A stretch of 64,000 nucleotides of DNA from Methyloversatilis sp. (GTDB lineage: Bacteria; Pseudomonadota; Gammaproteobacteria; Burkholderiales; Rhodocyclaceae). Location of the stretch: contig NZ_JAUYNV010000016.1 of assembly GCF_030698125.1 (NCBI RefSeq), positions 62,001 through 126,000 of the forward strand, read 5' to 3'. This document shows positions 1 through 64,000 of this stretch, one piece after another; the first letter of the stretch is position 1; each line of letters opens with the position of its first letter. Made by a program: the position numbers and the translations under genes. The notes below the pieces were generated by a model. That model made no database searches, had not been told where the DNA came from, and saw only the letters and a list, made by a program, of their open reading frames with translations.

Positions 1-274
1 TCAGCAGTGCCTTTGCGCCGTGGCCGATCAGGAATTCACCCAGCGTCAGGCTGCGCGCACGGATCCACTCGGCGCTGCGCTCGCCATACGGTGCATGCCC
101 CGAATCGGCGACGTACAGGAAGTCTTCGGCAGGCAGGCGCGCCCGTGCGTGGCACAGCACCGACAGGCCGCCGAGGCCGGAATCGAAGACGCCTATCGGG
201 GCGTCGCTCGTCGGGGTCACGACGGCGGTAGGGTCGCGGTTAGGCGCCGGAAAGCCGGAAGAACGCAGATTCAT
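1..274 (-). CDS. murI: glutamate racemase, N-terminal part (runs off left edge)
   Basis: This is the first 91 codons of glutamate racemase, which makes D-glutamate for peptidoglycan in the cytoplasm. The reverse strand from the ATG at 274 reads an unstructured lead of about 25 residues and then [15 protein letters not shown], the conserved N-terminal motif with the catalytic-region Asp-Ser-Gly. [15 protein letters not shown] follows, matching the family's second block. The first catalytic cysteine motif would lie beyond the left edge and cannot be checked. The N-terminal lead is longer than usual, so an internal start is possible. Confidence 0.88.
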
Positions 275-349
275 CGCGAGAAGGTGACTGTTCCGGGTCT
301 ATCCGCCTTGATCGGCATTTTCAGCGTTCATCCGCCGCACTGGATCTGT

Positions 350-916
350 TCAGCCCGTCCCGCCGTCCTGTGCCCGGCCCCGTTGCCACAGCAGGTCGCC
401 GCGGCCATCGAGCCGGTTGAAGGTGCGGCCGATGACGAACAGCAGGTCGGACAGTCGGTTGAGATACTGGCGGCTGGCGTCCGGCACCTGACCTTCGGCA
501 GCGGCGGCGATCACGGCGCGTTCGGCGCGCCGGCAGATCGTGCGTGCAAGATGCGACAGTGCAGCCGCGCGCGTGCCGCCCGGCAGGATGAATTCCTTCA
601 GTGGCTTGAGTTCGTCGTTCAGCCGTTCCAGTTCGGTTTCCAGCCGCGCCACCTGTTCGGGCTTGATCAGGTTGTAACCCGGGACGGCCAGTTCGCCACC
701 GAGGTCGAACAGATCGTGCTGGATGTCGGTCAGCAGCGCGGCAAGATCGGGCGGCAGCGATTCGCACAGCAGCACGCCGAGCGCACTGTTGAGTTCGTCG
801 ACGTCGCCCAGCGCGTGCACGCGGGCGCTGTATTTCGACACCCGCGTACCATCGCCGAGGCCGGTTTCGCCACCGTCGCCGGTGCGTGTCGTGATCTTTG
901 AAAGTCGGTTGGCCAT
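350..916 (-). CDS. pduO: cob(I)yrinic acid a,c-diamide / cob(I)alamin adenosyltransferase, PduO type
   Basis: The enzyme transfers the adenosyl group of ATP to cob(I)alamin to make coenzyme B12. The 188-residue product has the full PduO/MMAB signature: the N-terminal ATP-binding block TRTGDGGETGL (residues 10-20), RRAERAV (129-135), and NRLSDLLFVIGR near 153-164. Length matches the family. It sits between murI (same strand) and divergent gckA with no other B12 genes nearby, so it probably serves a B12-dependent enzyme elsewhere. In a serine-cycle methylotroph that would be methylmalonyl-CoA or ethylmalonyl-CoA mutase, which is an inference. Confidence 0.93.
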   Translation of the reverse strand: MANRLSKITTRTGDGGETGLGDGTRVSKYSARVHALGDVDELNSALGVLLCESLPPDLAALLTDIQHDLFDLGGELAVPGYNLIKPEQVARLETELERLNDELKPLKEFILPGGTRAAALSHLARTICRRAERAVIAAAAEGQVPDASRQYLNRLSDLLFVIGRTFNRLDGRGDLLWQRGRAQDGGTG

Positions 917-951
917 GGCTGCTCGTGATGAGATGGATAAGAGCTATTGAT

Positions 952-973
952 TATAAGTCGGCTTATATATAAG
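952..973. promoter_or_regulatory. AT-rich palindromic operator-like site between divergent genes
   Basis: TATAAG (952-957), four bases, then CTTATATATAAG (962-973), which is itself a perfect 12-bp palindrome. The site therefore holds three alternating half-sites in a very GC-rich background. It lies in the 143-bp gap between the adenosyltransferase gene (minus) and gckA (plus), where both promoters must be. It could be a regulator site or overlapping -10 elements. Confidence 0.45.
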
Positions 974-1059
974 GCCGTACCAGTTAGAATTCTCCATATA
1001 TTCCCATGGTCACGCGCGCTGCGTGCTGACCGGATGCAACAAATGGAGCTCCCGCAAGC

Positions 1060-2352
1060 ATGACCCAGACAATCGACCCGAAAGATTTCCTCCGCAAGCT
1101 GTTCCAGGCCGCGTTCGACGCCGCCAACCCGGATCTGTGCGTGCCGGCCAACCTGCCGCCGCCGCCCCGCGGACGTACGCTTGTGGTCGGTGCAGGCAAG
1201 GCCGCTGCGTCGATGGCGCTGGCGGTCGAGAAGAACTGGCCGGGTGACCTGTCCGGGCTGGTGGTGACGCGTTACGGTCATGGCGCCCCGTGCCGGCGCA
1301 TCGAAGTGGTCGAGGCGTCGCACCCGGTACCGGATGCGGCCGGCCAGCAGGCGGCGAGGCGCATCCTGCAGTCGGTGCAGGGATTGACCGAAGACGATCT
1401 GGTGATCGCGCTGATTTCCGGCGGCGGTTCGGCGCTGCTGTCCGCGCCGGCCGAGGGACTTACGCTGGAGGACAAGCAGGCGGTCAACCGCGCGCTGCTG
1501 GCCAGCGGCGCCGCGATCCAGGAAATGAATTGCGTGCGCAAGCACCTGTCGTCGATGAAGGGCGGCCGGCTGGCGCAGGCCTGCTATCCGGCGCGCGTGT
1601 TCACGCTGGTCATTTCCGACGTGCCGGGCGACGACCCGGCGGTGGTCGCATCCGGCCCTACGGTGCCCGACACCACGACGCGTGAAGATGCGCTGGACAT
1701 CATCCGTCGCTACAACATCGAAGTGCCGACCGCGGTGATGAACTGGCTGTCGAGTCCCGAATCCGAAACCCCGAAGTCGGACGACCCGCGTCTGGCGCGC
1801 TGCGAAACGCGCACCATTTCGACCGCCCAGGCCTCGCTGCTGGCCGCCGCCGAGGTGGCCCGCGCCCACGGTGTGACGCCGCTGGTGCTGGGCGACATGA
1901 TCGAGGGCGAATCGGCCGACGCCGGCAAGGTGCTGGCCGGCATCGCCAAGGCGTGCGCCATCAACGGCACGCCGCTGGCGCCGCCCTGCGTGCTGCTGTC
2001 CGGCGGTGAGACCACGGTGACGCTGGGCCGGATCAAGCCGGGGCAGAAGCCGCGCGGCGGCCGCAATTCGGAGTTTCTTCTGTCGCTGGCCATCGCGCTC
2101 GACGGCATGCCCGGCATCCATGCGGTGTCGGGTGATACCGACGGCATCGACGGCAGCGAGGACAACGCGGGCGCCCTGGTCACCGACGACACGCTGGCCC
2201 GCGCGCGCGCTGCCGGCATCGACGCCCGCCACATGCTCGACGTGCACGACGCGTACGGCTTTTTCCATGGCATCGATGACCTCATCGTGACCGGGCCGAC
2301 GCTGACCAATGTGAACGACTTCCGCGCCATCTACGTCGGGAAGAAGGTCTGA
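1060..2352 (+). CDS. gckA: glycerate 2-kinase (MOFRL family; TtuD/GckA-like)
   Basis: The 430-residue protein belongs to the MOFRL glycerate kinase family, historically also called hydroxypyruvate reductase TtuD. Visible marks are the N-terminal Rossmann-like block LVVGAGKAAASMA near residue 40, the glycine-rich ISGGGSALLSAP near 125, and the C-terminal LLSGGETTVT and RGGRNSEFLLSLA region. It phosphorylates D-glycerate to 2-phosphoglycerate, which feeds lower glycolysis; in serine-cycle methylotrophs this is an assimilatory step. It lies just upstream of glcDEF, so glycolate/glyoxylate and glycerate metabolism are linked here. The older reductase label is not favoured, because no NAD(P)-binding dehydrogenase fold is evident. 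Confidence 0.9.
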   Translation: MTQTIDPKDFLRKLFQAAFDAANPDLCVPANLPPPPRGRTLVVGAGKAAASMALAVEKNWPGDLSGLVVTRYGHGAPCRRIEVVEASHPVPDAAGQQAARRILQSVQGLTEDDLVIALISGGGSALLSAPAEGLTLEDKQAVNRALLASGAAIQEMNCVRKHLSSMKGGRLAQACYPARVFTLVISDVPGDDPAVVASGPTVPDTTTREDALDIIRRYNIEVPTAVMNWLSSPESETPKSDDPRLARCETRTISTAQASLLAAAEVARAHGVTPLVLGDMIEGESADAGKVLAGIAKACAINGTPLAPPCVLLSGGETTVTLGRIKPGQKPRGGRNSEFLLSLAIALDGMPGIHAVSGDTDGIDGSEDNAGALVTDDTLARARAAGIDARHMLDVHDAYGFFHGIDDLIVTGPTLTNVNDFRAIYVGKKV

Positions 2353-2400
2353 AGGGTATTCACAGGCGGCCGTAAGCGGCCGAAGGCGCGGCTGCTGTAG

Positions 2401-2475
2401 TGCGCCGACACGGCTGGCCCCGCATGGCCAGCCGGCATCGCGGGCGTCGAACAGTGCTCGCCGAAACGCCGCTCC
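2401..2475. repeat. dispersed intergenic repeat, family B copy 1
   Basis: The gap 2353-2645 (293 bp) holds no gene. It contains CGGCTGGCCCCGCATGGCCA followed by AGTGCTCGCCGAAACGCCGC, matching blocks at 28411-28483 and, inverted, at 58399-58471. The core CATGGCCAGCC is self-complementary with the preceding GGCTGG, so the element can fold. Confidence 0.7.
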
Positions 2476-2645
2476 ACAGCACCGGCTCCCACAGCACCCG
2501 CGCTCCCACATTGGCGAGGCATGCGGTGCCAGCCGTCGTTCAAGTCGGCAAGTTTCGATGTGGCCGGGTCGCTTCGTTGCAACCGACCGCGATCGCGGAT
2601 GTCTGCGGGTATCATCGATCGCCTGATTGCACCCGAAAACGAGCC

Positions 2646-4169
2646 ATGAGCGCATCGCCGCAGGCGCACGCCAATACCGCCAATTCCCACTCGACTGCCG
2701 CTGCACCCACGGTGGTTTCCAGGGCCGCCCTGATCGCGGAACTGGCGCGCGTGCTGCCGGCTGACTGCCTCATCACCGACACCGGCCGCCTGCGTGCCTA
2801 CGAGTGCGACGGCCTGATGCTGATGCGCGAAATGCCGCTTGCCGTCGCGCTGCCGACGACCGAGGCGCAGGTGGTCGCGGTGCTGCGCACCTGTCACCGG
2901 CTGGGTGTACCGGTCGTGCCACGAGGCGCCGGCACCGGCCTGTCCGGCGGCGCCACGCCGCACAAGAACGGCCTGGTGCTGTCGACGGCGCGCATGAACC
3001 GCATCGTGTCGGTCGACCGGCTGGCGCAGCAGGCGGTGGTGCAGCCGGGCGTGCGCAATCTTGCGGTGTCCGAAGCAGCCGCCCCGCATGGCCTGTACTA
3101 CGCGCCGGATCCGTCGTCGCAGATCGCCTGCAGCATCGGCGGCAATGTGGCGGAAAACTCCGGCGGCGTGCATTGCCTGAAATACGGGCTGACCGTGCAC
3201 AACGTGCTGCGCGTGCGCATGGTGAGCATGGCCGGCGACGTGATGGAGGTGGGCAGTGCCGCGCCGGACAGTCCGGGCTATGACCTGCTGGCTGTCACCA
3301 TCGGCTCGGAAGGCCTGCTGGGCGTGGTTACCGAAGTGACCGTGAAGCTGATGCCCCGGCCGCGCGTGGCGCGCTGCGTGCTGGCTGCCTTCGACGACGT
3401 GCGCCGCGCGGGTCAGGCGGTGGCCGACATCATCGCAGCCGGCATCATCCCGGCAGGTCTGGAAATGATGGACCAGGCGACCACGGTGGCGGTCGAAGCG
3501 TTCGTACACGCGGGTTACCCGCTGGACGCCGCCGCCATCCTGCTGTGTGAGGCCGACGGCACGGCGGAAGAAGTGGAAGACGAGATTGCCCGCGTGCGTA
3601 CGCTGCTCGACGCAGCCGGGGCCACCGAAATCCGCGTGTCAGACGGCGAAGCCGAACGGCTGCGTTTCTGGGCCGGCCGCAAGGCCGCTTTCCCGGCAGC
3701 CGGCCGCATCTCGCCCGATTACTACTGCATGGACGGCACCATTCCGCGCCGCAAGCTGGCCGACATGCTGGAGGCGATGAATGCGATGTCGGACAAGTAC
3801 GGCCTGCGCTGTCTGAACGTGTTCCACGCCGGTGACGGCAATCTGCACCCGCTGATCCTGTTCGATTCGAACGATGCGGATTCGCTGCACCGCGCCGAGG
3901 CCTTCGGCGTCGAAATCCTCGAATTGTCGGTCGCGCTGGGTGGCACCATCACCGGCGAGCACGGCGTCGGGCTGGAAAAGATCAACCAGATGTGCGTGCA
4001 GTTCGCGCCCGACGAACTCGACCTGTTCCACCGCGTGAAGGCGGCTTTCGATCCTGCAGGCCTGATGAATCCGGGCAAGGCGGTGCCGACGCTGCATCGC
4101 TGCGCCGAAATGGGCCGCATGCACGTGCATCACGGCGAGTTGCCGCATCCCGACCTGCCGCGTTTCTGA
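2646..4169 (+). CDS. glcD: glycolate oxidase FAD subunit GlcD
   Basis: This is the flavin subunit of the membrane-associated glycolate oxidase, which oxidises glycolate to glyoxylate. The 507-residue product has the PCMH-type FAD-binding motif VPRGAGTGLSGGATP, the SIGGNVAENSGG block, and the C-terminal FAD-oxidase motifs VFHAGDGNLHP and GEHGVGLEK. The ATG at 2646 is preferred over upstream in-frame codons, because the upstream stretch is repeat-derived DNA and the family begins shortly before the RAALIAELARVLP block. A 2-bp gap to glcE indicates one transcript. Confidence 0.95.
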   Translation: MSASPQAHANTANSHSTAAAPTVVSRAALIAELARVLPADCLITDTGRLRAYECDGLMLMREMPLAVALPTTEAQVVAVLRTCHRLGVPVVPRGAGTGLSGGATPHKNGLVLSTARMNRIVSVDRLAQQAVVQPGVRNLAVSEAAAPHGLYYAPDPSSQIACSIGGNVAENSGGVHCLKYGLTVHNVLRVRMVSMAGDVMEVGSAAPDSPGYDLLAVTIGSEGLLGVVTEVTVKLMPRPRVARCVLAAFDDVRRAGQAVADIIAAGIIPAGLEMMDQATTVAVEAFVHAGYPLDAAAILLCEADGTAEEVEDEIARVRTLLDAAGATEIRVSDGEAERLRFWAGRKAAFPAAGRISPDYYCMDGTIPRRKLADMLEAMNAMSDKYGLRCLNVFHAGDGNLHPLILFDSNDADSLHRAEAFGVEILELSVALGGTITGEHGVGLEKINQMCVQFAPDELDLFHRVKAAFDPAGLMNPGKAVPTLHRCAEMGRMHVHHGELPHPDLPRF

Positions 4170-4171
4170 CC

Positions 4172-5248
4172 ATGACCCATCCTTTCCATTCGACGCTGCG
4201 CGAGCTGGTGCTGGATGCATCCACGCGAGGCCGCACGCTGCGCCCGCACGGCAGCGGCTCGAAGGACTTCCTCGCGCAGCAGCTCGCCGGCGCGCCGCTC
4301 GACATGCGTGGTGCGCAGGGTGTCATCGCCTACGAGCCGTCCGAGCTCTACATCACGGCGCACGCCGGCACCCGCGTGGCCGACATCGAAACGCTGCTGG
4401 CCGGCCGACAGCAGATGCTGGCTTTCGAGCCGCCGCATTTCGGACCCGGCGTCACCGTGGGCGGCATGGTGGCGAGCGGCCTGTCCGGCCCGCGCCGCAT
4501 GGCCGCCGGCAGCCTGCGCGACTTCGTGCTCGGCGTCACCGTGATGGACGGCCAGGGCCGCGTGCTGCAGTTCGGCGGCCAGGTGATGAAGAATGTTGCG
4601 GGTTTTGACGTATCGCGCCTGATCGCCGGCAGTTTCGGCACGCTGGGCCTCATTCTCGACGTGACCTTGAAGGTGCTGCCGTTGCCCCAGGCCGAACAGA
4701 CGCGCATGCTCGAACTCGACGACGCGCTGGCGCTGCTGCGCCTGCGCGAGTGGGGTGCCCAGCCGCTGCCGATTTCCGCGACTTGCTGGCATGGCGGCCG
4801 GCTGCACGTCAGGCTGTCGGGCGCGCAGGTCGCGCTCGACGCCGCGGCACCGCTGATCGGCGGCGAGGCGGTTGACGCCGTCGAAGCGGCAGCGCTGTGG
4901 CGCTCGGTACGCAATCACACACATGCCTTCTTCGATGGCGATGCGCCGCTGTGGCGCGTCGCGCTGCCGCCGACGGCGCCGCATCTGGCGCTCGATGGCG
5001 ACTGCCTGACCGAATGGAACGGCCTGCAGCGCTGGCTGCGCAGCGACACCGACGCGGACGCGCTGCGTCACGTGGTCGGCGCGCTGGGCGGCCATGCCAC
5101 CCTGTTCCGCGGCGGCCGGACGGTGGACCGGGCGCTCGGCGTGTTCGAACCGCTCAAGCCCGAAGTCATGGCAGTCAGCCAGCGCCTGAAGCAGGCTTTC
5201 GACCCGTCCGGCGTTTTCAGCCCCGGACGGCTGTACCCCGAACTTTAA
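4172..5248 (+). CDS. glcE: glycolate oxidase FAD-binding subunit GlcE
   Basis: This is the second flavoprotein-like subunit of glycolate oxidase. The 358-residue protein shows a shortened PCMH fold: RPHGSGSKDF near residue 27, FGPGVTVGGMVASGLSGPRR near 95, and VMKNVAGFDVSRLIAGSFGTLG near 146. It ends in the family tail FDPSGVFSPGRLYPEL. It starts two bases after the glcD stop and ends 11 bases before glcF, so the three are co-transcribed. Confidence 0.94.
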   Translation: MTHPFHSTLRELVLDASTRGRTLRPHGSGSKDFLAQQLAGAPLDMRGAQGVIAYEPSELYITAHAGTRVADIETLLAGRQQMLAFEPPHFGPGVTVGGMVASGLSGPRRMAAGSLRDFVLGVTVMDGQGRVLQFGGQVMKNVAGFDVSRLIAGSFGTLGLILDVTLKVLPLPQAEQTRMLELDDALALLRLREWGAQPLPISATCWHGGRLHVRLSGAQVALDAAAPLIGGEAVDAVEAAALWRSVRNHTHAFFDGDAPLWRVALPPTAPHLALDGDCLTEWNGLQRWLRSDTDADALRHVVGALGGHATLFRGGRTVDRALGVFEPLKPEVMAVSQRLKQAFDPSGVFSPGRLYPEL

Positions 5249-5259
5249 GAGCGATCCCG

Positions 5260-6501
5260 ATGCAGACCGGACTGGCCGATTTCATCCGCAGCACGCCTGA
5301 GGGCGACGCTGCCGAGGCGGTGCTGCGCAAGTGTGTGCATTGCGGCTTCTGCAACGCCACCTGCCCGACCTATCAGTTGCTGGGCGACGAACTCGACGGC
5401 CCGCGCGGCCGTATCTATCTGATGAAGCAGATGTTCGAGGGCACGGTGCCGGCCGAAACGGTGCTGCCCCACCTGGACCGCTGCCTGACCTGCCGCAACT
5501 GCGAAACCACCTGTCCGTCCGGCGTGCGCTACAGCGAGTTGGTCGATATCGGCCGTGCCGTGGCCGAGCGTCGCACGCAACGGCCGCTGGCCGCACGCGC
5601 GGCGCGCTGGGTGCTGCGGGAAGGGCTGTCGCGACCGGGGGTGTTCAACACCGCTCTGGCGCTGGGCCGGCTGGTCAGGCCTTTGATGCCGGCTTCGCTG
5701 GCCGCCAAGGTGGCGCCGCGGCGCGACGCCGGCAGCTGGCCGCCGGTGCGTCACGCTCGCCGCATGCTGGTGCTGGCAGGCTGCGTGCAGCCGGCGTTGA
5801 TGCCGGACGTGAATGCCGCCGCCGCGCGCGTGCTCGATCTGGTGGGCATTTCGCTGGTCGAGGCGGCGCGCGCCGGTTGTTGTGGCGCCTTGCGCTTTCA
5901 CCTGAATGACCAGGACGGCGGACGGCGCGACATGCGGGCGCTGATCGACGCCTGGTGGCCGGCCATCGACAGCGGCGAGATCGAAGCCATCGTGATGACC
6001 GCGTCCGGCTGCGGCACCACGGTGCGCGAATACGGTCATCTGCTGGCCGATGACCCGCAGTACGCACAGCGCGCCGCACGCGTCGGCGCGATGACGAAGG
6101 ACCTGTCGGAAATCCTGCACGCCGAACGGGTGCAGATCGAAGGCCTGTTCGCGGCGCAGCCGCCGGCGCCGGCGCCGCTTGCGTATCACCCGCCCTGTTC
6201 GCTGCAGCACGGCCAGCAGGTGCGCGGTCTGGCCGAAGGCCTTCTGCGTGCCGCCGGCTATGAGCTTGCGCCGGTCACCGACAGCCACCTTTGCTGTGGC
6301 TCGGCCGGCAGCTATTCGCTGTTGCAGCCGCACCTGTCGCGCACGTTGCGCGACAACAAGCTGCATGCGCTGCAAGCCGCGCCGGTGAAGGGGATTGCCA
6401 GTGCCAATGTTGGTTGCATCGCGCACCTGCAGACCGGGACCGGAACGCCGGTACGTCACTGGATCGAATGGGTGGAGGAAGCGCTGAAAGCCACTGCATG
6501 A
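5260..6501 (+). CDS. glcF: glycolate oxidase iron-sulfur subunit GlcF
   Basis: This electron-transfer subunit passes electrons from the flavins towards the quinone pool. The 413-residue protein has two 4Fe-4S motifs, CVHCGFCNATCP (cysteines 25, 28, 31, 35) and CLTCRNCETTCP (75, 78, 81, 85). Two CCG-type domains follow, at GCVQPAL...GCCGALRFHL and PPCSLQHG...HLCCGSAGSY. It completes glcDEF. No GlcC-type regulator or glycolate permease is adjacent. Confidence 0.95.
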   Translation: MQTGLADFIRSTPEGDAAEAVLRKCVHCGFCNATCPTYQLLGDELDGPRGRIYLMKQMFEGTVPAETVLPHLDRCLTCRNCETTCPSGVRYSELVDIGRAVAERRTQRPLAARAARWVLREGLSRPGVFNTALALGRLVRPLMPASLAAKVAPRRDAGSWPPVRHARRMLVLAGCVQPALMPDVNAAAARVLDLVGISLVEAARAGCCGALRFHLNDQDGGRRDMRALIDAWWPAIDSGEIEAIVMTASGCGTTVREYGHLLADDPQYAQRAARVGAMTKDLSEILHAERVQIEGLFAAQPPAPAPLAYHPPCSLQHGQQVRGLAEGLLRAAGYELAPVTDSHLCCGSAGSYSLLQPHLSRTLRDNKLHALQAAPVKGIASANVGCIAHLQTGTGTPVRHWIEWVEEALKATA

Positions 6502-6582
6502 GCGCATCGCTTCCGGTTCAAGTTGCGGCAATTCCTGCCGTTACCTGACGTAACCCGCAATAGCTCCGGAAGAACCCCGACC

Positions 6583-7437
6583 ATGCAAAAAGCGCGCAAC
6601 AAGATTCCCGACACCGCAGAAGCCCTGCTCGATTCCACCGCCGTGTTGCTGCCGGCCAAGCCGCATCTGCTGATGGAGATCGACAACCTGATGCGCACGC
6701 CGGATTTCGAGGTGGGTGATCTGGCTGAATCCATATCGCGCGATCCCGGTGTGCTGTCGGCCCTGTTCAAACTGTGCCGGTCGCCGGCCTACAGCCGCGG
6801 CCGCGCGCCGAGCAACGCCGAGCAGATGTTGATGCTGGTCGGTCTGTCGCAGACCGTGAATCTCGTACGTGGCATTTCGATCCGTCAGGTGGCGAGCGGA
6901 GCGGGTCCGCAGATGACGCACTTCTGGGCGCGTTGTGACGAGATCGCCGCGATCGCCTCGCAGATCGCCAGCGAACGTGTGGCAGTGTGCAATGTGTTCC
7001 CTGATCAGGCCTATCTGGCGGCGATGTTCCACGACTGTGGCGTGCCGCTGCTGTGCACCCGCTTTCCGGAATACTGGAAGCGGCTCAATCTCGATGACGA
7101 CTCCGCCTGGGTCGATCTCGCACTCGAAAACACGAGTTATCGACTTGATCACGCCACGGTCGGTTACTGGGTTGCCCGCAACTGGGGTCTGCCGGAACTG
7201 ATCGTGCAGGCGATCCAGCACCATCACGCCATGCCGGACGACGATACCTTCGGGCTGCGCAGCACGATAGGCATCGTCGCGCTCGCCACCCACATCTATC
7301 TGCGCAACAAGGGACTCGGCGACCCGTCCTGGGCAATCCGCGGGCCGGAAATCCTGTCCGAACTGGGCATCCACGCCGCGGCGCTTGACGAGTACATCGA
7401 TGAAATCAATGAACGGCACGTCAGTGTCGCGATGTGA
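6583..7437 (+). CDS. HDOD-domain signalling protein
   Basis: The 284-residue protein matches the HDOD family, a catalytically degenerate relative of HD phosphohydrolases found in signalling proteins. The pattern LPAKPHLLMEIDNLM, then ESISRDPGVLSALFKLCRSPAY, then LMLVGLSQTVNLV is typical. The later AAMFHDCGVPLL and AIQHHHAMP keep some HD-like histidines. No fused output domain is present. The ATG at 6583 follows a GGAAG ribosome site. A second single-domain HDOD protein lies at 30895-31752. Confidence 0.85.
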   Translation: MQKARNKIPDTAEALLDSTAVLLPAKPHLLMEIDNLMRTPDFEVGDLAESISRDPGVLSALFKLCRSPAYSRGRAPSNAEQMLMLVGLSQTVNLVRGISIRQVASGAGPQMTHFWARCDEIAAIASQIASERVAVCNVFPDQAYLAAMFHDCGVPLLCTRFPEYWKRLNLDDDSAWVDLALENTSYRLDHATVGYWVARNWGLPELIVQAIQHHHAMPDDDTFGLRSTIGIVALATHIYLRNKGLGDPSWAIRGPEILSELGIHAAALDEYIDEINERHVSVAM

Positions 7438-7537
7438 ATATTCGTCACAATCTTCCGGCGTTTGTGAAGCCGGGTGACGCGGGGCGCAGCGGACCCGCCT
7501 GCACGGCTAGAATCAGGGGACGTACCCGGAAACCTTC

Positions 7538-8353
7538 ATGGCACTAAAACTAGACAGCTGCGTTGCGCAGCACATCGGTGACCGCAAGGAACAGCAGGAC
7601 CGCGCCGCAGTCTTTCCGCACAGCCGCCACAAGGGCATGCTGATGGCAGTGCTCGCCGACGGCATGGGCGGGCACAGCGGCGGGGCGATGGCGGCCGAGC
7701 AGGTGGTCATGAAGGCGCGTGACAACTTCGAGGCCTACGCGCCCGCGGTCGAAACACCGATAGACCTCCTGCGCAGCGTGGTCGAGGAAGCGCACGTGGT
7801 GATCAAGCTCACCCGCTTCACGACCGAACAGGACCCGCACTCGACTGCCTGCGTGCTGTTGATGCATTCGGGTCGCGTCGACTGGGCGCACTGCGGCGAT
7901 TCGCGCATCTACCATTTCCGCCACGACAAGCGTGTGGCCATCAGTCAGGACCACTCTCTGGTTGGCGAACTGATCCGGCAGGGCAAGCTCGACGAGGAAG
8001 GCGCCAGGACGCACCCGCAGCGCAATCTGCTGCTGCACTGCCTTGGGGCGCAGAAGGAGCCGATGATCGACTACGGTGGCGCCACCGACCTGGCCGACGG
8101 CGACAGCTTCCTGATCTGTTCGGACGGTCTCTGGGCCTACTTTTCCGACGAGGAAATCGGCGGCGTGCTGTCCGTCTTTTCCGCCCGCGAGGCGGCGGAA
8201 ACGCTGATCAAGCGTGCGCGAGACCGGGGGCGGCCGACCGGCGACAATGTGTCGCTCATCCTGATCAAGCTGATCGATGCCGAAGCGCGCGAGAAGGCCG
8301 AACGCGAACGGCTGGAATCTGCCCGGCGCAAGCTGGGCAGCATGAAGGACTGA
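7538..8353 (+). CDS. PP2C-family serine/threonine protein phosphatase
   Basis: This cytoplasmic metal-dependent phosphatase of the Stp1/PrpC type has 271 residues. The metal-binding motifs are visible: DRKEQQDRA near residue 14, VLADGMGGHSGG near 38, WAHCGDSRIYHF near 114, FLICSDGLW near 190, and GDNVSLILIKL near 238. The C-terminus is a short charged helix. No partner kinase gene is adjacent, so its substrate is unknown. Confidence 0.9.
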   Translation: MALKLDSCVAQHIGDRKEQQDRAAVFPHSRHKGMLMAVLADGMGGHSGGAMAAEQVVMKARDNFEAYAPAVETPIDLLRSVVEEAHVVIKLTRFTTEQDPHSTACVLLMHSGRVDWAHCGDSRIYHFRHDKRVAISQDHSLVGELIRQGKLDEEGARTHPQRNLLLHCLGAQKEPMIDYGGATDLADGDSFLICSDGLWAYFSDEEIGGVLSVFSAREAAETLIKRARDRGRPTGDNVSLILIKLIDAEAREKAERERLESARRKLGSMKD

Positions 8354-8377
8354 GCGCGGCCGTCGGGCCGCAACGGC

Positions 8378-9469
8378 TCAATCCAGCCAGTGCCGGCGCC
8401 AGAACAGCATGCCGAGCAGCGCCGCGATGCCGGCCATCAGCGCCAGCGCAATCAGAAAGCCATCGGGTGAGTCCAGCCAGGGCATCTGGCGAAAATTCAT
8501 GCCGAACACGCCGGCCACCAGCGCAGCAGGCATGAACAGCGTGGTGATCACGGTCAGGATGCGCACCTCCTGATTCACCCGCTGGCTCATCGCCGACAGG
8601 TACACATCCAGCAGGCCGGACAGCGTTTCGCGCATCGCATCGACCGATTCGATCAGGAAGGTCAGGTGGTCCTGCACATCGCGCAGATAGACGCGCGTTT
8701 CCGGCGTCACCAGCGGATGATCGCCGCGCTGCAGGCTGCTGATCACTTCGCGCAAGGGCCATAGCGCGCGGCGCAGTGCCATGGTGTCGCGCCTCGCCTC
8801 GTGAAGCGTGGCGATCTGCGCACTCGCCGGGCGTTCGAACAGCGCTTCTTCCAGCCGATCCAGTCGATCGTCGATGCGCTCGATCACGCCGAAATAGTTG
8901 TCCACCACGGCGTCGATCAGACTGTAGGCCAGCAGATCGATGCCGCTGCTGCGCACGCTGCCGAGTGATTTGCGCAGGCGCTCACGTACCGGTTCGAAAC
9001 TGCCGGTCGGACGTTCCTGGAAACTGAGCAGGAAGTCCCCGCCAAGCACCAGACTGAACTGTTCCGACGACAGCGTGTGACCGTCGTCGGACAGCTGCAG
9101 CACGCGGGCGACGATGAACAGCTGGTCGCCGTAGTCCTCCACCTTGGGCCGCTGTTCGGTATTGGCGATGTCTTCCAGCACTAGCGGATGCAGCCCGAAA
9201 CGCTGGCCGATTTCGGCCAGTACGCTCGTGTCGTGTACGCCATGGACATTCAGCCAGCGCAACGGCAGCGTCGCCTCGTGCAGGCGCGACTGTTCGAGCG
9301 ACGTGAAGCGGGTTTCCCGCAAGGCGTCCGGACCGTACTCGATCAGCGAAATGCCGGCGGCCTGTTCGCGCGCCGCGCCGATGAACACCACCGACCCCGG
9401 CGCCAGGCCGCGTTTGCTGGAGCGGCGGGATGTGCCGCGCGCGCGTTTCGGAGTGGTTTGTCGATTCAT
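8378..9469 (-). CDS. corA: CorA-type magnesium/cobalt transporter
   Basis: This is an inner-membrane divalent-cation channel of 363 residues. A long cytoplasmic domain with helical segments is followed by two C-terminal membrane helices. The selectivity motif FGMNF sits at the end of the first helix, after LFMPAALVAGV; most homologues have YGMNF, so the Phe is a mild variant. The tail WRRHWLD is typical. The ATG at 9469, with AAAGG upstream, was chosen over an upstream extension. Confidence 0.92.
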   Translation of the reverse strand: MNRQTTPKRARGTSRRSSKRGLAPGSVVFIGAAREQAAGISLIEYGPDALRETRFTSLEQSRLHEATLPLRWLNVHGVHDTSVLAEIGQRFGLHPLVLEDIANTEQRPKVEDYGDQLFIVARVLQLSDDGHTLSSEQFSLVLGGDFLLSFQERPTGSFEPVRERLRKSLGSVRSSGIDLLAYSLIDAVVDNYFGVIERIDDRLDRLEEALFERPASAQIATLHEARRDTMALRRALWPLREVISSLQRGDHPLVTPETRVYLRDVQDHLTFLIESVDAMRETLSGLLDVYLSAMSQRVNQEVRILTVITTLFMPAALVAGVFGMNFRQMPWLDSPDGFLIALALMAGIAALLGMLFWRRHWLD

Positions 9470-9656
9470 AAGTAAACCTTTATTTTGGTATACCCCCCTG
9501 CGCGTCGCGCTGCCTGGGGATAGTATGCGAAGCCGGCCGGGGGCAGCTTTCAGCGACCGCCCGGGCATCCAGAAACATCGGCACCGCCGCGCCTCCAGGG
9601 AGGCGGCCGGGCAGCACGATGTTCAGCGCAGGACGTTCATCACGGGGGGAGGGTAC

Positions 9657-10787
9657 ATGGCAGTCACCATTGGTGTGCCGAAGGAGTCGGCCGAGGGCGA
9701 ACAGCGCGTGGCGCTGACGCCCGAAGTGGTCAAGAAGTTTGCCGCACTGGGCGCCGCGATTCAGGTACAGACCGGCGCGGGCGCAAACAGCCATTACAGC
9801 GACGAGGACTACGTCGCTGCCGGCGCGACCATCCTGGACAGCAGCGAAGCGATCCACACGCAGTCCGACATCGTGCTGCGGGTCGGCGTACCGACCAATA
9901 TGCAGATCGAGTCGCTGAAGCCAGGCGCGGTATTGACCGGCTTTCTGCAACCCTATGCCGACCGCGCGCGTGCCGTGCGGCTGGCTGAACGCAACATCAC
10001 GAGTTTCGCGGTCGAACTGGTGCCGCGCATTTCGCGCGCCCAGAGCATGGACGCGTTGTCGTCGCAGGCGGCGGTGGCGGGCTATCAGTGCGTGCTGATC
10101 GCCGCCGGCCAGTGCCCGAAGTTCTTTCCGATGCTGACCTATGCGGCCGGCACGATCCGCCCGGCCAGAGCGCTGGTGATCGGTGCCGGCGTGGCCGGCC
10201 TGCAGGCCATCGCCACGGCAAAGCGGCTCGGCGCCATCGTCGAGGCCTATGACGTGCGGCCGGAAACCAAGGAGCAGATCGAGTCGCTGGGGGCCAAGTT
10301 CGTCGATACCGGCGTGTCGGCGGCCGGTGCCGGCGGCTACGCGCGCGAATTGACCGAAGAGGAAAAGGCGCAGCAGGCGGTGAAGCTGGGCAAGGCCGTC
10401 GCCAACGCCGACGTGCTCATCACGACCGCGGCCATCCCGGGCAAGCGCGCGCCGCGCATCATCACGCTCGACATGGTGCAGGGCATGAAGGCCGGCGCCA
10501 TCGTGGTCGACATGGCGTGCGAATCCGGCGGCAACGTCGATGGCACGATCGCCGGCCAGTCGGTGCATGTCGGCAACGCCCTGATCATCGGGCCGACCCA
10601 CATCACGTCGCGCATGCCGGTGCATTCGTCCGACATGTATGCCAAGAATCTTTTCAACCTGCTGTCACCTTTCGTCAAGGACGGCCAGTTCGTGCCGGAC
10701 TGGGAAGACGATGTGATCTCCGGTACCGCGCTGACCCACGGTGGCGAGGTGCGTCACACGATGGTGAAGAAGGTGTTCGGCCTCTGA
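9657..10787 (+). CDS. pntAA: NAD(P) transhydrogenase alpha subunit, domain I (NAD-binding)
   Basis: This is the soluble NAD(H)-binding subunit of proton-translocating transhydrogenase, which exchanges hydride between NADH and NADP+. The 376-residue protein begins with the alanine dehydrogenase/PNT motif TIGVPKESAEGEQRVALTP. It contains the loop QSMDALSSQAAVAGY and the Rossmann motif ALVIGAGVAGLQAIATAKRLGA. The alpha subunit is split here into this soluble piece and a small membrane piece, as in Rhodospirillum. The ATG at 9657 follows a GGGGAGGG ribosome site. Confidence 0.95.
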   Translation: MAVTIGVPKESAEGEQRVALTPEVVKKFAALGAAIQVQTGAGANSHYSDEDYVAAGATILDSSEAIHTQSDIVLRVGVPTNMQIESLKPGAVLTGFLQPYADRARAVRLAERNITSFAVELVPRISRAQSMDALSSQAAVAGYQCVLIAAGQCPKFFPMLTYAAGTIRPARALVIGAGVAGLQAIATAKRLGAIVEAYDVRPETKEQIESLGAKFVDTGVSAAGAGGYARELTEEEKAQQAVKLGKAVANADVLITTAAIPGKRAPRIITLDMVQGMKAGAIVVDMACESGGNVDGTIAGQSVHVGNALIIGPTHITSRMPVHSSDMYAKNLFNLLSPFVKDGQFVPDWEDDVISGTALTHGGEVRHTMVKKVFGL

Positions 10788-10812
10788 GCCAGCCCAAAAA
10801 AGAAAGGATCGA

Positions 10813-11091
10813 ATGATGGAAGCGCTCTATATCTTCATGCTCGCCGCCTTCACCGGTTATGAGGTGATCGCCCGTGTGCCGGTCATCCTGCACACCCCCC
10901 TGATGTCGGGTTCCAACTTCGTGCACGGCGTCGTGCTCGTCGGTGCCATGGTCGTGCTCGGCCATGCCGATCCGGAAGATCCGCTGCAACTCGCCATCGG
11001 CTTCATCGCCGTGGTGCTGGGTGCTGCGAATGCGGCCGGCGGCTATGTCGTGACCGAGCGCATGCTCGCCATGTTCACCAAGAAGAACTGA
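10813..11091 (+). CDS. pntAB: NAD(P) transhydrogenase alpha subunit, membrane part
   Basis: The 92-residue protein has three predicted membrane helices. It begins with ALYIFMLAAFTGYEVIARVPVILHTPLMSG, the conserved start of the alpha-subunit membrane domain, and ends in GAANAAGGYVVTERMLAMF. It sits between pntAA and pntB with 25-bp and 13-bp gaps, so the three form one operon. It contributes part of the proton channel. Confidence 0.95.
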   Translation: MMEALYIFMLAAFTGYEVIARVPVILHTPLMSGSNFVHGVVLVGAMVVLGHADPEDPLQLAIGFIAVVLGAANAAGGYVVTERMLAMFTKKN

Positions 11092-11104
11092 GGGAGCCGA
11101 CAAC

Positions 11105-12478
11105 GTGACTGCAAAACTCCTGGTCGACGCATCCTATTTCGTCGTTGCCGTACTGTTCATCCTTGGCCTGAAGGCCATGGCCTCGCCGGTCACCGCGCGC
11201 AAGGGCATCGTGTGGGCGGGCATCGGCATGGTAGTGGCCACCCTGGTCACCTTCTTCACGCCCGGCATGCAGAACTTCGGGCTCATCATCCTCGCCATCG
11301 CCATCGGCGGCATCGCGGCCTGGTGGTCGGGCAAGGTGGTGAAGATGACCGACATGCCGCAGATGGTCGCCATCTACAACGGCATGGGCGGCGGTGCCGC
11401 CGCAGCGATCGCCGCGCTCGAATTTGCGCGCGGCGGCGTGCATGGCGTGGTGTTCACGACGCTTGCCACGCTCGGCGCGTTGATCGGCGCCGTGTCGTTC
11501 TCGGGTTCCTGCGTGGCGTTCGCCAAGCTGCAGGGTCTGATGAACAAGGCCTGGCGACTGCCGGCGCAGAACGCCGTCAACATCGTGCTGGCCCTGGTCA
11601 CCATTCTGGTGGGCGTCGGCATCGTGGTCAGCGGTGACCCGACGCCGACCCAGATCATCACGTTCTTCGTGCTGTCGCTGGTGCTGGGCGTCATCATCAC
11701 GCTGCCGATCGGTGGCGCCGACATGCCGGTGGTCATTTCGCTGTTCAATGCCTTCACCGGTCTGGCCGTGGGCTTCGAAGGCTATGTGCTGGGCATTCCG
11801 GCGCTGATCATCGCGGGCATCGTGGTGGGGGCAGCCGGTACGCTGCTGACGCAGCTGATGGCCAAGGCGATGAATCGCCCGATCACCAACATCCTGTTCT
11901 CGCCGATCACCGGCGAAGCGCAGGCCGGCTCGGGCCCGACCGGCACGATGAAGGAATGCTCGGCGATGGACGCCGCGTCGATGATGCGCTATGCGCAGAA
12001 GGTCATCATCGTGCCTGGCTACGGCATGGCGGTGGCCGGCGCGCAGCACAAGGTGTATGAAATGACCAAGCTGCTGGAAGAGGCGGGTGTCGAGGTCAAG
12101 TTCGCCATCCATCCGGTGGCCGGTCGCATGCCGGGTCACATGAACGTGCTGCTGGCCGAAGCGGGCGTGCCCTACGAGCAGATCTTCGACCTGGAAGAAA
12201 TCAACGGAGAGTTCTCGCAGGCCGACGTGGCGCTCGTCATCGGCGCCAACGACGTCGTGAATCCGGTGGCCCGCACCGACAAGTCGAGTCCGATCTACGG
12301 CATGCCCATCCTGAACGCAGACAAGGCGCAGAACGTCATCGTGATCAAGCGCGGCAAGGGTGCCGGCTATTCCGGCATCGAGAACGCGCTGTTCTTCGAA
12401 GAGAACTGCCGCCTGTGCTACGGCTCGGCGCAGGGTGTCGTGTCGGAAATGATCGGCCACGTGAAGTCGCTCAGCTGA
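11105..12478 (+). CDS. pntB: NAD(P) transhydrogenase beta subunit
   Basis: This is the membrane and NADP(H)-binding subunit, of 457 residues. The first half is a bundle of hydrophobic helices. The C-terminal domain III contains VIIVPGYGMAVAGAQHKVYEM, HPVAGRMPGHMNVLLAEA and VIGANDVVNPVARTD, the NADP-binding landmarks. It starts with GTG at 11105 after GAGGGAG. The operon ends in a strong terminator at 12499. Confidence 0.96.
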   Translation: MTAKLLVDASYFVVAVLFILGLKAMASPVTARKGIVWAGIGMVVATLVTFFTPGMQNFGLIILAIAIGGIAAWWSGKVVKMTDMPQMVAIYNGMGGGAAAAIAALEFARGGVHGVVFTTLATLGALIGAVSFSGSCVAFAKLQGLMNKAWRLPAQNAVNIVLALVTILVGVGIVVSGDPTPTQIITFFVLSLVLGVIITLPIGGADMPVVISLFNAFTGLAVGFEGYVLGIPALIIAGIVVGAAGTLLTQLMAKAMNRPITNILFSPITGEAQAGSGPTGTMKECSAMDAASMMRYAQKVIIVPGYGMAVAGAQHKVYEMTKLLEEAGVEVKFAIHPVAGRMPGHMNVLLAEAGVPYEQIFDLEEINGEFSQADVALVIGANDVVNPVARTDKSSPIYGMPILNADKAQNVIVIKRGKGAGYSGIENALFFEENCRLCYGSAQGVVSEMIGHVKSLS

Positions 12479-12498
12479 TCGGTCCGCACCCCATGTAA

Positions 12499-12531
12499 CC
12501 GCGTGTCCGCGCAAGCGGCACGCGGTTTTTT
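12499..12531 (+). terminator. intrinsic terminator of the pnt operon
   Basis: CCGCGTG...GCAA...CACGCGG forms a long GC stem directly followed by six Ts. It starts 20 bp after the pntB stop. Confidence 0.9.
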
Positions 12532-12630
12532 GTGCACCGGTTGATGTAAGCGTGTGGGCCCCTGCGGCCGTTGTGGACTACGCGGCTGGCGTCGGTCCTG
12601 ACCCGGAAGCCGACCTTGAACACCCGCGAG

Positions 12631-12659
12631 TTGTCACCCGAACGGATAAGCGCTATACG
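12631..12659 (+). promoter_or_regulatory. sigma70-like promoter for the Crp-family gene
   Basis: TTGTCA (12631-12636) and TATACG (12654-12659) are separated by 17 bases. This is the only good promoter match in the 314-bp gap 12479-12792, and it leaves a leader of about 125 nt before the ATG at 12793. Apart from the pnt terminator, nothing else is recognised in the gap. Confidence 0.5.
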
Positions 12660-12792
12660 CATGTTGGCCGGCGGTGCGGGGCGTTTTGCTTCGCGTCGCC
12701 TGCAGCGGTGTTCCGTGCAACGCGACAGGCCTTCCAATCGCGTTGTTTTCGTTACGTCTCCACACTTCAGACCAACCTGGAAGGGACAGTTC

Positions 12793-13536
12793 ATGTCGAA
12801 AAAGGATGCCGAAAGTGCATCGCCGCCCGACCCGACAGAGAACCGGATACTGGCGTCGCTGCCCGACAAGGATCTCGCTCGCCTGCTGCCCGATCTTGAA
12901 CTCGTCGACATGCCGATCGGCTGGACCCTGTCGGAGTCCGGCGATCACGTGAATTTCCTGCATTTCCCGGTTTCCGGCATCGTGTCGCTGCTCTATTCGC
13001 TGGAGGACGGTTCCTCCAGCGAAACCGCGCTGGTTGGCAAGGAGGGCATGGTCGGCATTTCGATCTTCATGGGTGGCGAAAGCATGCCGACCAGCACCGA
13101 AGTGCAGAGCGCCGGGCAGGCCTACCGTCTGAGCCGCAAGGTGATGCAGAACGAGTTCGGGCTGGGCGGTCATCTGCAGGCCCTGTCACTGCTGTTCACG
13201 CAGGCGATGATCTGCCAGACGGCGCAGAACGCGGTGTGCAACCAGCACCATGAACTGGCCCAGCAGATGTGCCGGTGGCTGCTGATGAGCATCGACCGGC
13301 TGGACGGCTGCAAACTGCCCGTCACACAGGAGCGGGTCGCCAAGCTGCTCGGTGTGCGGCGCGAGAGCGTGACGCAAACGCTCGGGTTGTTGGAGAAGGA
13401 AGGCCTGATCGCGCGCTCGCGCGGCCTCATCACCGTCATCAAGCGCTCGAAGATGGAAAAGCGTGTGTGCGAGTGCTATGGCGTCGTGAAGGAAGAGTAT
13501 GACCGGCTGTTGCCGGCGCGCAAGCGCAGGAACTGA
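12793..13536 (+). CDS. Crp/Fnr-family transcriptional regulator
   Basis: The 247-residue protein has an N-terminal cyclic-nucleotide-binding-like beta-roll (GWTLSESGDHVNFLHFPVSGIVSLLY) and a C-terminal winged helix (VTQERVAKLLGVRRESVTQTLGLLEKEGLI). It lacks the FNR cysteine cluster and the cAMP-contact residues of true Crp, so the ligand is unknown. Such proteins are common in betaproteobacteria as one-component regulators. The ATG at 12793 follows GGAAGGGAC; a 74-codon upstream extension in frame is not believed. Confidence 0.85.
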   Translation: MSKKDAESASPPDPTENRILASLPDKDLARLLPDLELVDMPIGWTLSESGDHVNFLHFPVSGIVSLLYSLEDGSSSETALVGKEGMVGISIFMGGESMPTSTEVQSAGQAYRLSRKVMQNEFGLGGHLQALSLLFTQAMICQTAQNAVCNQHHELAQQMCRWLLMSIDRLDGCKLPVTQERVAKLLGVRRESVTQTLGLLEKEGLIARSRGLITVIKRSKMEKRVCECYGVVKEEYDRLLPARKRRN

Positions 13537-13566
13537 AACCGCGTCCCGGTCCGGTCGATCTCCGCC

Positions 13567-13971
13567 ATGCGCATGCCCTACACCCTGTTGCCCGACGACA
13601 TCGAATTCACCGCCATTCGTGCCCAGGGTGCTGGCGGGCAGAACGTCAACAAGGTGTCGAGCGCAGCGCATCTGCGTTTCGACATCGGCGCCTCGTCACT
13701 GCCGGACGAGTTGAAGGTGCGACTGCTTGCGCTCGGAGACCAGCGCATCAGCAAGGATGGCGTCGTGGTGATCAAGGCGCAGACCTTCCGCAGCCTGGAA
13801 AAAAACCGTGCGGAGGCACTGCACCGGCTGGACGAACTGATCGCCGCAGCCGCCCATGTCGCGAAAACCCGCCGTCCGACGCGACCCGGTCGCGCCGCGG
13901 TCGAGCGCCGACTGGCCGGCAAGACGCACCGTTCGGCAATCAAGGCCAGTCGCCGCGGCGGTGGCGAATGA
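13567..13971 (+). CDS. arfB: alternative ribosome-rescue factor ArfB (peptidyl-tRNA hydrolase)
   Basis: The 134-residue protein carries the release-factor loop GAGGQNVNKVSSAAHLRF, whose GGQ hydrolyses peptidyl-tRNA on stalled ribosomes. It ends in a basic tail (KTRRPTRPGR...KTHRSAIKASRRGG) that enters the empty mRNA channel in characterised homologues. It lies 30 bp after the Crp-family gene and may be co-transcribed with it. Confidence 0.95.
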   Translation: MRMPYTLLPDDIEFTAIRAQGAGGQNVNKVSSAAHLRFDIGASSLPDELKVRLLALGDQRISKDGVVVIKAQTFRSLEKNRAEALHRLDELIAAAAHVAKTRRPTRPGRAAVERRLAGKTHRSAIKASRRGGGE

Positions 13972-13999
13972 GCGGTCGCGCGCCGGCTGAGAGCGCGAC

Positions 14000-14776
14000 C
14001 TAGTCAAGCGTTTGCCGCGAGCACCGCCCGACGCGCAGCGACAGCGGCCAGCTCACCGTCCGCGTCTGCGCCGGGTCGCCCCAGGCTGCGAGCAGCGGGA
14101 CCGACAGCCGTTCGACCGGGTCGAAGCCGTTCGCGGCCATGAAGCGTGCGGTGGCCGACCAGCTGCGCAGGTAGCCGAGCAGGTGCGTCGGCGTCCACTG
14201 CGCAGACAGCGCGAAGTCCGGCGCAGGCAGCGGGGGGAACGGGAAGGGCAGATCGCGATATCCCGTTTCGACATGATGGCGTTCGGCCGGCCACCAGGGG
14301 CCGACCTCATCGCGATAGAAGTGCTGCACGAGACGGTCCACCGCGTCGCCTTCGTCGCCGACGTGCAGTACGCCGTAACACCACGCCGCGATCACGCCGC
14401 CCGGTTTCAGCACGCGCCGCGCTTCAGGGTAGAAGCGGTCAAGATCGAACCAGTGCAGCGCCTGGGCGACGACGACCAGATCGACCGATGCATCGTCCAG
14501 CCCCGACGCCTCGGCCGGTGCGACCCGGTAGTCGATGCGCGCGCTCGGGGTCGCTTCGGCGATCTGCGCGGCGCTGGCGTCGGTCGCGATGACCTGTGCG
14601 AACACGCGGCTCAGATCGACGGCTGCCTGGCCGGTACCGGTGCCGCAGTCCCACACGCAGTCGCGCGCAGCGCACCGACTGGCCAGCCAGTCGAACAGTT
14701 CCGGCGGATAGGTCGGGCGGCTGCTCGCATAGTGGCTGGCGAGCGGGGAGAAGTGATCGGCGAAGGCTTTGGTCAC
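14000..14776 (-). CDS. class I SAM-dependent methyltransferase
   Basis: The 258-residue protein has the class I methyltransferase fold: motif I VWDCGTGTGQAAVDLS near residue 40, the acidic end of strand 2 at VIATDASAAQI, DLVVVAQALHWFD as motif II, and RRVLKPGGVIAAWCYG as motif III. The pattern FSPLASHYASSRPTYPPELFDWL at the start is shared by the generic Methyltransf_11 group. The substrate cannot be read. The start is taken as GTG at 14776, 7 bp after the stop of the dehydrogenase gene, because upstream in-frame codons lie inside that gene. Confidence 0.82.
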   Translation of the reverse strand: MTKAFADHFSPLASHYASSRPTYPPELFDWLASRCAARDCVWDCGTGTGQAAVDLSRVFAQVIATDASAAQIAEATPSARIDYRVAPAEASGLDDASVDLVVVAQALHWFDLDRFYPEARRVLKPGGVIAAWCYGVLHVGDEGDAVDRLVQHFYRDEVGPWWPAERHHVETGYRDLPFPFPPLPAPDFALSAQWTPTHLLGYLRSWSATARFMAANGFDPVERLSVPLLAAWGDPAQTRTVSWPLSLRVGRCSRQTLD

Positions 14777-14783
14777 GGCTTGA

Positions 14784-16250
14784 TCATGACCTGGCGGGTC
14801 CGCCGCCGATGTCGAGGCACAGATACTTGATGTCGAGATAGTCCTCGATGCCGTGTTTCGACCCTTCGCGCCCGAAGCCGGACTGCTTGATACCACCGAA
14901 CGGGGCGACTTCGTTCGATATGCGTCCGGTGTTCAGGCCGACCATGCCGAAGTCCAGTGCTTCGGCGACGCGCCAGCCGCGGCCGATATCGCGTGTATAC
15001 AGATAGGCGGCGAGTCCGGATTCGGTGTCGTTGGCCAGCGCGATGGCTTGCGCTTCGGAATCGAAGCGGAATACCGGCGCCACCGGGCCGAATACTTCTT
15101 CGCGGGCGATGCGCATCGCCGGTGTCGCATCGGCCAGCACGGTCGGTTCGAAGAAGGTGCCGCCGAGCGCATGGCGGTGTCCGCCGCACAGCACCCGGGC
15201 ACCTTTCGCCTTCGCATCGGCGATCAGCGCCTCGACCTTTTCGAGGCCTGCCATGTTGATCAGCGGCCCCTGTTCGACACCCGGATCGGCGCCATCGCCG
15301 ATGACCAGCCGCGCCGACGCGTCGGCCAGGCCGGCGACGAAGGCTTCATGCACGCCGGACTGCACGATGAAGCGGTTGGCGCACACGCAGGTCTGGCCGC
15401 TGTTGCGGTACTTGGCCGCCAGCGCGCCCTGAACTGCGGCATCGACATCGGCGTCGTCGAACACGATGAAGGGTGCGTTGCCGCCCAGTTCGAGCGACAG
15501 CCGCTTCAGGGTCGGTGCGCACTGCGCCATCAGCCGCCGGCCGACCGCCGTAGAGCCGGTGAAGGACAGCTTGCGCACCGCCGGATCGGCGCACAGCGTA
15601 TCGCCGATGTGTGCCGGATCACCGGTGATCACGTTGAGCACGCCCGGTGGCACGCCGGCGTGCATGGCCAGGTCAGCCAGCGCGAACGCCGTCAGCGGCG
15701 TCAGTTCCGACGGCTTCACGACGACCGTGCAGCCGGCCGCCAGCGCCGGCGCAACCTTGCGCGTGATCATCGCCAGCGGAAAATTCCACGGCGTGATGGC
15801 GGCGCACACGCCGACCGGCTGGCGCAGCGTCAGCAGCCGGGTGTCGGACGCCGGCGACGGAATGGTGTCGCCATAGACGCGCTTGCCTTCTTCGGCAAAC
15901 CACTCGACGAAGGACGCACCATACTTGACCTCGCCGCGCGCCTCGGTGAGCGGCTTGCCGCCCTCGGCCGTGATCAGTGCCGCGAGATCCTTCTCGTGCA
16001 ACAGAATCAGTGCACACCAGTCGCGCAGCACCCCGGCGCGGGCTGCCGCGGTCAGTGCGCGCCAGCCGGGCAGGGCGCGTGCTGCCGCGTCGATCGCCCG
16101 GGCGGTTTCCGCAGCGCCACAGCGGGGCACGTCGGCCAGCCATTCGCCGGTCGCCGGATTGCGTACGGTGAGCGTGGCGCCGTCGTTGGCAGCGATCCAT
16201 TGGCCGTCGATGAAATTGGCGCTGCGCAACAGGGCGGATACAGGATTCAA
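14784..16250 (-). CDS. gabD: NAD(P)-dependent succinate-semialdehyde dehydrogenase family protein
   Basis: This aldehyde dehydrogenase of the GabD group has 488 residues. Visible motifs are TPWNFPLAMITRKVAPALAAGC, VVKPSELTP, SFTGSTAVGRRL, the catalytic Glu in LSLELGGNAPFIVF, the catalytic Cys in RNSGQTCVCANRF, and EVFGPVAPVFRF. The C-terminal FGGIKQSGFGREGSKHGIEDYLDIKYLC is characteristic of GabD. No ATG is available at the 5' end: the first start is TTG at 16250, inside one arm of an inverted repeat, with another TTG at 16229. The original start region may have been altered by the repeat. No GABA transaminase is adjacent, so the aldehyde substrate is inferred only from the family. Confidence 0.85.
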   Translation of the reverse strand: MNPVSALLRSANFIDGQWIAANDGATLTVRNPATGEWLADVPRCGAAETARAIDAAARALPGWRALTAAARAGVLRDWCALILLHEKDLAALITAEGGKPLTEARGEVKYGASFVEWFAEEGKRVYGDTIPSPASDTRLLTLRQPVGVCAAITPWNFPLAMITRKVAPALAAGCTVVVKPSELTPLTAFALADLAMHAGVPPGVLNVITGDPAHIGDTLCADPAVRKLSFTGSTAVGRRLMAQCAPTLKRLSLELGGNAPFIVFDDADVDAAVQGALAAKYRNSGQTCVCANRFIVQSGVHEAFVAGLADASARLVIGDGADPGVEQGPLINMAGLEKVEALIADAKAKGARVLCGGHRHALGGTFFEPTVLADATPAMRIAREEVFGPVAPVFRFDSEAQAIALANDTESGLAAYLYTRDIGRGWRVAEALDFGMVGLNTGRISNEVAPFGGIKQSGFGREGSKHGIEDYLDIKYLCLDIGGGPARS

Positions 16251-16317
16251 GATACAAGACTCGATTCAGGTGTGGCGATGACAGGCGCTGCTGCAGGCGC
16301 TTTCAGCTTGAATCCTG
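16241..16317. repeat. inverted repeat element, left copy
   Basis: CAGGATTCAAG (16241-16251) and CTTGAATCCTG (16307-16317) are perfect 11-bp inverted arms around a 55-bp loop. The left arm covers the start of the gabD reading frame. A related element lies at 17682-17745 on the other side of the PEP-CTERM gene, sharing CTTGAATCCTG and CTTTCARCTTG. Confidence 0.7.
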
Positions 16318-16659
16318 CAGCGTGCCCCCGATTCCAGCCGCACAGACTGGCCGCGGCGCGCGAAGTCGATCCGCAACTGAAGGTGCGCGGGCATTCCCCG
16401 TACTGCCCGTATTGCGCGACGACTGTCGGTGATTTTTACATCTTCGCGACAGCGGGAACACCGCCGGTGTGTCGACCCGTGCGGCACTGGTCCTTCATTT
16501 ACATTTGAAAAGTGCTGTTGAATCAGATTGCTGAGTGCAGTATTCATTCTTCGACGCAGCAAGCGAGCGCACGATCTACCGCGTCTGTGAGACGCGAGCA
16601 CTGATTTTGCTTGAAATCCGGCAACGTGCGACATGGCCGACATTCCGAGGAGACACGAC
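16318..16659. other. 342-bp gap upstream of the PEP-CTERM gene; no gene seen
   Basis: No reading frame with coding character was found on either strand. It should contain the PEP-CTERM promoter. The stretch is less GC-rich near 16430-16520 than its surroundings. No convincing promoter could be assigned. Confidence 0.5.
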
Positions 16660-17673
16660 ATGAGTGCATCAAGAGGCATGAATCCAATCCACCTGATGGT
16701 AGCCATCGGCGCACTTCTTGTTTCTGCGGCGTCACCGGCCAGAACGCTTTCATTCGATAACGTTGCGACATCGACGGCGTGGACCTACTCTTGGTCGAGC
16801 GCGGAACGCTACGCCATCGTGCTTGAAAGACGGGCGGTTGATTCGCCGCCCTGCGGCGCCTCGAGCGACTGGTGCTGGGAAGAGGTCTATCCGGATCAGT
16901 GGGAACAGTCATCGTCTTCGCTCGCCAACGTGGTCGTCCAGGACAGCGTCTCCGGCTCGCCCTTGCTGAGGGTTGATACGGCGTGGGCATCGGCCCGGGC
17001 GAATACGAGTCTCGGTTCGAACAAGGCCTATGCGATTGCCCGCGACAGTTCGGAATTCGCCTTCGAACTGCTCGACCACGGTGGTAACGTGACCTACGCG
17101 AGCACCGGATCATCCTGGTCGCGAGCGCGCGCGGAAAGCTCGTACAACGAGCCGTTCGTCGCATCCGGATCGGGTGAGGCGACATTTCAGTTCGCAGTTG
17201 AACGGCACGCTGTGGCGTGGGGCCCGGATGGATTGATCAGCTTCAGTGACCCGGTCAAATCCTTCACCTACTACAGATCGCTTTTCGGGGACGCCAACGC
17301 CGAGGGCGCGCTGGACGTGCTGCTGTACAGGCTGGATGGCGCCGCGCCGCTTCTGGTCAGCCAGGAGACTTTCGACATCGGTGTCGACAGCGGGGTCGAA
17401 AACTTTTCGTTCGCTGCGCAGCTCGAGGACGGACTGCAGTACGCGTTCATCGTGTCGCTAAGTGCTTTCGCGATCTGGGACGGCGCAATGGATCTTTACG
17501 GCACCGCGACGCTGACCGGCATCCAGGTGCAGGCAGGCCAGTCGCTCGCCTTCAGTTCCGGCAGCCAGTACAGCGTGACCGCGGTACCCGAACCGGAAAC
17601 GTGGACCCTGCTGATTGCGGGCCTCGTGCTGTGCGCCGGTCTTGCAAGGCGTCATCGCCAGACGAAGGATTAA
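16660..17673 (+). CDS. PEP-CTERM sorting-signal protein, secreted
   Basis: The 337-residue exported protein begins with a signal peptide (MNPIHLMVAIGALLVSAASPA). It ends with VPEPETWTLLIAGLVLCAGLARRHRQTKD: the VPEP motif, a hydrophobic helix and a basic tail recognised by exosortase. The body is rich in Ser, Ala, Trp and Tyr, with no recognised enzymatic domain. PEP-CTERM proteins are typically processed for surface or extracellular-matrix delivery alongside an exopolysaccharide locus. No exosortase gene is in this window. The ATG at 16660 follows GAGGAGA; ATGs at 16633 and 16678 are alternatives. Two related inverted repeats bracket the gene. Confidence 0.9.
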   Translation: MSASRGMNPIHLMVAIGALLVSAASPARTLSFDNVATSTAWTYSWSSAERYAIVLERRAVDSPPCGASSDWCWEEVYPDQWEQSSSSLANVVVQDSVSGSPLLRVDTAWASARANTSLGSNKAYAIARDSSEFAFELLDHGGNVTYASTGSSWSRARAESSYNEPFVASGSGEATFQFAVERHAVAWGPDGLISFSDPVKSFTYYRSLFGDANAEGALDVLLYRLDGAAPLLVSQETFDIGVDSGVENFSFAAQLEDGLQYAFIVSLSAFAIWDGAMDLYGTATLTGIQVQAGQSLAFSSGSQYSVTAVPEPETWTLLIAGLVLCAGLARRHRQTKD

Positions 17674-17681
17674 AGGTTAAA

Positions 17682-17745
17682 GATTCAAGACTGAAGTGGG
17701 TGGCTGCCACGACAGGAAGGGCCTTACCCACTTTCAACTTGAATC
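17682..17745. repeat. inverted repeat element, right copy
   Basis: GATTCAAG...GAAGTGGG (17682-17700) pairs with CCCACTTTC...CTTGAATC (17727-17745), giving two arms of about 19 bp with a few mismatches. It lies between the converging PEP-CTERM and AEC genes. It could act as a bidirectional terminator, although no T-run follows. Confidence 0.65.
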
Positions 17746-17764
17746 CTGAACCTTGCATCTGACT

Positions 17765-18727
17765 TCAACCGAACAACCCGAGCGCCATCAGCAGCGGCAG
17801 CGACAGCCAGAACAGCAGCGTACTCCAGCCGATCAGCAGTGCCGACGCGGCGGCATCGATCTTGAAGCGCTCGGCCAGCAGCAGCGAGGTCATGAAGGTC
17901 GGGGTGGCGCATTCGACCAGCGAGGCGCGCTGCGCTTCGGTCGGCGCATCGGACCACAGCAGCACGATGGCCCAGATCAGCAGCGGGGCGACCAGCAGCT
18001 TGACCGACGCGGCGACCAGCACTTCGGTGCGCGGCACCAGACGGCGCCACGGTATGGTCATGCCGAGTACGAACATGATGACCGGGATGGCCGCCTGACC
18101 GATGAAGCGCGCGGCTTCGATCAGCGGCGGATAGGCCAGCCCGCTGTACTGCGCACCCAGTCCGAGCGCGAAGGCCCAGATCGGCGGCATCATCAGCACG
18201 GTGCGCAATACGTCCGGGCGCTCGCCGTCGGCGTGCGAACCGAGCCGGGTGGCGATCCATACGCCCAGCGTCCACACGACCGGCATGGTCATGAACATGT
18301 CGTTGAAGATGGCGTAGCGCATGGCGCCATCGCCAAAGAAGAATTCCAGCACCGGCGCGCCGACGTTGAAGGTGTTGCCGAACATGCCGCCGAGCATCAG
18401 CGAGGCGCGCGTCGTGTCGTGCAGCCCGGCGCCCAGCCGCGTCTTCCACAGCAACACATAGAGCAGCGCGCCATTGGCCAGCGTGCCGATGCCGACCAGC
18501 AGCGGCACCGTGAGCAGTTCGAAACTGATCGGCGTGCTGGCCGCGACCGCGAACAGGATGGCCGGATAGAACAGGTAGAGCACCAGCCTGTTCAGCTGCG
18601 CGCGCAGCACGCCCGCGTCGTGACCCTCGCCCATGCGGGCCGCCCACCAGCCACCGGCCGCGACCAGCAGCGACAGCGGCAGCATGACCTGCACCATCAG
18701 CCCGAGCAGATTGCTGCCCAGCGTCAC
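17765..18727 (-). CDS. AEC (auxin efflux carrier) family transporter
   Basis: This integral membrane carrier of 320 residues has about ten hydrophobic segments. The family landmarks are LMLGGMFGNTFNVGAPVLEFFFGDGA in the middle and ECATPTFMTSLLLAERF near the C-terminus; the Asn-containing unwound helices are typical of bile/arsenite/auxin-type transporters. The start is GTG at 18727, overlapping the stop of the upstream MFS gene as GTGA, so translation is likely coupled. AEC members often export organic acids such as malate; the substrate here is unknown. Confidence 0.85.
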   Translation of the reverse strand: MTLGSNLLGLMVQVMLPLSLLVAAGGWWAARMGEGHDAGVLRAQLNRLVLYLFYPAILFAVAASTPISFELLTVPLLVGIGTLANGALLYVLLWKTRLGAGLHDTTRASLMLGGMFGNTFNVGAPVLEFFFGDGAMRYAIFNDMFMTMPVVWTLGVWIATRLGSHADGERPDVLRTVLMMPPIWAFALGLGAQYSGLAYPPLIEAARFIGQAAIPVIMFVLGMTIPWRRLVPRTEVLVAASVKLLVAPLLIWAIVLLWSDAPTEAQRASLVECATPTFMTSLLLAERFKIDAAASALLIGWSTLLFWLSLPLLMALGLFG

Positions 18728-20019
18728 GTCTGCACCTCGGTCAGATTGCGTCCGCGCGTTTCGGTCACCAGGGCCGCACCGGCCAGACCGATCAGCGCCG
18801 CGACGACGAACACCGACATGCCGGTGGCCATGGCTGCGGCGGTCGGTTCGCCCGGTCCGCCGATTTCGCGTTCGATCACCCAGCCGACCAGCGGCTGCTG
18901 GATGGCGGCGCCGAGAAAGCAGCCGACATTGACCACGCTGGTGGCCATGCCCGACAGCGCCGGCGGATTCACCTCTTTTGCGCTGGCCCAGCTCAGCGTG
19001 AAGGCGGCGGCCGACATGCCGAGCAGCGCGAACAGCGCGTGACTGGCCAGCAGCGTGAGCGGCATGCCCTGGGTCAGCGGCTGCCAGCACAGCAGATAGA
19101 CGGTGCCGACCACCAGCATGACGCTCTTGCGCCGACGCAGCCGGTCGGACAGCCGTCCGATGAACAGTGCGCCGAAGGCAAAGGCGACCAGCATCAGGGT
19201 GGCGTGCTGCGCGGCCAGCGCGCGATCCATGCCCTGGACCTTCATCAGCCAGGGGATGCACCACAGGCCGGCGAACGAAAAGAAGCTGCCGGCGATGCCC
19301 AGATTGACGAACAGCCCGGGCCAGGTCGAGCGGTTGCCGGCCACGCGGCGCAGTCCGGCTTTCCAGTCATCGGCCAGCGGCGCATGAGCGGGTTTGCCGG
19401 ACAATTCGCGCAGCGACGGCAGGCCGGCGTCTTCCGGGCGGTCGCGCACGTGCAGCCAGGTCAGCACCGCCAGCAGCATCGACAGCAGGCCCAGCGCCAC
19501 GAATACCGAGCGCCACGACACCACGCCGACCAGCAAGGCCAGCGGCGTGGCAGCGACGGCCGCACCGAGGTTGCCGATGAACTGGGTCAGTCCGCTCATG
19601 GTGGCGAAGCGGCTTTCCGGAAACCAGGCGGCGTTGATCTTGAGCAGCGCGAGAAACGGGAAGGACACGCCCAGGCCGACGAGCGCACGGCCGACCACCG
19701 CCACGATCAGCGAATCCGCCTGCGCGAAGATGATTGCCCCGATGCCGGCGATGACGCCGCCGAAGGCCACGATGCGCCGTGGCCCCAGCGTGTCCATCAG
19801 CACGCCGGTCGGGATCTGCATCACCGTGTAGATCCAGAAGTAGCTGGCCGCGAGGATGCCCAGCGAGGCCGGGCCGACCGCAAAGTCGCGCGTCAGCTCG
19901 CCGGCAATGGCAGCAGGCGCGGTGCGGTGGAAAAACACCAGCACATAGGAGCAGGCGAGCAGCAGGAAGGCGGTCCAGCGCAGGCGGACCAGCAGGCGGT
20001 TCTGTTCGGCGGGAGCCAT
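18724..20019 (-). CDS. MFS transporter
   Basis: This major-facilitator protein of 431 residues has 12 predicted membrane helices. It shows the loop motif GVLMDTLGPRRIV after helix 2 and IGRLSDRLRRRKSVM after helix 8, the two conserved cytoplasmic loop motifs. The opening FFHRTAPAAIAGELTRDF resembles the anion:cation/organic-acid porter groups. A GTG at 20043 is an alternative start eight codons upstream of the chosen ATG. It forms a two-gene unit with the AEC carrier. Confidence 0.85.
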   Translation of the reverse strand: MAPAEQNRLLVRLRWTAFLLLACSYVLVFFHRTAPAAIAGELTRDFAVGPASLGILAASYFWIYTVMQIPTGVLMDTLGPRRIVAFGGVIAGIGAIIFAQADSLIVAVVGRALVGLGVSFPFLALLKINAAWFPESRFATMSGLTQFIGNLGAAVAATPLALLVGVVSWRSVFVALGLLSMLLAVLTWLHVRDRPEDAGLPSLRELSGKPAHAPLADDWKAGLRRVAGNRSTWPGLFVNLGIAGSFFSFAGLWCIPWLMKVQGMDRALAAQHATLMLVAFAFGALFIGRLSDRLRRRKSVMLVVGTVYLLCWQPLTQGMPLTLLASHALFALLGMSAAAFTLSWASAKEVNPPALSGMATSVVNVGCFLGAAIQQPLVGWVIEREIGGPGEPTAAAMATGMSVFVVAALIGLAGAALVTETRGRNLTEVQT

Positions 20020-20093
20020 GGGCCGGATTCTACGTTGCGCCACAACGACGCGGAGGCGCGACGGCCCCTCCGCGTCCGGCCATGACGCTCACC

Positions 20094-22049
20094 TCAGTTG
20101 TACAGATAGTTCGGCAGCCACAGGCCGATGCCGGGGAACAGGTAGAGCAGTATCAGCATGATCACCTGGATGCCCATGAACGGCAGCATGCCGGCGAAGA
20201 TCTGGTTCAGCGTTACGTGCGACGGCGCCACGCCCTTCAGGTAGAAGGCCGACATCGCCACCGGCGGCGACAGGAACGCGGTCTGCAGGTTGATCGCCAC
20301 CAGCAGTCCGAAGAACAGCGGATCGATGTTGAAGTGCGCCAGCAGCGGCACGAAGATCGGCATGAAGATGACGATGATTTCGGTCCATTCCAGCGGCCAG
20401 CCGAGGATGAAGATGATGCACTGCGCGAGGATCATGAACTGGATCGGTGTCAGATCCATCGACAGCACGAAGTTCTCCACCAGCTCCTGTCCGCCCAGCA
20501 GCGCGAACGCGGCCGAGAAGATGGCGCTGCCGACGAACAGCCAGCACACCATGGCCGAGGTCTTGGCGGTCAGGAACACCGATTCCTTGATGACGCCAAA
20601 ATTCAGCTGGCCGTAGGCGGCCGCCAGCAGCGCGCCGCCGAAGGCGCCGATCGCCGCCGCCTCGGTCGGCGTCGCCAGTCCGAATACGATGGAGCCGAGC
20701 ACCGCCAGGATGAGCACCGCCAGCGGAAAGAAGGACGACAGCAGCATCTTGAATATTTCCAGCCGCTCGAAGCTGAGGATGGCGTAGAACGCGATCAGCA
20801 GCACGGCGCAGATGGCACTGGCGACCCAGAAGCTCGAGGGGGCGGTCGGCGCCGCGGGTGCCTCAACGGCAGCAGGCGCTTCGGCGCCGGGCTCGGCCAG
20901 CGAGGGTGAAGGCGTTTCGGCAGCCATCGGCGCCGCACCCGGCGGTTCCGCGAGGCCTGCTTCCTGCGGGGGCTCGCTCAAACCGCCATCGGCCGGCGGC
21001 TCCGCCAGCCCGCCATCGCTGTCCGGCTCGGCCAGCGATGAAGACGAATAGCTGCTTTCGAACGATTCGAGCCCGGCCGGCACTTCGTCGATCACCTTGA
21101 CCGCCGTCATCGAGCCGTGGATGGCGTACAGCGACAGCGCCACTGCGATCAGCGGCAGCAGCGCGAGCCCGAGCTGGCCGAGCAGATTGCCCATCGGCAC
21201 ATCGGCGTTGCGCGGCCCTTTCAGCGCGGCCAGCAGCGAGGGCAGGGCACGCGAACCGTACTGGCGCGCCACTTGCGTTGCCAGTGCCGGCAGCGGAACG
21301 TGCCGTTCGGCCTCCGGCAGCGGCGGCGCCCAGTCGGGGCGCAGCTTCGCCATGATGATGACGTAAACAATGTACAGGCCGGCCAGCATCAGCCCGGGGA
21401 AGAAGGCGCCGGCATACAGCTTGACCACCGACACGCCGGCCGTCGCCCCATAGACGATGAGCATGACCGACGGCGGAATCAGGATGCCCAGGCAGCCACC
21501 GGCCGTAATGACGCCCGCCGACAGACGCACGTCGTAGCCGGCGCGCAGCATGGCCGGCAGCGCCAGCAGACCCATCAGCGTGACCACTGCACCGACGATG
21601 CCGGTGGCGGTCGCGAAGATGGCGCAGGTCACCAGCGTGGCGATGGCCAGCGAGCCGGGCAGGCGCGACATCGCCAGATGCAGGCTCTTGAACAGCTTTT
21701 CGATCAGGTTGGCGCGCTCGACCAGATAGCCCATGAAAACGAACAGCGGGATCGATATCAGCACGTCGTTGGTCATGACCGAAAACGCGCGCTGCACCAT
21801 CAGGTCCAGCGTCTGCTGGGTCGCGATACCGGGGTTGTGGGAGCGGTAGGCCAGCCAGGCGAAGATGACGCCCATGCCCATCAGCGTGAAGGCGGTCGGA
21901 AAGCCCAGCATGATGGCGACCACGACCAGTGCCAGCATCAGCAGGCCCAGGTGACCGCTCGTCCACTCCCACGGCGCGGGCATCAGGATGGCCGTGGCGG
22001 CGATGATGATCGCCATCAGGCCGAAGCCGAAACGCAGTTCCTTCCTCAT
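20094..22049 (-). CDS. dctM: TRAP transporter large permease (DctM) with inserted repetitive linker
   Basis: This is the large membrane subunit of a tripartite ATP-independent periplasmic transporter, which imports an organic acid using a sodium gradient. The protein is 651 residues, while classic DctM is near 430. The N-terminal half (AIMLGFPTAFTLMGMGVIFAW, ILIPPSVMLIVYGATAGVSV) and C-terminal half (GLATPTEAAAIGAFGGALLAAAYG, FLSPPVAMSAFYLKGV) are intact. Between them, residues about 321-406 are a Pro/Glu/Ala/Ser-rich segment with degenerate repeats of GLAEPP. The ATG at 22049 overlaps the stop of dctQ. Confidence 0.93.
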   Translation of the reverse strand: MRKELRFGFGLMAIIIAATAILMPAPWEWTSGHLGLLMLALVVVAIMLGFPTAFTLMGMGVIFAWLAYRSHNPGIATQQTLDLMVQRAFSVMTNDVLISIPLFVFMGYLVERANLIEKLFKSLHLAMSRLPGSLAIATLVTCAIFATATGIVGAVVTLMGLLALPAMLRAGYDVRLSAGVITAGGCLGILIPPSVMLIVYGATAGVSVVKLYAGAFFPGLMLAGLYIVYVIIMAKLRPDWAPPLPEAERHVPLPALATQVARQYGSRALPSLLAALKGPRNADVPMGNLLGQLGLALLPLIAVALSLYAIHGSMTAVKVIDEVPAGLESFESSYSSSSLAEPDSDGGLAEPPADGGLSEPPQEAGLAEPPGAAPMAAETPSPSLAEPGAEAPAAVEAPAAPTAPSSFWVASAICAVLLIAFYAILSFERLEIFKMLLSSFFPLAVLILAVLGSIVFGLATPTEAAAIGAFGGALLAAAYGQLNFGVIKESVFLTAKTSAMVCWLFVGSAIFSAAFALLGGQELVENFVLSMDLTPIQFMILAQCIIFILGWPLEWTEIIVIFMPIFVPLLAHFNIDPLFFGLLVAINLQTAFLSPPVAMSAFYLKGVAPSHVTLNQIFAGMLPFMGIQVIMLILLYLFPGIGLWLPNYLYN

Positions 22050-22648
22050 TTCGTGCTCCCGGCCGGCGCCTGTTCGGGCAGATCGGCGTGCACCATGTGG
22101 CGCAGCTTTTCGACGTCGACCTCCTCCACGTCGCGCACGCGCGACGGCCATTCACCCTGGCGGATGCAGATGATGCAGCGCAGGATTTCCACCACGCCCT
22201 GCAGCATCAGCGAGGCACCGGCCAGCGGAATGATGGCCTTGAACGGATAGATCGGCGGGCCGTCGGCCGACACCGAAGAATGTTCGTTGATCACCCACGA
22301 TTCGGACGCGAAGTCCCAGCCGGCCCAGCACAGCGCCAGCACGCCCGGAATGAAGAACACGAAGTACAGGATGAGGTCCAGCGTGGCCTGGGTGCGTGGC
22401 TTGAAGAAGCCGTACAGCACGTCGCCACGCACGTGACCGCTCGCTGCCAGCGTGTAGGCGCCGGCCATCATGAACAGTGTGCCGTACAGCATGTAGGTGG
22501 CATCGAACACCCAGGCGTGCGGTGAATTCAGCACGTAGCGCGAAAAGACTTCCCAGGTGATGAGCAGCGTGAGCAGCACCACGGTCCACGCAAAGGCGTG
22601 TCCGACCAGGGTGTTGAATCGGTCTATGCGCAGCAGCAGTTCTTGCAT
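22046..22648 (-). CDS. dctQ: TRAP transporter small permease (DctQ)
   Basis: This small membrane subunit of 200 residues has four hydrophobic helices. The family block LITWEVFSRYVLNSPHAWVFDATYMLYGTLFMMAGAYTL is clear, as is GHVRGDVLYGFF. A cytoplasmic tail of about 40 residues follows the last helix. It is coupled to dctM by a 4-bp overlap and separated from dctP by a terminator-like hairpin. Confidence 0.93.
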   Translation of the reverse strand: MQELLLRIDRFNTLVGHAFAWTVVLLTLLITWEVFSRYVLNSPHAWVFDATYMLYGTLFMMAGAYTLAASGHVRGDVLYGFFKPRTQATLDLILYFVFFIPGVLALCWAGWDFASESWVINEHSSVSADGPPIYPFKAIIPLAGASLMLQGVVEILRCIICIRQGEWPSRVRDVEEVDVEKLRHMVHADLPEQAPAGSTK

Positions 22649-22693
22649 GGCGGTTCCCTGATCCGGCAGGCACGCGCATCGATGCCTGCAATG

Positions 22694-22724
22694 AAAAAAC
22701 CGGCGCCCCGTTCCGCAGCGCCGG
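22694..22724 (-). terminator. hairpin with T-run between dctP and dctQ
   Basis: On the minus strand CCGGCGC, an 11-base loop, GCGCCGG and then six Ts. It lies inside the operon, after dctP and before dctQM, and should lower expression of the permease genes relative to the binding protein. Confidence 0.8.
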
Positions 22725-22745
22725 TCTGTCACCAACCGAGCGGGC

Positions 22746-23873
22746 TCAGCCCTTCTTCGAGAAGAAGTGGTCGTAGGCCATGCGGAAATTGACGGTGGTG
22801 TCGTTCTGCCATGCAGCGGCGCGCTTCGCGAACGTGCGCTGCGATTCGAGCACCTTGGCGAACAGCGGGTTTTCGGATGCCTTCTTGTCGGTCACCTTGT
22901 CCCATGCAGCCAGTTGCGCCTTCAGGATCGGGTCCGGCGTCTTGTAGAACTTCACGCCCTGCTTGTCGCGCATTTCCATGTAGGCCGTGGAGTAGCGGTC
23001 GATCGCCTTCCAGGACATTTCGGCCGAAGCAGCCGGAACGGCAGACGCGATGATGGCGCGCAGGTCCGGTGCGAGGGCATCGAGGCGCTTCTTGTTGAAC
23101 AGGATTTCGAACTGTTCCGACGCCTGGTGGAAGCTCTGCAGCATGCACACCTTGGACACGTCGGGGAAGCCGAGCACCTGATCGCTCGACGCGTTGTTGA
23201 ACTCGGCTGCGTCGAGCAGGCCGCGGTCCATTGCCGGCACGATTTCGCCGCCGGGCAGGGCATTGACCGACACGCCCATGTCGGTGAACACGTCGATCGA
23301 CAGGCCGACGGTGCGGAACTTCAGGCCCTTCATGTCTTCCGCCTTCGACACCGGCTTCTTGAACCAGCCGAGCGGCTGGGTCGGCATCGGGCCGTACATG
23401 TACGACACGACGTCCATGTTGAGACTCTTGTAGATTTCTTCCAGCAGCGCCTTGCCGCCGCCGAATTCGTGCCACGCCAGCACCATGTTGGCGTCCATGC
23501 CGAAAGCCGGACCGGAGCCCCACAGCGCCAGCGCGGAATTCTTGCCGTACCAGTAGGCGATCACGCCGTGGCCGCCATCGAGCGTGCCCTTGTTGACCGC
23601 ATCCAGCAGGTCGAAGGCCTTCACCACCGAGCCGGCGGGCAGCACATCGATCTTCAGCCGGCCACCCGACATGTCATTGACCCGCTTGGCGTAGTCCTGG
23701 GCGAATTCGTGAAAGATGTCTTTCGCCGGCCAGGTGGACTGGAAACGCAGGGAGATCGGCGACTGGGCGACCGAAATGCCCGGAAAGGCCACTGCCGCAG
23801 TACCCGCTGCGGTGCCGGCGGCTCTGGCCAGAAAGTTTCTGCGGGCTGCCTGGGGTTTGTTCTGTTCGGACAT
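22746..23873 (-). CDS. dctP: TRAP transporter substrate-binding protein, Tat-exported
   Basis: This periplasmic solute receptor has 375 residues. The leader RRNFLARAAGTAAGTAAVAFPGI is a twin-arginine signal. The mature start LRFQSTWPAKDIFHEFAQDYAKRVNDMSGGRLKIDVLPAG and the later GLKFRTVGLSIDVFTDMGVSVNALPGGEI fit the TakP-like subgroup, whose studied members bind 2-oxo acids. DctQ and DctM follow on the same strand. The ligand is probably a keto acid or other monocarboxylate, from family resemblance only. Confidence 0.93.
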   Translation of the reverse strand: MSEQNKPQAARRNFLARAAGTAAGTAAVAFPGISVAQSPISLRFQSTWPAKDIFHEFAQDYAKRVNDMSGGRLKIDVLPAGSVVKAFDLLDAVNKGTLDGGHGVIAYWYGKNSALALWGSGPAFGMDANMVLAWHEFGGGKALLEEIYKSLNMDVVSYMYGPMPTQPLGWFKKPVSKAEDMKGLKFRTVGLSIDVFTDMGVSVNALPGGEIVPAMDRGLLDAAEFNNASSDQVLGFPDVSKVCMLQSFHQASEQFEILFNKKRLDALAPDLRAIIASAVPAASAEMSWKAIDRYSTAYMEMRDKQGVKFYKTPDPILKAQLAAWDKVTDKKASENPLFAKVLESQRTFAKRAAAWQNDTTVNFRMAYDHFFSKKG

Positions 23874-24051
23874 GTGGTGCTCTCCTCATCGTCGTTGTTG
23901 TGACCGCATCGTGCTGTGCGGTGCAATGATCGCCGTGTGCCATACAGATACGACGCGTGACGATGCTAACCCCGCCGTACCGGCCACGACAAGGCGCACT
24001 GCAGCGTCGCCGCAGGAGGGCGCACCGTATATTTTCTGCCTTACGGTTTCC

Positions 24052-25395
24052 TTACTTCACCAGGCCCCAGTTCTGCAGTCGCTGAAAGGCAAATTGCGCC
24101 TGCGCGTCCTTGTTGCCGCTGCGGATATAGGCCGCGTAATGCTGACTGGCGTTGCGCTTGTCCTGCATCGTTTCGTAGGCCACACCCTTCAGGAACAGTG
24201 TGGACGGGTTGCCCGGCAGGATGCGGTCGTAGGCATTGAACGATGCCAGTGCCTCCTGCGGCCGGTTCAGCGCCAGCCTGGACACGCCGCGCTGGTACAG
24301 CGCCTGGCCTTCGCCGGGATAAATTTCTGCCGCGCGCGCGAAGTGACGATCCGCGTCGCCATACTGTTTCTGTGCAATCAGGCACTTGCCCATCAGCACA
24401 TTGCCGCAGTAGTCGTCCGGCGCCACCTTCAGCGCCTTCGCGAAGTTGCCTTCCGCCTCTTCGATCGATTTCTTCGCCATCAGCGATTCGCCGTCCTGCT
24501 GCGCCTTGATGGCGGGCGCGATGCGACGCAGCGACGCCGTGTTGTCCATGTAGCGTTCGCGCGACATCTTCTTGTTGCGCAGCGACCCATAAGTGCCCTG
24601 CGCCTCGCGCTCTGCCGTGGCGTAACGCTCGTCGGACATCGGGTGCGACGAGAACATGGTCTGCAGCAGACTGGGCTTGGCCTTGTTCTGGCTGCGCAGC
24701 ATGTCCATCAGATTCACCATCCCGTCCGGGTTATAGCCGGCCTTGGTCATGTATTCCAGGCCCAGCGCATCGGCCTGGCGCTCGTCGCTGCGCGAGTATC
24801 CAGCGAGCAGCGCACTGGCGCCGACCTGGGTCGCGATATTGGCCAGCGGTGCGGCGCCCCGGTAGTCGGACATCGCCACCGCGACATTCACCGCCGTGGC
24901 GCCGACCTGGGCCATCATCGTGCGGCCGGCCTGCTTGGCGCTGTGGCGCGCATTGACGTGTCCCGTTTCATGGCCGAGCAGACCGGCCAGTTCGTCTTCG
25001 CTGTCCATGTCAAGCATGATGCCGCGCGTGACCGCCATGCTGCCGCCGGGGAAGGTGTAGGCGTTGATGTAATTGGCATTGACGACGCGTGCGTTGTAAG
25101 GCACCTCCGGCCGATGCGTGTTCTTCGCCAGCGACAGTTCGAGGTTGTTCACGTAGCGGTTCAGCGCGTTGTCCTGCACCGCACCGTAGTCAGCCGAGAA
25201 CTGCTTGGGCGAATGCTGGCGGTCGATGCCCAGCTCACTTTCCTCGGACATACCGACGACGACCTGCTTGCCGGTGATCGGGTCGGTCGCACAGCCGGTC
25301 AGCTGAGGCAGCGTCACCGCTGCGCCGGCAATGCCGGACAGCCAGAGGAAGTCGCGGCGTGACATTTCGCGGCGGAAGTAGCGGTCATGTGACAT
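24052..25395 (-). CDS. M48-family metalloprotease lipoprotein with TPR repeats
   Basis: The 447-residue exported protease has a twin-arginine-like leader (MSRRDFLWLSGIAGAA) ending in a lipobox with Cys35 (LTGC). The zinc site is HETGH at residues 142-146, with the third ligand in the downstream DERQADALGLEYM segment. The C-terminal 150 residues are helical tetratricopeptide-like repeats. The plan resembles BepA/YfgC-type outer-membrane quality-control proteases, though in those the leader is Sec-type. It is transcribed alone. Confidence 0.87.
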   Translation of the reverse strand: MSHDRYFRREMSRRDFLWLSGIAGAAVTLPQLTGCATDPITGKQVVVGMSEESELGIDRQHSPKQFSADYGAVQDNALNRYVNNLELSLAKNTHRPEVPYNARVVNANYINAYTFPGGSMAVTRGIMLDMDSEDELAGLLGHETGHVNARHSAKQAGRTMMAQVGATAVNVAVAMSDYRGAAPLANIATQVGASALLAGYSRSDERQADALGLEYMTKAGYNPDGMVNLMDMLRSQNKAKPSLLQTMFSSHPMSDERYATAEREAQGTYGSLRNKKMSRERYMDNTASLRRIAPAIKAQQDGESLMAKKSIEEAEGNFAKALKVAPDDYCGNVLMGKCLIAQKQYGDADRHFARAAEIYPGEGQALYQRGVSRLALNRPQEALASFNAYDRILPGNPSTLFLKGVAYETMQDKRNASQHYAAYIRSGNKDAQAQFAFQRLQNWGLVK

Positions 25396-25440
25396 GTGGT
25401 CGGTCCTTTAGAAGATTCCGGGTGCGGCCTGCGAATACCT

Positions 25441-25538
25441 CGCCTGCGGGCGCTACTCCGCAGGCGATTTGCAAACTTTGATCAGACGCCGGCGTGCATT
25501 TCGAGGCCGGATCGCCTGCAGGGCAGGCTCCTACGAAA
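25441..25538. repeat. intergenic hairpin and family A repeat half-unit
   Basis: CGCCTGCGG (25441-25449) and CCGCAGGCG (25458-25466) form a perfect 9-bp hairpin. At 25510-25538 the block ATCGCCTGCAGGGCAGGCTC plus CTACGAAA matches the arm repeated at 43921 and 58137-58163. It fills most of the gap between recJ and the protease gene. Confidence 0.7.
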
Positions 25539-25578
25539 GACGAGACCTTCGTGAGAGCTTCGTTGGCCGGTACATCGC

Positions 25579-27270
25579 TCACGCTGGCTCTGCGTGTTCC
25601 ACCATCAACTGTATGCGCCGTACGCCCTGGTACTCATTGACGTCCAGCCGGTAGGCCGCGTTGACATGGGCCGGCAGCGGCTCGGCGCGGTTGAACCAGA
25701 TGGCGTCGAAGCTTGCGCCGTCCTTCACCAGCGCGAGCTTGAGGTGCTTGTCCTTCAGCAGGCGCTGGTTGCGTACCTCGAAGCGATCGGAAAACACCGG
25801 CGCCGGAAAGCCCTGGCCCCAGGTTTCAGCTTCGATCATCGTTGCCGCATTGAGGTTCATCAGTGAAGCTTCCAGCGCACCGTCCGTTTCTATGGTGCGG
25901 GTCAGCGCCGAAGGTTCGACCATGTCGGCGACCGCCTGTTCGAAGGCGGCCCGAAAGCGCTCGAGGTCGTGTTCGGGCAGCGTCAGGCCGGCCGCCATGG
26001 CATGGCCGCCGAAACGGATGATCAGGCCGGGTTCGCGCTTGGACACCAGATCAAGGGCATCGCGCAGGTGCAGGCCGGGAATCGAGCGGCCCGAGCCCTT
26101 GATTTCACCCTCGTGGCCACGCGCGAAGGCGATGGTCGGGCGGTGCGCCCGCTCCTTGATGCGCGAGGCGACGATGCCGATGACGCCTTGGTGCCAGTCC
26201 GGGTGAAACAGCGACAGCGACTTCGATTCGCCGATGTCGATGCCGGCCAGCTGCGCCTCGGCGTCTTCCTGCATGCCCTGTTCGATTTCGCGCCGCTCGC
26301 GGTTGATCGCGTCGAGCTGCTGCGCCAGACCGAGCGCGCGGGCAAAATCGTCGGTGATCAGGCATTCGATGCCGAGCGACATGTCCGACAGCCGGCCGGC
26401 CGCGTTCAGCCGCGGCCCGAGCGCAAAGCCCAGGTCGAAGGACTGTGCCTGCGAGGGCTCGCGCCCTGCCGCGGCGAACAGCGCGCGCAGCCCGGGCACC
26501 ATGTTGCCGGCGCGGATGCGTTGCATGCCCTGGGTGACCAGGATGCGGTTGTTGTGATCCAGCTTCACCACGTCGGCCACGGTGCCGAGCGCCACCAGAT
26601 CGAGCAGATTGCCCAGATTCGGCGCTTCCCGGCCGTCGAAGGCGCCGCGGCTGCGCAGTTCGGCGCGCAGCGCCAGCATGACGTAGAACATGACGCCGCA
26701 GCCGGCGATGGCCTTGCTCGGGAAGTCGCAGCCCGGCTGATTCGGATTGACGATGACGTCGGCCGCCGGCAATTCGTCGCCCGGCAGGTGGTGGTCGGTC
26801 ACCAGTACCGACATGCCCAGTTCGTTCGCCCGCGCCACGCCCTCGACGCTGGCGATGCCGTTGTCCACGGTGATCAGCATGTCCGGTGCGGCATGCGCGG
26901 CCAGATCGACGATTTCCGGCGTCAGGCCGTAGCCGTATTCGAAGCGGTTCGGCACCAGATAGCTCACGTTGGCACCCATGGCGCGCAACGCACGGATGCC
27001 GATGGCGCACGCGGTGGCGCCATCGCAGTCATAGTCGGCGACGATCAGCAGGCGCGCGTCGGCTTCGATTGCATCGGCCAGCATGACCGCCGCGTCGGCC
27101 AGCCCGCGCATCGAATCGGGTGGCAACAGCGCCTTGAGCGAATAGTCGATCTGGCTGCGGTCGTGCACGCCGCGCGCGGCGTACAGGCGGGCCAGCAGAG
27201 GGTGCACGCCCTGCTGGGCGAGCATTTCGCTGCTGCGCAGCGGGACGGGGCGGTTCTTGATGCAGGTCAT
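25579..27270 (-). CDS. recJ: single-stranded-DNA-specific exonuclease RecJ
   Basis: This 5'-3' ssDNA exonuclease of recombination and mismatch repair has 563 residues. The DHH phosphoesterase motifs are visible: VADYDCDGATA near residue 76, VDNGIAS near 133, VTDHHLPGDELP near 157, VALGTVADVVKLDHNNR near 224, and the DHHA1 motif FGGHAMAAGLTL near 420. Length matches the family. It is followed by an rpfE-like gene on the right, a neighbourhood also known from Xanthomonas. Confidence 0.96.
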   Translation of the reverse strand: MTCIKNRPVPLRSSEMLAQQGVHPLLARLYAARGVHDRSQIDYSLKALLPPDSMRGLADAAVMLADAIEADARLLIVADYDCDGATACAIGIRALRAMGANVSYLVPNRFEYGYGLTPEIVDLAAHAAPDMLITVDNGIASVEGVARANELGMSVLVTDHHLPGDELPAADVIVNPNQPGCDFPSKAIAGCGVMFYVMLALRAELRSRGAFDGREAPNLGNLLDLVALGTVADVVKLDHNNRILVTQGMQRIRAGNMVPGLRALFAAAGREPSQAQSFDLGFALGPRLNAAGRLSDMSLGIECLITDDFARALGLAQQLDAINRERREIEQGMQEDAEAQLAGIDIGESKSLSLFHPDWHQGVIGIVASRIKERAHRPTIAFARGHEGEIKGSGRSIPGLHLRDALDLVSKREPGLIIRFGGHAMAAGLTLPEHDLERFRAAFEQAVADMVEPSALTRTIETDGALEASLMNLNAATMIEAETWGQGFPAPVFSDRFEVRNQRLLKDKHLKLALVKDGASFDAIWFNRAEPLPAHVNAAYRLDVNEYQGVRRIQLMVEHAEPA

Positions 27271-27298
27271 CGGAATTCCGGCAGGCAGGGGCCGCGCG

Positions 27299-28306
27299 TC
27301 AGGGCGACGGAACGACGGAAAAGGGACGGCGCCAGAATTTCATCAGGTCGCGCCGCTGTACGGTGACATCGACGCGGCCGTCGTCGCCGCTCAGCGTCAG
27401 CGTGAGCGTCTGCACATCGCCACACTTGAGTCTGGCCAGTGCTGGCGCGATCCATTGTGCGTCCAGCGCGGTCGCGGCCTGTGCCCAGGCTTCGGCGTCG
27501 AGGTAGAGCGAGGGCGCCAGCGCGCTGTCGAGCACCACGAGATTGTCCGGCAGCAGCGCCACGCCGACCTGGGCCGGCAGCGGCGCGGTGCGCACGCCGG
27601 CGGCCAGCGCCATGCCGCGCGCCAGCGCGTTGTCGGACCACACCTGGATCGGTCGCGCCTGGGCACGCGCGACCGCCACGCCCGCGCCCCAGAACCACAG
27701 GCTGTTGATGGCCGGACGCCCGGCTTCTTCACGCGCGGCATTCACCGGATGGCTGTGAAACAGCATCTGCGTTTCGTTCATCCACTGGCGCACCCTGGTC
27801 CCGTCCGGACCGGATGGCAGGCGCACGTCGATCTTGCGCCCGAGCGCACCGCCAGGCGGCGTGGTGTCGACCGAAATGGCCTCATGCAGCGCCAGATGGC
27901 CGTGACCACCCGCGCCCATGTAGAGCCAGCCGACATTGGCGAAATGCGCGTTCCAAGACGCGCACAGCGCGGCGGCTTCTTCGGCGTCCGGCGCCACATC
28001 GGGCGCATCGGTCAGCAGCAGGGCGTCGCGCGCGAAGCGCAGGTGCACGGCATCGGCGGCCAGCCAGTGCCGGCTGTTTACGGCCTCGCCCTGACCGGCA
28101 CGACGCAGCGCGCCGAACGGAGCCCGTTCATCCAGTCCGAACAGTGACGCCAGCAGGTATTCGGCCGCCAGCGCCGGCCGCTGCAGGGTGCTGCCGCAAC
28201 CGGCCAGACGCGACAGTGCCGGCGTCTTCAGCGACTGCAGGGCAGGTGGATGCTGCGGGGAGGGCGGCCAAAGCAGGCCGGGCAGAACGATGTGCAGGGA
28301 CATCAT
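27299..28306 (-). CDS. RpfE-like conserved protein (COG4255 type)
   Basis: The 335-residue protein begins MSLHIVLPGLLWP and contains the family blocks GWLYMGAGGHGHLALHEAISV, MNETQMLFHSHPVNAAREEAGRPAINSLWFWG and WSDNALARGMA. Homologues are annotated as RpfE or as phosphoglycerate-mutase-related proteins, and sit next to recJ in several beta- and gammaproteobacteria. No biochemical function is established. ATGs at 28306 and 28303 are adjacent and neither has a clear ribosome site. The rpfB/rpfF signalling genes that accompany it in Xanthomonas are absent. Confidence 0.75.
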   Translation of the reverse strand: MMSLHIVLPGLLWPPSPQHPPALQSLKTPALSRLAGCGSTLQRPALAAEYLLASLFGLDERAPFGALRRAGQGEAVNSRHWLAADAVHLRFARDALLLTDAPDVAPDAEEAAALCASWNAHFANVGWLYMGAGGHGHLALHEAISVDTTPPGGALGRKIDVRLPSGPDGTRVRQWMNETQMLFHSHPVNAAREEAGRPAINSLWFWGAGVAVARAQARPIQVWSDNALARGMALAAGVRTAPLPAQVGVALLPDNLVVLDSALAPSLYLDAEAWAQAATALDAQWIAPALARLKCGDVQTLTLTLSGDDGRVDVTVQRRDLMKFWRRPFSVVPSP

Positions 28307-28410
28307 GCAAGTGTACCCCGCCGGCCGGCCGGACTTCGTGGTCTGCATGGACCGGGGCAGTGGCCCGGTCGGAGGGGATCCCTTGGGAGCGGCCTCCATG
28401 GGCGCGGCGA

Positions 28411-28483
28411 CCCACGGCTGGCTCTGCATGGCCAGCCGGCTCTGCGGGCGGCGAGCAGTGCTCGCCGAAACCCCCGCTCCGCC
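28411..28483. repeat. dispersed intergenic repeat, family B copy 2
   Basis: CACGGCTGGCTCTGCATGGC, then CCAGCCGGCTCTGCGGGCGG, then CGAGCAGTGCTCGCCGAAAC and CCCCGCTCCGCC. It lies in the 396-bp gap 28307-28702, which otherwise holds only the efp terminator. GAGCAGTGCTC is itself a palindrome. Confidence 0.75.
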
Positions 28484-28646
28484 ATCGCCGCGATACGCAC
28501 TCTGCACAGCGACGGTCGCGACACTGATCGCGGCGGGGACGCCGCACCACAGTTACCGCTTCCACAGGTTTCGCTTCCAAGAAGAGCCCTTATCGCCCTC
28601 CGCCTCCGGAGACTGCGTCGGCGTGCAGCACCCGGCTCATGGGAGC

Positions 28647-28678
28647 ACAAAAGAAAAGCCCCGCTCTGGGCGGGGCTT
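28647..28678 (-). terminator. intrinsic terminator of efp
   Basis: On the minus strand AAGCCCCGC, loop CCAGA, GCGGGGCTT, followed by a T-rich stretch. It starts 24 bp after the efp stop. Confidence 0.9.
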
Positions 28679-28702
28679 TCCGGTACGACGCGATGGAACG
28701 GC

Positions 28703-29260
28703 TTACTTCACGCGATTCTTGTACTCGCCGGTACGGGTGTCGATTTCGATCTTGTCGCCGATTTCGCAGAACAGCGGCACCGACACTTCGAACCCGGTGT
28801 TGATCCTGGCCGGCTTGAGCACCTTGCCCGAGGTGTCGCCCTTGACGCCCGGTTCGGTGTAGGTGATTTCGCGCACCACCGAGTTCGGCAGTTCGACCGA
28901 AATCGCGCGGCCTTCGTAGAACACCACTTCGCAGGCCATGCCGTCTTCGACGTAATTCAGCGCGTCGCCCATGTTCTCGGCGTCGACTTCATACTGGTTG
29001 TAGTCGCCATCCATGAAGGTGTACATCGGATCGGCGAAATACGAATAGGTGACTTCCCGGCGCTCGAGGATGACCACGTCGAACTTGTCATCGGCTTTAT
29101 AGACAGTCTCCTGACCGGAGCCGGTCAGCAGGTTCTTCATCTTCAGCTTGACGACAGCCGAGTTGCGGCCGGATTTGTTGTAGTCGGCCTTGAGTACGAC
29201 CATCGCTTCGTTGCCGATTTTCACGACGTTGCCGGCGCGCAGTTCCTGAGCGGTTTTCAT
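28703..29260 (-). CDS. efp: translation elongation factor P
   Basis: EF-P relieves ribosome stalling at polyproline stretches. The 185-residue protein starts [17 protein letters not shown] and has Arg at position 32 in NKSGRNSAV, the residue rhamnosylated in the EarP class rather than the beta-lysylated Lys of E. coli. The matching modification gene earP lies immediately upstream on the same strand. The C-terminal OB domains ([23 protein letters not shown]) are intact. Confidence 0.97.
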
Positions 29261-29362
29261 GCAGGGTTCGTTCCTGTGGGGAGGGGTGTGATTGAAAGCC
29301 GCCGATGTACAGCTCGAACCTTTGCAACCCCTGTTGCAACGCCCGCTGCGGCAAACCCGGCA

Positions 29363-30526
29363 TTATATAGGTGGTTGATTAAACATCACAAGCTGTGTCG
29401 CGAGGTCGTCCTGGGACGCCAGCGCGACCGCCCGCTGGCGTGCGTGCGACGCCAGATGCGGCAGGTCACCGAGCAGGGCCTGCCAGTCATGCACCGACAC
29501 CGCAGCTGAGCTGTTCCAGCCGCGATGAAGCGCCCGCAGGCGTGCCGCCACTTCTTCGGGCAGCCCCTCCGCATGGCGATCGAGGAAGGCGTCGAGCTTG
29601 ATCAGGTGGGCGCCCTCGTCCTGCGGGTAGATGTGCCATAGCAGGGGCCGGGCGGCCCACTGGGCGCGCACGAATGAATCTTCGCCACGGACGATGTTCA
29701 GGTCGCACTGCCACAGCAGCCGGTCGTAATCGTCCTGGTCCATGAAGGCCAGCGCGTGCAGCGCGAGCACACCGCGCTGCACGACGTCACCGGCGCGCAG
29801 CGGCCGACCGAGCGCCTCGCCGGCCACGCTCAGCGACCGGCCCTCCGGAACCCACAGCTGCACCGGGCGCGCATGCGCCGCCAGTGCCTCGATCAGCGTC
29901 GCGATCGATGGGCTTTCGTAGCCGAACAGCGAAAGCTGCAGCGCGCCGGTATCGACCGTCATGCCGAGCCGCGTCAGATCGCGTCCCCGGGCAGCGGCAT
30001 CGGCCAGCCAGGCGTCGCGCTGCGCCGTCAGGTCGCGCTCGCGCAGCAGGCCACCGGTGCGCGCGGTGAAACCGGGAAAGAAGAAGTGCTTGGTCAGCCC
30101 GCTCGCCGCGTCGTGCGACGGCAGACCATGGCAGCCCTCGACCCAGTCTTCGGCACTGAGGTATTCCAGATTGATCCAGCGTGGCGGCGGATGCTGCGCC
30201 GCCATCGCCGTTACGAAGGCCGGCGGCAGGTCGCAGGCGAAGGCTTCGATGACGCAGCCGGCAGGCACGCAGGTCGGGGTGTCGTCGGTCCATTGCAGGA
30301 CTTCGATACCCGGTTCCGCGGTGCCATGCGGCTTGATGCGCCTCAGCGCTTCCGGCGCATCGACCCACAGTCTGACCTGCCGGCCATGGTCCCGCGCCAG
30401 GCAGCGCGCCAGCCGCCAGCACACGGCGATATCTCCGAAATTGTCGATGACGCGGCAGAACAGGTCGGCGTCAGGTCGGGCCAGCGACAGCTTCCGTGAT
30501 GAATCTTGCGTGACAGGGTGCGACAT
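29363..30526 (-). CDS. earP: EF-P arginine rhamnosyltransferase EarP
   Basis: This GT-B type enzyme of 387 residues transfers rhamnose from dTDP-rhamnose to Arg32 of EF-P. The family blocks are FCRVIDNFGDIAVCWRLARCL at the start, WINLEYLSAEDWVEGCHGLPS in the middle, and the nucleotide-sugar site NIVRGEDSFVRAQWAARPLLWHIYPQDEGAH. It is 102 bp upstream of efp, so enzyme and substrate are made together. Activation needs dTDP-rhamnose made elsewhere. Confidence 0.96.
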   Translation of the reverse strand: MSHPVTQDSSRKLSLARPDADLFCRVIDNFGDIAVCWRLARCLARDHGRQVRLWVDAPEALRRIKPHGTAEPGIEVLQWTDDTPTCVPAGCVIEAFACDLPPAFVTAMAAQHPPPRWINLEYLSAEDWVEGCHGLPSHDAASGLTKHFFFPGFTARTGGLLRERDLTAQRDAWLADAAARGRDLTRLGMTVDTGALQLSLFGYESPSIATLIEALAAHARPVQLWVPEGRSLSVAGEALGRPLRAGDVVQRGVLALHALAFMDQDDYDRLLWQCDLNIVRGEDSFVRAQWAARPLLWHIYPQDEGAHLIKLDAFLDRHAEGLPEEVAARLRALHRGWNSSAAVSVHDWQALLGDLPHLASHARQRAVALASQDDLATQLVMFNQPPI

Positions 30527-30611
30527 GCCTTCAAGTCCTGAATCCGGTCGTCGTAAAGGACAAGGTATTCGACATCATCCGTCATTACCTGCCCGCTCAA
30601 GGAGTCCAGTC

Positions 30612-30818
30612 ATGCCCATGCAGCGTCCGACGTCCGAAGCTCTCGGTTTTCGCCACACCCGCCGCACCCTGCAGGCCGGCGAAGACATTCCGCCGATGCC
30701 GAGCCTGCTCGACCAGATCGCCCAGATCAACGCGATGGCGCTGGTTGCCGAGGCCGATGGCGAGGCCGACAATGACGACTGGGCCGGCGACGCGGCAATC
30801 GACGACGACGAGGACTGA
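30612..30818 (+). CDS. small acidic hypothetical protein
   Basis: A 68-residue protein with a basic first third, a short helix (MPSLLDQIAQINAMAL) and a strongly acidic tail ending DDDED. The ATG at 30612 follows AAGGAG, and codon use is that of the backbone. It is divergent from earP and lies 76 bp upstream of an HDOD gene in the same direction. Function is unknown. Confidence 0.6.
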   Translation: MPMQRPTSEALGFRHTRRTLQAGEDIPPMPSLLDQIAQINAMALVAEADGEADNDDWAGDAAIDDDED

Positions 30819-30894
30819 ACCACGCCTCGCCACCACCATTCAGCCGGCGAGCGTCCCGGCCGTAAACAGGTCATCTGAACGAAGGACCTGAATC

Positions 30895-31752
30895 ATGCGT
30901 GATGTTTCTATCGCCACCCTTGACGGCTGGGTGGCGTACATGGGCGACAAGCCCCTGCCGGTTCTCGCACGTACCGTGCGCGAACTGGCCGTATTGCGCG
31001 AGAAAGAGCACTCGGTCAGCGCACGCAGCATCGCCCAGGTCGTGCTGCACGACCCGCTGATGACCTTGCGGGTGCTCGCCTTCATCGAATCACGCAATCG
31101 GCACAGCCAGCATCACGACATCACGACCATCGAACGGGCGCTGATGATGATCGGCATCACGCCCTTCTTCAATCATTTCGACGGACTGCCCACGCTGGAA
31201 GACCATCTGCACGGGCATCCGCAGGCGCTGCTGGGTGTCATGCGCGTCATTGCTCGTGCCCACCGCGCCACCAGTTGGGCCCGTGAATGGGCGCACATGC
31301 GGCACGACATGGACGTCGACGAAATCACCGTTGCCACATTGCTGCACGACGTCGCGGAAGTACTGTGCTGGGTGTTTGCGCCCAAGCTGTCGCTCGACCT
31401 GCGCGACCTGCTGCGCGCCAACCCGGGCATGCGCACGGCGGCCGCGCAGCAGGCGGTGTTCAACGTCACCGCGCATGAACTCCAGCTCGCACTGGTGCGC
31501 GCCTGGAAGCTGCCGTCACTGCTGGTCGAACTGATGGACGGCCGCCATGCGGCCACGCCGCGCACCCGCAACGTGTCGCTGGCCATCGATCTGGCGCGCC
31601 ACAGCGCCAAGGGCTGGGATGATCCGGCGCTGCCCGACGACTTCGCGGCGATCGAGGCACTGCTGCGCGTCAGTCACGAAACCCTGCTCGGCCGGCTCGG
31701 CCTGCCGATGGACGGTTCGCCTCCGCCGGTGTTGCCCGACGAGCCCGAATAG
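30895..31752 (+). CDS. HDOD-domain protein
   Basis: The 285-residue protein has the HDOD pattern: LPVLARTVRELAVLRE at the start, SARSIAQVVLHDPLMTLRVLAFIES, then TTIERALMMIGITPFFNHF. The HD-like segment VATLLHDVAEVLCWVF follows. No output domain is attached. It is the second such protein here (the other is at 6583-7437); the two are diverged, not a recent duplication. Confidence 0.82.
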   Translation: MRDVSIATLDGWVAYMGDKPLPVLARTVRELAVLREKEHSVSARSIAQVVLHDPLMTLRVLAFIESRNRHSQHHDITTIERALMMIGITPFFNHFDGLPTLEDHLHGHPQALLGVMRVIARAHRATSWAREWAHMRHDMDVDEITVATLLHDVAEVLCWVFAPKLSLDLRDLLRANPGMRTAAAQQAVFNVTAHELQLALVRAWKLPSLLVELMDGRHAATPRTRNVSLAIDLARHSAKGWDDPALPDDFAAIEALLRVSHETLLGRLGLPMDGSPPPVLPDEPE

Positions 31753-31779
31753 TCCTGAGTTTCGGGCTCGGAGTTAGAT

Positions 31780-33663
<1,884 letters not shown>

Positions 33664-33745
33664 GGGGAACACGGGAAGTGGAGCGGCGCCGCAGTATATC
33701 GCCGCACCGCAGCAAGCCGGTCACCCGGGTACAATCGCGGCCGCC

Positions 33746-33820
33746 GGCTCCATAGTTGAATGGATACAACAACCCCCTCCTAAGGGGTAGGTACAGGTTC
33801 GATTCCTGTTGGGGCCACCA
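33746..33820 (+). tRNA. tRNA-Arg (anticodon CCU)
   Basis: Cloverleaf folded by hand. The acceptor stem GGCTCCA pairs with TGGGGCC. The D stem is GTTG/CAAC, the anticodon stem ACCCC/GGGGT with loop CTCCTAA (anticodon CCU), and the T stem ACAGG/CCTGT with loop TTCGATT. The 3' CCA is encoded (33818-33820). An integrase gene begins 165 bp downstream, so this is the attachment site of an integrated element. Confidence 0.95.
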
Positions 33821-33954
33821 AGAGGGCATCCAAGGAAGTCCAAGCAAGTCCAACCAAGTACAGAAGCAAGCCGTTTCAGAGCGAAAAGCAGTCCAGATTA
33901 GTCCGAAGTGCTTCATTGACAGCCGGGGGCATGTGGGGGCAGCATCAGGGGCAT
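33807..33954. other. left attachment end with candidate integrase arm sites
   Basis: The tRNA 3' end (TGTTGGGGCCACCA, 33807-33820) is the presumed core. Beyond it lie four AGTCC boxes (33837, 33847, 33890, 33900). Next come GGGGGCAT (33925), GGGGGCAG (33935) and GGGGCAT (33948). The same GGGGGCAT pair recurs near the right end at 39401 and 39413, as expected for integrase arm-binding sites. Confidence 0.6.
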
Positions 33955-33984
33955 CGTTAAACATGCCTTGAAAAGGTGCCCCCA

Positions 33985-35205
33985 ATGGCTGCAACAAACA
34001 AGCTTACAGACCGCGCGATCATCAACGCCAAGCCCAAAGCGAAGCCCTATAAGCTTTCAGACGGCGAAGGCATGTATCTGGAGGTCGCGCCCAATGGGGG
34101 CAAGCTGTGGCGGATCAAGTACCGCTTTGGGGGCAAGGAGAAGCGCCTGTCGCTGGGTGTGTATGGCGACGTGACCCTTACGATGGCGCGCGAGCGGCGC
34201 ACAGCGGCACGCACGCTGCTGGCGCAAGGCATCGACCCGAGCACGCAGCGCAAGGCAGACAAGGCCGCAGAGGCCACCAAGCACGCAAACTCGTTTCAGG
34301 CGGTGGCGACCGAGTGGTTCGCCAAGAAGTCGCCAGCATGGGCACCTTCACACGCCGACCGGCTGCTGCGCCGTCTTGAGCGCGACATCTTCCCGGTCAT
34401 CGGCGCAATGCCGATATCCGACATCACCCCGCCGATCCTGCTGGAAGCAATCCGGAAGATCGAAGCGCGCGGTGTAGGCGAAACAGCGCACCGCGCAATG
34501 CGCGATTGCAGCCAGATATGCCGGTACGCCATCGCGACAGGCCGGCTGTCGAGTGATCCGGCGCGCGATCTTCGCGGCGCGTTGTCCTCCGTCAAGGCTG
34601 TGCATTTCCCCGCTGTTACCGAGCCCCGACAAGCCGCGCCCCTGATCCGTGCAATCTACGGCTATGAAGGCTCGTTGATCGTGCGCAGCGCGCTACGCCT
34701 TGCCCCGCTCGTTTTCGTCCGTCCGGGCGAGCTGCGCACCGCTAAGTGGGCAGACATCGACCTGGAGGCGGCGGAATGGCGTTTCCTTGTCACCAAGACC
34801 GACACGCAGCACGTCGTGCCCCTCGCGACGCAGGCCGTCGAAATCCTGCGCGCGATCAAACCCGTGACGGGCGACGGGCAATACGTTTTCCCGAGCGCGC
34901 GCGCTGGTAATCGCCCGATGTCGGATAACGCGATTCTGGTGGCGCTGCGCACGCTGGGTATCGGCAAGGAAGTAATGACCGGGCACGGCTTCCGGGCGAT
35001 GGCGCGCACGATGCTGGACGAAATCCTAGGCGAGCGTCCCGATCTGATCGAGCACCAGCTGGCGCACGCAGTGCGCGACGCAAATGGTCGTGCGTACAAC
35101 CGGACCGCGCACCTGTCGGAGCGGCGGCGGATGATGCAGCGATGGGCAGACTATTTGGACAGCCTACGGACGGGGGCGGATGTCATCGCGTTTCGGGCGG
35201 CCTGA
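33985..35205 (+). CDS. int: P4-type tyrosine recombinase (integrase)
   Basis: The 406-residue site-specific recombinase has the N-terminal DUF4102-type arm-binding domain (LTDRAIINAKPKAKPYKLSDGEGMYLEV, then KLWRIKYRFGGKEKRLSLGVYGDVTL). A core-binding domain follows, then the catalytic domain. Catalytic residues visible are Arg in VRPGELRTAKW, His-x-x-Arg in GHGFRAMARTM, and Tyr in GRAYNRTAHLSERRRMMQRWADYL. ATG at 33985 has AAAAGG eight bases upstream; GTG at 33976 is an alternative. It reads away from the tRNA-Arg. Confidence 0.95.
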   Translation: MAATNKLTDRAIINAKPKAKPYKLSDGEGMYLEVAPNGGKLWRIKYRFGGKEKRLSLGVYGDVTLTMARERRTAARTLLAQGIDPSTQRKADKAAEATKHANSFQAVATEWFAKKSPAWAPSHADRLLRRLERDIFPVIGAMPISDITPPILLEAIRKIEARGVGETAHRAMRDCSQICRYAIATGRLSSDPARDLRGALSSVKAVHFPAVTEPRQAAPLIRAIYGYEGSLIVRSALRLAPLVFVRPGELRTAKWADIDLEAAEWRFLVTKTDTQHVVPLATQAVEILRAIKPVTGDGQYVFPSARAGNRPMSDNAILVALRTLGIGKEVMTGHGFRAMARTMLDEILGERPDLIEHQLAHAVRDANGRAYNRTAHLSERRRMMQRWADYLDSLRTGADVIAFRAA

Positions 35206-35310
35206 GCCCGGCGCAACAAGGCGCGCATTGATGATGAACGAGTGGGCGAAGTTCTGCGCACGGGTGCGTTCAGATGCTGATGTCGTGGCGCTCATCGGTC
35301 GCGCTGCTAC

Positions 35311-35338
35311 TTGACTAGATCGATTCGGACACTACAAT
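35311..35338 (+). promoter_or_regulatory. sigma70 promoter of the element's main operon
   Basis: TTGACT (35311-35316) and TACAAT (35333-35338) have a 16-base spacer, the best promoter match in the element. Transcription would start near 35345 and run through the structured leader towards alpA. Confidence 0.65.
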
Positions 35339-35344
35339 CCTTTT

Positions 35345-35513
35345 CATCGGTAGTACTTCAGCGTATCGATCCCGCCCGGAGCGCGGACAGACTCCGGTAC
35401 CGCACAGGTTGCCAAGGCTTTCCCCTTCCTTGGGTCCTGTGAAGCACGGTAGGCATGTAAGCCCTTAAAAACGGTGGGCCAAAGGTGGGCGCTTTGTTGC
35501 GCTCGCCTTTTTT
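35345..35513 (+). ncRNA. structured leader RNA ending in an intrinsic terminator (C4/CI-like candidate)
   Basis: The 342-bp gap between int and alpA holds no gene but is highly structured. Hairpin 1 is CCGGAG/CTCCGG (35376-35397). Hairpin 2 is CACAGG/CCTGTG enclosing CCAAGG/CCTTGG (35403-35441). The last hairpin, GGTGGGCGC/GCGCTCGCC (35484-35507) with two G-T pairs, is followed by TTTTTT. GGTGGGC also occurs upstream at 35473-35479. A discrete RNA of about 170 nt would be made, with alpA expressed only on read-through. P4 CI RNA and phage C4 antisense RNA have this position and logic; membership in either family is inferred. Confidence 0.55.
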
Positions 35514-35547
35514 CGTTTACGGCGGCGCGACCCAATTGGAGTCCATC

Positions 35548-35766
35548 ATGCACGCTGGTTTTTTACGCCTTCCCCACATCATCGGGGATACCGAGAAGCG
35601 CATATCGCCGCTCATCCCTGTGAGTCGATCGACGTGGTACGCAGGCGTCGCCAGCGGTCGTTACCCGAAACCAATCAAGCTGTCCGAGGGTGTGACCGTC
35701 TGGCGCGCGTCCGATATCGACGCACTCTGTGCCCAGATCGAGCAGCAAGCGGAGGTGACGATATGA
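35548..35766 (+). CDS. alpA: AlpA-family transcriptional regulator
   Basis: This 72-residue winged-helix DNA-binding protein has the AlpA/MerR-like pattern FLRLPHII...LIPVSRSTWYAGVASGRYPKPIKLSEGVTVWRASDIDALCAQI. AlpA-type proteins are excisionases or activators in P4-like elements and gram-negative PICIs. ATG at 35548 follows GGAG and lies 34 bp after a terminator. The gene overlaps the next one by ATGA, so the operon is translationally coupled. Confidence 0.9.
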   Translation: MHAGFLRLPHIIGDTEKRISPLIPVSRSTWYAGVASGRYPKPIKLSEGVTVWRASDIDALCAQIEQQAEVTI

Positions 35767-36413
35767 GCACCGCACCCCAAGACATCGCCGATCCGCTGGA
35801 CGACTATGCACTCGGCCTTGAAGGTCTGAGCCCAGATGAAAAACGCACCCTGTGCGAACTGGCCGAGTGCCTGATATGGGCCGACCGGGTTCCTTTCGTG
35901 CGTGCACTGATCGAAGTCTTTCAGGAACATGGCCCAGACCTTACCGATGACCGTGGCTGGTCTGACCTTCAAGGGTGGAAAGGCTGGGTGCTTGGCGAGC
36001 AGCTGGCCCGGGCAGCAGGATTGCCCCATAACCTGAGCGACCCGAACCTGCACTGCTGCCAACCCGAGCAGATGGAGTTTCTGCTGCGCCGCTTATCTGG
36101 TGCCCATTCGTTCCACTGCGAGACAGTCGAAGAGACCGCCTTCACCAGGATGCTGTACCTGCTGATCGCTTGCAGGCTCTTTGAACTGTTCAGAACGCTG
36201 CCCTTTGCGAAAGCCTTGGATGAAGCATGGATCATCGGCATCCAGTGCATCCATCACTACGGGTTTACCAAATCACAGCAGCGGTGGCGACTCGAAGCAC
36301 TCCGGGACCTGATCGCATGGTTTCGCGACACAGACGGGTTTCACCGACCCGACGGGAGCATCGACAGCGAAGCGGCGGCCATGCGTGCCTACCTGCGGGG
36401 AGATTTTGAATGA
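35763..36413 (+). CDS. hypothetical protein of the integrated element
   Basis: The 216-residue protein is predicted to be soluble and mostly helical, with an acidic N-terminus. No domain is recognised. It overlaps alpA by 4 bp at its start and the ATPase gene by 4 bp at its end, so it belongs to the same translated unit as the replication functions. A role in replication initiation or control is suggested only by position. Confidence 0.75.
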   Translation: MSTAPQDIADPLDDYALGLEGLSPDEKRTLCELAECLIWADRVPFVRALIEVFQEHGPDLTDDRGWSDLQGWKGWVLGEQLARAAGLPHNLSDPNLHCCQPEQMEFLLRRLSGAHSFHCETVEETAFTRMLYLLIACRLFELFRTLPFAKALDEAWIIGIQCIHHYGFTKSQQRWRLEALRDLIAWFRDTDGFHRPDGSIDSEAAAMRAYLRGDFE

Positions 36414-37603
36414 ACCCCATCGAACCTCAATTCGAACCCCTGGACCCCGTCCAGATCCGAGCAGTGACCCAAGAATTCGAGGATCGGCGATACAACCGGA
36501 TCGCGGAGCGACTCGGTGCCCAGCGAATACCCGTCACGCTCGCACCTGCTCAACCTGAGCAGCGCTACAAGCTGCGCAGCGCAGACGAATTGCTCCACGC
36601 CAAGCCCATCGCATGGCGCGTCAAGGGGGTGCTACCCGAACAAGGCATCGGGGCGATCTTCGGGCCGTCCGGCTGTGGGAAATCGTTTTTGGCCATCGAC
36701 CTGGCGATGCGCATCGCGAAGGGCGGCGACTGGTTCGGGCATAAGGTGAAACGCTACCCGGTGCTCTATATCTGTCTCGAAGGTGAAGCGGGCCTGTCGG
36801 TGCGCGTCAAAGCCTACAGCGCAGTGAACGGACCCATCCCGCGCGGCATTGACTTCATCGACCAGCCCCTGAACCTGCTGAGCTCGACCGATGTGCGCGA
36901 TCTGGTCGCCGTCATTACGGACCGGGCTGTGCCTCACGGTGTGGTCATCATCGACACCCTCAACCGGGCGACACCGGGGGCAGACGAGAACAGTTCCGTC
37001 GACATGGGGCAGGCGGTGGCAGCGGCGAAGGCTGTGCAGACCGCTATCGGCGGAATGGTGCTACTGGTTCACCACACCGGCAAGGACGCATCCAAAGGCT
37101 TGCGGGGTCACTCCAGCCTACATGCAGCGCTCGATGCGGCCATTGAGGTGACTCGCGCAGGTGACTCGCGCGAATGGTCTGTCGCGAAGTCGAAGGACGG
37201 TGCGGACGGTCTGGGCCACCAGTTCAAACTGGAGGTGGTCGACCTGGGACTCGACGGGGATGGTGACGTGATCACCTCCTGCGTGGTCAAAGCCGGACCA
37301 GCTGGCCTGAAGGTCAAACCCTTGACCGCGCCCCAGCAGGTCGGCATGCACGCTTTCACAGAAGCGGCCCTGCACAACGCCCCCACCCCCGACGATCAGC
37401 GGGTGCGCGCCAGCCTGGACGAGTGGAGGGAGGCCTTTTATCGGCGCAGCGTGGCGACCCCCGAGAACAAGCAGAGGGCGTTTCACCGAGCGCGGACGGA
37501 CCTCCTGGCTCTTGGAAAAGTTCGAGAGGTTGACGGCTTTTTCGTGTTGGTCAACGAACCGGAAGAACCCAGCGGGTTTGACGGGTTCCCTGATCTCACA
37601 TAG
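36410..37603 (+). CDS. RepA-like AAA ATPase / replicative helicase
   Basis: The 397-residue protein belongs to the RecA-fold AAA_25/RepA group of hexameric helicases found in plasmids and satellites. Walker A is GPSGCGKSFLAIDLA near residue 83, Walker B is HGVVIIDTLNRA near 180, and the sensor region is MVLLVHHTGKDASKGLRGHSSLHAALDAAIEV. The C-terminal 90 residues (DDQRVRASLDEWREAFYRR...FHRARTDLLALGKV) look like a winged-helix DNA-binding domain. It probably drives element replication. Confidence 0.85.
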   Translation: MNPIEPQFEPLDPVQIRAVTQEFEDRRYNRIAERLGAQRIPVTLAPAQPEQRYKLRSADELLHAKPIAWRVKGVLPEQGIGAIFGPSGCGKSFLAIDLAMRIAKGGDWFGHKVKRYPVLYICLEGEAGLSVRVKAYSAVNGPIPRGIDFIDQPLNLLSSTDVRDLVAVITDRAVPHGVVIIDTLNRATPGADENSSVDMGQAVAAAKAVQTAIGGMVLLVHHTGKDASKGLRGHSSLHAALDAAIEVTRAGDSREWSVAKSKDGADGLGHQFKLEVVDLGLDGDGDVITSCVVKAGPAGLKVKPLTAPQQVGMHAFTEAALHNAPTPDDQRVRASLDEWREAFYRRSVATPENKQRAFHRARTDLLALGKVREVDGFFVLVNEPEEPSGFDGFPDLT

Positions 37604-37621
37604 CCCAATGGGGCGGACAGA

Positions 37622-37708
37622 CCAGACAAAGCCAGACATTGTCCGGTTTGTCTGGGCAGGACAACCAGACGGACACGGACACGACTCTAACGAGTGTCCG
37701 TGTCCGTC
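37622..37708. repeat. two adjacent hairpins made of GACA-type repeats
   Basis: CCAGACAAA (37622-37630) pairs with TTTGTCTGG (37647-37655). GACGGACACGGACAC (37668-37682) pairs perfectly over 15 bp with GTGTCCGTGTCCGTC (37694-37708) around an 11-base loop. The 157-bp gap is saturated with GGACA/TGTCC and CAGAC/GTCTG words. It lies between the helicase and the terminase-like gene and could be an iteron-type origin, a packaging site, or an attenuator. Confidence 0.75.
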
Positions 37709-37760
37709 CGCTCTTTTCTGTCCGCTGTCCTGATTCACTGAAACAGTTTAGGAGTACCCA

Positions 37761-38225
37761 ATGGGCAGACCAGTTACGTACGACAAATCAAAAATCTGGC
37801 CCGAGATCACCAGACGAATCGCGAACGGCGAAAGTCTCGCTTCAGCACTTCGCCATCCTGGCATGCCGAGCTACGAACTCGCACGGAACCAGATTCGCGA
37901 GTTCCCCGAGATCAAAGCGGCTTACGAGGCCGCTGTGGAAGATCGAGGGGCGATGTTGGCCGAGGAACTGATCGATCTAGCCGATACTCCGATACCTGAG
38001 GACCTCGACCCCGCCAGCCGGTCCGCGTGGGTGCAGCACCTACGGGTTCGACTGGACACCCGAAAATGGATCGCGTCGCGGGTCTACCGCAAGGTCTACG
38101 GCGACAAGGTCGAGGTGTCGGTATCGGCCCCGGTGGACCTTGTCGCGGCGATGGAGGAGGGGCGGCGACGGGTGGAGGCTAATCGAGCCCGAACCATCGA
38201 CATGGGGGACGTCGAGCGCGCGTGA
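37761..38225 (+). CDS. terminase small subunit-like protein
   Basis: The 154-residue protein has the pattern of phage small-terminase DNA-recognition proteins. An N-terminal helix-turn-helix (ITRRIANGESLASALRHPGMPSYELARNQIREFPEIKAAYEAA) is followed by a helical segment ending HLRVRLDTRKWIASRVYRKVYGDKVEVSV, a block typical of the family. No large terminase or portal gene follows. In PICIs an autonomous TerS redirects the helper phage's packaging machine to the island. ATG at 37761 follows AGGAG. Confidence 0.8.
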   Translation: MGRPVTYDKSKIWPEITRRIANGESLASALRHPGMPSYELARNQIREFPEIKAAYEAAVEDRGAMLAEELIDLADTPIPEDLDPASRSAWVQHLRVRLDTRKWIASRVYRKVYGDKVEVSVSAPVDLVAAMEEGRRRVEANRARTIDMGDVERA

Positions 38226-38313
38226 GAAGGTATTAACAGGGCTGGGGGTCTTTCGGGCTTGTTGCGCAGACCACCGACCCCAGCGCCCCCAGCGCAGCCC
38301 CTGCCATCACGCC

Positions 38314-38751
38314 ATGCTCTCCTTTAGTTCCTTGTTCCGTGTCGCCAGCACCGCCACCCTCGCACTGGTGCTGTCCGCCCCAATAGGCGCCCACGCATCA
38401 ACCATCGTGGGCCGTGTGGTCGGTGTGGCCGATGGGGACACGGTGACGGTGCTCGATTCCGACCGGGTACAGCACAGAATTCGACTCGCTGGCATCGATG
38501 CACCCGAGAAGGCGCAGGCATTCGGCAACCGGTCGAAGGAGAGCTTGTCGGAGTTGGTGTTCTCCAAGGCCGTGACCGTGGAGACCGACAAGGTGGACCG
38601 CTTCGGGCGAGCAGTCGGCAAGGTGCTGGTCGATGGCAGAGACGCGAACCTGATTCAGGTCGAGAGGGGCTTCGCGTGGCACTTCAAAGCCTATGAGTCC
38701 GAGCAGTCACCTAGTGACCGGCTGCTGTACGACGCGGCTAGTTCGTTTTGA
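38314..38751 (+). CDS. secreted staphylococcal-nuclease-like (SNase/TNase) protein, shortened C-terminus
   Basis: The 145-residue protein has a Sec signal peptide (LFRVASTATLALVLSAPIGAHA). An SNase fold follows: IVGRVVGVADGDTVTVLDSDRVQHRIRLAGIDAPEKAQAFG, then KVDRFGRAVGKVLVDGRDANLIQVERGFAWHFKAY. The catalytic Arg and acidic residues of RIRLAGIDAPE and the second Arg of DRFGR are present. The usual C-terminal helix with ARxxxxGLW is missing; the protein ends PSDRLLYDAASSF. The 3' end overlaps the convergent membrane-protein gene by 14 bp. It is element cargo or a packaging-associated gene. Confidence 0.85.
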   Translation: MLSFSSLFRVASTATLALVLSAPIGAHASTIVGRVVGVADGDTVTVLDSDRVQHRIRLAGIDAPEKAQAFGNRSKESLSELVFSKAVTVETDKVDRFGRAVGKVLVDGRDANLIQVERGFAWHFKAYESEQSPSDRLLYDAASSF

Positions 38752-39130
38752 AGCCGGCAAAGGCCCATGCCAGCAGCTTGAATATCATGATCAAGACCAG
38801 CAACAGGGCAGCCGGGACGGCAAGAACCAGGATTACGGCTAGCTCGACGCTCGCCTTCGCCTTCTCTGGATCAACCACCTTCTCCGCGTCCGGGAACTGC
38901 TCCCAAAAAGCCCGGTCTTGGCATTCTTTAGTCGTGCAGTCTTTGTTCTTCCTCTGGAATTCTTCCTTTTGCCGTTGCACAACCTTCTCGACGCTCCAGT
39001 GCGTCGAACCGAGATACGTCATCACTTCACGGAGGCTACCGACAAGCGACGCAATCGCAAGCAGCATCCAAAATACCAGATAAAGCCGAAGCAGTCCCTT
39101 ACCAATATTGAGCTTTCCAAATAGCATCAT
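38738..39130 (-). CDS. small membrane protein of the integrated element
   Basis: The 130-residue protein has two membrane helices, LRLYLVFWMLLAIASLVGSL near the N-terminus and ELAVILVLAVPAALLLVLIMIF near the C-terminus. They flank a charged central part with two cysteines (CTTKECQDRAFWEQF). Codon use and GC content are visibly lower than the backbone, which suggests transfer. It converges on and overlaps the nuclease gene by 14 bp. No family is recognised; two-helix proteins are common as phage-defence effectors or exclusion proteins, but nothing here proves that. Confidence 0.7.
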   Translation of the reverse strand: MMLFGKLNIGKGLLRLYLVFWMLLAIASLVGSLREVMTYLGSTHWSVEKVVQRQKEEFQRKNKDCTTKECQDRAFWEQFPDAEKVVDPEKAKASVELAVILVLAVPAALLLVLIMIFKLLAWAFAGFKTN

Positions 39131-39727
39131 TCAGGTCCATGGTGAGGCGGCGGCATCGCATAGACACCACTCCCAAATTTCCGAAATTTTCCAAAATTTT
39201 TTCGCAGTGTCCCCGCTACCTCCCCGGACAACATTCCCGTGGAGACGTGGGGCGTCCCCCCCCCTCCGGTCGCGAAAGCCGGGGAACATCACTCGAAATG
39301 GATTCTAGCGCCCTAGATGCAGACCGAGTGCTTGAGGGTCTGCCTGACTGAAGAGATACGCGATGGCGTAACGAGGGAGACTACTTCGTTCGACCAGTGC
39401 GGGGGCATCTTTGGGGGCATGTCGGAGCAGTCCGAGCAGCCGCCCCTGGCCCGCAAGCCGTTGTGCGCAATCCTTCGGTAGATGTTGGGCCACCAGCACC
39501 GTCCACTTCCCGCTTCCTCCGGACTTTCGCGTCTGCCGTTGAAGCCGGTGAGGCGAGCAGCGCGACGGCGTGTCGCGGGTGACCCAGCGGCGAGGTGATG
39601 TCGCGCTGCTGGCCGACGAAGGTGATGAGCCTGAATGCGGTCAACCAGACCGCAATGTCGACCGGCGAGGTCGAGCTTTTCTGAGCGAAGGGGACCTGCC
39701 CTTGGGGGCAGGAGTGGGGCCGGCGGC
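39131..39727. other. 597-bp non-coding right end of the element; candidate attR
   Basis: No convincing gene is present. It starts AT-rich, with repeated AAATTT/AAAATTTT words (39174-39201), then a C-run. GGGGGCAT occurs twice (39401-39408 and 39413-39420), matching the left arm sites, beside AGTCCGAGCAG (39429). TGTTGGGCCACCA (39483-39495) equals the tRNA 3' end with one G missing and is the candidate attR. Beyond about 39500 composition returns to the backbone, up to the relA stop at 39728. Confidence 0.45.
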
Positions 39728-41926
39728 TCAGCCGCGCCGCGCCTCGACCACGCCGTCGACATCGCGCAGCAGCGTCAAAATTTTCTGGATCTGGCCGACG
39801 CTCGATATTTCGACCGTGAAGCTCATGCGCGCCATGTCTGCCTTCGAGATGGTGCTCACGGCTGTCACGTTGATGCGCTCTCGCGACAGCAGTTCTGAAA
39901 TGTCGCGCAGCAAACCCTGCCGGTCGTGCGCCTCGACGAGCAGGTCAGCGGCGAAGCGCGATTCCGGATCCTGGCTGGCAATTTCACCCCACTGCGCGTC
40001 GACCACCCGTTCCGGGTTGCGCGCCACCATGTTTATATAGTTGGGGCAGTCGCTGCGATGGACCGCGACGCCGCGCCCGCGCGTGACGAAGCCTGAAATC
40101 GGGTCCGGCGGAGCCGGCTTGCAGCAGCGGCCGAGCTGGGTCAGCAGCTTGCCGACACCTTCCACCAGCACGCCGCGCTCGCCCACGGCGCGCGGTGCGC
40201 GCGGCTTGATCAGCGGTTCTTCCGGCAGTGGCTCTTCACCCTTGAGCGCGACATGAATCGCGCGCGGTCCGACCTCGCCGTGCGCGCACGCGATCAGCAT
40301 GGCGTCGACGCTGTTGTAGCCCAGCTTCTGCGCCAGTTCGTCCAGATTGGTCTGCGTCGCCCCTTCGCGTGACAGCTCGCGCGCGAGCCAGGTGCGGCCC
40401 TGCGCCAGCGTTTCGCCTTCCTCGATCTGCGCGAACCAGCGCCGTACCTTCACGCGCGCCTGATGGGTCGCGATATAGCTCTGCTGCGGATTCAGCCAGT
40501 CGCGCGACGGACCCCCCTGCTTGGCGGCGATGATTTCCACCCGCTGGCCGTTGTCGAGCGGCGTATTGAGCGGCACCAGTTGACCATTGACGCGCGCACC
40601 CCGGCAGCGGTGGCCCAGATCGGTGTGCAGCCGGTAGGCGAAGTCGATCGGCGTTGCCCCCTGCGGCAGGTCGATCACCTTGCCCTGCGGCGTCAGCACG
40701 TACAGCGTGTCGTCGAGTGCGGCACGCTTGAACTGTTCCACCCATTCAGAATGGTCGGCGATTTCATCACGCCACGACAGCAGCTGGCGCAGCCAGGCGA
40801 TCTTGTCGTCGTAGTCCTTGTCCTGGCCCGAACCTTCCTTGTAACGCCAGTGCGCCGCCACGCCCATCTCGGCGTGCTGGTGCATCTCGCGCGTGCGGAT
40901 CTGCACCTCGAGCGAGCGGCCGTCCGGCGCCACGACGGCGGTGTGCAGCGAGCGGTAGTTGTTGCCCTTCGGGTGCGCGATGTAGTCGTCGAATTCACGC
41001 GGCAGCGGTTGCCACAACTGGTGCACCACGCCCAGCGCGGCGTAGCAGTCGCGCACCTCGTCGACCAGCACGCGCAGCGCGCGCACGTCGTACACCTCGG
41101 CGAACTCGATGCGCTTGGCGCGCATCTTGTTCCAGATGCTGTAGATGTGCTTCGGCCGGCCCTGGATTTCCGCCTTGATGCCGGCGCCGGCCAGTTCGGC
41201 CCGCAGCCGCGCCATCGAATCGGCGATGAAGGCTTCACGTTCGACGCGCTTCTCATCGAGCTGCCTGGCGATGCGCTTGTAGGTTTCCGGTTCGAGAAAG
41301 CGGAAGGACAGGTCTTCCAGCTCCCATTTCAGCTGCCACACGCCGAGCCGGTTGGCGAGCGGCGCATAGATGTCGAGCGATTCGCGCGCCATGTCGATGC
41401 GCTGCTCGTTCGGATTGACCGTGAGCCAGCGCAGGCTCTGCACGCGCGACGCCAGTCGCAGCATGACGACACGTACGTCCGCCACCATGGCCAGCACCAT
41501 CTTGCGCAGCACTTCGGCCTGGTTTCCGATCTCTGCACCGGTCGTGCTCTTGGTGGCATGCGACCGGGTGATCAGGCGCAGATGATCGAGCCGCTGCAGG
41601 CCGGACACCAACTCGCTGACCGACTGGCCGTACTGTTCGGCAATCTGCTGATCGGCGTCGTCGATGACTTCGTGCAGCGGAAACAGCAACGCCGCCAGTC
41701 GGGTTTCGAGGTCGAGCCGCAGCGAGGCGCAGATCAGCGCCTGACCCACCACATGTTCGTGCATCGGTTCGCCGGTGCCGAGCGTGCGGCCGGCGTACAG
41801 CGTCGCCACGCGGTCGTGGGCGGCCCGCAATGTGGCGGCCTCGGCGTCACCCAGACCGTCGGCCAGCAGTTCGAGTGTGTTGCGGGCAGTGTCTGCGCTG
41901 ACGAGGGAATGGACGACGGAAACCAT
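39728..41926 (-). CDS. relA: GTP pyrophosphokinase RelA
   Basis: This ribosome-associated (p)ppGpp synthetase of the stringent response has 732 residues. The N-terminal HD region is degenerate (AALLFPLHEVIDDADQQIAEQYG), as in monofunctional RelA. The synthetase region contains GRPKHIYSIWNKMRAKRIEFAEVYDVRALRVLV and KGNNYRSLHTAVVAPDGRSLEVQIRT. A TGS domain (LYVLTPQGKVIDLPQGATPIDFAYRLHTDLGHRC) and a C-terminal ACT domain follow. It ends at the right boundary of the integrated element. Confidence 0.96.
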   Translation of the reverse strand: MVSVVHSLVSADTARNTLELLADGLGDAEAATLRAAHDRVATLYAGRTLGTGEPMHEHVVGQALICASLRLDLETRLAALLFPLHEVIDDADQQIAEQYGQSVSELVSGLQRLDHLRLITRSHATKSTTGAEIGNQAEVLRKMVLAMVADVRVVMLRLASRVQSLRWLTVNPNEQRIDMARESLDIYAPLANRLGVWQLKWELEDLSFRFLEPETYKRIARQLDEKRVEREAFIADSMARLRAELAGAGIKAEIQGRPKHIYSIWNKMRAKRIEFAEVYDVRALRVLVDEVRDCYAALGVVHQLWQPLPREFDDYIAHPKGNNYRSLHTAVVAPDGRSLEVQIRTREMHQHAEMGVAAHWRYKEGSGQDKDYDDKIAWLRQLLSWRDEIADHSEWVEQFKRAALDDTLYVLTPQGKVIDLPQGATPIDFAYRLHTDLGHRCRGARVNGQLVPLNTPLDNGQRVEIIAAKQGGPSRDWLNPQQSYIATHQARVKVRRWFAQIEEGETLAQGRTWLARELSREGATQTNLDELAQKLGYNSVDAMLIACAHGEVGPRAIHVALKGEEPLPEEPLIKPRAPRAVGERGVLVEGVGKLLTQLGRCCKPAPPDPISGFVTRGRGVAVHRSDCPNYINMVARNPERVVDAQWGEIASQDPESRFAADLLVEAHDRQGLLRDISELLSRERINVTAVSTISKADMARMSFTVEISSVGQIQKILTLLRDVDGVVEARRG

Positions 41927-42011
41927 GTTCGGGATTATCGCTGATCAGGGACGCGGGGGCTTGCGGCGAAGCAGCATGGGCGGATGCTGCGCAGACTTCA
42001 GGAAGCGCAAC

Positions 42012-42042
42012 AAAAAGGGGCGACCGATCGCTCGGCCGCCCC
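42012..42042 (-). terminator. intrinsic terminator of the small secreted peptide gene
   Basis: On the minus strand GGGGCGGCCGAGCGATCGGT, then CGCCCC and TTTTTG. It lies 32 bp downstream of the 42-codon gene and upstream of relA, so the small gene is an independent transcript. Confidence 0.85.
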
Positions 42043-42073
42043 GCAGACACCTGTCTCACGACAGTTGTCCGAA

Positions 42074-42202
42074 TCAGGTCTTCGGCTTGTCCGGTTGGGA
42101 GCTCTGGGGTTTGGCGTCGCCGTGCTTGTCGCCCGGGCATGCAATGACAACGCTGGACGACGCAAACATCGCCAGCCCCAACAGGATCGCGAGACGTTTC
42201 AT
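42074..42202 (-). CDS. 42-residue secreted or lipidated peptide with an exceptional ribosome site
   Basis: The reverse strand encodes MKRLAILLGLAMFASSSVVI followed by ACPGDKHGDAKPQSSQPDKP and KT. It is a short signal peptide with a lipobox-like VIAC, then a small hydrophilic tail. The ribosome site GAAAGGAGGTGATCC matches the complement of the 16S rRNA 3' end over about 15 bases, far beyond the usual 4-6. It has its own terminator at 42012-42042. No family is recognised. Start ATG at 42202; the preceding GTG is an alternative. Confidence 0.72.
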   Translation of the reverse strand: MKRLAILLGLAMFASSSVVIACPGDKHGDAKPQSSQPDKPKT

Positions 42203-42283
42203 CACGGATCACCTCCTTTCATGGTTGCGGAGCCAGTACGATAGGCGCGCCCCCGACCTTACGCAAGCAAGGACCATTGCCAA

Positions 42284-43078
42284 ATGTTTCACTGGCTCAG
42301 ACGCGCGCTTGCGCCGGCCGACGCCGACCTGCCCGAGGTGACGCCGGACACCTGGACGCGCATCGAGGCGCGGCTGCCCTTTCTCGACTATCTTGAACCG
42401 GCCGACCGGCCGGCGCTGCGCGAACTGGCGCGCCAGTTCATCGCCAGCCGGCAGTTCCACGGCGCGCACGACATGGCGCTGCACGACGACCAGCTGGTCG
42501 AGATCGCACTCCAGGCCTGCCTGCCCATCCTGAAGCTGGGCCTGGACTGGTACGACGACTGGGTGGGTGTGGTGCTCTATCCGGGCGACTTCCTGGTGCC
42601 GCGGCAAAGCGTGGACGACGCCGGTGTGGTGCATGAGTACAAGGAGCCGCTGATCGGCGAAGCCTGGGCCGGCGGGCCGGTGCTGCTGTCCTGGCAGCCG
42701 GACGATCACGCGGCCGACGGCGTGAATGTGGTCATCCACGAATTCGCACACAAGCTCGACATGCGCAACGGCGACGCCGACGGCCTGCCGCCGCTGCACG
42801 AGGGCATGAGCGTGGCGCGCTGGGCCCGGGTGTGGTCGGACGCGTACCGGCGCTTCTGTGCCGACATCGAAGCCGGTGTCGAAACCGGTATCGACGACTA
42901 CGCCGCGGAAAGCCCGGCCGAGTTCTTTGCCGTCATGTCGGAATGCTTCTTCGAAATTCCGGATCTGATCCAGGACGTGTGGCCGGATCTTTACGCGCAG
43001 CTTGCGCTGTTCTACCGGCAGGATCCGGCGCCGCGCGCCCGTGCGCTGAACGCACCCGGGGGCAATGCTCTCCCGTGA
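42284..43078 (+). CDS. mtfA: MtfA-type zinc peptidase (M90 family)
   Basis: The 264-residue cytoplasmic protein has the HExxH zinc site in NVVIHEFAHKLDMRNGDADGLPPL and a downstream acidic ligand region in YAAESPAEFFAVMSECFFE. In E. coli MtfA binds the Mlc repressor and controls the glucose PTS; whether that applies here is unknown. It overlaps the next gene by GTGA, so the two are translated together. Confidence 0.9.
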   Translation: MFHWLRRALAPADADLPEVTPDTWTRIEARLPFLDYLEPADRPALRELARQFIASRQFHGAHDMALHDDQLVEIALQACLPILKLGLDWYDDWVGVVLYPGDFLVPRQSVDDAGVVHEYKEPLIGEAWAGGPVLLSWQPDDHAADGVNVVIHEFAHKLDMRNGDADGLPPLHEGMSVARWARVWSDAYRRFCADIEAGVETGIDDYAAESPAEFFAVMSECFFEIPDLIQDVWPDLYAQLALFYRQDPAPRARALNAPGGNALP

Positions 43079-43839
43079 TCGCCGAACTGTTTGCGTGGTG
43101 GCGCATCGACTGCCTGCCCGCTGCCCGGCGCATGGGTTACCGGCGGGAAGCGGCGGCGCTCGTCGTGCGCCACCGGCGCCTGCGCCGGCACTGGGCCGAT
43201 CACCTGGCCCGCACGCGCGCCGCGCTGCTGGCATCGGCACGGCAGGCGACCTGCGCACGCGACGCACCGAAACGTGCGTGGATCATGGGCGCCGGGCTGC
43301 TGCACGACGTGCCGCTGGCCGAACTGCTCGAGTGCTTCGAACGCATCGATCTGGTCGATGTAGCTTTCGCGCCAGCGGCGCGTGACGCGGCTCGCAGGCA
43401 CCCGGGGCGCGTCGCCTGCGTGACGCAGGACGTGACCGGACTGATTGCCGACCCCGCGCGCGACCCGCGCGATGCAATGCCGCCGCTGCCCGATGATGCA
43501 TGGTGCGCGTCGGTCAACCTGCTCAGCCAGTTGCCGCTGCTGCCCTGCAGCGTATGGTTGCAGCAGGGCATGGCGGAATCCGGGGTCGAGCGGCGTGGCC
43601 GTACCATCCAGCAGGCCCATGTCGATGCGCTGCAACAGGCAGCACACGCCTGCCTGATCATCGAATGCGCGCAGACGCATCCGCCGCCCGGACCGGCCGA
43701 CATTGACCTGCTTCCCGGATTGCCGGAACGCCTTGCCGCGTCTGGCTGGCTGCCGCTCGACAGCTGGCACTGGCCACTGAATCCGCCCGGCGAAACCGAG
43801 TTGCCGGAAGGTCGCGCGATGCAGGCCTGGTCGCGCTGA
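43075..43839 (+). CDS. conserved hypothetical protein, possible methyltransferase-like fold
   Basis: The 254-residue protein starts with GTG at 43075, overlapping the mtfA stop. It has a basic helical N-terminus (RREAAALVVRHRRLRRHWADHLARTRAAL). A Rossmann-like stretch follows: AWIMGAGLLHDVPLAELLECFERIDLVDVAFAPAARDAAR, an alternating strand-helix pattern with a Gly-rich turn and acidic strand end, as in SAM enzymes. No catalytic motif is clear. The function is not assigned. Confidence 0.7.
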   Translation: MIAELFAWWRIDCLPAARRMGYRREAAALVVRHRRLRRHWADHLARTRAALLASARQATCARDAPKRAWIMGAGLLHDVPLAELLECFERIDLVDVAFAPAARDAARRHPGRVACVTQDVTGLIADPARDPRDAMPPLPDDAWCASVNLLSQLPLLPCSVWLQQGMAESGVERRGRTIQQAHVDALQQAAHACLIIECAQTHPPPGPADIDLLPGLPERLAASGWLPLDSWHWPLNPPGETELPEGRAMQAWSR

Positions 43840-43860
43840 TCCGCCCGCACAAAGGTTGCG

Positions 43861-43995
43861 GAGCGGACCCTGTCCGCGATCCGGACGTGAATCACGCGAC
43901 ATCGCATGATCGAAGACCGCATCGCCTGCGGGGCAGGCTCCTACGAAAACAGCGACGGTTTTGCCTTTCGTAGGAGCGGACCCCGTCCGCGATTG
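43861..43995. repeat. dispersed intergenic repeat, family A
   Basis: GAGCGGACCCTGTCCGCGAT (43861), ATCGCCTGCGGGGCAGGCTC plus CTACGAAAAC (43921), and TCGTAGGAGCGGACCCCGTC plus CGCGAT (43969). Each half is itself a short hairpin (GCGGACCCTGTCCGC; GCCTGCGGGGCAGGC). They fill the gap between the hypothetical gene and tonB. The same units form the array at 58061-58670. Confidence 0.85.
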
Positions 43996-44019
43996 GCACG
44001 TCGACCACGCGATGCCGCG

Positions 44020-44556
44020 TCAATCCAGCCTGAACACCACCGGCAGCAGCAACTCGCGTGCGCCGCCCGCGTCGATGCGGCCGATCTGGCGTGCGGCGTC
44101 GAGCGCCGCGCGATCCAGAATTGCGTGACCGCTGCCGGCCAGCACGGCGGCGTCGATGACCCTGCCCGACGCATCGAGCAGCAGGCGCAGCGTCACTTCC
44201 CCTTCCAGTTCCCGCTCGATCGCCTCCGGCGGGTAGAACACATGACGGTTCAGCTTCTGCTGCGCCTGCTCGCGCGCCTCGGCGGTGGCCGTCGTGCTCC
44301 GCGGCGCGCGGACGACCGCTGGCGGACGCGGTGCCGGTTCGGTCCGTTCGCTGCGCGTGTCCTTCAGCAGCGGTTCAGCCGGCTCGGGCTCCGCTGCGCG
44401 CGAGGCTGGGGCCGCAGGCGCACTCTGCAGCCGGGCCTGCAGTAACGGCGCCGGCTCGGGTCGCGGCGCTTCGGCCGTGCGTTCGGGCCACAGCAGGAAC
44501 AGGGCGTGCGTCAGCGCGGACAGTGCAAGTGCGAAATGAAGTTTCAGGCGGGACAA
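44020..44556 (-). CDS. TonB-family energy transducer
   Basis: A short cytoplasmic N-terminus and one membrane anchor (LHFALALSALTHALFLLW) are followed by a Pro/Ala/Glu-rich periplasmic spacer. The C-terminal TonB domain reads KLNRHVFYPPEAIERELEGEVTLRLLLDASGRVIDAAVLAGSGHAILDRAALDAAR. That domain couples the proton motive force to outer-membrane receptors. No ATG is available near the anchor; TTG at 44556 is the best start, giving 178 residues. ExbB/ExbD are not adjacent. Confidence 0.85.
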   Translation of the reverse strand: MSRLKLHFALALSALTHALFLLWPERTAEAPRPEPAPLLQARLQSAPAAPASRAAEPEPAEPLLKDTRSERTEPAPRPPAVVRAPRSTTATAEAREQAQQKLNRHVFYPPEAIERELEGEVTLRLLLDASGRVIDAAVLAGSGHAILDRAALDAARQIGRIDAGGARELLLPVVFRLD

Positions 44557-44630
44557 ACCGGCGGACGGGATCGTTAGACTGGCGACCTCTATTGTGCCCG
44601 ACCCACCGGGCCGCCTTGACGGGGACGCAC

Positions 44631-45701
44631 TTGATCCAGACTTTCCGATGTCTTGCCGCGCTGCTGCTGGCGCTCTGCCTGATCCCGCCCGCGTTGGCGC
44701 AACTGCCTGATCCGGCGCGTTTCGGGCGCGCGATGGAGATGGGCGACATCCGCTCGGCAACGCGCTGGCTGGACGAAGGCCTGCCGCCGGATTTCGAAGC
44801 CGACACGGTGGGCAGCGGCATGATGATCGCGGCCTGGGACGGCAACATCGAACTGATGCAGCTGTTTCTCGAGCGCGGTGCCAACATCGATTACATCAGC
44901 CGCATCGGCGAACAGGCGATCGCGCTGGCGGCGTGGCGCGGCCATCAGAAGGCGGTCGAATGGCTGATCGAGCGCGGTGCGTCGCTCGACCCGCCGGACA
45001 AGACCTGGGGCGCGCTGCATTACGCCGCGTTCGCCGGTCACCGGCGCATCGCCGACCTGCTGATCGCGCGTGGCGCGAAGCTCGACGCGCGCGCGCCCAA
45101 TCTGTCGACGCCATTGATGATGGCGGTGCGCGAAGGCCATGAAACCATCGTGCGCGCGCTGGTCGAGGCCGGCGCCAGCACGAATGCGGTGTCCGACCGC
45201 GGTGAAAATGCGCTGGCCTGGGCGCTGCGCTACAACCGGCTGCGCATCGCCGGGCTGGTCGCGCCCTCGGAAGAGGTGGCGGCGGCGGTGAAGGCGCAGC
45301 CGGTGCCGCCCGCCCCGCCGCCGCAGGCATCGGTGCCGGCGCCGCCCGATGTGGCGGCGCTGCTGAAGAAGCTGCGTGAGGCCGAGACGCGGGGCCAACC
45401 GACGGCCGCGCTGCGCAAGCAGTTCATGGCCGCGGTCGACAGCCATCGCAACAGCGCGACCCGGCAGACGGTGAAGGCCGCGCCGTCGGCGCTGGTCATT
45501 TCCGCCAAGCGTGGCAAGCCGGGTGCCGAGCGGGCCGAACTGGTGTCCGGCGCCGCGACGCCGGCGACGCAGACGCTCGCGGCCGACGCCGGTGCGCTGG
45601 ACATCCTGCGCGCGATCGAGGCGGCGCAGGCGGCCGGTCAGCCGACCGAAGAACTGCGCAAGCGCTTCAGGGCGGCGGTCGAGCAGATCCGCGCGCAGTG
45701 A
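44631..45701 (+). CDS. exported ankyrin-repeat protein
   Basis: The product has a Sec signal peptide (FRCLAALLLALCLIPPALAQ). About five ankyrin repeats follow, for example GSGMMIAAWDGNIELMQLFLERGANID and TWGALHYAAFAGHRRIADLLIARGAKLD. The C-terminal third is a Pro/Ala-rich linker with two related short helical motifs (AALLKKLREAETRGQPTAALRKQFMAAVD and LRAIEAAQAAGQPTEELRKRFRAAVE). The start is TTG at 44631 after GGGGA, giving 356 residues. Partner unknown. Its 3' end overlaps the convergent SulP gene by 35 bp. Confidence 0.85.
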   Translation: MIQTFRCLAALLLALCLIPPALAQLPDPARFGRAMEMGDIRSATRWLDEGLPPDFEADTVGSGMMIAAWDGNIELMQLFLERGANIDYISRIGEQAIALAAWRGHQKAVEWLIERGASLDPPDKTWGALHYAAFAGHRRIADLLIARGAKLDARAPNLSTPLMMAVREGHETIVRALVEAGASTNAVSDRGENALAWALRYNRLRIAGLVAPSEEVAAAVKAQPVPPAPPPQASVPAPPDVAALLKKLREAETRGQPTAALRKQFMAAVDSHRNSATRQTVKAAPSALVISAKRGKPGAERAELVSGAATPATQTLAADAGALDILRAIEAAQAAGQPTEELRKRFRAAVEQIRAQ

Positions 45702-47430
45702 GCGTCGTGACCGCTTCGTGATGTGACAGGAACACCCGGCCGCCGAGCTGCGCCAGCAGATCGGTGCGCTCGAGCTTGTCCATCACCGGCCCCTTCACCT
45801 CCGACAGGTGCAGCAGCACACCCATGTCGCGCAGCCGGTGCGCCACGCTTTCCAGCATTTCGAGCGCGCTGGCATCGATGTCATTCACCGCCGAACACTG
45901 CAGCACCACGTGCTGCGCGGCAGGCTGGGCGGCGACCAGCGCGAGCATGCGGTCCTCGACCTGACGCGCATTCATGAAGTTCAGGCCTTCGTCCACCCGC
46001 AGCCCGATCAGCGACGGATCGGTTTCGACCCGGTGACGGTCCACATTCCGGTAGTGCTCGGTTCCCGGTACGCGCCCGACCACCGCCATGTGCGGCCGGC
46101 TGGCATGCCACAGCAGCGTGAGCAGCGTAAGCAGCACGCCGGCACCGACTCCGGCTTCGACGCCCGCCAGCAAGGTGACGACCAGCGTGGTGACCACGGC
46201 CGCGAAATCGGTGCGCGAACTGCGCCAGGTACGGCGCAGCGTGTCGGTGTCGACCAGCGTCATGATGGCCACGACGATGGTCGCCGCCAGCGTGGCCTGC
46301 GGCAGGTAGTGCAGCAGTGGCGTCAGCGCCAGCGCGGCCAGCGCGATGCCGACCGCGGTGAAGGCGCCGGCCGCGGGGGTCGCGGCGCCGGCGTCGAAAT
46401 TCACTACCGAACGCGAAAAGCCGCCGGTCACCGGGTAGCCGCCGGTGAATGCGGCCGCGAGGTTGGACGCGCCAAGACCGACCAGTTCCTGGTCCGGCTC
46501 GATGCGCAGCCGGCGCTTGGCGGCGAAGGTCTGCGCCACCGATACCGACTCGACGAAGCCGATGATGCTGATCAGCAGCGCCGGCAGCAGCAGTTGCGAC
46601 AGCAGCACGGGGTCGAAGGAGGGCAGCGTCAGCGGCGGCAGTCCGGCCGGAATGTCGCCCACCTTGCGCACGCCGATCTGGTCGAGCCGCAAGGCCCACA
46701 CCAGCGCGGTGCTGCCGAGCACGGCCACCACCGGCCCGGCCTTGGCGCAGGTGTCGGCTGCGCGGGCCGACAGTCCGAGCCGGATCAACAGTGGCTTGAG
46801 CCGGCTGCGTGTCCAGTACAGGAAGATCAGCACGCCGGCACCCAGTGCCGCGGTGGGCAGGTGGGTGTCGGGAAGGTGGGCGATCAGGCCGGGCAGCAGA
46901 TCGGGCAGCGTGTCGCCGCTGGCCTGAATGCCGAGCAGATGCTTGAGCTGGCTCAGCGCGATCAGCAGCGACGACGCGGTAACGAAGCCGGACACCACCG
47001 GGTGACTGAGGAAGCTGGCAAGAAAGCCCAGCCGGAGCGCGCCCATGAGGGTGAGCATGACACCGGACACGAAAGCCAGCGTCAGCGCCGCCTGCAGTCG
47101 CGCCGCCTCATCCGCCAGGCCGAGTGAACCGACCGCGGCGGCGGTCATCAGCGACACGACGGCCACCGGCCCGACCGACAGCGCGTGGCTGCTGCCGAAG
47201 ATCGCGTAGGCGAACAGCGGCGCGATGCTGGCATACAGCCCGACCTGCGGCGGCAGCCCGGCCAGCTGGGCGTAGGCCAGGCTCTGCGGGATCAGCATCA
47301 GCGTGACGATGAGCGCGGCCAGCAGGTCGGCGCCGAAGGTCGGCCGGTCATAGCGCGGCGCCCAGCCGAGCACCGGCAGCCAGCGCGCCCACGCGCCGGA
47401 CGTCGAGACCGGATGCGTCGGCCGGCTCAC
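45667..47430 (-). CDS. SulP-family anion permease with STAS domain
   Basis: The 587-residue inner-membrane transporter has the SulP signature near the N-terminus (LLAALIVTLMLIPQSLAYAQLAGLPPQVGLYASIAPLFAYAIFGSSH). A 12-14-helix core includes TGGYPVTGGFSRSVVNFDAGA, and the cytoplasmic STAS domain ends HHEAVTTLT. It overlaps the persulfide-dioxygenase-like gene by 4 bp, which suggests a sulfur-oxyanion substrate such as sulfate or sulfite (inference from pairing). Confidence 0.92.
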   Translation of the reverse strand: MSRPTHPVSTSGAWARWLPVLGWAPRYDRPTFGADLLAALIVTLMLIPQSLAYAQLAGLPPQVGLYASIAPLFAYAIFGSSHALSVGPVAVVSLMTAAAVGSLGLADEAARLQAALTLAFVSGVMLTLMGALRLGFLASFLSHPVVSGFVTASSLLIALSQLKHLLGIQASGDTLPDLLPGLIAHLPDTHLPTAALGAGVLIFLYWTRSRLKPLLIRLGLSARAADTCAKAGPVVAVLGSTALVWALRLDQIGVRKVGDIPAGLPPLTLPSFDPVLLSQLLLPALLISIIGFVESVSVAQTFAAKRRLRIEPDQELVGLGASNLAAAFTGGYPVTGGFSRSVVNFDAGAATPAAGAFTAVGIALAALALTPLLHYLPQATLAATIVVAIMTLVDTDTLRRTWRSSRTDFAAVVTTLVVTLLAGVEAGVGAGVLLTLLTLLWHASRPHMAVVGRVPGTEHYRNVDRHRVETDPSLIGLRVDEGLNFMNARQVEDRMLALVAAQPAAQHVVLQCSAVNDIDASALEMLESVAHRLRDMGVLLHLSEVKGPVMDKLERTDLLAQLGGRVFLSHHEAVTTLTARGSARPPP

Positions 47431-48296
47431 AGCACGTCGAGCGGAATCTTGAGGTAACGCGTGCCGTTGGCTTCCGGCTCGGGCAGGTGGCCGGCGCGCA
47501 TGTTGACCTGCACCGACGGCAGGATCAGCACCGGCATGTCGAGCGTGGCGTCGCGCGCCGTACGCATGGCGACGAATTCGTCTTCGGCGATGCCGTCATG
47601 CACGTGGATGTTGTGCGCGCGCTGTTCGGCCACCGTGCTTTCCCACGCGGGGGCGCGGCCGCCCGGCGGGTAGTCGTGGCACATGAACAGCCGCGTGGCC
47701 GGCGGCAGCGACAGCAGCCGGCGCACCGAGCGGTACAGCGTGCGTGCGTCGCCGCCGGGGAAGTCGCAGCGTGCGGTGCCGTAGTCGGGCATGAACAGCG
47801 TGTCGCCGACGAACACCGCGTCCTCGATCACATAACTCATGCAGGCCGGCGTGTGACCCGGCGTGTGCAGCGCGCGCGCGGTCAGCGAGCCGATGGTGAA
47901 GCTGTCGCCGTCGGCGAACAGCCGGTCGAACTGGCGGCCGTCGCGCGCGAAGTCGTCACCGGCGTTGAACAGGCTGCCGAACACCTTCTGCACGGTAACG
48001 ATGTGGGCACCGATGCCCAGCTGTCCGCCGAGCTGTTCGCGCAGATGCGGCGCAGCCGACAGGTGGTCGGCATGCACATGGGTTTCCAGTATCCATTCGA
48101 GTCGGGCGCCCAGTTCGCGCACGCGCGCAATCAGGCGGTCGGCGGACTGTGTCGAGGTGCGACCTGCCTTGGGATCGTAGTCGAGCACGCTGTCGACGAT
48201 GGCGCAGGCTTGCGTGCTGCGGTCGAGCACGAGGTAGCTGACCGTGCTGGTGGCTTCATCGAAGAAGGCTTCGATCTGCATCGAACTGCTGGACAT
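47427..48296 (-). CDS. MBL-fold persulfide dioxygenase-like protein (Blh/ETHE1 type)
   Basis: This 289-residue metallo-beta-lactamase-fold enzyme has metal ligands visible in THVHADHLSAAPHL, LHTPGHTPACMSYVI, FVGDTLFMPDYGTARCDFPGGDARTLY and MCHDYPPGGR. The last three blocks mark the ETHE1/Blh group, which oxidises glutathione persulfide to sulfite. The start of SulP overlaps its stop by 4 bp, fitting a route in which sulfide-derived sulfite or sulfate is moved. No BigR regulator is adjacent. Confidence 0.88.
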   Translation of the reverse strand: MSSSSMQIEAFFDEATSTVSYLVLDRSTQACAIVDSVLDYDPKAGRTSTQSADRLIARVRELGARLEWILETHVHADHLSAAPHLREQLGGQLGIGAHIVTVQKVFGSLFNAGDDFARDGRQFDRLFADGDSFTIGSLTARALHTPGHTPACMSYVIEDAVFVGDTLFMPDYGTARCDFPGGDARTLYRSVRRLLSLPPATRLFMCHDYPPGGRAPAWESTVAEQRAHNIHVHDGIAEDEFVAMRTARDATLDMPVLILPSVQVNMRAGHLPEPEANGTRYLKIPLDVL

Positions 48297-48388
48297 GAAT
48301 GCTCCCTTGAATCGGATGGGAACACCTTATAACGCCTGCTGCGCCGCGTCAGTAACTGCAGTCACCGTGTCCGGCGGGGCCACCAACG

Positions 48389-48417
48389 AAAAACGGCGGG
48401 AGTGCCCGCCGTTTTTT
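48389..48417. terminator. bidirectional intrinsic terminator
   Basis: AAAAACGGCGGG, a short loop, CCCGCCGTTTTTT. A-run and T-run on opposite sides make it usable in both directions. It ends the pqqA transcript on the minus strand. Confidence 0.85.
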
Positions 48418-48439
48418 CCTGCCTGTACTGCCGCGCCGT

Positions 48440-48514
48440 TCAGCGGTTGGCGATGTACATCGTGATTTCAAAGCCAAAACGCAGGTCGGTCGCCTTCGGG
48501 GTTTGCCAGTTCAT
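48440..48514 (-). CDS. pqqA: PQQ precursor peptide PqqA (orphan copy)
   Basis: The 24-residue peptide begins MNWQTPKATDLRFGFEITMY and ends IANR. Glu16 and Tyr20, the two residues joined to build pyrroloquinoline quinone, sit at the canonical positions within FEITMY. Length matches PqqA of methylotrophs. ATG at 48514 follows AAGGAG, and a strong terminator follows the gene. The other pqq genes are not in this window, so this is a stand-alone, possibly additional, precursor gene. PQQ would serve methanol or alcohol dehydrogenases. Confidence 0.93.
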   Translation of the reverse strand: MNWQTPKATDLRFGFEITMYIANR

Positions 48515-48706
48515 GTCAGTCTCCTTGGTGGGTGCTGCGTACTGCATCGACGTCTGCCGTGCATGGATTGAATGATGGACGCCGCCACATCGGCACACCT
48601 GATGATGCGCACGAAAGAAGGCCCATGATTTTCATGATCGCGGCCGATTGACGCTGCCACCGGCCGGCCGCCATACTCCGCGCGCAAAATAACGGACAAC
48701 CCGAAC

Positions 48707-50242
48707 ATGACGCAGGAAAACCTGTTCTGCGCACTGCGCGCAGCCTTCCCGGACGATGTCGATGCAATCGCCATCGAAACCGCCGACACGCCCGATCCGC
48801 TGTACTACACCTGGCGCGATCTCGAACGCGGTACGGCCATGCTGGCCAACCTGATCGATTCGCTCGCGCTGCCGCCGGAAAGCCGCATCGCGGTGCAGAC
48901 GGAGAAGAGCGTCGAGGCGCTGATGCTCTACCTCGCCGTGCTGCGCGCGGGCCACATCTACCTTCCGCTGAACACCGCCTACCAGGCGGGCGAGGTCGAG
49001 TACTTCATCGGCAACGCCGAACCGGCCGTGGTCGTGTGCACCGACAAGAACGTCAGATGGGTGAGCGATCTCGCCGCGCGTCTGGGTACGCCGTATGTAT
49101 TCACGCTGGAAGACGACCGCAGCGGCAGCCTGCTCGAGGCGGCCGCGCCGCACAGCGACCGCCACACCCCGGCGCTGCGCGCCGCCGACGATCTGGCTGC
49201 GATCCTGTACACCAGCGGCACGACCGGCCGCAGCAAGGGCGCCATGCTGACGCACGGCAACCTGCTGTCGAATGCGCAGGTGCTGAAGGAGGTGTGGGGC
49301 TGGCAGCCGGGCGACGTGCTGCTGCACGCGCTGCCGATCTTCCATGTGCATGGACTGTTCGTCGCCTCGCATGGCGCGCTGCTCAATGGCAGCCGCATGA
49401 TCTGGTTCAGCCGGTTCGATCCGCGTGCGGTGGCGGCGCGCCTGTCCGGAGCCACGGTATTCATGGGCGTGCCGACGCTGTACGTGCGTCTGCTGGCCGA
49501 ACCCGGCTTCACGAAGCAGACCTGCCGCAGCATGCGGCTGTTCATCAGCGGTTCGGCGCCGCTGCTCATCGACACCTTCCGCGACTTCCGGCAGCGCACC
49601 GGCCACACGATACTGGAGCGCTACGGCATGAGCGAAACCGCGATGCTCACGTCCAACCCTTACCGGCCGGAAGACCAGCGCCGCGGCGGCACGGTCGGGC
49701 CGGCGCTGCCGGGTGTGAGCCTGCGGGTGCGCGACGACCGCGGGCAATCGCTGCCGGCGGGCGACATCGGCGGCATCGAGGTGCGCGGACCGAACGTGTT
49801 CAAGGGTTACTGGCGCATGCCGGAAAAGACCGCATCAGAATTCACCGCCGACGGCTGGTTCATGACCGGCGACGTCGGCCATCTGAGTGTGGACGGCTAC
49901 GTGACCATCGTCGGCCGCAGCAAGGACCTGATCATCAGCGGCGGCTACAACGTGTATCCGGCCGAGATCGAAAGCGTCATCAACGACATGCCGGGCGTGG
50001 CGGAATCGGCGGTGGTCGGCGTGCCGCACGCCGACTTCGGCGAGGCGGTGGTCGCCATCGTCGTCGCGAAACCGGGTACGGCGCTCGACGCCTCCGCGAT
50101 GACGGCACGGCTGAAGGCGCAGATCGCCAACTTCAAGGTACCGAAACGGCTGTTCGTCGTAGCCGAACTGCCGCGCAACACGATGGGCAAGGTGCAGAAG
50201 AACCTTTTGCGCGACGCGCACCGTGCGCTGTTCGCGACATGA
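48707..50242 (+). CDS. matB: malonyl-CoA synthetase-like acyl-CoA ligase
   Basis: This ANL-superfamily ligase of 511 residues has the AMP-binding motif ILYTSGTTGRSKGAMLTHGNL near residue 166, YGMSETAMLTSNPY near 306, the TGD motif in GWFMTGDVGHLSVDGYVTIVGRSKDLIISGGYNVYPAEIE, and the C-terminal Lys in PRNTMGKVQKN. The pattern PIFHVHGLFVA and SGSAPLLIDTFRDFRQRTGHTILERYGMSET is typical of MatB, which activates malonate or methylmalonate. Malonate use genes are not adjacent, so the substrate is a family-based call. Confidence 0.85.
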   Translation: MTQENLFCALRAAFPDDVDAIAIETADTPDPLYYTWRDLERGTAMLANLIDSLALPPESRIAVQTEKSVEALMLYLAVLRAGHIYLPLNTAYQAGEVEYFIGNAEPAVVVCTDKNVRWVSDLAARLGTPYVFTLEDDRSGSLLEAAAPHSDRHTPALRAADDLAAILYTSGTTGRSKGAMLTHGNLLSNAQVLKEVWGWQPGDVLLHALPIFHVHGLFVASHGALLNGSRMIWFSRFDPRAVAARLSGATVFMGVPTLYVRLLAEPGFTKQTCRSMRLFISGSAPLLIDTFRDFRQRTGHTILERYGMSETAMLTSNPYRPEDQRRGGTVGPALPGVSLRVRDDRGQSLPAGDIGGIEVRGPNVFKGYWRMPEKTASEFTADGWFMTGDVGHLSVDGYVTIVGRSKDLIISGGYNVYPAEIESVINDMPGVAESAVVGVPHADFGEAVVAIVVAKPGTALDASAMTARLKAQIANFKVPKRLFVVAELPRNTMGKVQKNLLRDAHRALFAT

Positions 50243-50448
50243 CTGAAGCCGCCGTGGGCGAACCCGACCGCTGCCCGCGCTGCGCGGGCCATTTCACCTG
50301 TGGCGCGGCCGGGCCGGCGCCCTGCGACTGCTTCACGCTGAAGATCGACCCCGAGGTGCTGGCCGCGCTGCGCGAACGCTACGTGGGTTGCCTGTGCCTT
50401 GCCTGCCTGCACGAACTCGCCGTTCCGCCGGTCTCGGGGCCGGCTTGA
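50239..50448 (+). CDS. small cysteine-rich CWC-family protein
   Basis: The 69-residue protein has the cysteine pattern CPRCAGHFTCGAAGPAPCDCF and C-terminal YVGCLCLACL, typical of the Cys-rich CWC family, probably a metal-binding or zinc-ribbon-like fold. It overlaps the end of the ligase gene by ATGA. Function unknown. Confidence 0.82.
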   Translation: MTEAAVGEPDRCPRCAGHFTCGAAGPAPCDCFTLKIDPEVLAALRERYVGCLCLACLHELAVPPVSGPA

Positions 50449-50457
50449 CGCGCAGCG

Positions 50458-51078
50458 TCAGGGCTTGGGTGCAGGCTCCGGGGCCGTGGCGGGTGTGGCG
50501 GCCGGAGCGGTCGCCGGCGCGCTACCCGCCGGCGCGCTCTTGGGCTGGATGATGGCGCGCACGCGCTTCGACTGGTCGCCACCCGACGGCACCGCCTTCG
50601 CGTCGCTCGAATTGGTGACCGTATAGTTTTCGCTGATCGAGTTGTATTCGATGTACTGGCCGCGCACCTCGTCACCGCCGCTTTTCACGTGGGCGCGCAC
50701 GTAGAAGCGGGTGATTTCGGTCCTGGCGTCGTGCTCGATGCGCTCCGCCTCCCCTTCCATCCACAGGTCCTGACCGTCGCGCTTCTGCCGGAAGCGCGCC
50801 AGACCGTTTTCGCCGCCGGTGGCCACGCCCTTCTGGTAGCCGGTGGCATCCTGCGTCACCACGACCTTGTTGGCCTTGATGGTCAGCGTGCCTTGCGTGA
50901 ACACCACATTGCCTTCGAAGTTGTGGGTTTTCGTACGGTCGTCCACCGTCACCTTGTCGGCTTCGAGATTGACCGGCTTGTCGCGGTCGGCGCGTTCAGC
51001 CTGGGCGGTGGTCGGCAGGCCGGCTGCCAGCAGCAGGGCCAGGGTGGTCAATGCGGCAGTGATCTGACGCGAAATCAT
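50458..51078 (-). CDS. lptA: LPS transport periplasmic protein LptA
   Basis: The 206-residue periplasmic protein forms the bridge that carries LPS across the periplasm. A signal peptide (ITAALTTLALLLAAGLPTTAQA) precedes an OstA/LptA beta-jellyroll with VNLEADKVTVDDRTKTHNFEGNVVFTQGTLTIKANKVVV. The C-terminal 30 residues are a Pro/Ala-rich tail. It overlaps lptC by 4 bp. The usual next genes lptB and rpoN are absent; a convergent CWC gene follows. Confidence 0.93.
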   Translation of the reverse strand: MISRQITAALTTLALLLAAGLPTTAQAERADRDKPVNLEADKVTVDDRTKTHNFEGNVVFTQGTLTIKANKVVVTQDATGYQKGVATGGENGLARFRQKRDGQDLWMEGEAERIEHDARTEITRFYVRAHVKSGGDEVRGQYIEYNSISENYTVTNSSDAKAVPSGGDQSKRVRAIIQPKSAPAGSAPATAPAATPATAPEPAPKP

Positions 51079-51650
51079 GGGCGGCGGGCTCTTTCTATGG
51101 TGGCTTTGACGCGCGATTCGAGTACGTATTGTTCCTTGATGCGGTCAGCGACCATGCCAACGCCGGTCGCCACCGACTTGCCCTGCGTCATGCGCACCGG
51201 CTGATCGGTGCGCGCGATTTCCTCTTCCGGATACACATACAGCAGCGTGGTCGCCAGCGTCATTTCGGCGCGGCCCGGACTGGCTTCGCGCAGCACCCGC
51301 ACATTGTCGCGCAGGATGGCTTCCTTGCCATCCTTGGTCAGCAGTGCGCGTTCGGAGCTGATGTGGGTCGGTGCCAGCTTGCCTTCATAGCGCAGCGTCG
51401 GGTGGTCGAGTTCGGCCGAGTCGTCGTCCGGGAAGTGGCGCATCTGCCGGGCGGTCAGGGTGTGCTGTATCGCGCCGGTTTCGTCGTAGCGGTACAGCGT
51501 GAAGTTGTCGATGATCACGTCCGGGTCGTGACGCAGGCTGCCGCTCGACGGCTTGTCGTCGATGCGCGTCGTGCGCTCGAGCCAGATCGTCATGCCGGCG
51601 AGTCCGATCAGGATGAGCAGCGGCAGCGCCTGCTGGATGCGCCGGTTCAA
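51075..51650 (-). CDS. lptC: LPS export ABC transporter periplasmic protein LptC
   Basis: The 191-residue protein has one N-terminal membrane anchor (ALPLLILIGLAGMTIWL) and a periplasmic jellyroll (DVIIDNFTLYRYDETGAIQHTLTARQMRHFPDDDSAEL...). It docks LptA to the LptBFG transporter. The start is TTG at 51650, overlapping the kdsC stop by 4 bp. All genes of this operon are coupled or nearly so. Confidence 0.92.
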   Translation of the reverse strand: MNRRIQQALPLLILIGLAGMTIWLERTTRIDDKPSSGSLRHDPDVIIDNFTLYRYDETGAIQHTLTARQMRHFPDDDSAELDHPTLRYEGKLAPTHISSERALLTKDGKEAILRDNVRVLREASPGRAEMTLATTLLYVYPEEEIARTDQPVRMTQGKSVATGVGMVADRIKEQYVLESRVKATIERARRP

Positions 51651-52177
51651 CGCAGGCAGTCCTGCAGCAGCGCGTCGAGCGCGCCGCGTGCGTCGAGCAG
51701 GTATTCGCACACCTCGCGCACCGCGCCGCGGCCGCCGTCGGCCTCGGCGATCCAGCGCGCATGCTGGAGCACGAAGAAGTGGGCATTGGCCGGCGCCGCT
51801 GAAAAACCGCAGGCGCGCATCACCGGCAGGTCGACGATGTCGTCGCCCATGTAGCCGCAATGCTCCAGCGGAATGTCACGTTCGGCCGCCAGTTCGCGCA
51901 TCGCGTCGCGCTTGTTCTCGACGCCGAGCAGCGCGGTGGTGATGCCGAGATTGGCTGCGCGGTGACGCACCGCCGCCGACGAGCGGCCGGAAATGATGAC
52001 GATTTCGACGCCGGCGCCGGCCAGCATCTTCAGTCCGTGTCCGTCCAGCGTGTTGAAGCCCTTCATCAGGTCGCCGTCCGGGCCGAACCAGATCGTGCCG
52101 TCGGTCATCACGCCGTCGACGTCGAATCCCATCAGGCGGACCTTGCCCGCCACCTCGCGTACTGCGTTGCCGTCCAT
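51647..52177 (-). CDS. kdsC: KDO 8-phosphate phosphatase KdsC
   Basis: This HAD-superfamily phosphatase of 176 residues releases KDO for LPS. Motif I is GFDVDGVMTDGTIWF, motif II IVIISGRSS, and motif III/IV VENKRDAM...CGYMGDDIVDLPVMRACGFSAAP. It sits 2 bp after kdsD, which makes the precursor arabinose 5-phosphate. Confidence 0.95.
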   Translation of the reverse strand: MDGNAVREVAGKVRLMGFDVDGVMTDGTIWFGPDGDLMKGFNTLDGHGLKMLAGAGVEIVIISGRSSAAVRHRAANLGITTALLGVENKRDAMRELAAERDIPLEHCGYMGDDIVDLPVMRACGFSAAPANAHFFVLQHARWIAEADGGRGAVREVCEYLLDARGALDALLQDCLR

Positions 52178-52179
52178 GT

Positions 52180-53169
52180 TCAGATCACCTTGGCCAGCAT
52201 CAGGTCGTGCATGCTCAGCGCGCCGGCCAGTGCGCCGTGTTCATCGGTCACCAGCAACTGGTTGACCCGGTTGCGTTCCATCACCTCGGCCGCTTCGGCG
52301 GCCAGCTTCGCCTCGCTGATCGAGCGCGGCTGACGGCTCATCACGTCGGCCACCGGTACGGTGCGCACGTCGCCCAGGCGGTCGATCGCGCGCCGCAGGT
52401 CGCCGTCGGTGAACACCCCGGCCACGCCGCCGGCTTCGTCCAGCACCACGGTCATGCCCATGCCGCCGCGTGTCACCTGCAGCAGCGCTTCGGTCACCGT
52501 GCTGTCAACACCCACCGTCGGCACGTCGGCGCGCGCGCGCATCACGTCGCGCACATGGGTCAGCAGGCGCCGGCCGAGCGCGCCGCCCGGGTGGCTGCGT
52601 GCGAAGTCGTCTTCGCGGAAGCCGCGGGCGTCGAGCAGCGCAACCGCCAGTGCGTCACCGAGCGCCAGCGCGCAGGTGGTGCTGGCAGTCGGGGCAAGAT
52701 TCAGCGGGCAGGCTTCCGTCGCAACGCCGGCGTCCAGATGCACGTCGGCCAGCCGGGCCAGCGTCGAATCCGGCTTGCCGGTCATCGCGATCGTGCGGCC
52801 ACCCTGCCGGCGCACCAGCGGTACCACCGCCAGCAGCTCGGCTGTTTCGCCGGAATTGGACAGCGCGATCAGCACATCGTCACGATGGATCATGCCCAGA
52901 TCGCCGTGCAGCGCCTCGGCGGCATGGACGAAGTAGGCCGGCGTGCCGGTGCTGGCCATCGTCGCGGCGATCTTGCGCGCGATGTGGCCGGATTTGCCCA
53001 GACCGCTGACGATGACGCGGCCGGTGCTGTCGAGCACCAGCCGGACCGCGGCGGCGAAGTCTTCGCCCAGGCGATCGGACAGCGCGTCGATCGCGCGCGC
53101 TTCGATGTCGAGTACGCGACGGGCTGCGGCGACGATGTCTTCGGTGACCGGCGGGGAACTGTGTGTCAT
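52180..53169 (-). CDS. kdsD: arabinose-5-phosphate isomerase KdsD
   Basis: The enzyme converts ribulose 5-phosphate to arabinose 5-phosphate for KDO synthesis. The 329-residue protein has an N-terminal SIS domain (GRVIVSGLGKSGHIARKIAATMASTGTPAYFVHAAEALHGDLGMI, ALSNSGETAEL) and a C-terminal CBS pair (VMRARADVPTV..., VMSRQPRSISEAKLAAEAAEVMERNRVNQLLV). It is the first gene of the kdsD-kdsC-lptC-lptA operon and is divergent from the Kef-type antiporter. A TATAAT -10 match on the minus strand lies at 53252-53257. Confidence 0.95.
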   Translation of the reverse strand: MTHSSPPVTEDIVAAARRVLDIEARAIDALSDRLGEDFAAAVRLVLDSTGRVIVSGLGKSGHIARKIAATMASTGTPAYFVHAAEALHGDLGMIHRDDVLIALSNSGETAELLAVVPLVRRQGGRTIAMTGKPDSTLARLADVHLDAGVATEACPLNLAPTASTTCALALGDALAVALLDARGFREDDFARSHPGGALGRRLLTHVRDVMRARADVPTVGVDSTVTEALLQVTRGGMGMTVVLDEAGGVAGVFTDGDLRRAIDRLGDVRTVPVADVMSRQPRSISEAKLAAEAAEVMERNRVNQLLVTDEHGALAGALSMHDLMLAKVI

Positions 53170-53321
53170 GGGTCTGGCGGGGGAAGGCACGGTTGATCCG
53201 GCAGTTGCCCGCAGCGCGAGCATTCGGGTGGATCGGTTATGATCGACGCGGATTATAACAACCTGCCCACGGCAGGCGGCCGGCCATCCGCTCATGGCCC
53301 TGCCGCCCCTTCTTGCCCACC

Positions 53322-55292
53322 ATGTCCGCACTCGAGCTGGTCCTGCTGTTGCTCGCCGCTTCGGTGCTGGTGGTCGGCCTTTTCCGCAGCATCGGACTGC
53401 CGCCCATACTCGGTTACCTGCTGGTCGGTGCACTGGCCGGCCCGCACGCGCTGGCGTTCATTCCCGATACCGACGAGGCGCGCCAGTTCGCCGAATACGG
53501 CATCGTATTCCTGATGTTTTCCATCGGCCTCGAATTCTCGCTGCCCAAGCTGTTTTCGATGAAGCGCGTGGTGTTCGGCCTGGGCGGCATGCAGGTGGCG
53601 CTGTCGGTGGCGGGCGTCATCACGTTCGCCTGGCTGTTCGGGCTGAGCCTCAAGGGCGCGATCGCTGTCGGCGCGGCCATTGCCATGTCGTCCACCGCGG
53701 TGCTGATCAAGCTGCTGGTCGAGCGGATGGAGCTCGATTCGGCGCACGGCCGGCAGGTGATCGGCGTGCTGCTGTTCCAGGATCTGGCCGTCGTGCCCTT
53801 CCTGGTGGTGATTCCGGTGCTTTCGCTCGGCGCCGAGGAAAGTATGGAAGCGCTGGCGCTGGCCGGCGTGAAGGCGGCCGTGGCGCTCACCCTCATCCTG
53901 TATCTGGGCCCGCGCCTGATGCAGCGCTGGTTCTTCGTCGTGGCGCAGCGCAAGTCGCCCGAGCTGTTCATGCTCAACGTGCTGCTGGTGACGCTGGGCA
54001 TGGCGTTCGCGACCGAGCACGCCGGGCTGTCGCTGGCGCTCGGTGCCTTCCTGGCCGGCATGCTGATCTCGGAAACGCAGTACCGGTATCAGGTGGAAGA
54101 AGACATCAAGCCGTTCCGCGACGTGCTGCTCGGCCTGTTCTTCGTCACCATCGGCATGAAGCTCAATCTGGCGCTGGTGTTGTCCGAGCTGTTCTTCGTG
54201 CTGGTGACGGTGCTGTTCATCCTGATCGGCAAGTTCGTGGTCGCCGCGGCGGCGTCGCGATTCTTCGGCTCGTCGCCCGGCACGGCGCTGCGCGTCGGTC
54301 TGTGGCTGTGCGCCGGCGGCGAATTCGGCTTCGTGCTGATGGCGCTGGCCGATTCGGCCAACCTGCTGCCCGACCGCATCCTGCAGATCGTGCTCGCCTC
54401 GCTGCTGCTGAGCTTGCTGACCGCACCCATCCTCGCCCACTACGCCGACCGCATCGTGCTGCGGCTGGTGCCGTCGGAATGGCTGATGCGCTCGATGCAG
54501 CTCACGTCGATCGCCGCCCAGTCGCTGGCCACCGACGGTCACGCCATCGTCTGCGGCTACGGCCGCAACGGGCAGTACCTCGGGCGTTTCCTGGAAAACG
54601 AGGGCATTTCGTTCATCGCGCTCGACCTCGATCCGGAGCGGGTGCGCGAGGCGGCAGCGGCCGGAGAAACGGTGGTGTTCGGCGACGCCGGCAAGCGTGA
54701 AACGCTGATCGCGGCCGGGCTGACGCGGGCATCCATCGTCGTCATCACGTTTGTCGACACCGAGGCGGCGCTGCGCGTGATTCACCTGGTCAATGAGCTG
54801 CATGCCGAAGTGCCGGTGGTCGTGCGCACCTTCGACGAGCGCGACTACGACAAGCTGTCGTCCGCGGGCGCCACCGAAGTGGTGCCGGAATCGCTCGAAT
54901 CGTCACTGATGCTGGCCACCCACGCGCTGGTGCTGCTGGGCATTCCGCTGCACCGCGTGCTCAAGCGCATCCGCCAGTTCCGCGGCGACCGCTACCACCT
55001 GTTGCGCGGGCTGTACCGTGGTGCCGAACATCTGGCGGAAGAGGCGGCGACCGATCAGCAGCACACACGTTTGCATTCGGTGCCGCTGGCGCCCGGCGCA
55101 TGGGCCATCGGACACCGCATCGACGAATTCCACTTCAACGACATCCGCGTCGAGGTGAGTGCGATCCGCCGGCGCGGCATCCGGGCGCTGGAGCCGAGTT
55201 CCGACCTGGCGTTTGAAAGCGGCGATGTGGTGGTGCTGCTGGGCGCGCCGGCCGAACTGGCTCAGGCCGAATCGCGCCTGCTCAAGGGCTGA
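53322..55292 (+). CDS. CPA2-family cation:proton antiporter (KefB/KefC-like) with TrkA domains
   Basis: This potassium-efflux-type antiporter has 656 residues. An N-terminal membrane domain of about 12 helices (ILGYLLVGALAGPHALAFIPDTDEARQFAEYGIVFLMFSIGLEFS) carries the GALLxFQDLAVVPFL-like segment. A TrkA-N nucleotide-binding domain (HAIVCGYGRNGQYLGRFLENEGISFIALDLDPERV) and a TrkA-C domain follow. ATG at 53322 was preferred to TTG at 53313. The kdsD-kefB divergence is also seen in other betaproteobacteria. Confidence 0.9.
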   Translation: MSALELVLLLLAASVLVVGLFRSIGLPPILGYLLVGALAGPHALAFIPDTDEARQFAEYGIVFLMFSIGLEFSLPKLFSMKRVVFGLGGMQVALSVAGVITFAWLFGLSLKGAIAVGAAIAMSSTAVLIKLLVERMELDSAHGRQVIGVLLFQDLAVVPFLVVIPVLSLGAEESMEALALAGVKAAVALTLILYLGPRLMQRWFFVVAQRKSPELFMLNVLLVTLGMAFATEHAGLSLALGAFLAGMLISETQYRYQVEEDIKPFRDVLLGLFFVTIGMKLNLALVLSELFFVLVTVLFILIGKFVVAAAASRFFGSSPGTALRVGLWLCAGGEFGFVLMALADSANLLPDRILQIVLASLLLSLLTAPILAHYADRIVLRLVPSEWLMRSMQLTSIAAQSLATDGHAIVCGYGRNGQYLGRFLENEGISFIALDLDPERVREAAAAGETVVFGDAGKRETLIAAGLTRASIVVITFVDTEAALRVIHLVNELHAEVPVVVRTFDERDYDKLSSAGATEVVPESLESSLMLATHALVLLGIPLHRVLKRIRQFRGDRYHLLRGLYRGAEHLAEEAATDQQHTRLHSVPLAPGAWAIGHRIDEFHFNDIRVEVSAIRRRGIRALEPSSDLAFESGDVVVLLGAPAELAQAESRLLKG

Positions 55293-55316
55293 GCGGCCAT
55301 TCCTGCGAATCCGACG

Positions 55317-56009
55317 TCAGAACGCCACGCACACCGTGTAGCGATCAGCCGCGGTTTCGGCCGCGGCGTCGATGTTGGAGGCGGTCGATGTGGCCGACGG
55401 CGTGCCATTGACGTCGATCATTGCGCGCACGTTGCCGGTGTTGGTGACGCCGTCGTCCATGGTCGAATCGACCTGACGCGCGAGGCGGGCGGTGATGCCG
55501 GACGAACAGATGAAGAAGGCGCCGGTCATCGGCCGCGAATCCGGACCGCTGCCGGTGGCCGGCGTGATCGGCGAGGTGCTGGTGATGCCGATGGTGCCGT
55601 TGTCGGCGTTGCGCGGCAGGTAGGCCGGGTCGCTTTCGACGGTCGGGCCGGTCAGCAGGTTGGCCAGTCGCAGGTGCTGCCACACCAGACGCGACTCGTC
55701 GGTCGCGGTGGTCGAGTTCCAGTTGCCGCCGATGCGGCCGTTGCCCTGGGTTTCCGGCGTGCCCGGCGTGGTCGCCAGCGTGCCCGCGACGTGCTGCACC
55801 ACGGCCGGATCATCGCCCGGCATGAAGCGGAAGCGGTCCTGGTAGGCGTACACGGCGGTCGACATCGTGCGGAAGTCATTCACCAGACTTTTCGCCTTGG
55901 CGCTGTTGATCAGTTCCTGCCCCTTGAGCACGCCGCCCAGCAGCAGACCGATAATGACGAGCACGATGGCGATTTCGACCAGCGTGAACCCTTGTTGATT
56001 GGCTTTCAT
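55317..56009 (-). CDS. type IV pilin-like (prepilin-type N-terminal methylation) protein
   Basis: The 230-residue protein begins MKANQQGFTLVEIAIVLVIIGLLLGGVLKGQEL: a short basic leader, a GF-TLVE cleavage and methylation site with Glu5, and the hydrophobic spine. The C-terminal part is Thr/Ser/Asn-rich with two cysteines (FICSSG and YTVCVAF) that could form a disulfide loop. No pilus assembly genes are adjacent, so it is an orphan pseudopilin. Confidence 0.87.
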   Translation of the reverse strand: MKANQQGFTLVEIAIVLVIIGLLLGGVLKGQELINSAKAKSLVNDFRTMSTAVYAYQDRFRFMPGDDPAVVQHVAGTLATTPGTPETQGNGRIGGNWNSTTATDESRLVWQHLRLANLLTGPTVESDPAYLPRNADNGTIGITSTSPITPATGSGPDSRPMTGAFFICSSGITARLARQVDSTMDDGVTNTGNVRAMIDVNGTPSATSTASNIDAAAETAADRYTVCVAF

Positions 56010-56170
56010 GTGAATCCTCCGTATGCGTCCCGACGATGCAGATTCCGTGCCCGAACGGACGATACCGGGAGTGTTTCCTTGATTCCGCTGATTTGGAAAC
56101 GTTTTTTTTCATTGGCGAAGGTGAACGACCGTTCACAACCCGGCTGTTCCGGTGTGAAAGGCACGCAACA

Positions 56171-56207
56171 TGACCGGATCCGGACAGTCCTGTCACGATC
56201 CGGTCAC
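56171..56207. repeat. perfect 10-bp inverted repeat upstream of the histidine kinase
   Basis: TGACCGGATC (56171-56180) and GATCCGGTCA (56198-56207) around a 17-base loop. It lies between the divergent pilin-like and kinase genes and could be an operator. Confidence 0.5.
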
Positions 56208-56251
56208 CTTTCGCGGGGGTGCGCCACGACCGATGAAAGCAGGGCGACACC

Positions 56252-57997
56252 GTGATGCGACGTCCTGCCGTTCCGCGCCGCATGCGCGTTATGTGGCTGA
56301 CGCGCGCGCAGCCCTGGCTGCTGCTGGGCGTTCTGGTGAGCCTGCATCTGCTGCTGTGGCTGGACGACGACCTGCTGTTCGGTCGCGCGCTGCTGCTGCC
56401 CCACCTCGGCCTCCTGCTGCTGTGGCAACCGCTGCTGCGTGCGCAGTCCCGCATCGAATGGCCGGTGCTGGTGGGGCTGTGCGCGCTGGTCGGCGTGTTC
56501 CTGTGGTTCTTCGGGCCACTGGCGCTCAGCCTGTGGCTGCTGCTGCTGGCCGGTCTGGTCGGCGGCAAGGTGTTCTTTTCGCGCTCGCGCGGGCCGCGCA
56601 TCTACTACCTCGGCGCACTGGCCTACCTGATCACGGCGCTGCTGACGATCGCACTGCCGCGGGCGCTGCCGCCCGGCCTGCCGGTGCCGTCCGGCATCGA
56701 TGTGCTCGGGCTGTGGCTGGCGCCGCTTGCCTTGACCGTCATGCTGCTGGTGCCCGGTCGCGAGCGGGTCGACCGCGACCGCGAAGTGCTCGACTTCGTG
56801 TCCGGCACCTTCGTGCTGTTGCTGCTCGCGGTGCTCGTGCTGGGCACGCTGGCGGCGATGCAGCTGGCCGGTGTCGATTACCTGCGCGCGCTGCTCGCCA
56901 CGCTGGGCGTGCTGGCCACCGCATTGATGGTGATGGGCTGGGCGTGGAATCCGCGCGCCGGTTTCGGCGGCGTCAGCGTCGCCTTCACCCGCTACGTGCT
57001 GTCGCTGGCGCTGCCCTATGAGCGCTGGCTGGAAAGTCTGGCGTCGCTGTCGCAGGAAGAAAGCCGGCCGGAGGAATTTGTCGCCCGCGCCGCGAACCGC
57101 CTGCTCGCCCTGCCGCTGATCAGCGGCGGAGAGTGGACGACTCGCGGTGGCGAGTGGCGCACCCGCAGCGGTGCGAACGCCGCGCCACCGCGTCGCTTCG
57201 GCGAGGTGGCCGCGCACCGGCAGGATTTCGAACACCCGTTGCTCGACCTGACGCTCTATACCGCACGCCCGCTGTCCGGCGGTCTGCTGTGGCATTTCAA
57301 CCTGCTGGTGCAGTTGCTCGGCCAGTTCTACCAGGCCCAGCTGCGCACCGAAGAACTGCGCCGCCTGTCCTATCTGTCGGCGATCCACGACACCGGCGCG
57401 CGTCTGACGCACGACGTGAAGAACCTGCTGCAGTCGCTCAACACCCTCTGTTTCGCCGCCCGCGAAGCCACGGACCCGGACAGCGCCGCCCGCGCCAACG
57501 CGCTGCTGGCGAGGCAGCTGCCGGTCATCAGCGCCCGGCTCGAAGCCACGCTGGACAAGCTGCGCCGCCCGCAGCCGGTCGACGGCGAATGGACGCCGGC
57601 CCCCGAATGGCTGCAGGCCACCGCGGCCCATTTCGCCGGGCAGGGCGTGACGGTCGAAGGCATGACCGAACCCGACCAGCGCTTGCCCGGCGCGCTGTAC
57701 ACGACCGTTGCGGAAAACCTGGTTGGCAACGCGCTGCAGAAGCGGCTTGCCGAACCGGGCATCGCCATCGTGCTGCGCCTCGGCGGTGACCGGCTGTCGG
57801 TCGAAGACAGCGGCAGCGCCATCGCCGCCGATCTGGCCGGAAACCTCCTGCAGGCACCGGTCGCCTCCGCCAGCGGTCTGGGTGTCGGGCTGTACCAGTC
57901 GGCACTGCTCGCCCGCGCCAGCGGCTTCCGCCTGCAGCTCGACCACAACCGCGAAGGCTGCGTCCGCTTCGTGCTGGCACCCGAGCCCACGCACTGA
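56252..57997 (+). CDS. membrane sensor histidine kinase
   Basis: The 581-residue protein has about seven N-terminal membrane helices and a poorly conserved linker (about 260-370). The kinase core has the phospho-acceptor region LTHDVKNLLQSLNTL near residue 386, the N-box ENLVGNALQKR near 489, and an ATP lid ending SGLGVGLYQSALLARASGFRL. The His-Asp-x-Lys-Asn-Leu form of the H-box resembles the PrsK-like group linked to PEP-CTERM regulation, which is only a resemblance. No response regulator is adjacent, so it is an orphan kinase. Confidence 0.85.
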   Translation: MMRRPAVPRRMRVMWLTRAQPWLLLGVLVSLHLLLWLDDDLLFGRALLLPHLGLLLLWQPLLRAQSRIEWPVLVGLCALVGVFLWFFGPLALSLWLLLLAGLVGGKVFFSRSRGPRIYYLGALAYLITALLTIALPRALPPGLPVPSGIDVLGLWLAPLALTVMLLVPGRERVDRDREVLDFVSGTFVLLLLAVLVLGTLAAMQLAGVDYLRALLATLGVLATALMVMGWAWNPRAGFGGVSVAFTRYVLSLALPYERWLESLASLSQEESRPEEFVARAANRLLALPLISGGEWTTRGGEWRTRSGANAAPPRRFGEVAAHRQDFEHPLLDLTLYTARPLSGGLLWHFNLLVQLLGQFYQAQLRTEELRRLSYLSAIHDTGARLTHDVKNLLQSLNTLCFAAREATDPDSAARANALLARQLPVISARLEATLDKLRRPQPVDGEWTPAPEWLQATAAHFAGQGVTVEGMTEPDQRLPGALYTTVAENLVGNALQKRLAEPGIAIVLRLGGDRLSVEDSGSAIAADLAGNLLQAPVASASGLGVGLYQSALLARASGFRLQLDHNREGCVRFVLAPEPTH

Positions 57998-58060
57998 CCC
58001 GCCATGCAGCGCCGGCCGTGGAGGTCTTCTGTGAGAACCGCGACGGCTTCAGAACTGGCG

Positions 58061-58670
58061 ATGTTTTTCGTAGGAGCGGACCCTGTCCGCGATAGGCGCG
58101 TTGATCAAGCGGAGTCGCCATTTCGGAGACCGGGATCGCCTGCGGGGCAGGCTCCTACGAAAACCGCGACGGTTTCAGAACTGGCGATGTTTTTCGCAGG
58201 AGCGGACCCTGTCCGCGATAGGCACGTTGATCAAGCGACGTCGCCATTTCGGAGACCGAATCGCCTGCGGGGCAGGCTCCTACGAAAACCGTGAAGGCTA
58301 AAAGACTGGCGGTGTTTTTCGTAGGAGCGGACCCCGTCCGCGATAGGCGCGTTGATCAAGCGACGTCGCCGTCTCGGAGACGGGAATCGCCTGCGGGGGC
58401 GGAGCGGGGGTTTCGGCGAGCACGGCTCGCCGCCCGTGGAGCCGGTCGGCCATGCAGGGCCGACCGTGGAACGGCTCCTACGAAAACCGCGACGGTTTCA
58501 GAACTGGCGATGTTTTTCGTAGGAGCGGACCCCGTCCGCGATCCGCACGTTGATCAAGCGACGTCGCCGTCTCGGAGACGGGAATCGCCTGCAGGGCAGG
58601 CTCCTACGAAAACCCGCGACGGCTTCATGACTGGCGACGTCGCTTGTAGGAGCGGACCCTGTCCGCGATC
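58061..58670. repeat. tandem array of family A repeats with one nested family B copy
   Basis: The 703-bp gap 57998-58700 holds no gene. TAGGAGCGGACCCTGTCCGC-type half-units start at 58071, 58197, 58322, 58520 and 58647. Four inverse half-units (ATCGCCTGCGGGGCAGGCTC type) lie between them, giving a period of 125-127 bp. The third interval is 198 bp because a block of about 73 bp (58399-58471, family B) interrupts the inverse half-unit. Short reading frames inside the array are repeat artefacts. Confidence 0.92.
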
Positions 58671-58700
58671 CGGCGGTGAATACGGCGCATCGACGCTGGG

Positions 58701-59681
58701 CTACTTCGCTTCGGCAAAGCCCTTCGCCAGCGCATCCACGCGCGAGCGGTTCACGCCGAAATCGGAATAGCCGGTCCGCGCACCGGAGCGGTAGTGGATG
58801 ACCGACGCACCGGCGTCGATTGCGAACTCTGCAGCATCGACGAAGCGGAAGATGCGCGAGCGGAATTCGGCGGCGATGAAGCCGGGCTCTTCGCGGGTGA
58901 TGGTGGCGCGCGGCTGGGCGAGGATGACCTGCTTCAGACGCGCCTGCGCGGCGGCGGCGTCGCCGCTGAATGGAATCGGCGCCATCTTCGCCGCGCTGTC
59001 CGACCGGGTCGATACGCAGTTGGGCGAGTCGGGGCAGGGCGTCAGCACGCGCGGGGCGGCATCGGCGGCGAGGGCGGTGGCGGCGCAGGCCGCCAGTGCC
59101 AGTGCGGCGTCGCGGGTTTTCATGGTGTGCTCCTTGAGCCACGCCAGTACGTCGGCGGCATTGCGATCGGGCGGAAACACCGGGTAGAACACCTTGAGGA
59201 TGCGTGCGTCGTCGGTGATCAGCGTGAGCCGCCGGTACAGCTCCAGACCGGCCGCGGTGAAGGTAGGCAGGCGCAACGCGGCCTTGAGCTGCAGGCCGTC
59301 GTCGCTCAGCAGCGGAAACGGCAGGTGCAGGCGCGCCGCGGCTTCCTGCTGGTAATGGCTGGTCTGGCTGCTCAGCCCGAACACGCCGGCGCCCAGCGCC
59401 GCCAGTTCGACATGGTGATCGCGGAACGCGCACGACTGCGGTGTGCAGCCGCGTGCGCCGGGTATCGCGTCCCAGCCGTCGGGCAGCGGCGCATCCGGCC
59501 GGCCGGTCATCGGATACACGTAGATCACCTGCAGGCCGCGCAGCGCCGCGAGATCGGTCGTGCCGCCGTCGGTGCGCGGCAGCGCCAGCGCGGGCAGAGG
59601 CATCCCTTCGAGATGGGCGGCCGCCCTGTCGTCGAGCGGCACCGGCAGGTCGTCGGGCAGGGTGGTCAGCGATGTCGCCAT
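58701..59681 (-). CDS. peroxiredoxin-DUF1499 fusion with internal start site
   Basis: The 326-residue frame has an N-terminal peroxiredoxin domain with IPGARGCTPQSCAFRDHHVEL (peroxidatic Cys in the CTPQSC motif) ending near DVLAWLKEHT. It then runs without a stop into MKTRDAALALAACAATALAADA, a signal-peptide-like stretch. A DUF1499 domain follows (LTPCPDSPNCVSTRSD...FIAAEFRSRIFRFVDAAEFAID...SRVDALAKGFAEA). The internal ATG at 59123 has its own AAGGAG site, so a separate 140-residue exported DUF1499 protein may also be made. ATG at 59681 lies in a 12-bp palindrome (59679-59690) with no ribosome site. Confidence 0.8.
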   Translation of the reverse strand: MATSLTTLPDDLPVPLDDRAAAHLEGMPLPALALPRTDGGTTDLAALRGLQVIYVYPMTGRPDAPLPDGWDAIPGARGCTPQSCAFRDHHVELAALGAGVFGLSSQTSHYQQEAAARLHLPFPLLSDDGLQLKAALRLPTFTAAGLELYRRLTLITDDARILKVFYPVFPPDRNAADVLAWLKEHTMKTRDAALALAACAATALAADAAPRVLTPCPDSPNCVSTRSDSAAKMAPIPFSGDAAAAQARLKQVILAQPRATITREEPGFIAAEFRSRIFRFVDAAEFAIDAGASVIHYRSGARTGYSDFGVNRSRVDALAKGFAEAK

Positions 59682-59722
59682 ATATATATGCGGTGCGTGC
59701 CTCGCTTGCTTGCCCGGAGCAC

Positions 59723-60142
59723 CTACCAGGTGAGCGTGCGCGTGTTGTCGCGGAACAGCGCTTCGCCGACCCGCTGTGGGTCGTCAAGCTGCATGCCCTG
59801 CATCAGACTGGCTTCGGTCACGCCGTAGTGGCGCATGCACACTCGGCACACGAGTACCACGGCGCCCTTGCCCATCAGTTCGCGCAGCAGTTTCTGCTGA
59901 TTGACGAAGTTGCGCAGGTTGGTGCTGCTGCCCATGCGCACGGCCTGATCGTTCAGCAGCAAGGTCAGCGCGTGGCCGCGCGCCATCTGGTCCCGCGCGA
60001 AGATGAGTCCGGTTTCCGAGCGCTGCGAATTGTCAGTGGTCAGGTTGAGGAACAGCGACGGGGGTTCGGCGGCAAACACCGGCATGCCCGCTGCGGCGAC
60101 GATCAGTGCAATCGGCAGCAGCAGGCGTGAGGCAAAAGACAT
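59723..60142 (-). CDS. exported DsrE-family protein
   Basis: A signal peptide (LLLPIALIVAAAGMPVFA) is followed by a DsrE/DsrF-like fold (LFLNLTTDNSQRSETGLIFARDQMARGHALTLLLNDQAVRM...). The cysteine block VVLVCRVCMRHYGV sits where sulfur-relay relatives have their reactive Cys. The product is 139 residues. ATG at 60142 follows GGAAGG. A periplasmic sulfur-trafficking role is possible but unproven. Confidence 0.83.
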   Translation of the reverse strand: MSFASRLLLPIALIVAAAGMPVFAAEPPSLFLNLTTDNSQRSETGLIFARDQMARGHALTLLLNDQAVRMGSSTNLRNFVNQQKLLRELMGKGAVVLVCRVCMRHYGVTEASLMQGMQLDDPQRVGEALFRDNTRTLTW

Positions 60143-60197
60143 CAGGTTTCCTTCCACGATAGATCAAGGGTGACATGCATGAATTGCCGCTTGCACG

Positions 60198-60231
60198 GCG
60201 CATTGCACCCATAAGTATCGCGCATTGCACC
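60198..60231. promoter_or_regulatory. two 12-bp direct repeats spaced 22 bp apart
   Basis: GCGCATTGCACC occurs at 60198-60209 and 60220-60231, about two helical turns apart. It is 56-90 bp upstream of the DsrE gene, in the 411-bp gap 60143-60553. Nothing else in that gap could be assigned. The layout suits a dimeric regulator binding side by side on one face. Confidence 0.45.
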
Positions 60232-60553
60232 GCCTTGGTCGGGACAGCCTTGCGAAGGGGACGTTCCTCGTCGGGCCTCATTACTGCGCGACAGACACTT
60301 CCCGCGTCGTGACAGGCCCTGGAATGGAGGGGCGACGCAGCACGCTGTCCCGGCGTGACCGATGCTGCACTGCTCCGGCCAGCCTGCATACTCCCCGCGT
60401 GTGCAGCGAGGTCCGCCAGCGAACGGCGCGCACGCCATCCAGGCCCGGCTGACGCCGACGCACCGGATCATCGAACCATCGAGCGACGCCGTCGGATCGG
60501 CCAGCGAGCCTGACGTCGGGTCGACTTTCTTGCCCGCCGGAAGGGAATGAACC

Positions 60554-61006
60554 ATGGATACTCAGGACGACGTGCTGATCAACAACCGCGTGATGCTCGT
60601 GCATTTCGACAGCTACAGCACCGCGCTCGTGTTTGCGAAGTGGAATGACACATTGCTTCTGCCGGCAGCGCTTCCCGCTTCCGCCGAACTGACGTCAGCG
60701 CCCGATGAGCTCGCCGCTGCGCATGATGGCGACGCGGTGAAGGCGGCGGTCATCGAGCGGCTGGGGCTCAATCCGGCCGAGGTGGTGCGCGCCGGCGATT
60801 TCAATCACTGGGTGTCCACCGAAACCGGCCCGGTCAGGGTGCATCTGCTGCGCTTCACCACCTTCGAGGCGCCGAAGGCCGCCCTCGAACCGCACGGCGG
60901 CGTGTTCCGGCCGATCAGCGCACTGCGCGGCGGCGCGCCGGTGGAACTGCTGTTGGCGCGAGAGGTGTTCAATCTGATCGTCGGTGCGGGTGGGGGCAAG
61001 GGATAG
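60554..61006 (+). CDS. conserved hypothetical protein
   Basis: The 150-residue protein is predicted to be soluble, with no signal peptide and no cysteines. Blocks such as VMLVHFDSYSTALVFAKW and VHLLRFTTFEAPKAALEPHGGVFRPISALRGGAPVELLLAREVFNLI look folded, but the family is not recognised. ATG at 60554 lies 5 bp after GGAAGGGA. Backbone codon use. It ends where the decayed dioxygenase begins on the opposite strand. Confidence 0.7.
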   Translation: MDTQDDVLINNRVMLVHFDSYSTALVFAKWNDTLLLPAALPASAELTSAPDELAAAHDGDAVKAAVIERLGLNPAEVVRAGDFNHWVSTETGPVRVHLLRFTTFEAPKAALEPHGGVFRPISALRGGAPVELLLAREVFNLIVGAGGGKG

Positions 61007-61009
61007 GGG

Positions 61010-61321
61010 CGCGCTGCCCGGTGTGCAGTTCGCTGGCGGGGATCCATCGCAGGTCGGTCGCCAGACGACGGCCTTAGACTGCCGCTGCGAGTCGGTCGAG
61101 CTTGTCTTCGCTGTCCGCCCGGAATCTCATGTGATCCATGCCCGGCGCATCGGTCTTGCGCAGCACCACGCTGTGGTGGTCGTGTTCGTCCCAGGCCTTG
61201 AAATACACGCGGCCTTGCGCGTCGCGCCCGATCTCCATCAGGCACAGTACCTGTCGATAGTGTGTTGCCGCCGTTTCCAGATACGTCACCGTCAGGGCGC
61301 ATGACCCGGGCGCAGCACGCC
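61010..61321 (-). pseudogene. decayed catechol 2,3-dioxygenase (N-terminal remnant)
   Basis: On the reverse strand, from 61321, one frame reads GVLRPGHA and then stops. The next frame continues LTVTYLETAATHYRQVLCLM, then EIGRDAQGRVYFKAWDEHDH, HSVVLRKTDAPGMDHMRFRA and DSEDKLDRLAAAV. An in-frame TAA (61071-61073) follows, then RRLATDLRWIPASELHTGQR. This matches the first domain of extradiol catechol 2,3-dioxygenases, with one frameshift, one nonsense codon, and loss of the catalytic second half. It is divergent from the XylR-type activator, the normal arrangement for such an operon. Confidence 0.85.
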
Positions 61322-61552
61322 GGTCTCGGCATTGCTCCATTATTCCCCATGTTGTCGTGGCCCGGCTCGTGGCCGGGCGGGGACGATCGGCAATCGGCAT
61401 ACCTGAGGACGGTCGAGTTTCAAATGGCTTCGTATTCGAAGATTTGATAAAAATCTCGACATTTTTGGTCGGTGATCTCATGATTTGCGGAATCGTACCG
61501 GTCTTGCCCTTGCTGCATTTCCGGCAATCATCACATCGTCGCCGAGTCCGGA

Positions 61553-63277
61553 ATGTCACGCTCCTCGCCACGCGGCCCGCTGACCGCCATCACCGACACC
61601 ATCGACGATCGTGGACTGGCGAAGAACGTCCATTTCGTGCCGGACAGCGGCCATATTCTGCTGTTCGATCAGCGCATGCTCCTGATGCATGGTTTTTCGG
61701 TCGCCGCGCTGCGCCACGAACTGGTCGAACGCCTGGGGCTGGACCGGACGCGCGAACTGTTCACCCGCATGGGCTATCAGCAGGGCGTCGAGGATGCCCG
61801 CTGCCTGCGCGAGGCGGAAGGCAGCGATCTGACGCGCACGCTGGCGCTCGGTCCGCGGCTGCGCGAGATCGAAGGTTTCGTGCGCAATCAGGCGGTCGAG
61901 CGCATGCAGTTCAACACTGACAGCGGCGAGTTCTGGGGCGACTACTACTGGCAGGCCTCATGGGAGGCTGAAGCCCACCTCAAGCACTTCGGCATCAGCG
62001 GCTCGCCCGCCTGCTGGATGATGACCGGCTACGCCAACGGCTTCACCACAACAATGATGGGCCGCCCCATCCTGTGGCGCGAACTGGAATGCGTGGCGAT
62101 GGGTCACGCACGCTGCCGCGTGATCGGCCGGCCGCTGGAGGAGTGCGAGGACAGCGCCGACGACCTGAGCTTTCTGCGCATCGAGGACTTCGTGTCGGCG
62201 CCGCGCGGTCGCCAGACAGCGGGCGAGTCCGCTGCCGCCGCGAGCCTGCCCGACCTCGTCGGCGCCTCTGCCGGCTTCAACTCGGTCGCCCACCTGATAC
62301 GGCGCGTCGCCCCGACCGACGCCACCGTGCTGCTGCTGGGCGAAAGCGGCGTCGGCAAGGAGCGCTTCTCGAAAACCCTGCACGCCATCGGTCCGCGCGC
62401 GAAAGGACCTTTCGTCGGCGTCAATTGCGCCGCCATCCCGGCCGAACTGGTCGAAGCCGAACTGTTCGGCGTCGAACGCGGCGCCTTCACCGGCGCGCAC
62501 GCATCGCGGCCGGGCAAATTCGAGCGCGCGCACGGCGGCACCCTCTTCCTCGACGAAATCAGCAGTCTGCCGATGCCGGCCCAGGGCAAGCTGCTGCGTG
62601 TGCTGCAGGAAGGCGAGGTCGAGCGCGTCGGTGACACCCGCGTGCGGCCGGTGGATGTACGCATCGTCGCCGCCGCCAACCGCGACTTGCGCAATGAGGT
62701 CGCCGCCGGCCGCTTCCGCGAGGATCTGTTCTTCCGCCTCAACGTGTTCCCGATCGAGATACCGCCGCTGCGCGAGCGACGCGAAGACATTCCGCTGATG
62801 GTGAATGTGTTCGTCGAGCGCTACGCGAAACGCTTCGGCAAGCGCATCGCCGGCCTCACTCAGCGCGCCGCCGAGGCGCTCTGGGCCTACGACTGGCCGG
62901 GCAATGTGCGCGAACTGGAGAACATCGTCGAGCGTGCGGTGATACTGGCCGACGACGGCGGCAATCTGGATGTGCAACACCTCTTTTCCGGCGGCGAACG
63001 GCTGACCCAGCCCATGTTCAATCTGTCGGCCGGCGGCCGGCTCATGCGCGAAGCGGGCGCCGCGACGCAGGACGCCGATCATCGGCAGGACGATCTGGAC
63101 GCGCACATCGCTTCGCTGGTCAACGCCGGCCTGCGCTTCGACGAACTGGAACAGCGCCTGCTCGACCATGCGATGACGCGCACGGGCGGCAACCTGTCGG
63201 CGGCGGCCCGGCTGCTCGGGCTACGGCGCGGCCAGTTCGAATACCGGGCAAAGAAGCGAGTGCCCGGAGCGGCGTGA
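61553..63277 (+). CDS. XylR/DmpR-family sigma54-dependent activator with V4R sensor domain
   Basis: The 574-residue regulator has an N-terminal aromatic-sensing XylR_N domain ([37 protein letters not shown]) and a V4R domain ([32 protein letters not shown]). The AAA+ domain has Walker A GESGVGKE, the sigma54-contact loop GAFTGA and [11 protein letters not shown]-terminal Fis-type helix-turn-helix ([22 protein letters not shown]) follows. Relatives switch on phenol or toluene catabolic operons. A short inverted repeat AGATTT/AAATCT lies upstream at 61440-61456. Its divergent target here is a pseudogene. Confidence 0.93.
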
Positions 63278-63386
63278 TCCGCCGCGACCCGGCGGGCAGG
63301 GGCAGCTCCGAAAGACTCGATGTACGGAGGCGCCGTGAATGCGAGGTGCCGGGTTTGCATGGGCGGGCGGGGTGGAAAGGGTGGGT

Positions 63387-63472
63387 GTTGGGCATCGCTG
63401 CGCGCACCCCAACCTACGGGGAAATAAGTGACCGACCTACCGTAGGTTGGGGTGAGCGCAGCGATGCCCAAC
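63387..63472. repeat. long near-perfect inverted repeat (about 33-bp arms)
   Basis: GTTGGGCATCGCTGCGCGCA plus CCCCAACCTACGG (63387-63419) pairs with CCGTAGGTTGGGGTGAGCGC plus AGCGATGCCCAAC (63440-63472); only one mismatch is seen. It lies in the 464-bp gap 63278-63741, which has no gene. It may act as a bidirectional transcript end between xylR (plus) and the oxygenase (minus). Confidence 0.85.
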
Positions 63473-63530
63473 GCCACGCCGTCAACCCGCGCGGCCACGA
63501 GCCCGGCACCCCGGGTTGGAACGGAACCGG

Positions 63531-63666
63531 TTTTCGCAGGAGCGGGCCCTGCCCGCGATACGGTCTGGAGACCACCGGCATCTGATCAACCGCCACATCG
63601 CGACCACTGGCCGCTCGCCCTCACCCGGCGCTTCGCGCCACCCTCTCCCGCTGATGCGGGAGAGGG
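63531..63666. repeat. family A half-unit plus an 11-bp perfect hairpin
   Basis: TTTTCGCAGGAGCGGGCCCT plus GCCCGCGATA (63531-63560) is a family A half-unit. CCCTCTCCCGC (63641-63651) and GCGGGAGAGGG (63656-63666) form a perfect 11-bp stem with loop TGAT. Confidence 0.75.
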
Positions 63667-63741
63667 AAGAATCCTCCGCGGCCACGCCCCTCGCCCACAT
63701 CGGTGGGAGAGGGCCGGGTTCGCACACCTGAGGGCGCCTGC

Positions 63742-64000
63742 TCAACCTACGGCGCGCAGCGCGCCGAGGCGCTCGGCGTCGATCAGCTTCTTCAGCAGCT
63801 TGCGCACGCGCACCGCGGCAATGTCGTTGCTCATCAACACGGGGTTCAGGGAGAAGAAGTCGGTCGTGCCCATCTCGTCCTGCGTGGCCTGGATGACCGG
63901 TCCGTCTTCGTTCTCGAAGGCGGCATGCATGGCGCGGATCTTCATCGCGTTGTACTCGGCATTGTCGACGTCGTGGTTGCGCCGGGTCGCGAAGTAGTAG
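63742..64000 (-). CDS. Rieske aromatic ring-hydroxylating oxygenase alpha subunit, C-terminal part (runs off right edge)
   Basis: The last 85 codons of a gene extending beyond the window. The stretch YYFATRRNHDVDNAEYNAMK...MHAAFENEDGPVIQATQDEM followed by LMSNDIAAVRVRKLLKKLIDAE is the helical C-terminus of vanillate-demethylase-like Rieske oxygenase alpha subunits, which end with a VRxRRxLxxLIxAE segment. The Rieske and iron sites lie off the edge. It fits the aromatic-degradation context set by the XylR-type activator. Confidence 0.75.
   Translation of the reverse strand, partial: YYFATRRNHDVDNAEYNAMKIRAMHAAFENEDGPVIQATQDEMGTTDFFSLNPVLMSNDIAAVRVRKLLKKLIDAERLGALRAVG

What the first reader, a model, noticed from the sequence alone, without database searches (positions are those of the whole stretch)
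33746..39495. Compact tRNA-Arg-integrated element with phage-satellite (PICI/P4-like) layout
Seen: integrase, promoter plus structured leader, alpA, hypothetical, RepA-like ATPase, paired hairpins, TerS-like gene, secreted nuclease and membrane protein in about 5.7 kb, with no capsid, tail, portal or large terminase. Known: gram-negative PICIs and P4 carry int, alpA and rep functions, and some encode TerS to hijack helper packaging. Inference: this is an undescribed betaproteobacterial satellite that replicates and diverts packaging of a helper phage.
Basis: partly seen in the sequence, partly recalled or inferred. Interest (0 to 1): 0.9.

Follow-up and report, generated by a model that had tools for sequence, protein, structure and literature searches.

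The report
Minimal phage satellite with own TerS
A 5.7-kb DNA element sits in a bacterial tRNA gene and carries little more than what it seems to need to jump out, copy itself and mark its DNA for packing into another virus's particles; related elements, one of them found as a free circle, suggest that it belongs to a small family of virus parasites.

Summary
Between tRNA-Arg(CCT) and a decayed copy of its 3' end lies a 5,675-bp element (33821-39495): integrase, alpA, orphan gene, RepA-like ATPase, paired hairpins, Sf6-type small terminase (TerS), nuclease, membrane ORF; no TerL, portal or capsid gene was found. Two same-genus genomes show the empty site. Seven further TerS of the same clade were found, none with TerL or portal in the DNA held (three loci are partial). 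Four have int-alpA-rep-TerS; three of these are bounded by tRNA-Ser repeats, and one (L115) is a circular 5,612-bp contig with its ends joined. The eight TerS form one clade (100/99), joined (100/100) to TerS of viral contigs that mostly carry TerL and Sf6/P22-type portals. Replication modules differ while TerS stays; one pair shows purifying selection. Best reading: TerS-carrying minimal satellites that divert packaging by such podoviruses, probably as concatemers in full-size heads. Induction, packaging and helper are inferred; no resident helper was found. The hairpins go with rep genes rather than TerS: a candidate origin. New variant of a known kind.

The parts
33746..33820 (+). tRNA-Arg(CCT), integration target; attL core at its 3' end (33807-33820)
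   Evidence: ARAGORN, Rfam, repeat search
33925..33954 (.). cluster of three GGGG(G)CA[TG] direct repeats, candidate integrase arm sites, left end
   Evidence: pattern scan; repeat D9 pairs it with 39413; role inferred
33976..35205 (+). tyrosine integrase, 409 aa, with an N-terminal arm-binding domain
   Evidence: Pfam PF00589/PF22022/PF13356
35311..35338 (+). promoter-like site TTGACT-16-TACAAT upstream of alpA
   Evidence: scan, not above chance by number
35481..35510 (+). terminator-like 12-bp hairpin plus T-run in the alpA leader; possible attenuator
   Evidence: scan, RNA fold; role inferred
35548..35766 (+). alpA, 72-aa regulator/excisionase-like
   Evidence: PF05930 4.8e-5, phrog_2790
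35763..36413 (+). orphan protein, 216 aa, overlaps alpA stop and repA start by 4 bases each
   Evidence: no family
36410..37603 (+). RepA-like AAA_25 ATPase, 397 aa
   Evidence: PF13481 2.7e-36; RepA 1g8y 5.9e-7
37613..37725 (.). paired hairpins (37622-37655 and 37668-37708) inside an outer stem; candidate replication origin
   Evidence: fold z -9.1; hairpins after rep genes in loci without TerS; role inferred
37761..38225 (+). TerS, Sf6 gp1-type small terminase, 154 aa
   Evidence: PF20901 5.8e-24, PDB 4dzp by profile 4.5e-17, Foldseek 3hef E 7.3e-6
38314..38751 (+). SNase-type nuclease with an N-terminal signal-peptide-like stretch, C-terminally short
   Evidence: PF00565 2.9e-17, profile 1-91 of 107; signal-like stretch judged by eye
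38738..39130 (-). membrane-protein-like ORF, 130 aa, cargo
   Evidence: translation, judged by eye; no family over a cut-off
39401..39420 (.). two GGGGGCAT direct repeats, candidate arm sites, right end
   Evidence: role inferred
39483..39495 (+). attR: displaced tRNA 3' end, one G shorter
   Evidence: following flank close to the post-tRNA sequence of L076/L077

Best explanation
The element is an integrated phage satellite of a small, mainly betaproteobacterial family marked by a private Sf6-type TerS. Proposed cycle: a helper podovirus infects and alpA is switched on (inferred). Integrase excises the element as a circle (a circular contig is seen for a relative; the trigger is inferred). The RepA-like protein starts replication at the paired-hairpin region and concatemers form (inferred). 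The satellite's TerS binds a pac site on the satellite DNA with its own N-terminal domain and hands it, through the conserved central domain, to the helper's TerL (inferred). Headful packaging then fills full-size helper heads with about 6-7 tandem copies (37.6 kb / 5.7 kb; inferred). The particle injects the DNA and the element integrates at tRNA-Arg(CCT) (integration shown by sequence). The SNase and membrane ORF are cargo.
For: Att sites with matching empty-site flanks in two relatives. Relatives: 7 loci from one scan of genome contigs, which are 6 different elements or remnants because L066 and L067 hold the same 10,029 bases, and L115 from IMG/VR. Int-alpA-rep-TerS in the window, L064, L066 and L068 and L115. 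L064, L066 and L068 have a tRNA-Ser at one end and a direct repeat of 14-19 bp at the other. L115 has an exact 123-nt terminal repeat, hence a 5,612-bp circle, and carries within about 200 nt the two repeat sets that lie at opposite ends of L064, with TGGCGG between them. TerS tree of 40 rows: 8 of 8 satellite TerS on one side of a branch, 100/99, joined with 9 TerS of viral contigs at 100/100; 8 of those 9 contigs show TerL, and the ninth (L147) holds 52 nt downstream of TerS. No TerL or portal in the window, L064-L070 or L115 with 24 phage queries. Of 80 IMG/VR loci kept, 71 have TerL or portal; the other 9, L115 included, hold under 3.5 kb downstream of TerS. TerS dN/dS 0.13 for L065-L068. 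Satellite-to-phage identity is 0.29 in TerS residues 1-50 against 0.58 in 51-118. Replication modules differ (AAA_25, D5_N/PriCT_2, DUF3987, RepB_primase/DUF5906) while TerS is PF20901 in all 7 tested.
Against: No particle, induction or transfer data. No pac site was identified. attR has lost one G and the SNase gene is short, so this copy may be ageing. No resident helper: one PF20901 match in the genome, which is this one; a weak phrog_2 (TerL) match at 3.5e-4, whose 19-kb surroundings gave no match with the queries used; no phrog_156 portal; no L138-type TerL at 1e-15; no PF03237 or PF04860. L069 has TerS without int or rep found; L065 (1.6 kb held downstream of TerS) and L070 (19 nt held downstream) cannot exclude TerL. 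Two TerS loci outside the satellite clade, L106 and L108 (3.3 kb each), also show no TerL or portal with these queries, so lack of a match is not unique to the clade. The L068 alpA gave no Pfam match at 0.01 and rests on phmmer to the window alpA (1.4e-20). L064 has no hairpin after its rep gene. The terminal repeat of L115 could come from any circular or concatemeric molecule and does not show packaging. The N-domain contrast is between two clades and is not a functional test; other TerS pairs were saturated for dS.
Confidence: 0.77

Rival explanations
1. A decayed prophage that has kept int, alpA, rep and terS by chance after losing its late genes.
For: Rep followed by TerS is also the order in phage-type loci (L138, L143, L112), the SNase is short, and attR has lost a base.
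Against: The same compact set recurs in different elements at different tRNA genes with replication genes of different families, TerS is one clade and constrained in the pair that could be measured, and a relative exists as a complete circle without late genes.
Confidence: 0.07
2. An integrative element that moves by other means (natural uptake, mobilisation, generalised transduction), with TerS serving to interfere with incoming phages (a decoy or dominant-negative TerS) rather than to package the element.
For: No packaging shown; the central domain is conserved while the N-terminal domain differs, which also fits a dominant-negative subunit; another member carries caspase-like cargo.
Against: No mobilisation gene among the family matches of the window element. 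The N-terminal domain is itself conserved within the satellites (0.53), as expected if it binds a specific DNA site. TerS of some SaPIs directs packaging of the island (PMC6092414, passages).
Confidence: 0.13
3. A satellite, but of long-tailed or unrelated phages: the podovirus link reflects only the origin of its TerS. (This shares the satellite part of the best explanation and overlaps with it.)
For: TerS and TerL can be exchanged between phage types (recalled). The joint clade is with viral contigs of unknown host, and no helper is named for any member.
Against: The TerS residues 51-118 stay at 58% identity to this phage group, and a phage of the group is binned with a genome of the same order (G137, L206).
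Confidence: 0.3

Closest known systems
PICI (phage-inducible chromosomal islands; EcCICFT073 type and TerS-coding SaPIs)
   Same: int, alpA (Gram-negative type), replication gene, TerS in some members (PMC6092414, passages).
   Different: 5.7 kb against an average of 9.5 kb (PMC10803314, passages); no capsid-size or interference gene recognised; EcCICFT073 lacks TerS and uses cos, and proteobacterial PICIs are said to use Rpp on the phage TerS (PMC10690885, passages), whereas here TerS is the constant gene and of Sf6 type.
PICMI (Vibrionaceae minimalist islands)
   Same: Core functions int, alpA and replication; about 6 kb; no capsid-remodelling gene; DUF3987/DUF5906-type replication genes, as in L068, L065, L066 and L070 (PMC10803314, passages).
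   Different: PICMI sits at fis and no terS homologue was found in it; this family sits in tRNA-Arg/Ser and carries its own TerS.
P4-like satellites
   Same: AlpA/Vis-type regulator, integrase and replication protein.
   Different: No Sid, Psu or Delta family among the matches; own TerS instead. P4 gene set recalled, not taken from a call.
cf-PICI
   Same: Codes for packaging specificity.
   Different: cf-PICIs bring capsid, portal and both terminase subunits (PMC10690885, passages); only TerS here.
Sf6 gp1-type small terminases / DSL-LC05-like phages
   Same: Fold and sequence of TerS; 100/100 joint clade with TerS of viral contigs whose TerL resembles that of DSL-LC05.
   Different: Satellite TerS form their own clade, diverged most in the N-terminal domain, and no TerL was found next door.

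Membership tests
Phage satellite (general) | integrates site-specifically and can excise | tested here: inconclusive
   integration: att sites and empty-site flanks, met. Excision: only a circular contig of a relative, L115, with joined ends; excision of the window copy itself was not tested.
Phage satellite (general) | lacks genes to form its own particles | tested here: met
   no TerL, portal, coat or other late gene with 24 queries; TerL or portal found by them in 6 of 7 phage control loci; family scans of the seven element ORFs
Phage satellite (general) | is induced and packaged by a helper phage | not testable with these tools
   needs infection experiments
PICI | int - regulator (alpA) - replication - packaging gene order | tested here: met
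   window, L064, L066, L068 (in L068 other genes lie between int and alpA), L115
PICI | capsid redirection or helper-interference genes (e.g. cpm, ppi, rpp) | tested here: inconclusive
   none recognised by Pfam, PHROGs, NCBIfam; the orphan 216-aa gene and small cargo could hide one
PICI | sequence relation of int, alpA, rep or terS to PICI genes | not tested
   no PICI reference sequences were fetched
PICMI | integration next to fis | tested here: not met
   integration in tRNA-Arg(CCT); relatives with a tRNA in tRNA-Ser
PICMI | no terS | tested here: not met
   TerS present; feature
P4-like | sid/psu/delta and cos-type dependence on P2 | tested here: not met
   no such family among the matches; cos not tested; definition recalled
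cf-PICI | own capsid and both terminase subunits | tested here: not met
   definition
Sf6-type TerS (PF20901) | profile over the cut-off and Sf6 gp1 fold | tested here: met
   84.6 bits against a cut-off of 27; 4dzp 4.5e-17; AlphaFold model pLDDT 76, pTM 0.54, Foldseek 3hef E 7.3e-6, TMt 0.60

The most novel reading that the evidence does not exclude
A separate satellite family exists, mainly in betaproteobacteria, whose only constant gene beside int and alpA is a TerS taken once from the lineage of metagenomic podoviruses with Sf6/P22-type portals and kept since. Its replication modules are swapped freely, and it needs no capsid remodelling because it packs concatemers headful into full-size heads. 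At 5.6-5.7 kb its smallest members would undercut PICMI115 (6,110 bp; [quoted passage not shown]
Probability: 0.55. Interest if true: 0.75.

Novelty: new variant of a known kind. Interest (0 to 1): 0.62.

Why it matters
The passages read name Firmicutes, Enterobacteriaceae and other gammaproteobacteria as the main known carriers of satellites. This family points to satellites of environmental betaproteobacteria parasitising podoviruses, and suggests that owning a TerS, rather than a given replication system or site, can mark a satellite lineage. It gives a clear test: which TerL can a satellite TerS work with? It also offers a very small, self-specified packaging cassette whose N-terminal domain appears to have diverged from the phage's while the central part was kept.

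Tried and rejected
Decayed-prophage reading: rejected on recurrence, TerS clade, constraint and the circular relative. Hairpins as pac site: rejected as the first choice, because strong hairpins follow rep genes in loci where no TerS was found. In one search, 11 of 23 rep loci have their best inverted repeat right after rep within the top 5% of windows of the same locus (nine of these 11 without TerS); 12 do not, among them the TerS carriers L064, L065, L068 and L070. Structured-leader riboswitch: whole leader z = -1.5, no Rfam match at gathering score in 33000-40000 except the tRNA. Resident helper: none found; these cover some but not all terminase and portal families. Defence function of the cargo: PADLOC gave a weak SNase-domain match for the window (1.1e-5) and caspase matches for two L066 proteins. 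RepA search (29 of 399 genomes): I fetched stretches round 17 of its hits; none of these showed TerS by phmmer, and I did not classify each locus. A further TerS scan of IMG/VR with a narrow alignment added no further satellite. A paper with a general satellite census is not held, so earlier in-silico detection of such elements under a general PICI model cannot be excluded. Literature searches; no listed title or abstract start describes a betaproteobacterial TerS satellite of this kind, in an open-licence library only.

Rows dropped before counts: 103 TerS were cut to 40 at 80% identity, and TerS shorter than 110 aa were left out; L067 (same element as L066) and L043 (same contig as L065) were not counted as separate elements; of 350 IMG/VR matches only the best 80 were returned.
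Full report
WHAT IS THERE. The finding's element is real and its borders can be stated closely. A tRNA-Arg(CCT) gene lies at 33746-33820. The motif TGTTGGGG?CCACCA occurs twice in the 64-kb window, at the end of that tRNA (33807) and at 39483. In relatives of the same genus the tRNA is intact: L077 and L076 continue directly after the tRNA with a sequence close to the one that in the window follows 39495; L075 has the tRNA but differs just after it. So an element of 5,675 bp (33821-39495) was inserted at the 3' end of the tRNA, its own copy restored the gene, and the displaced copy at the right has since lost one G. In L075 and L077 about 1.2 kb lies between tRNA and the next matching flank that the window lacks. 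GC is 60.9% against 66.3% and 67.2% in the flanks. Short GGGGGCAT-type repeats sit near both ends, as integrase arm sites would (inferred).

GENES. Family scans give integrase, AlpA, an orphan, an AAA_25 ATPase with phmmer similarity to the RepA of 1g8y (RSF1010 RepA by recall), an Sf6-type TerS and an SNase; the last ORF, on the other strand, is membrane-like and has no family over a cut-off. alpA, the orphan and rep overlap by 4 bases each, so they look like one operon. TerS matches solved Sf6 gp1 by profile (4.5e-17), and its AlphaFold model (mean pLDDT 76, 7 sequences) finds Sf6 gp1 as the only hits at E of 0.001 or less (six chains). With 24 phage queries (from Sf6, DSL-LC05, L138, L111 and L112) the window and the loci L064-L070 and L115 match only the TerS query and, in the window, L064 and L115, the rep query. 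As controls, the same queries find TerL or portal in six of seven phage loci; the seventh (L109) matched TerS alone in that run, its TerL having been found with another query. Against this, two short TerS loci outside the clade, L106 and L108, also showed TerS alone.

RELATIVES. A profile of two TerS scanned against genome contigs gave 7 loci at 46-68% identity. L064 (Oxalobacteraceae MAG), L066 (Oxalobacteraceae MAG; the same 10,029 bases recur in L067, a MAG labelled Sphingomonadales) and L068 (beta proteobacterium MAG) are bounded elements: integrase, alpA, a replication gene, TerS and other genes, a tRNA-Ser at one end and a 14-19-bp copy of its 3' end at the other. Sizes are about 6.5, 9.9 and 10.4 kb. 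Ten of their cargo proteins gave no PHROG of known function. L065 (rep-TerS on a 3.6-kb contig), L070 (int, rep and TerS; the contig ends 19 nt after TerS; labelled Rhizobium) and L069 (TerS near tRNA-Ser, no int or rep seen; Nitrotoga) are partial or remnants. A scan of IMG/VR with seven TerS gave L115: 5,735 bp with an exact 123-nt terminal repeat, so a 5,612-bp circle, with integrase, alpA, a RepA-like protein, a small protein, TerS and two small ORFs. Repeats that lie at the two opposite ends of L064 lie about 200 nt apart in L115, with TGGCGG (the complement of a tRNA CCGCCA end) between them, read by eye in that output. L115 is thus best read as the excised circle, or a unit of a concatemer, of a close relative. 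In whole genomes of the same order the family is rare: with the TerS profile 10 of 399 genomes matched at 1e-12; only the own genome and G062 (its contig is that of L065) fall in the satellite clade, while the nine other matches fall outside it.

ONE TERS, SEVERAL REPLICATION MODULES. The replication genes are not one family: AAA_25 in the window and L064, D5_N/PriCT_2/DUF5906 in L066, DUF3987 in L068 and L065, RepB_primase/DUF5906 in L070. TerS is PF20901 in the window and the six relatives scanned. A tree of 40 TerS puts the eight satellite proteins on one side of a branch with support 100/99, and joins them at 100/100 with nine TerS from viral contigs; eight of the nine contigs show TerL, five of them portal too, and the ninth, L147, ends 52 nt after TerS. 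In L138, a member of this phage type, a primase-helicase is followed by TerS, TerL and a portal of phrog_156. Of the 80 IMG/VR loci kept, 71 have TerL or portal by these queries, and the other nine, L115 among them, hold less than 3.5 kb downstream of TerS. The best match of the L138 TerL among annotated phage records is Phage DSL-LC05 (72.5%), a 37,569-bp genome from a Dishui Lake water sample, metagenome-assembled by the title of its paper (PMC10611076, search listing). A phage of this type sits on an 18.9-kb contig of a genome of the same order (L206 of G137). TerS evolves under constraint in the one pair close enough to measure (dN/dS 0.13; other pairs are saturated). Between satellites and phages the first 50 residues share 29% identity and residues 51-118 share 58%; within the satellites 53% and 70%, within the phages 49% and 81%. 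In Sf6 gp1 the first part binds DNA and the rest makes the ring and meets TerL (recalled), so the pattern fits a protein that kept its partner and changed its DNA site.

HAIRPINS. The paired hairpins 37613-37725 are beyond chance. Similar hairpins follow the rep gene in loci where no TerS was found (L046, L048, L049, L052, L053, L056, L060, L062). Their arms consist of repeated words that differ from locus to locus, often with a tip near CCCTATAGGG (read by eye). In 11 of 23 rep loci the best inverted repeat of the 250 nt after rep is in the top 5% of windows of its locus; in 12 it is not, and in L064 and L070 it is unremarkable. They are therefore more likely tied to replication, perhaps the origin, than to packaging. 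No pac site could be pointed out.

MECHANISM. Shown by sequence: site-specific integration, the circular form of a relative, a conserved TerS without TerL. Inferred: induction through alpA by an incoming phage, replication from the hairpin region, TerS-directed headful packaging by the helper's TerL, concatemers in full-size heads (37.6/5.7 = 6.6 copies). The own genome shows no convincing helper by the six searches made, so the helper would be an infecting phage, as for PICMI (PMC10803314, passages).

PLACE AMONG KNOWN THINGS. In layout it is like a Gram-negative PICI with terS, in size and content like a PICMI with a TerS added. PICMI's own definition (fis site, no terS) is not met; P4 and cf-PICI definitions are not met. 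Whether it counts as a PICI depends on how widely that term is used; sequence relation to PICI genes was not tested. [quoted passage not shown] I call it a new variant of a known kind.

Noticed in passing
L046 (before 9093), L048 (before 8802), L049 (before 9299), L052 (after 10545), L053 9309-9354, L056 8961-9006, L060 9214-9262, L062 6759-6802; window 37613-37725: Hairpins, often paired, directly after AAA_25/RepA-type rep genes: arms built of tandem words that differ from locus to locus (CCCGAAA, CACAAA, GTCTCAAC, GAACGAACAC, GGACAC and others) while the tip is often CCCTATAGGG-like. Could be a replication origin whose words co-evolve with the Rep protein.
   Followed up: partly
L068 4394-4438 and 7881-8000: Two similar hairpin regions (CAAAACC words) flank the alpA-rep block, one upstream of alpA and one between rep and terS.
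   Followed up: no
window 35481-35510: A 12-bp terminator-like hairpin lies between the putative promoter and alpA, which would suit conditional antitermination of alpA by a helper.
   Followed up: no
window 38738-38751: The SNase gene ends early (profile 1-91 of 107) where it overlaps the oppositely oriented membrane-like ORF, as if that ORF had replaced its 3' end.
   Followed up: no
window 39520-39554: About 1.2 kb present right of this tRNA in same-genus relatives L075 and L077 is absent in the window next to attR.
   Followed up: partly
L066 8580-12193: The tRNA-Ser element of an Oxalobacteraceae MAG carries two caspase-like proteins as cargo (PADLOC caspase 1.6e-10 and 1.4e-10).
   Followed up: no
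L066 3067-13095 and L067 152-10180: The same 10,029 bases without a mismatch in MAGs labelled Oxalobacteraceae and Sphingomonadales: mis-binning or very recent transfer.
   Followed up: partly
L064 3759-3777 and 3900-3913: Two partial copies of the tRNA-Ser end at the left border, as if two elements had integrated one after the other.
   Followed up: no
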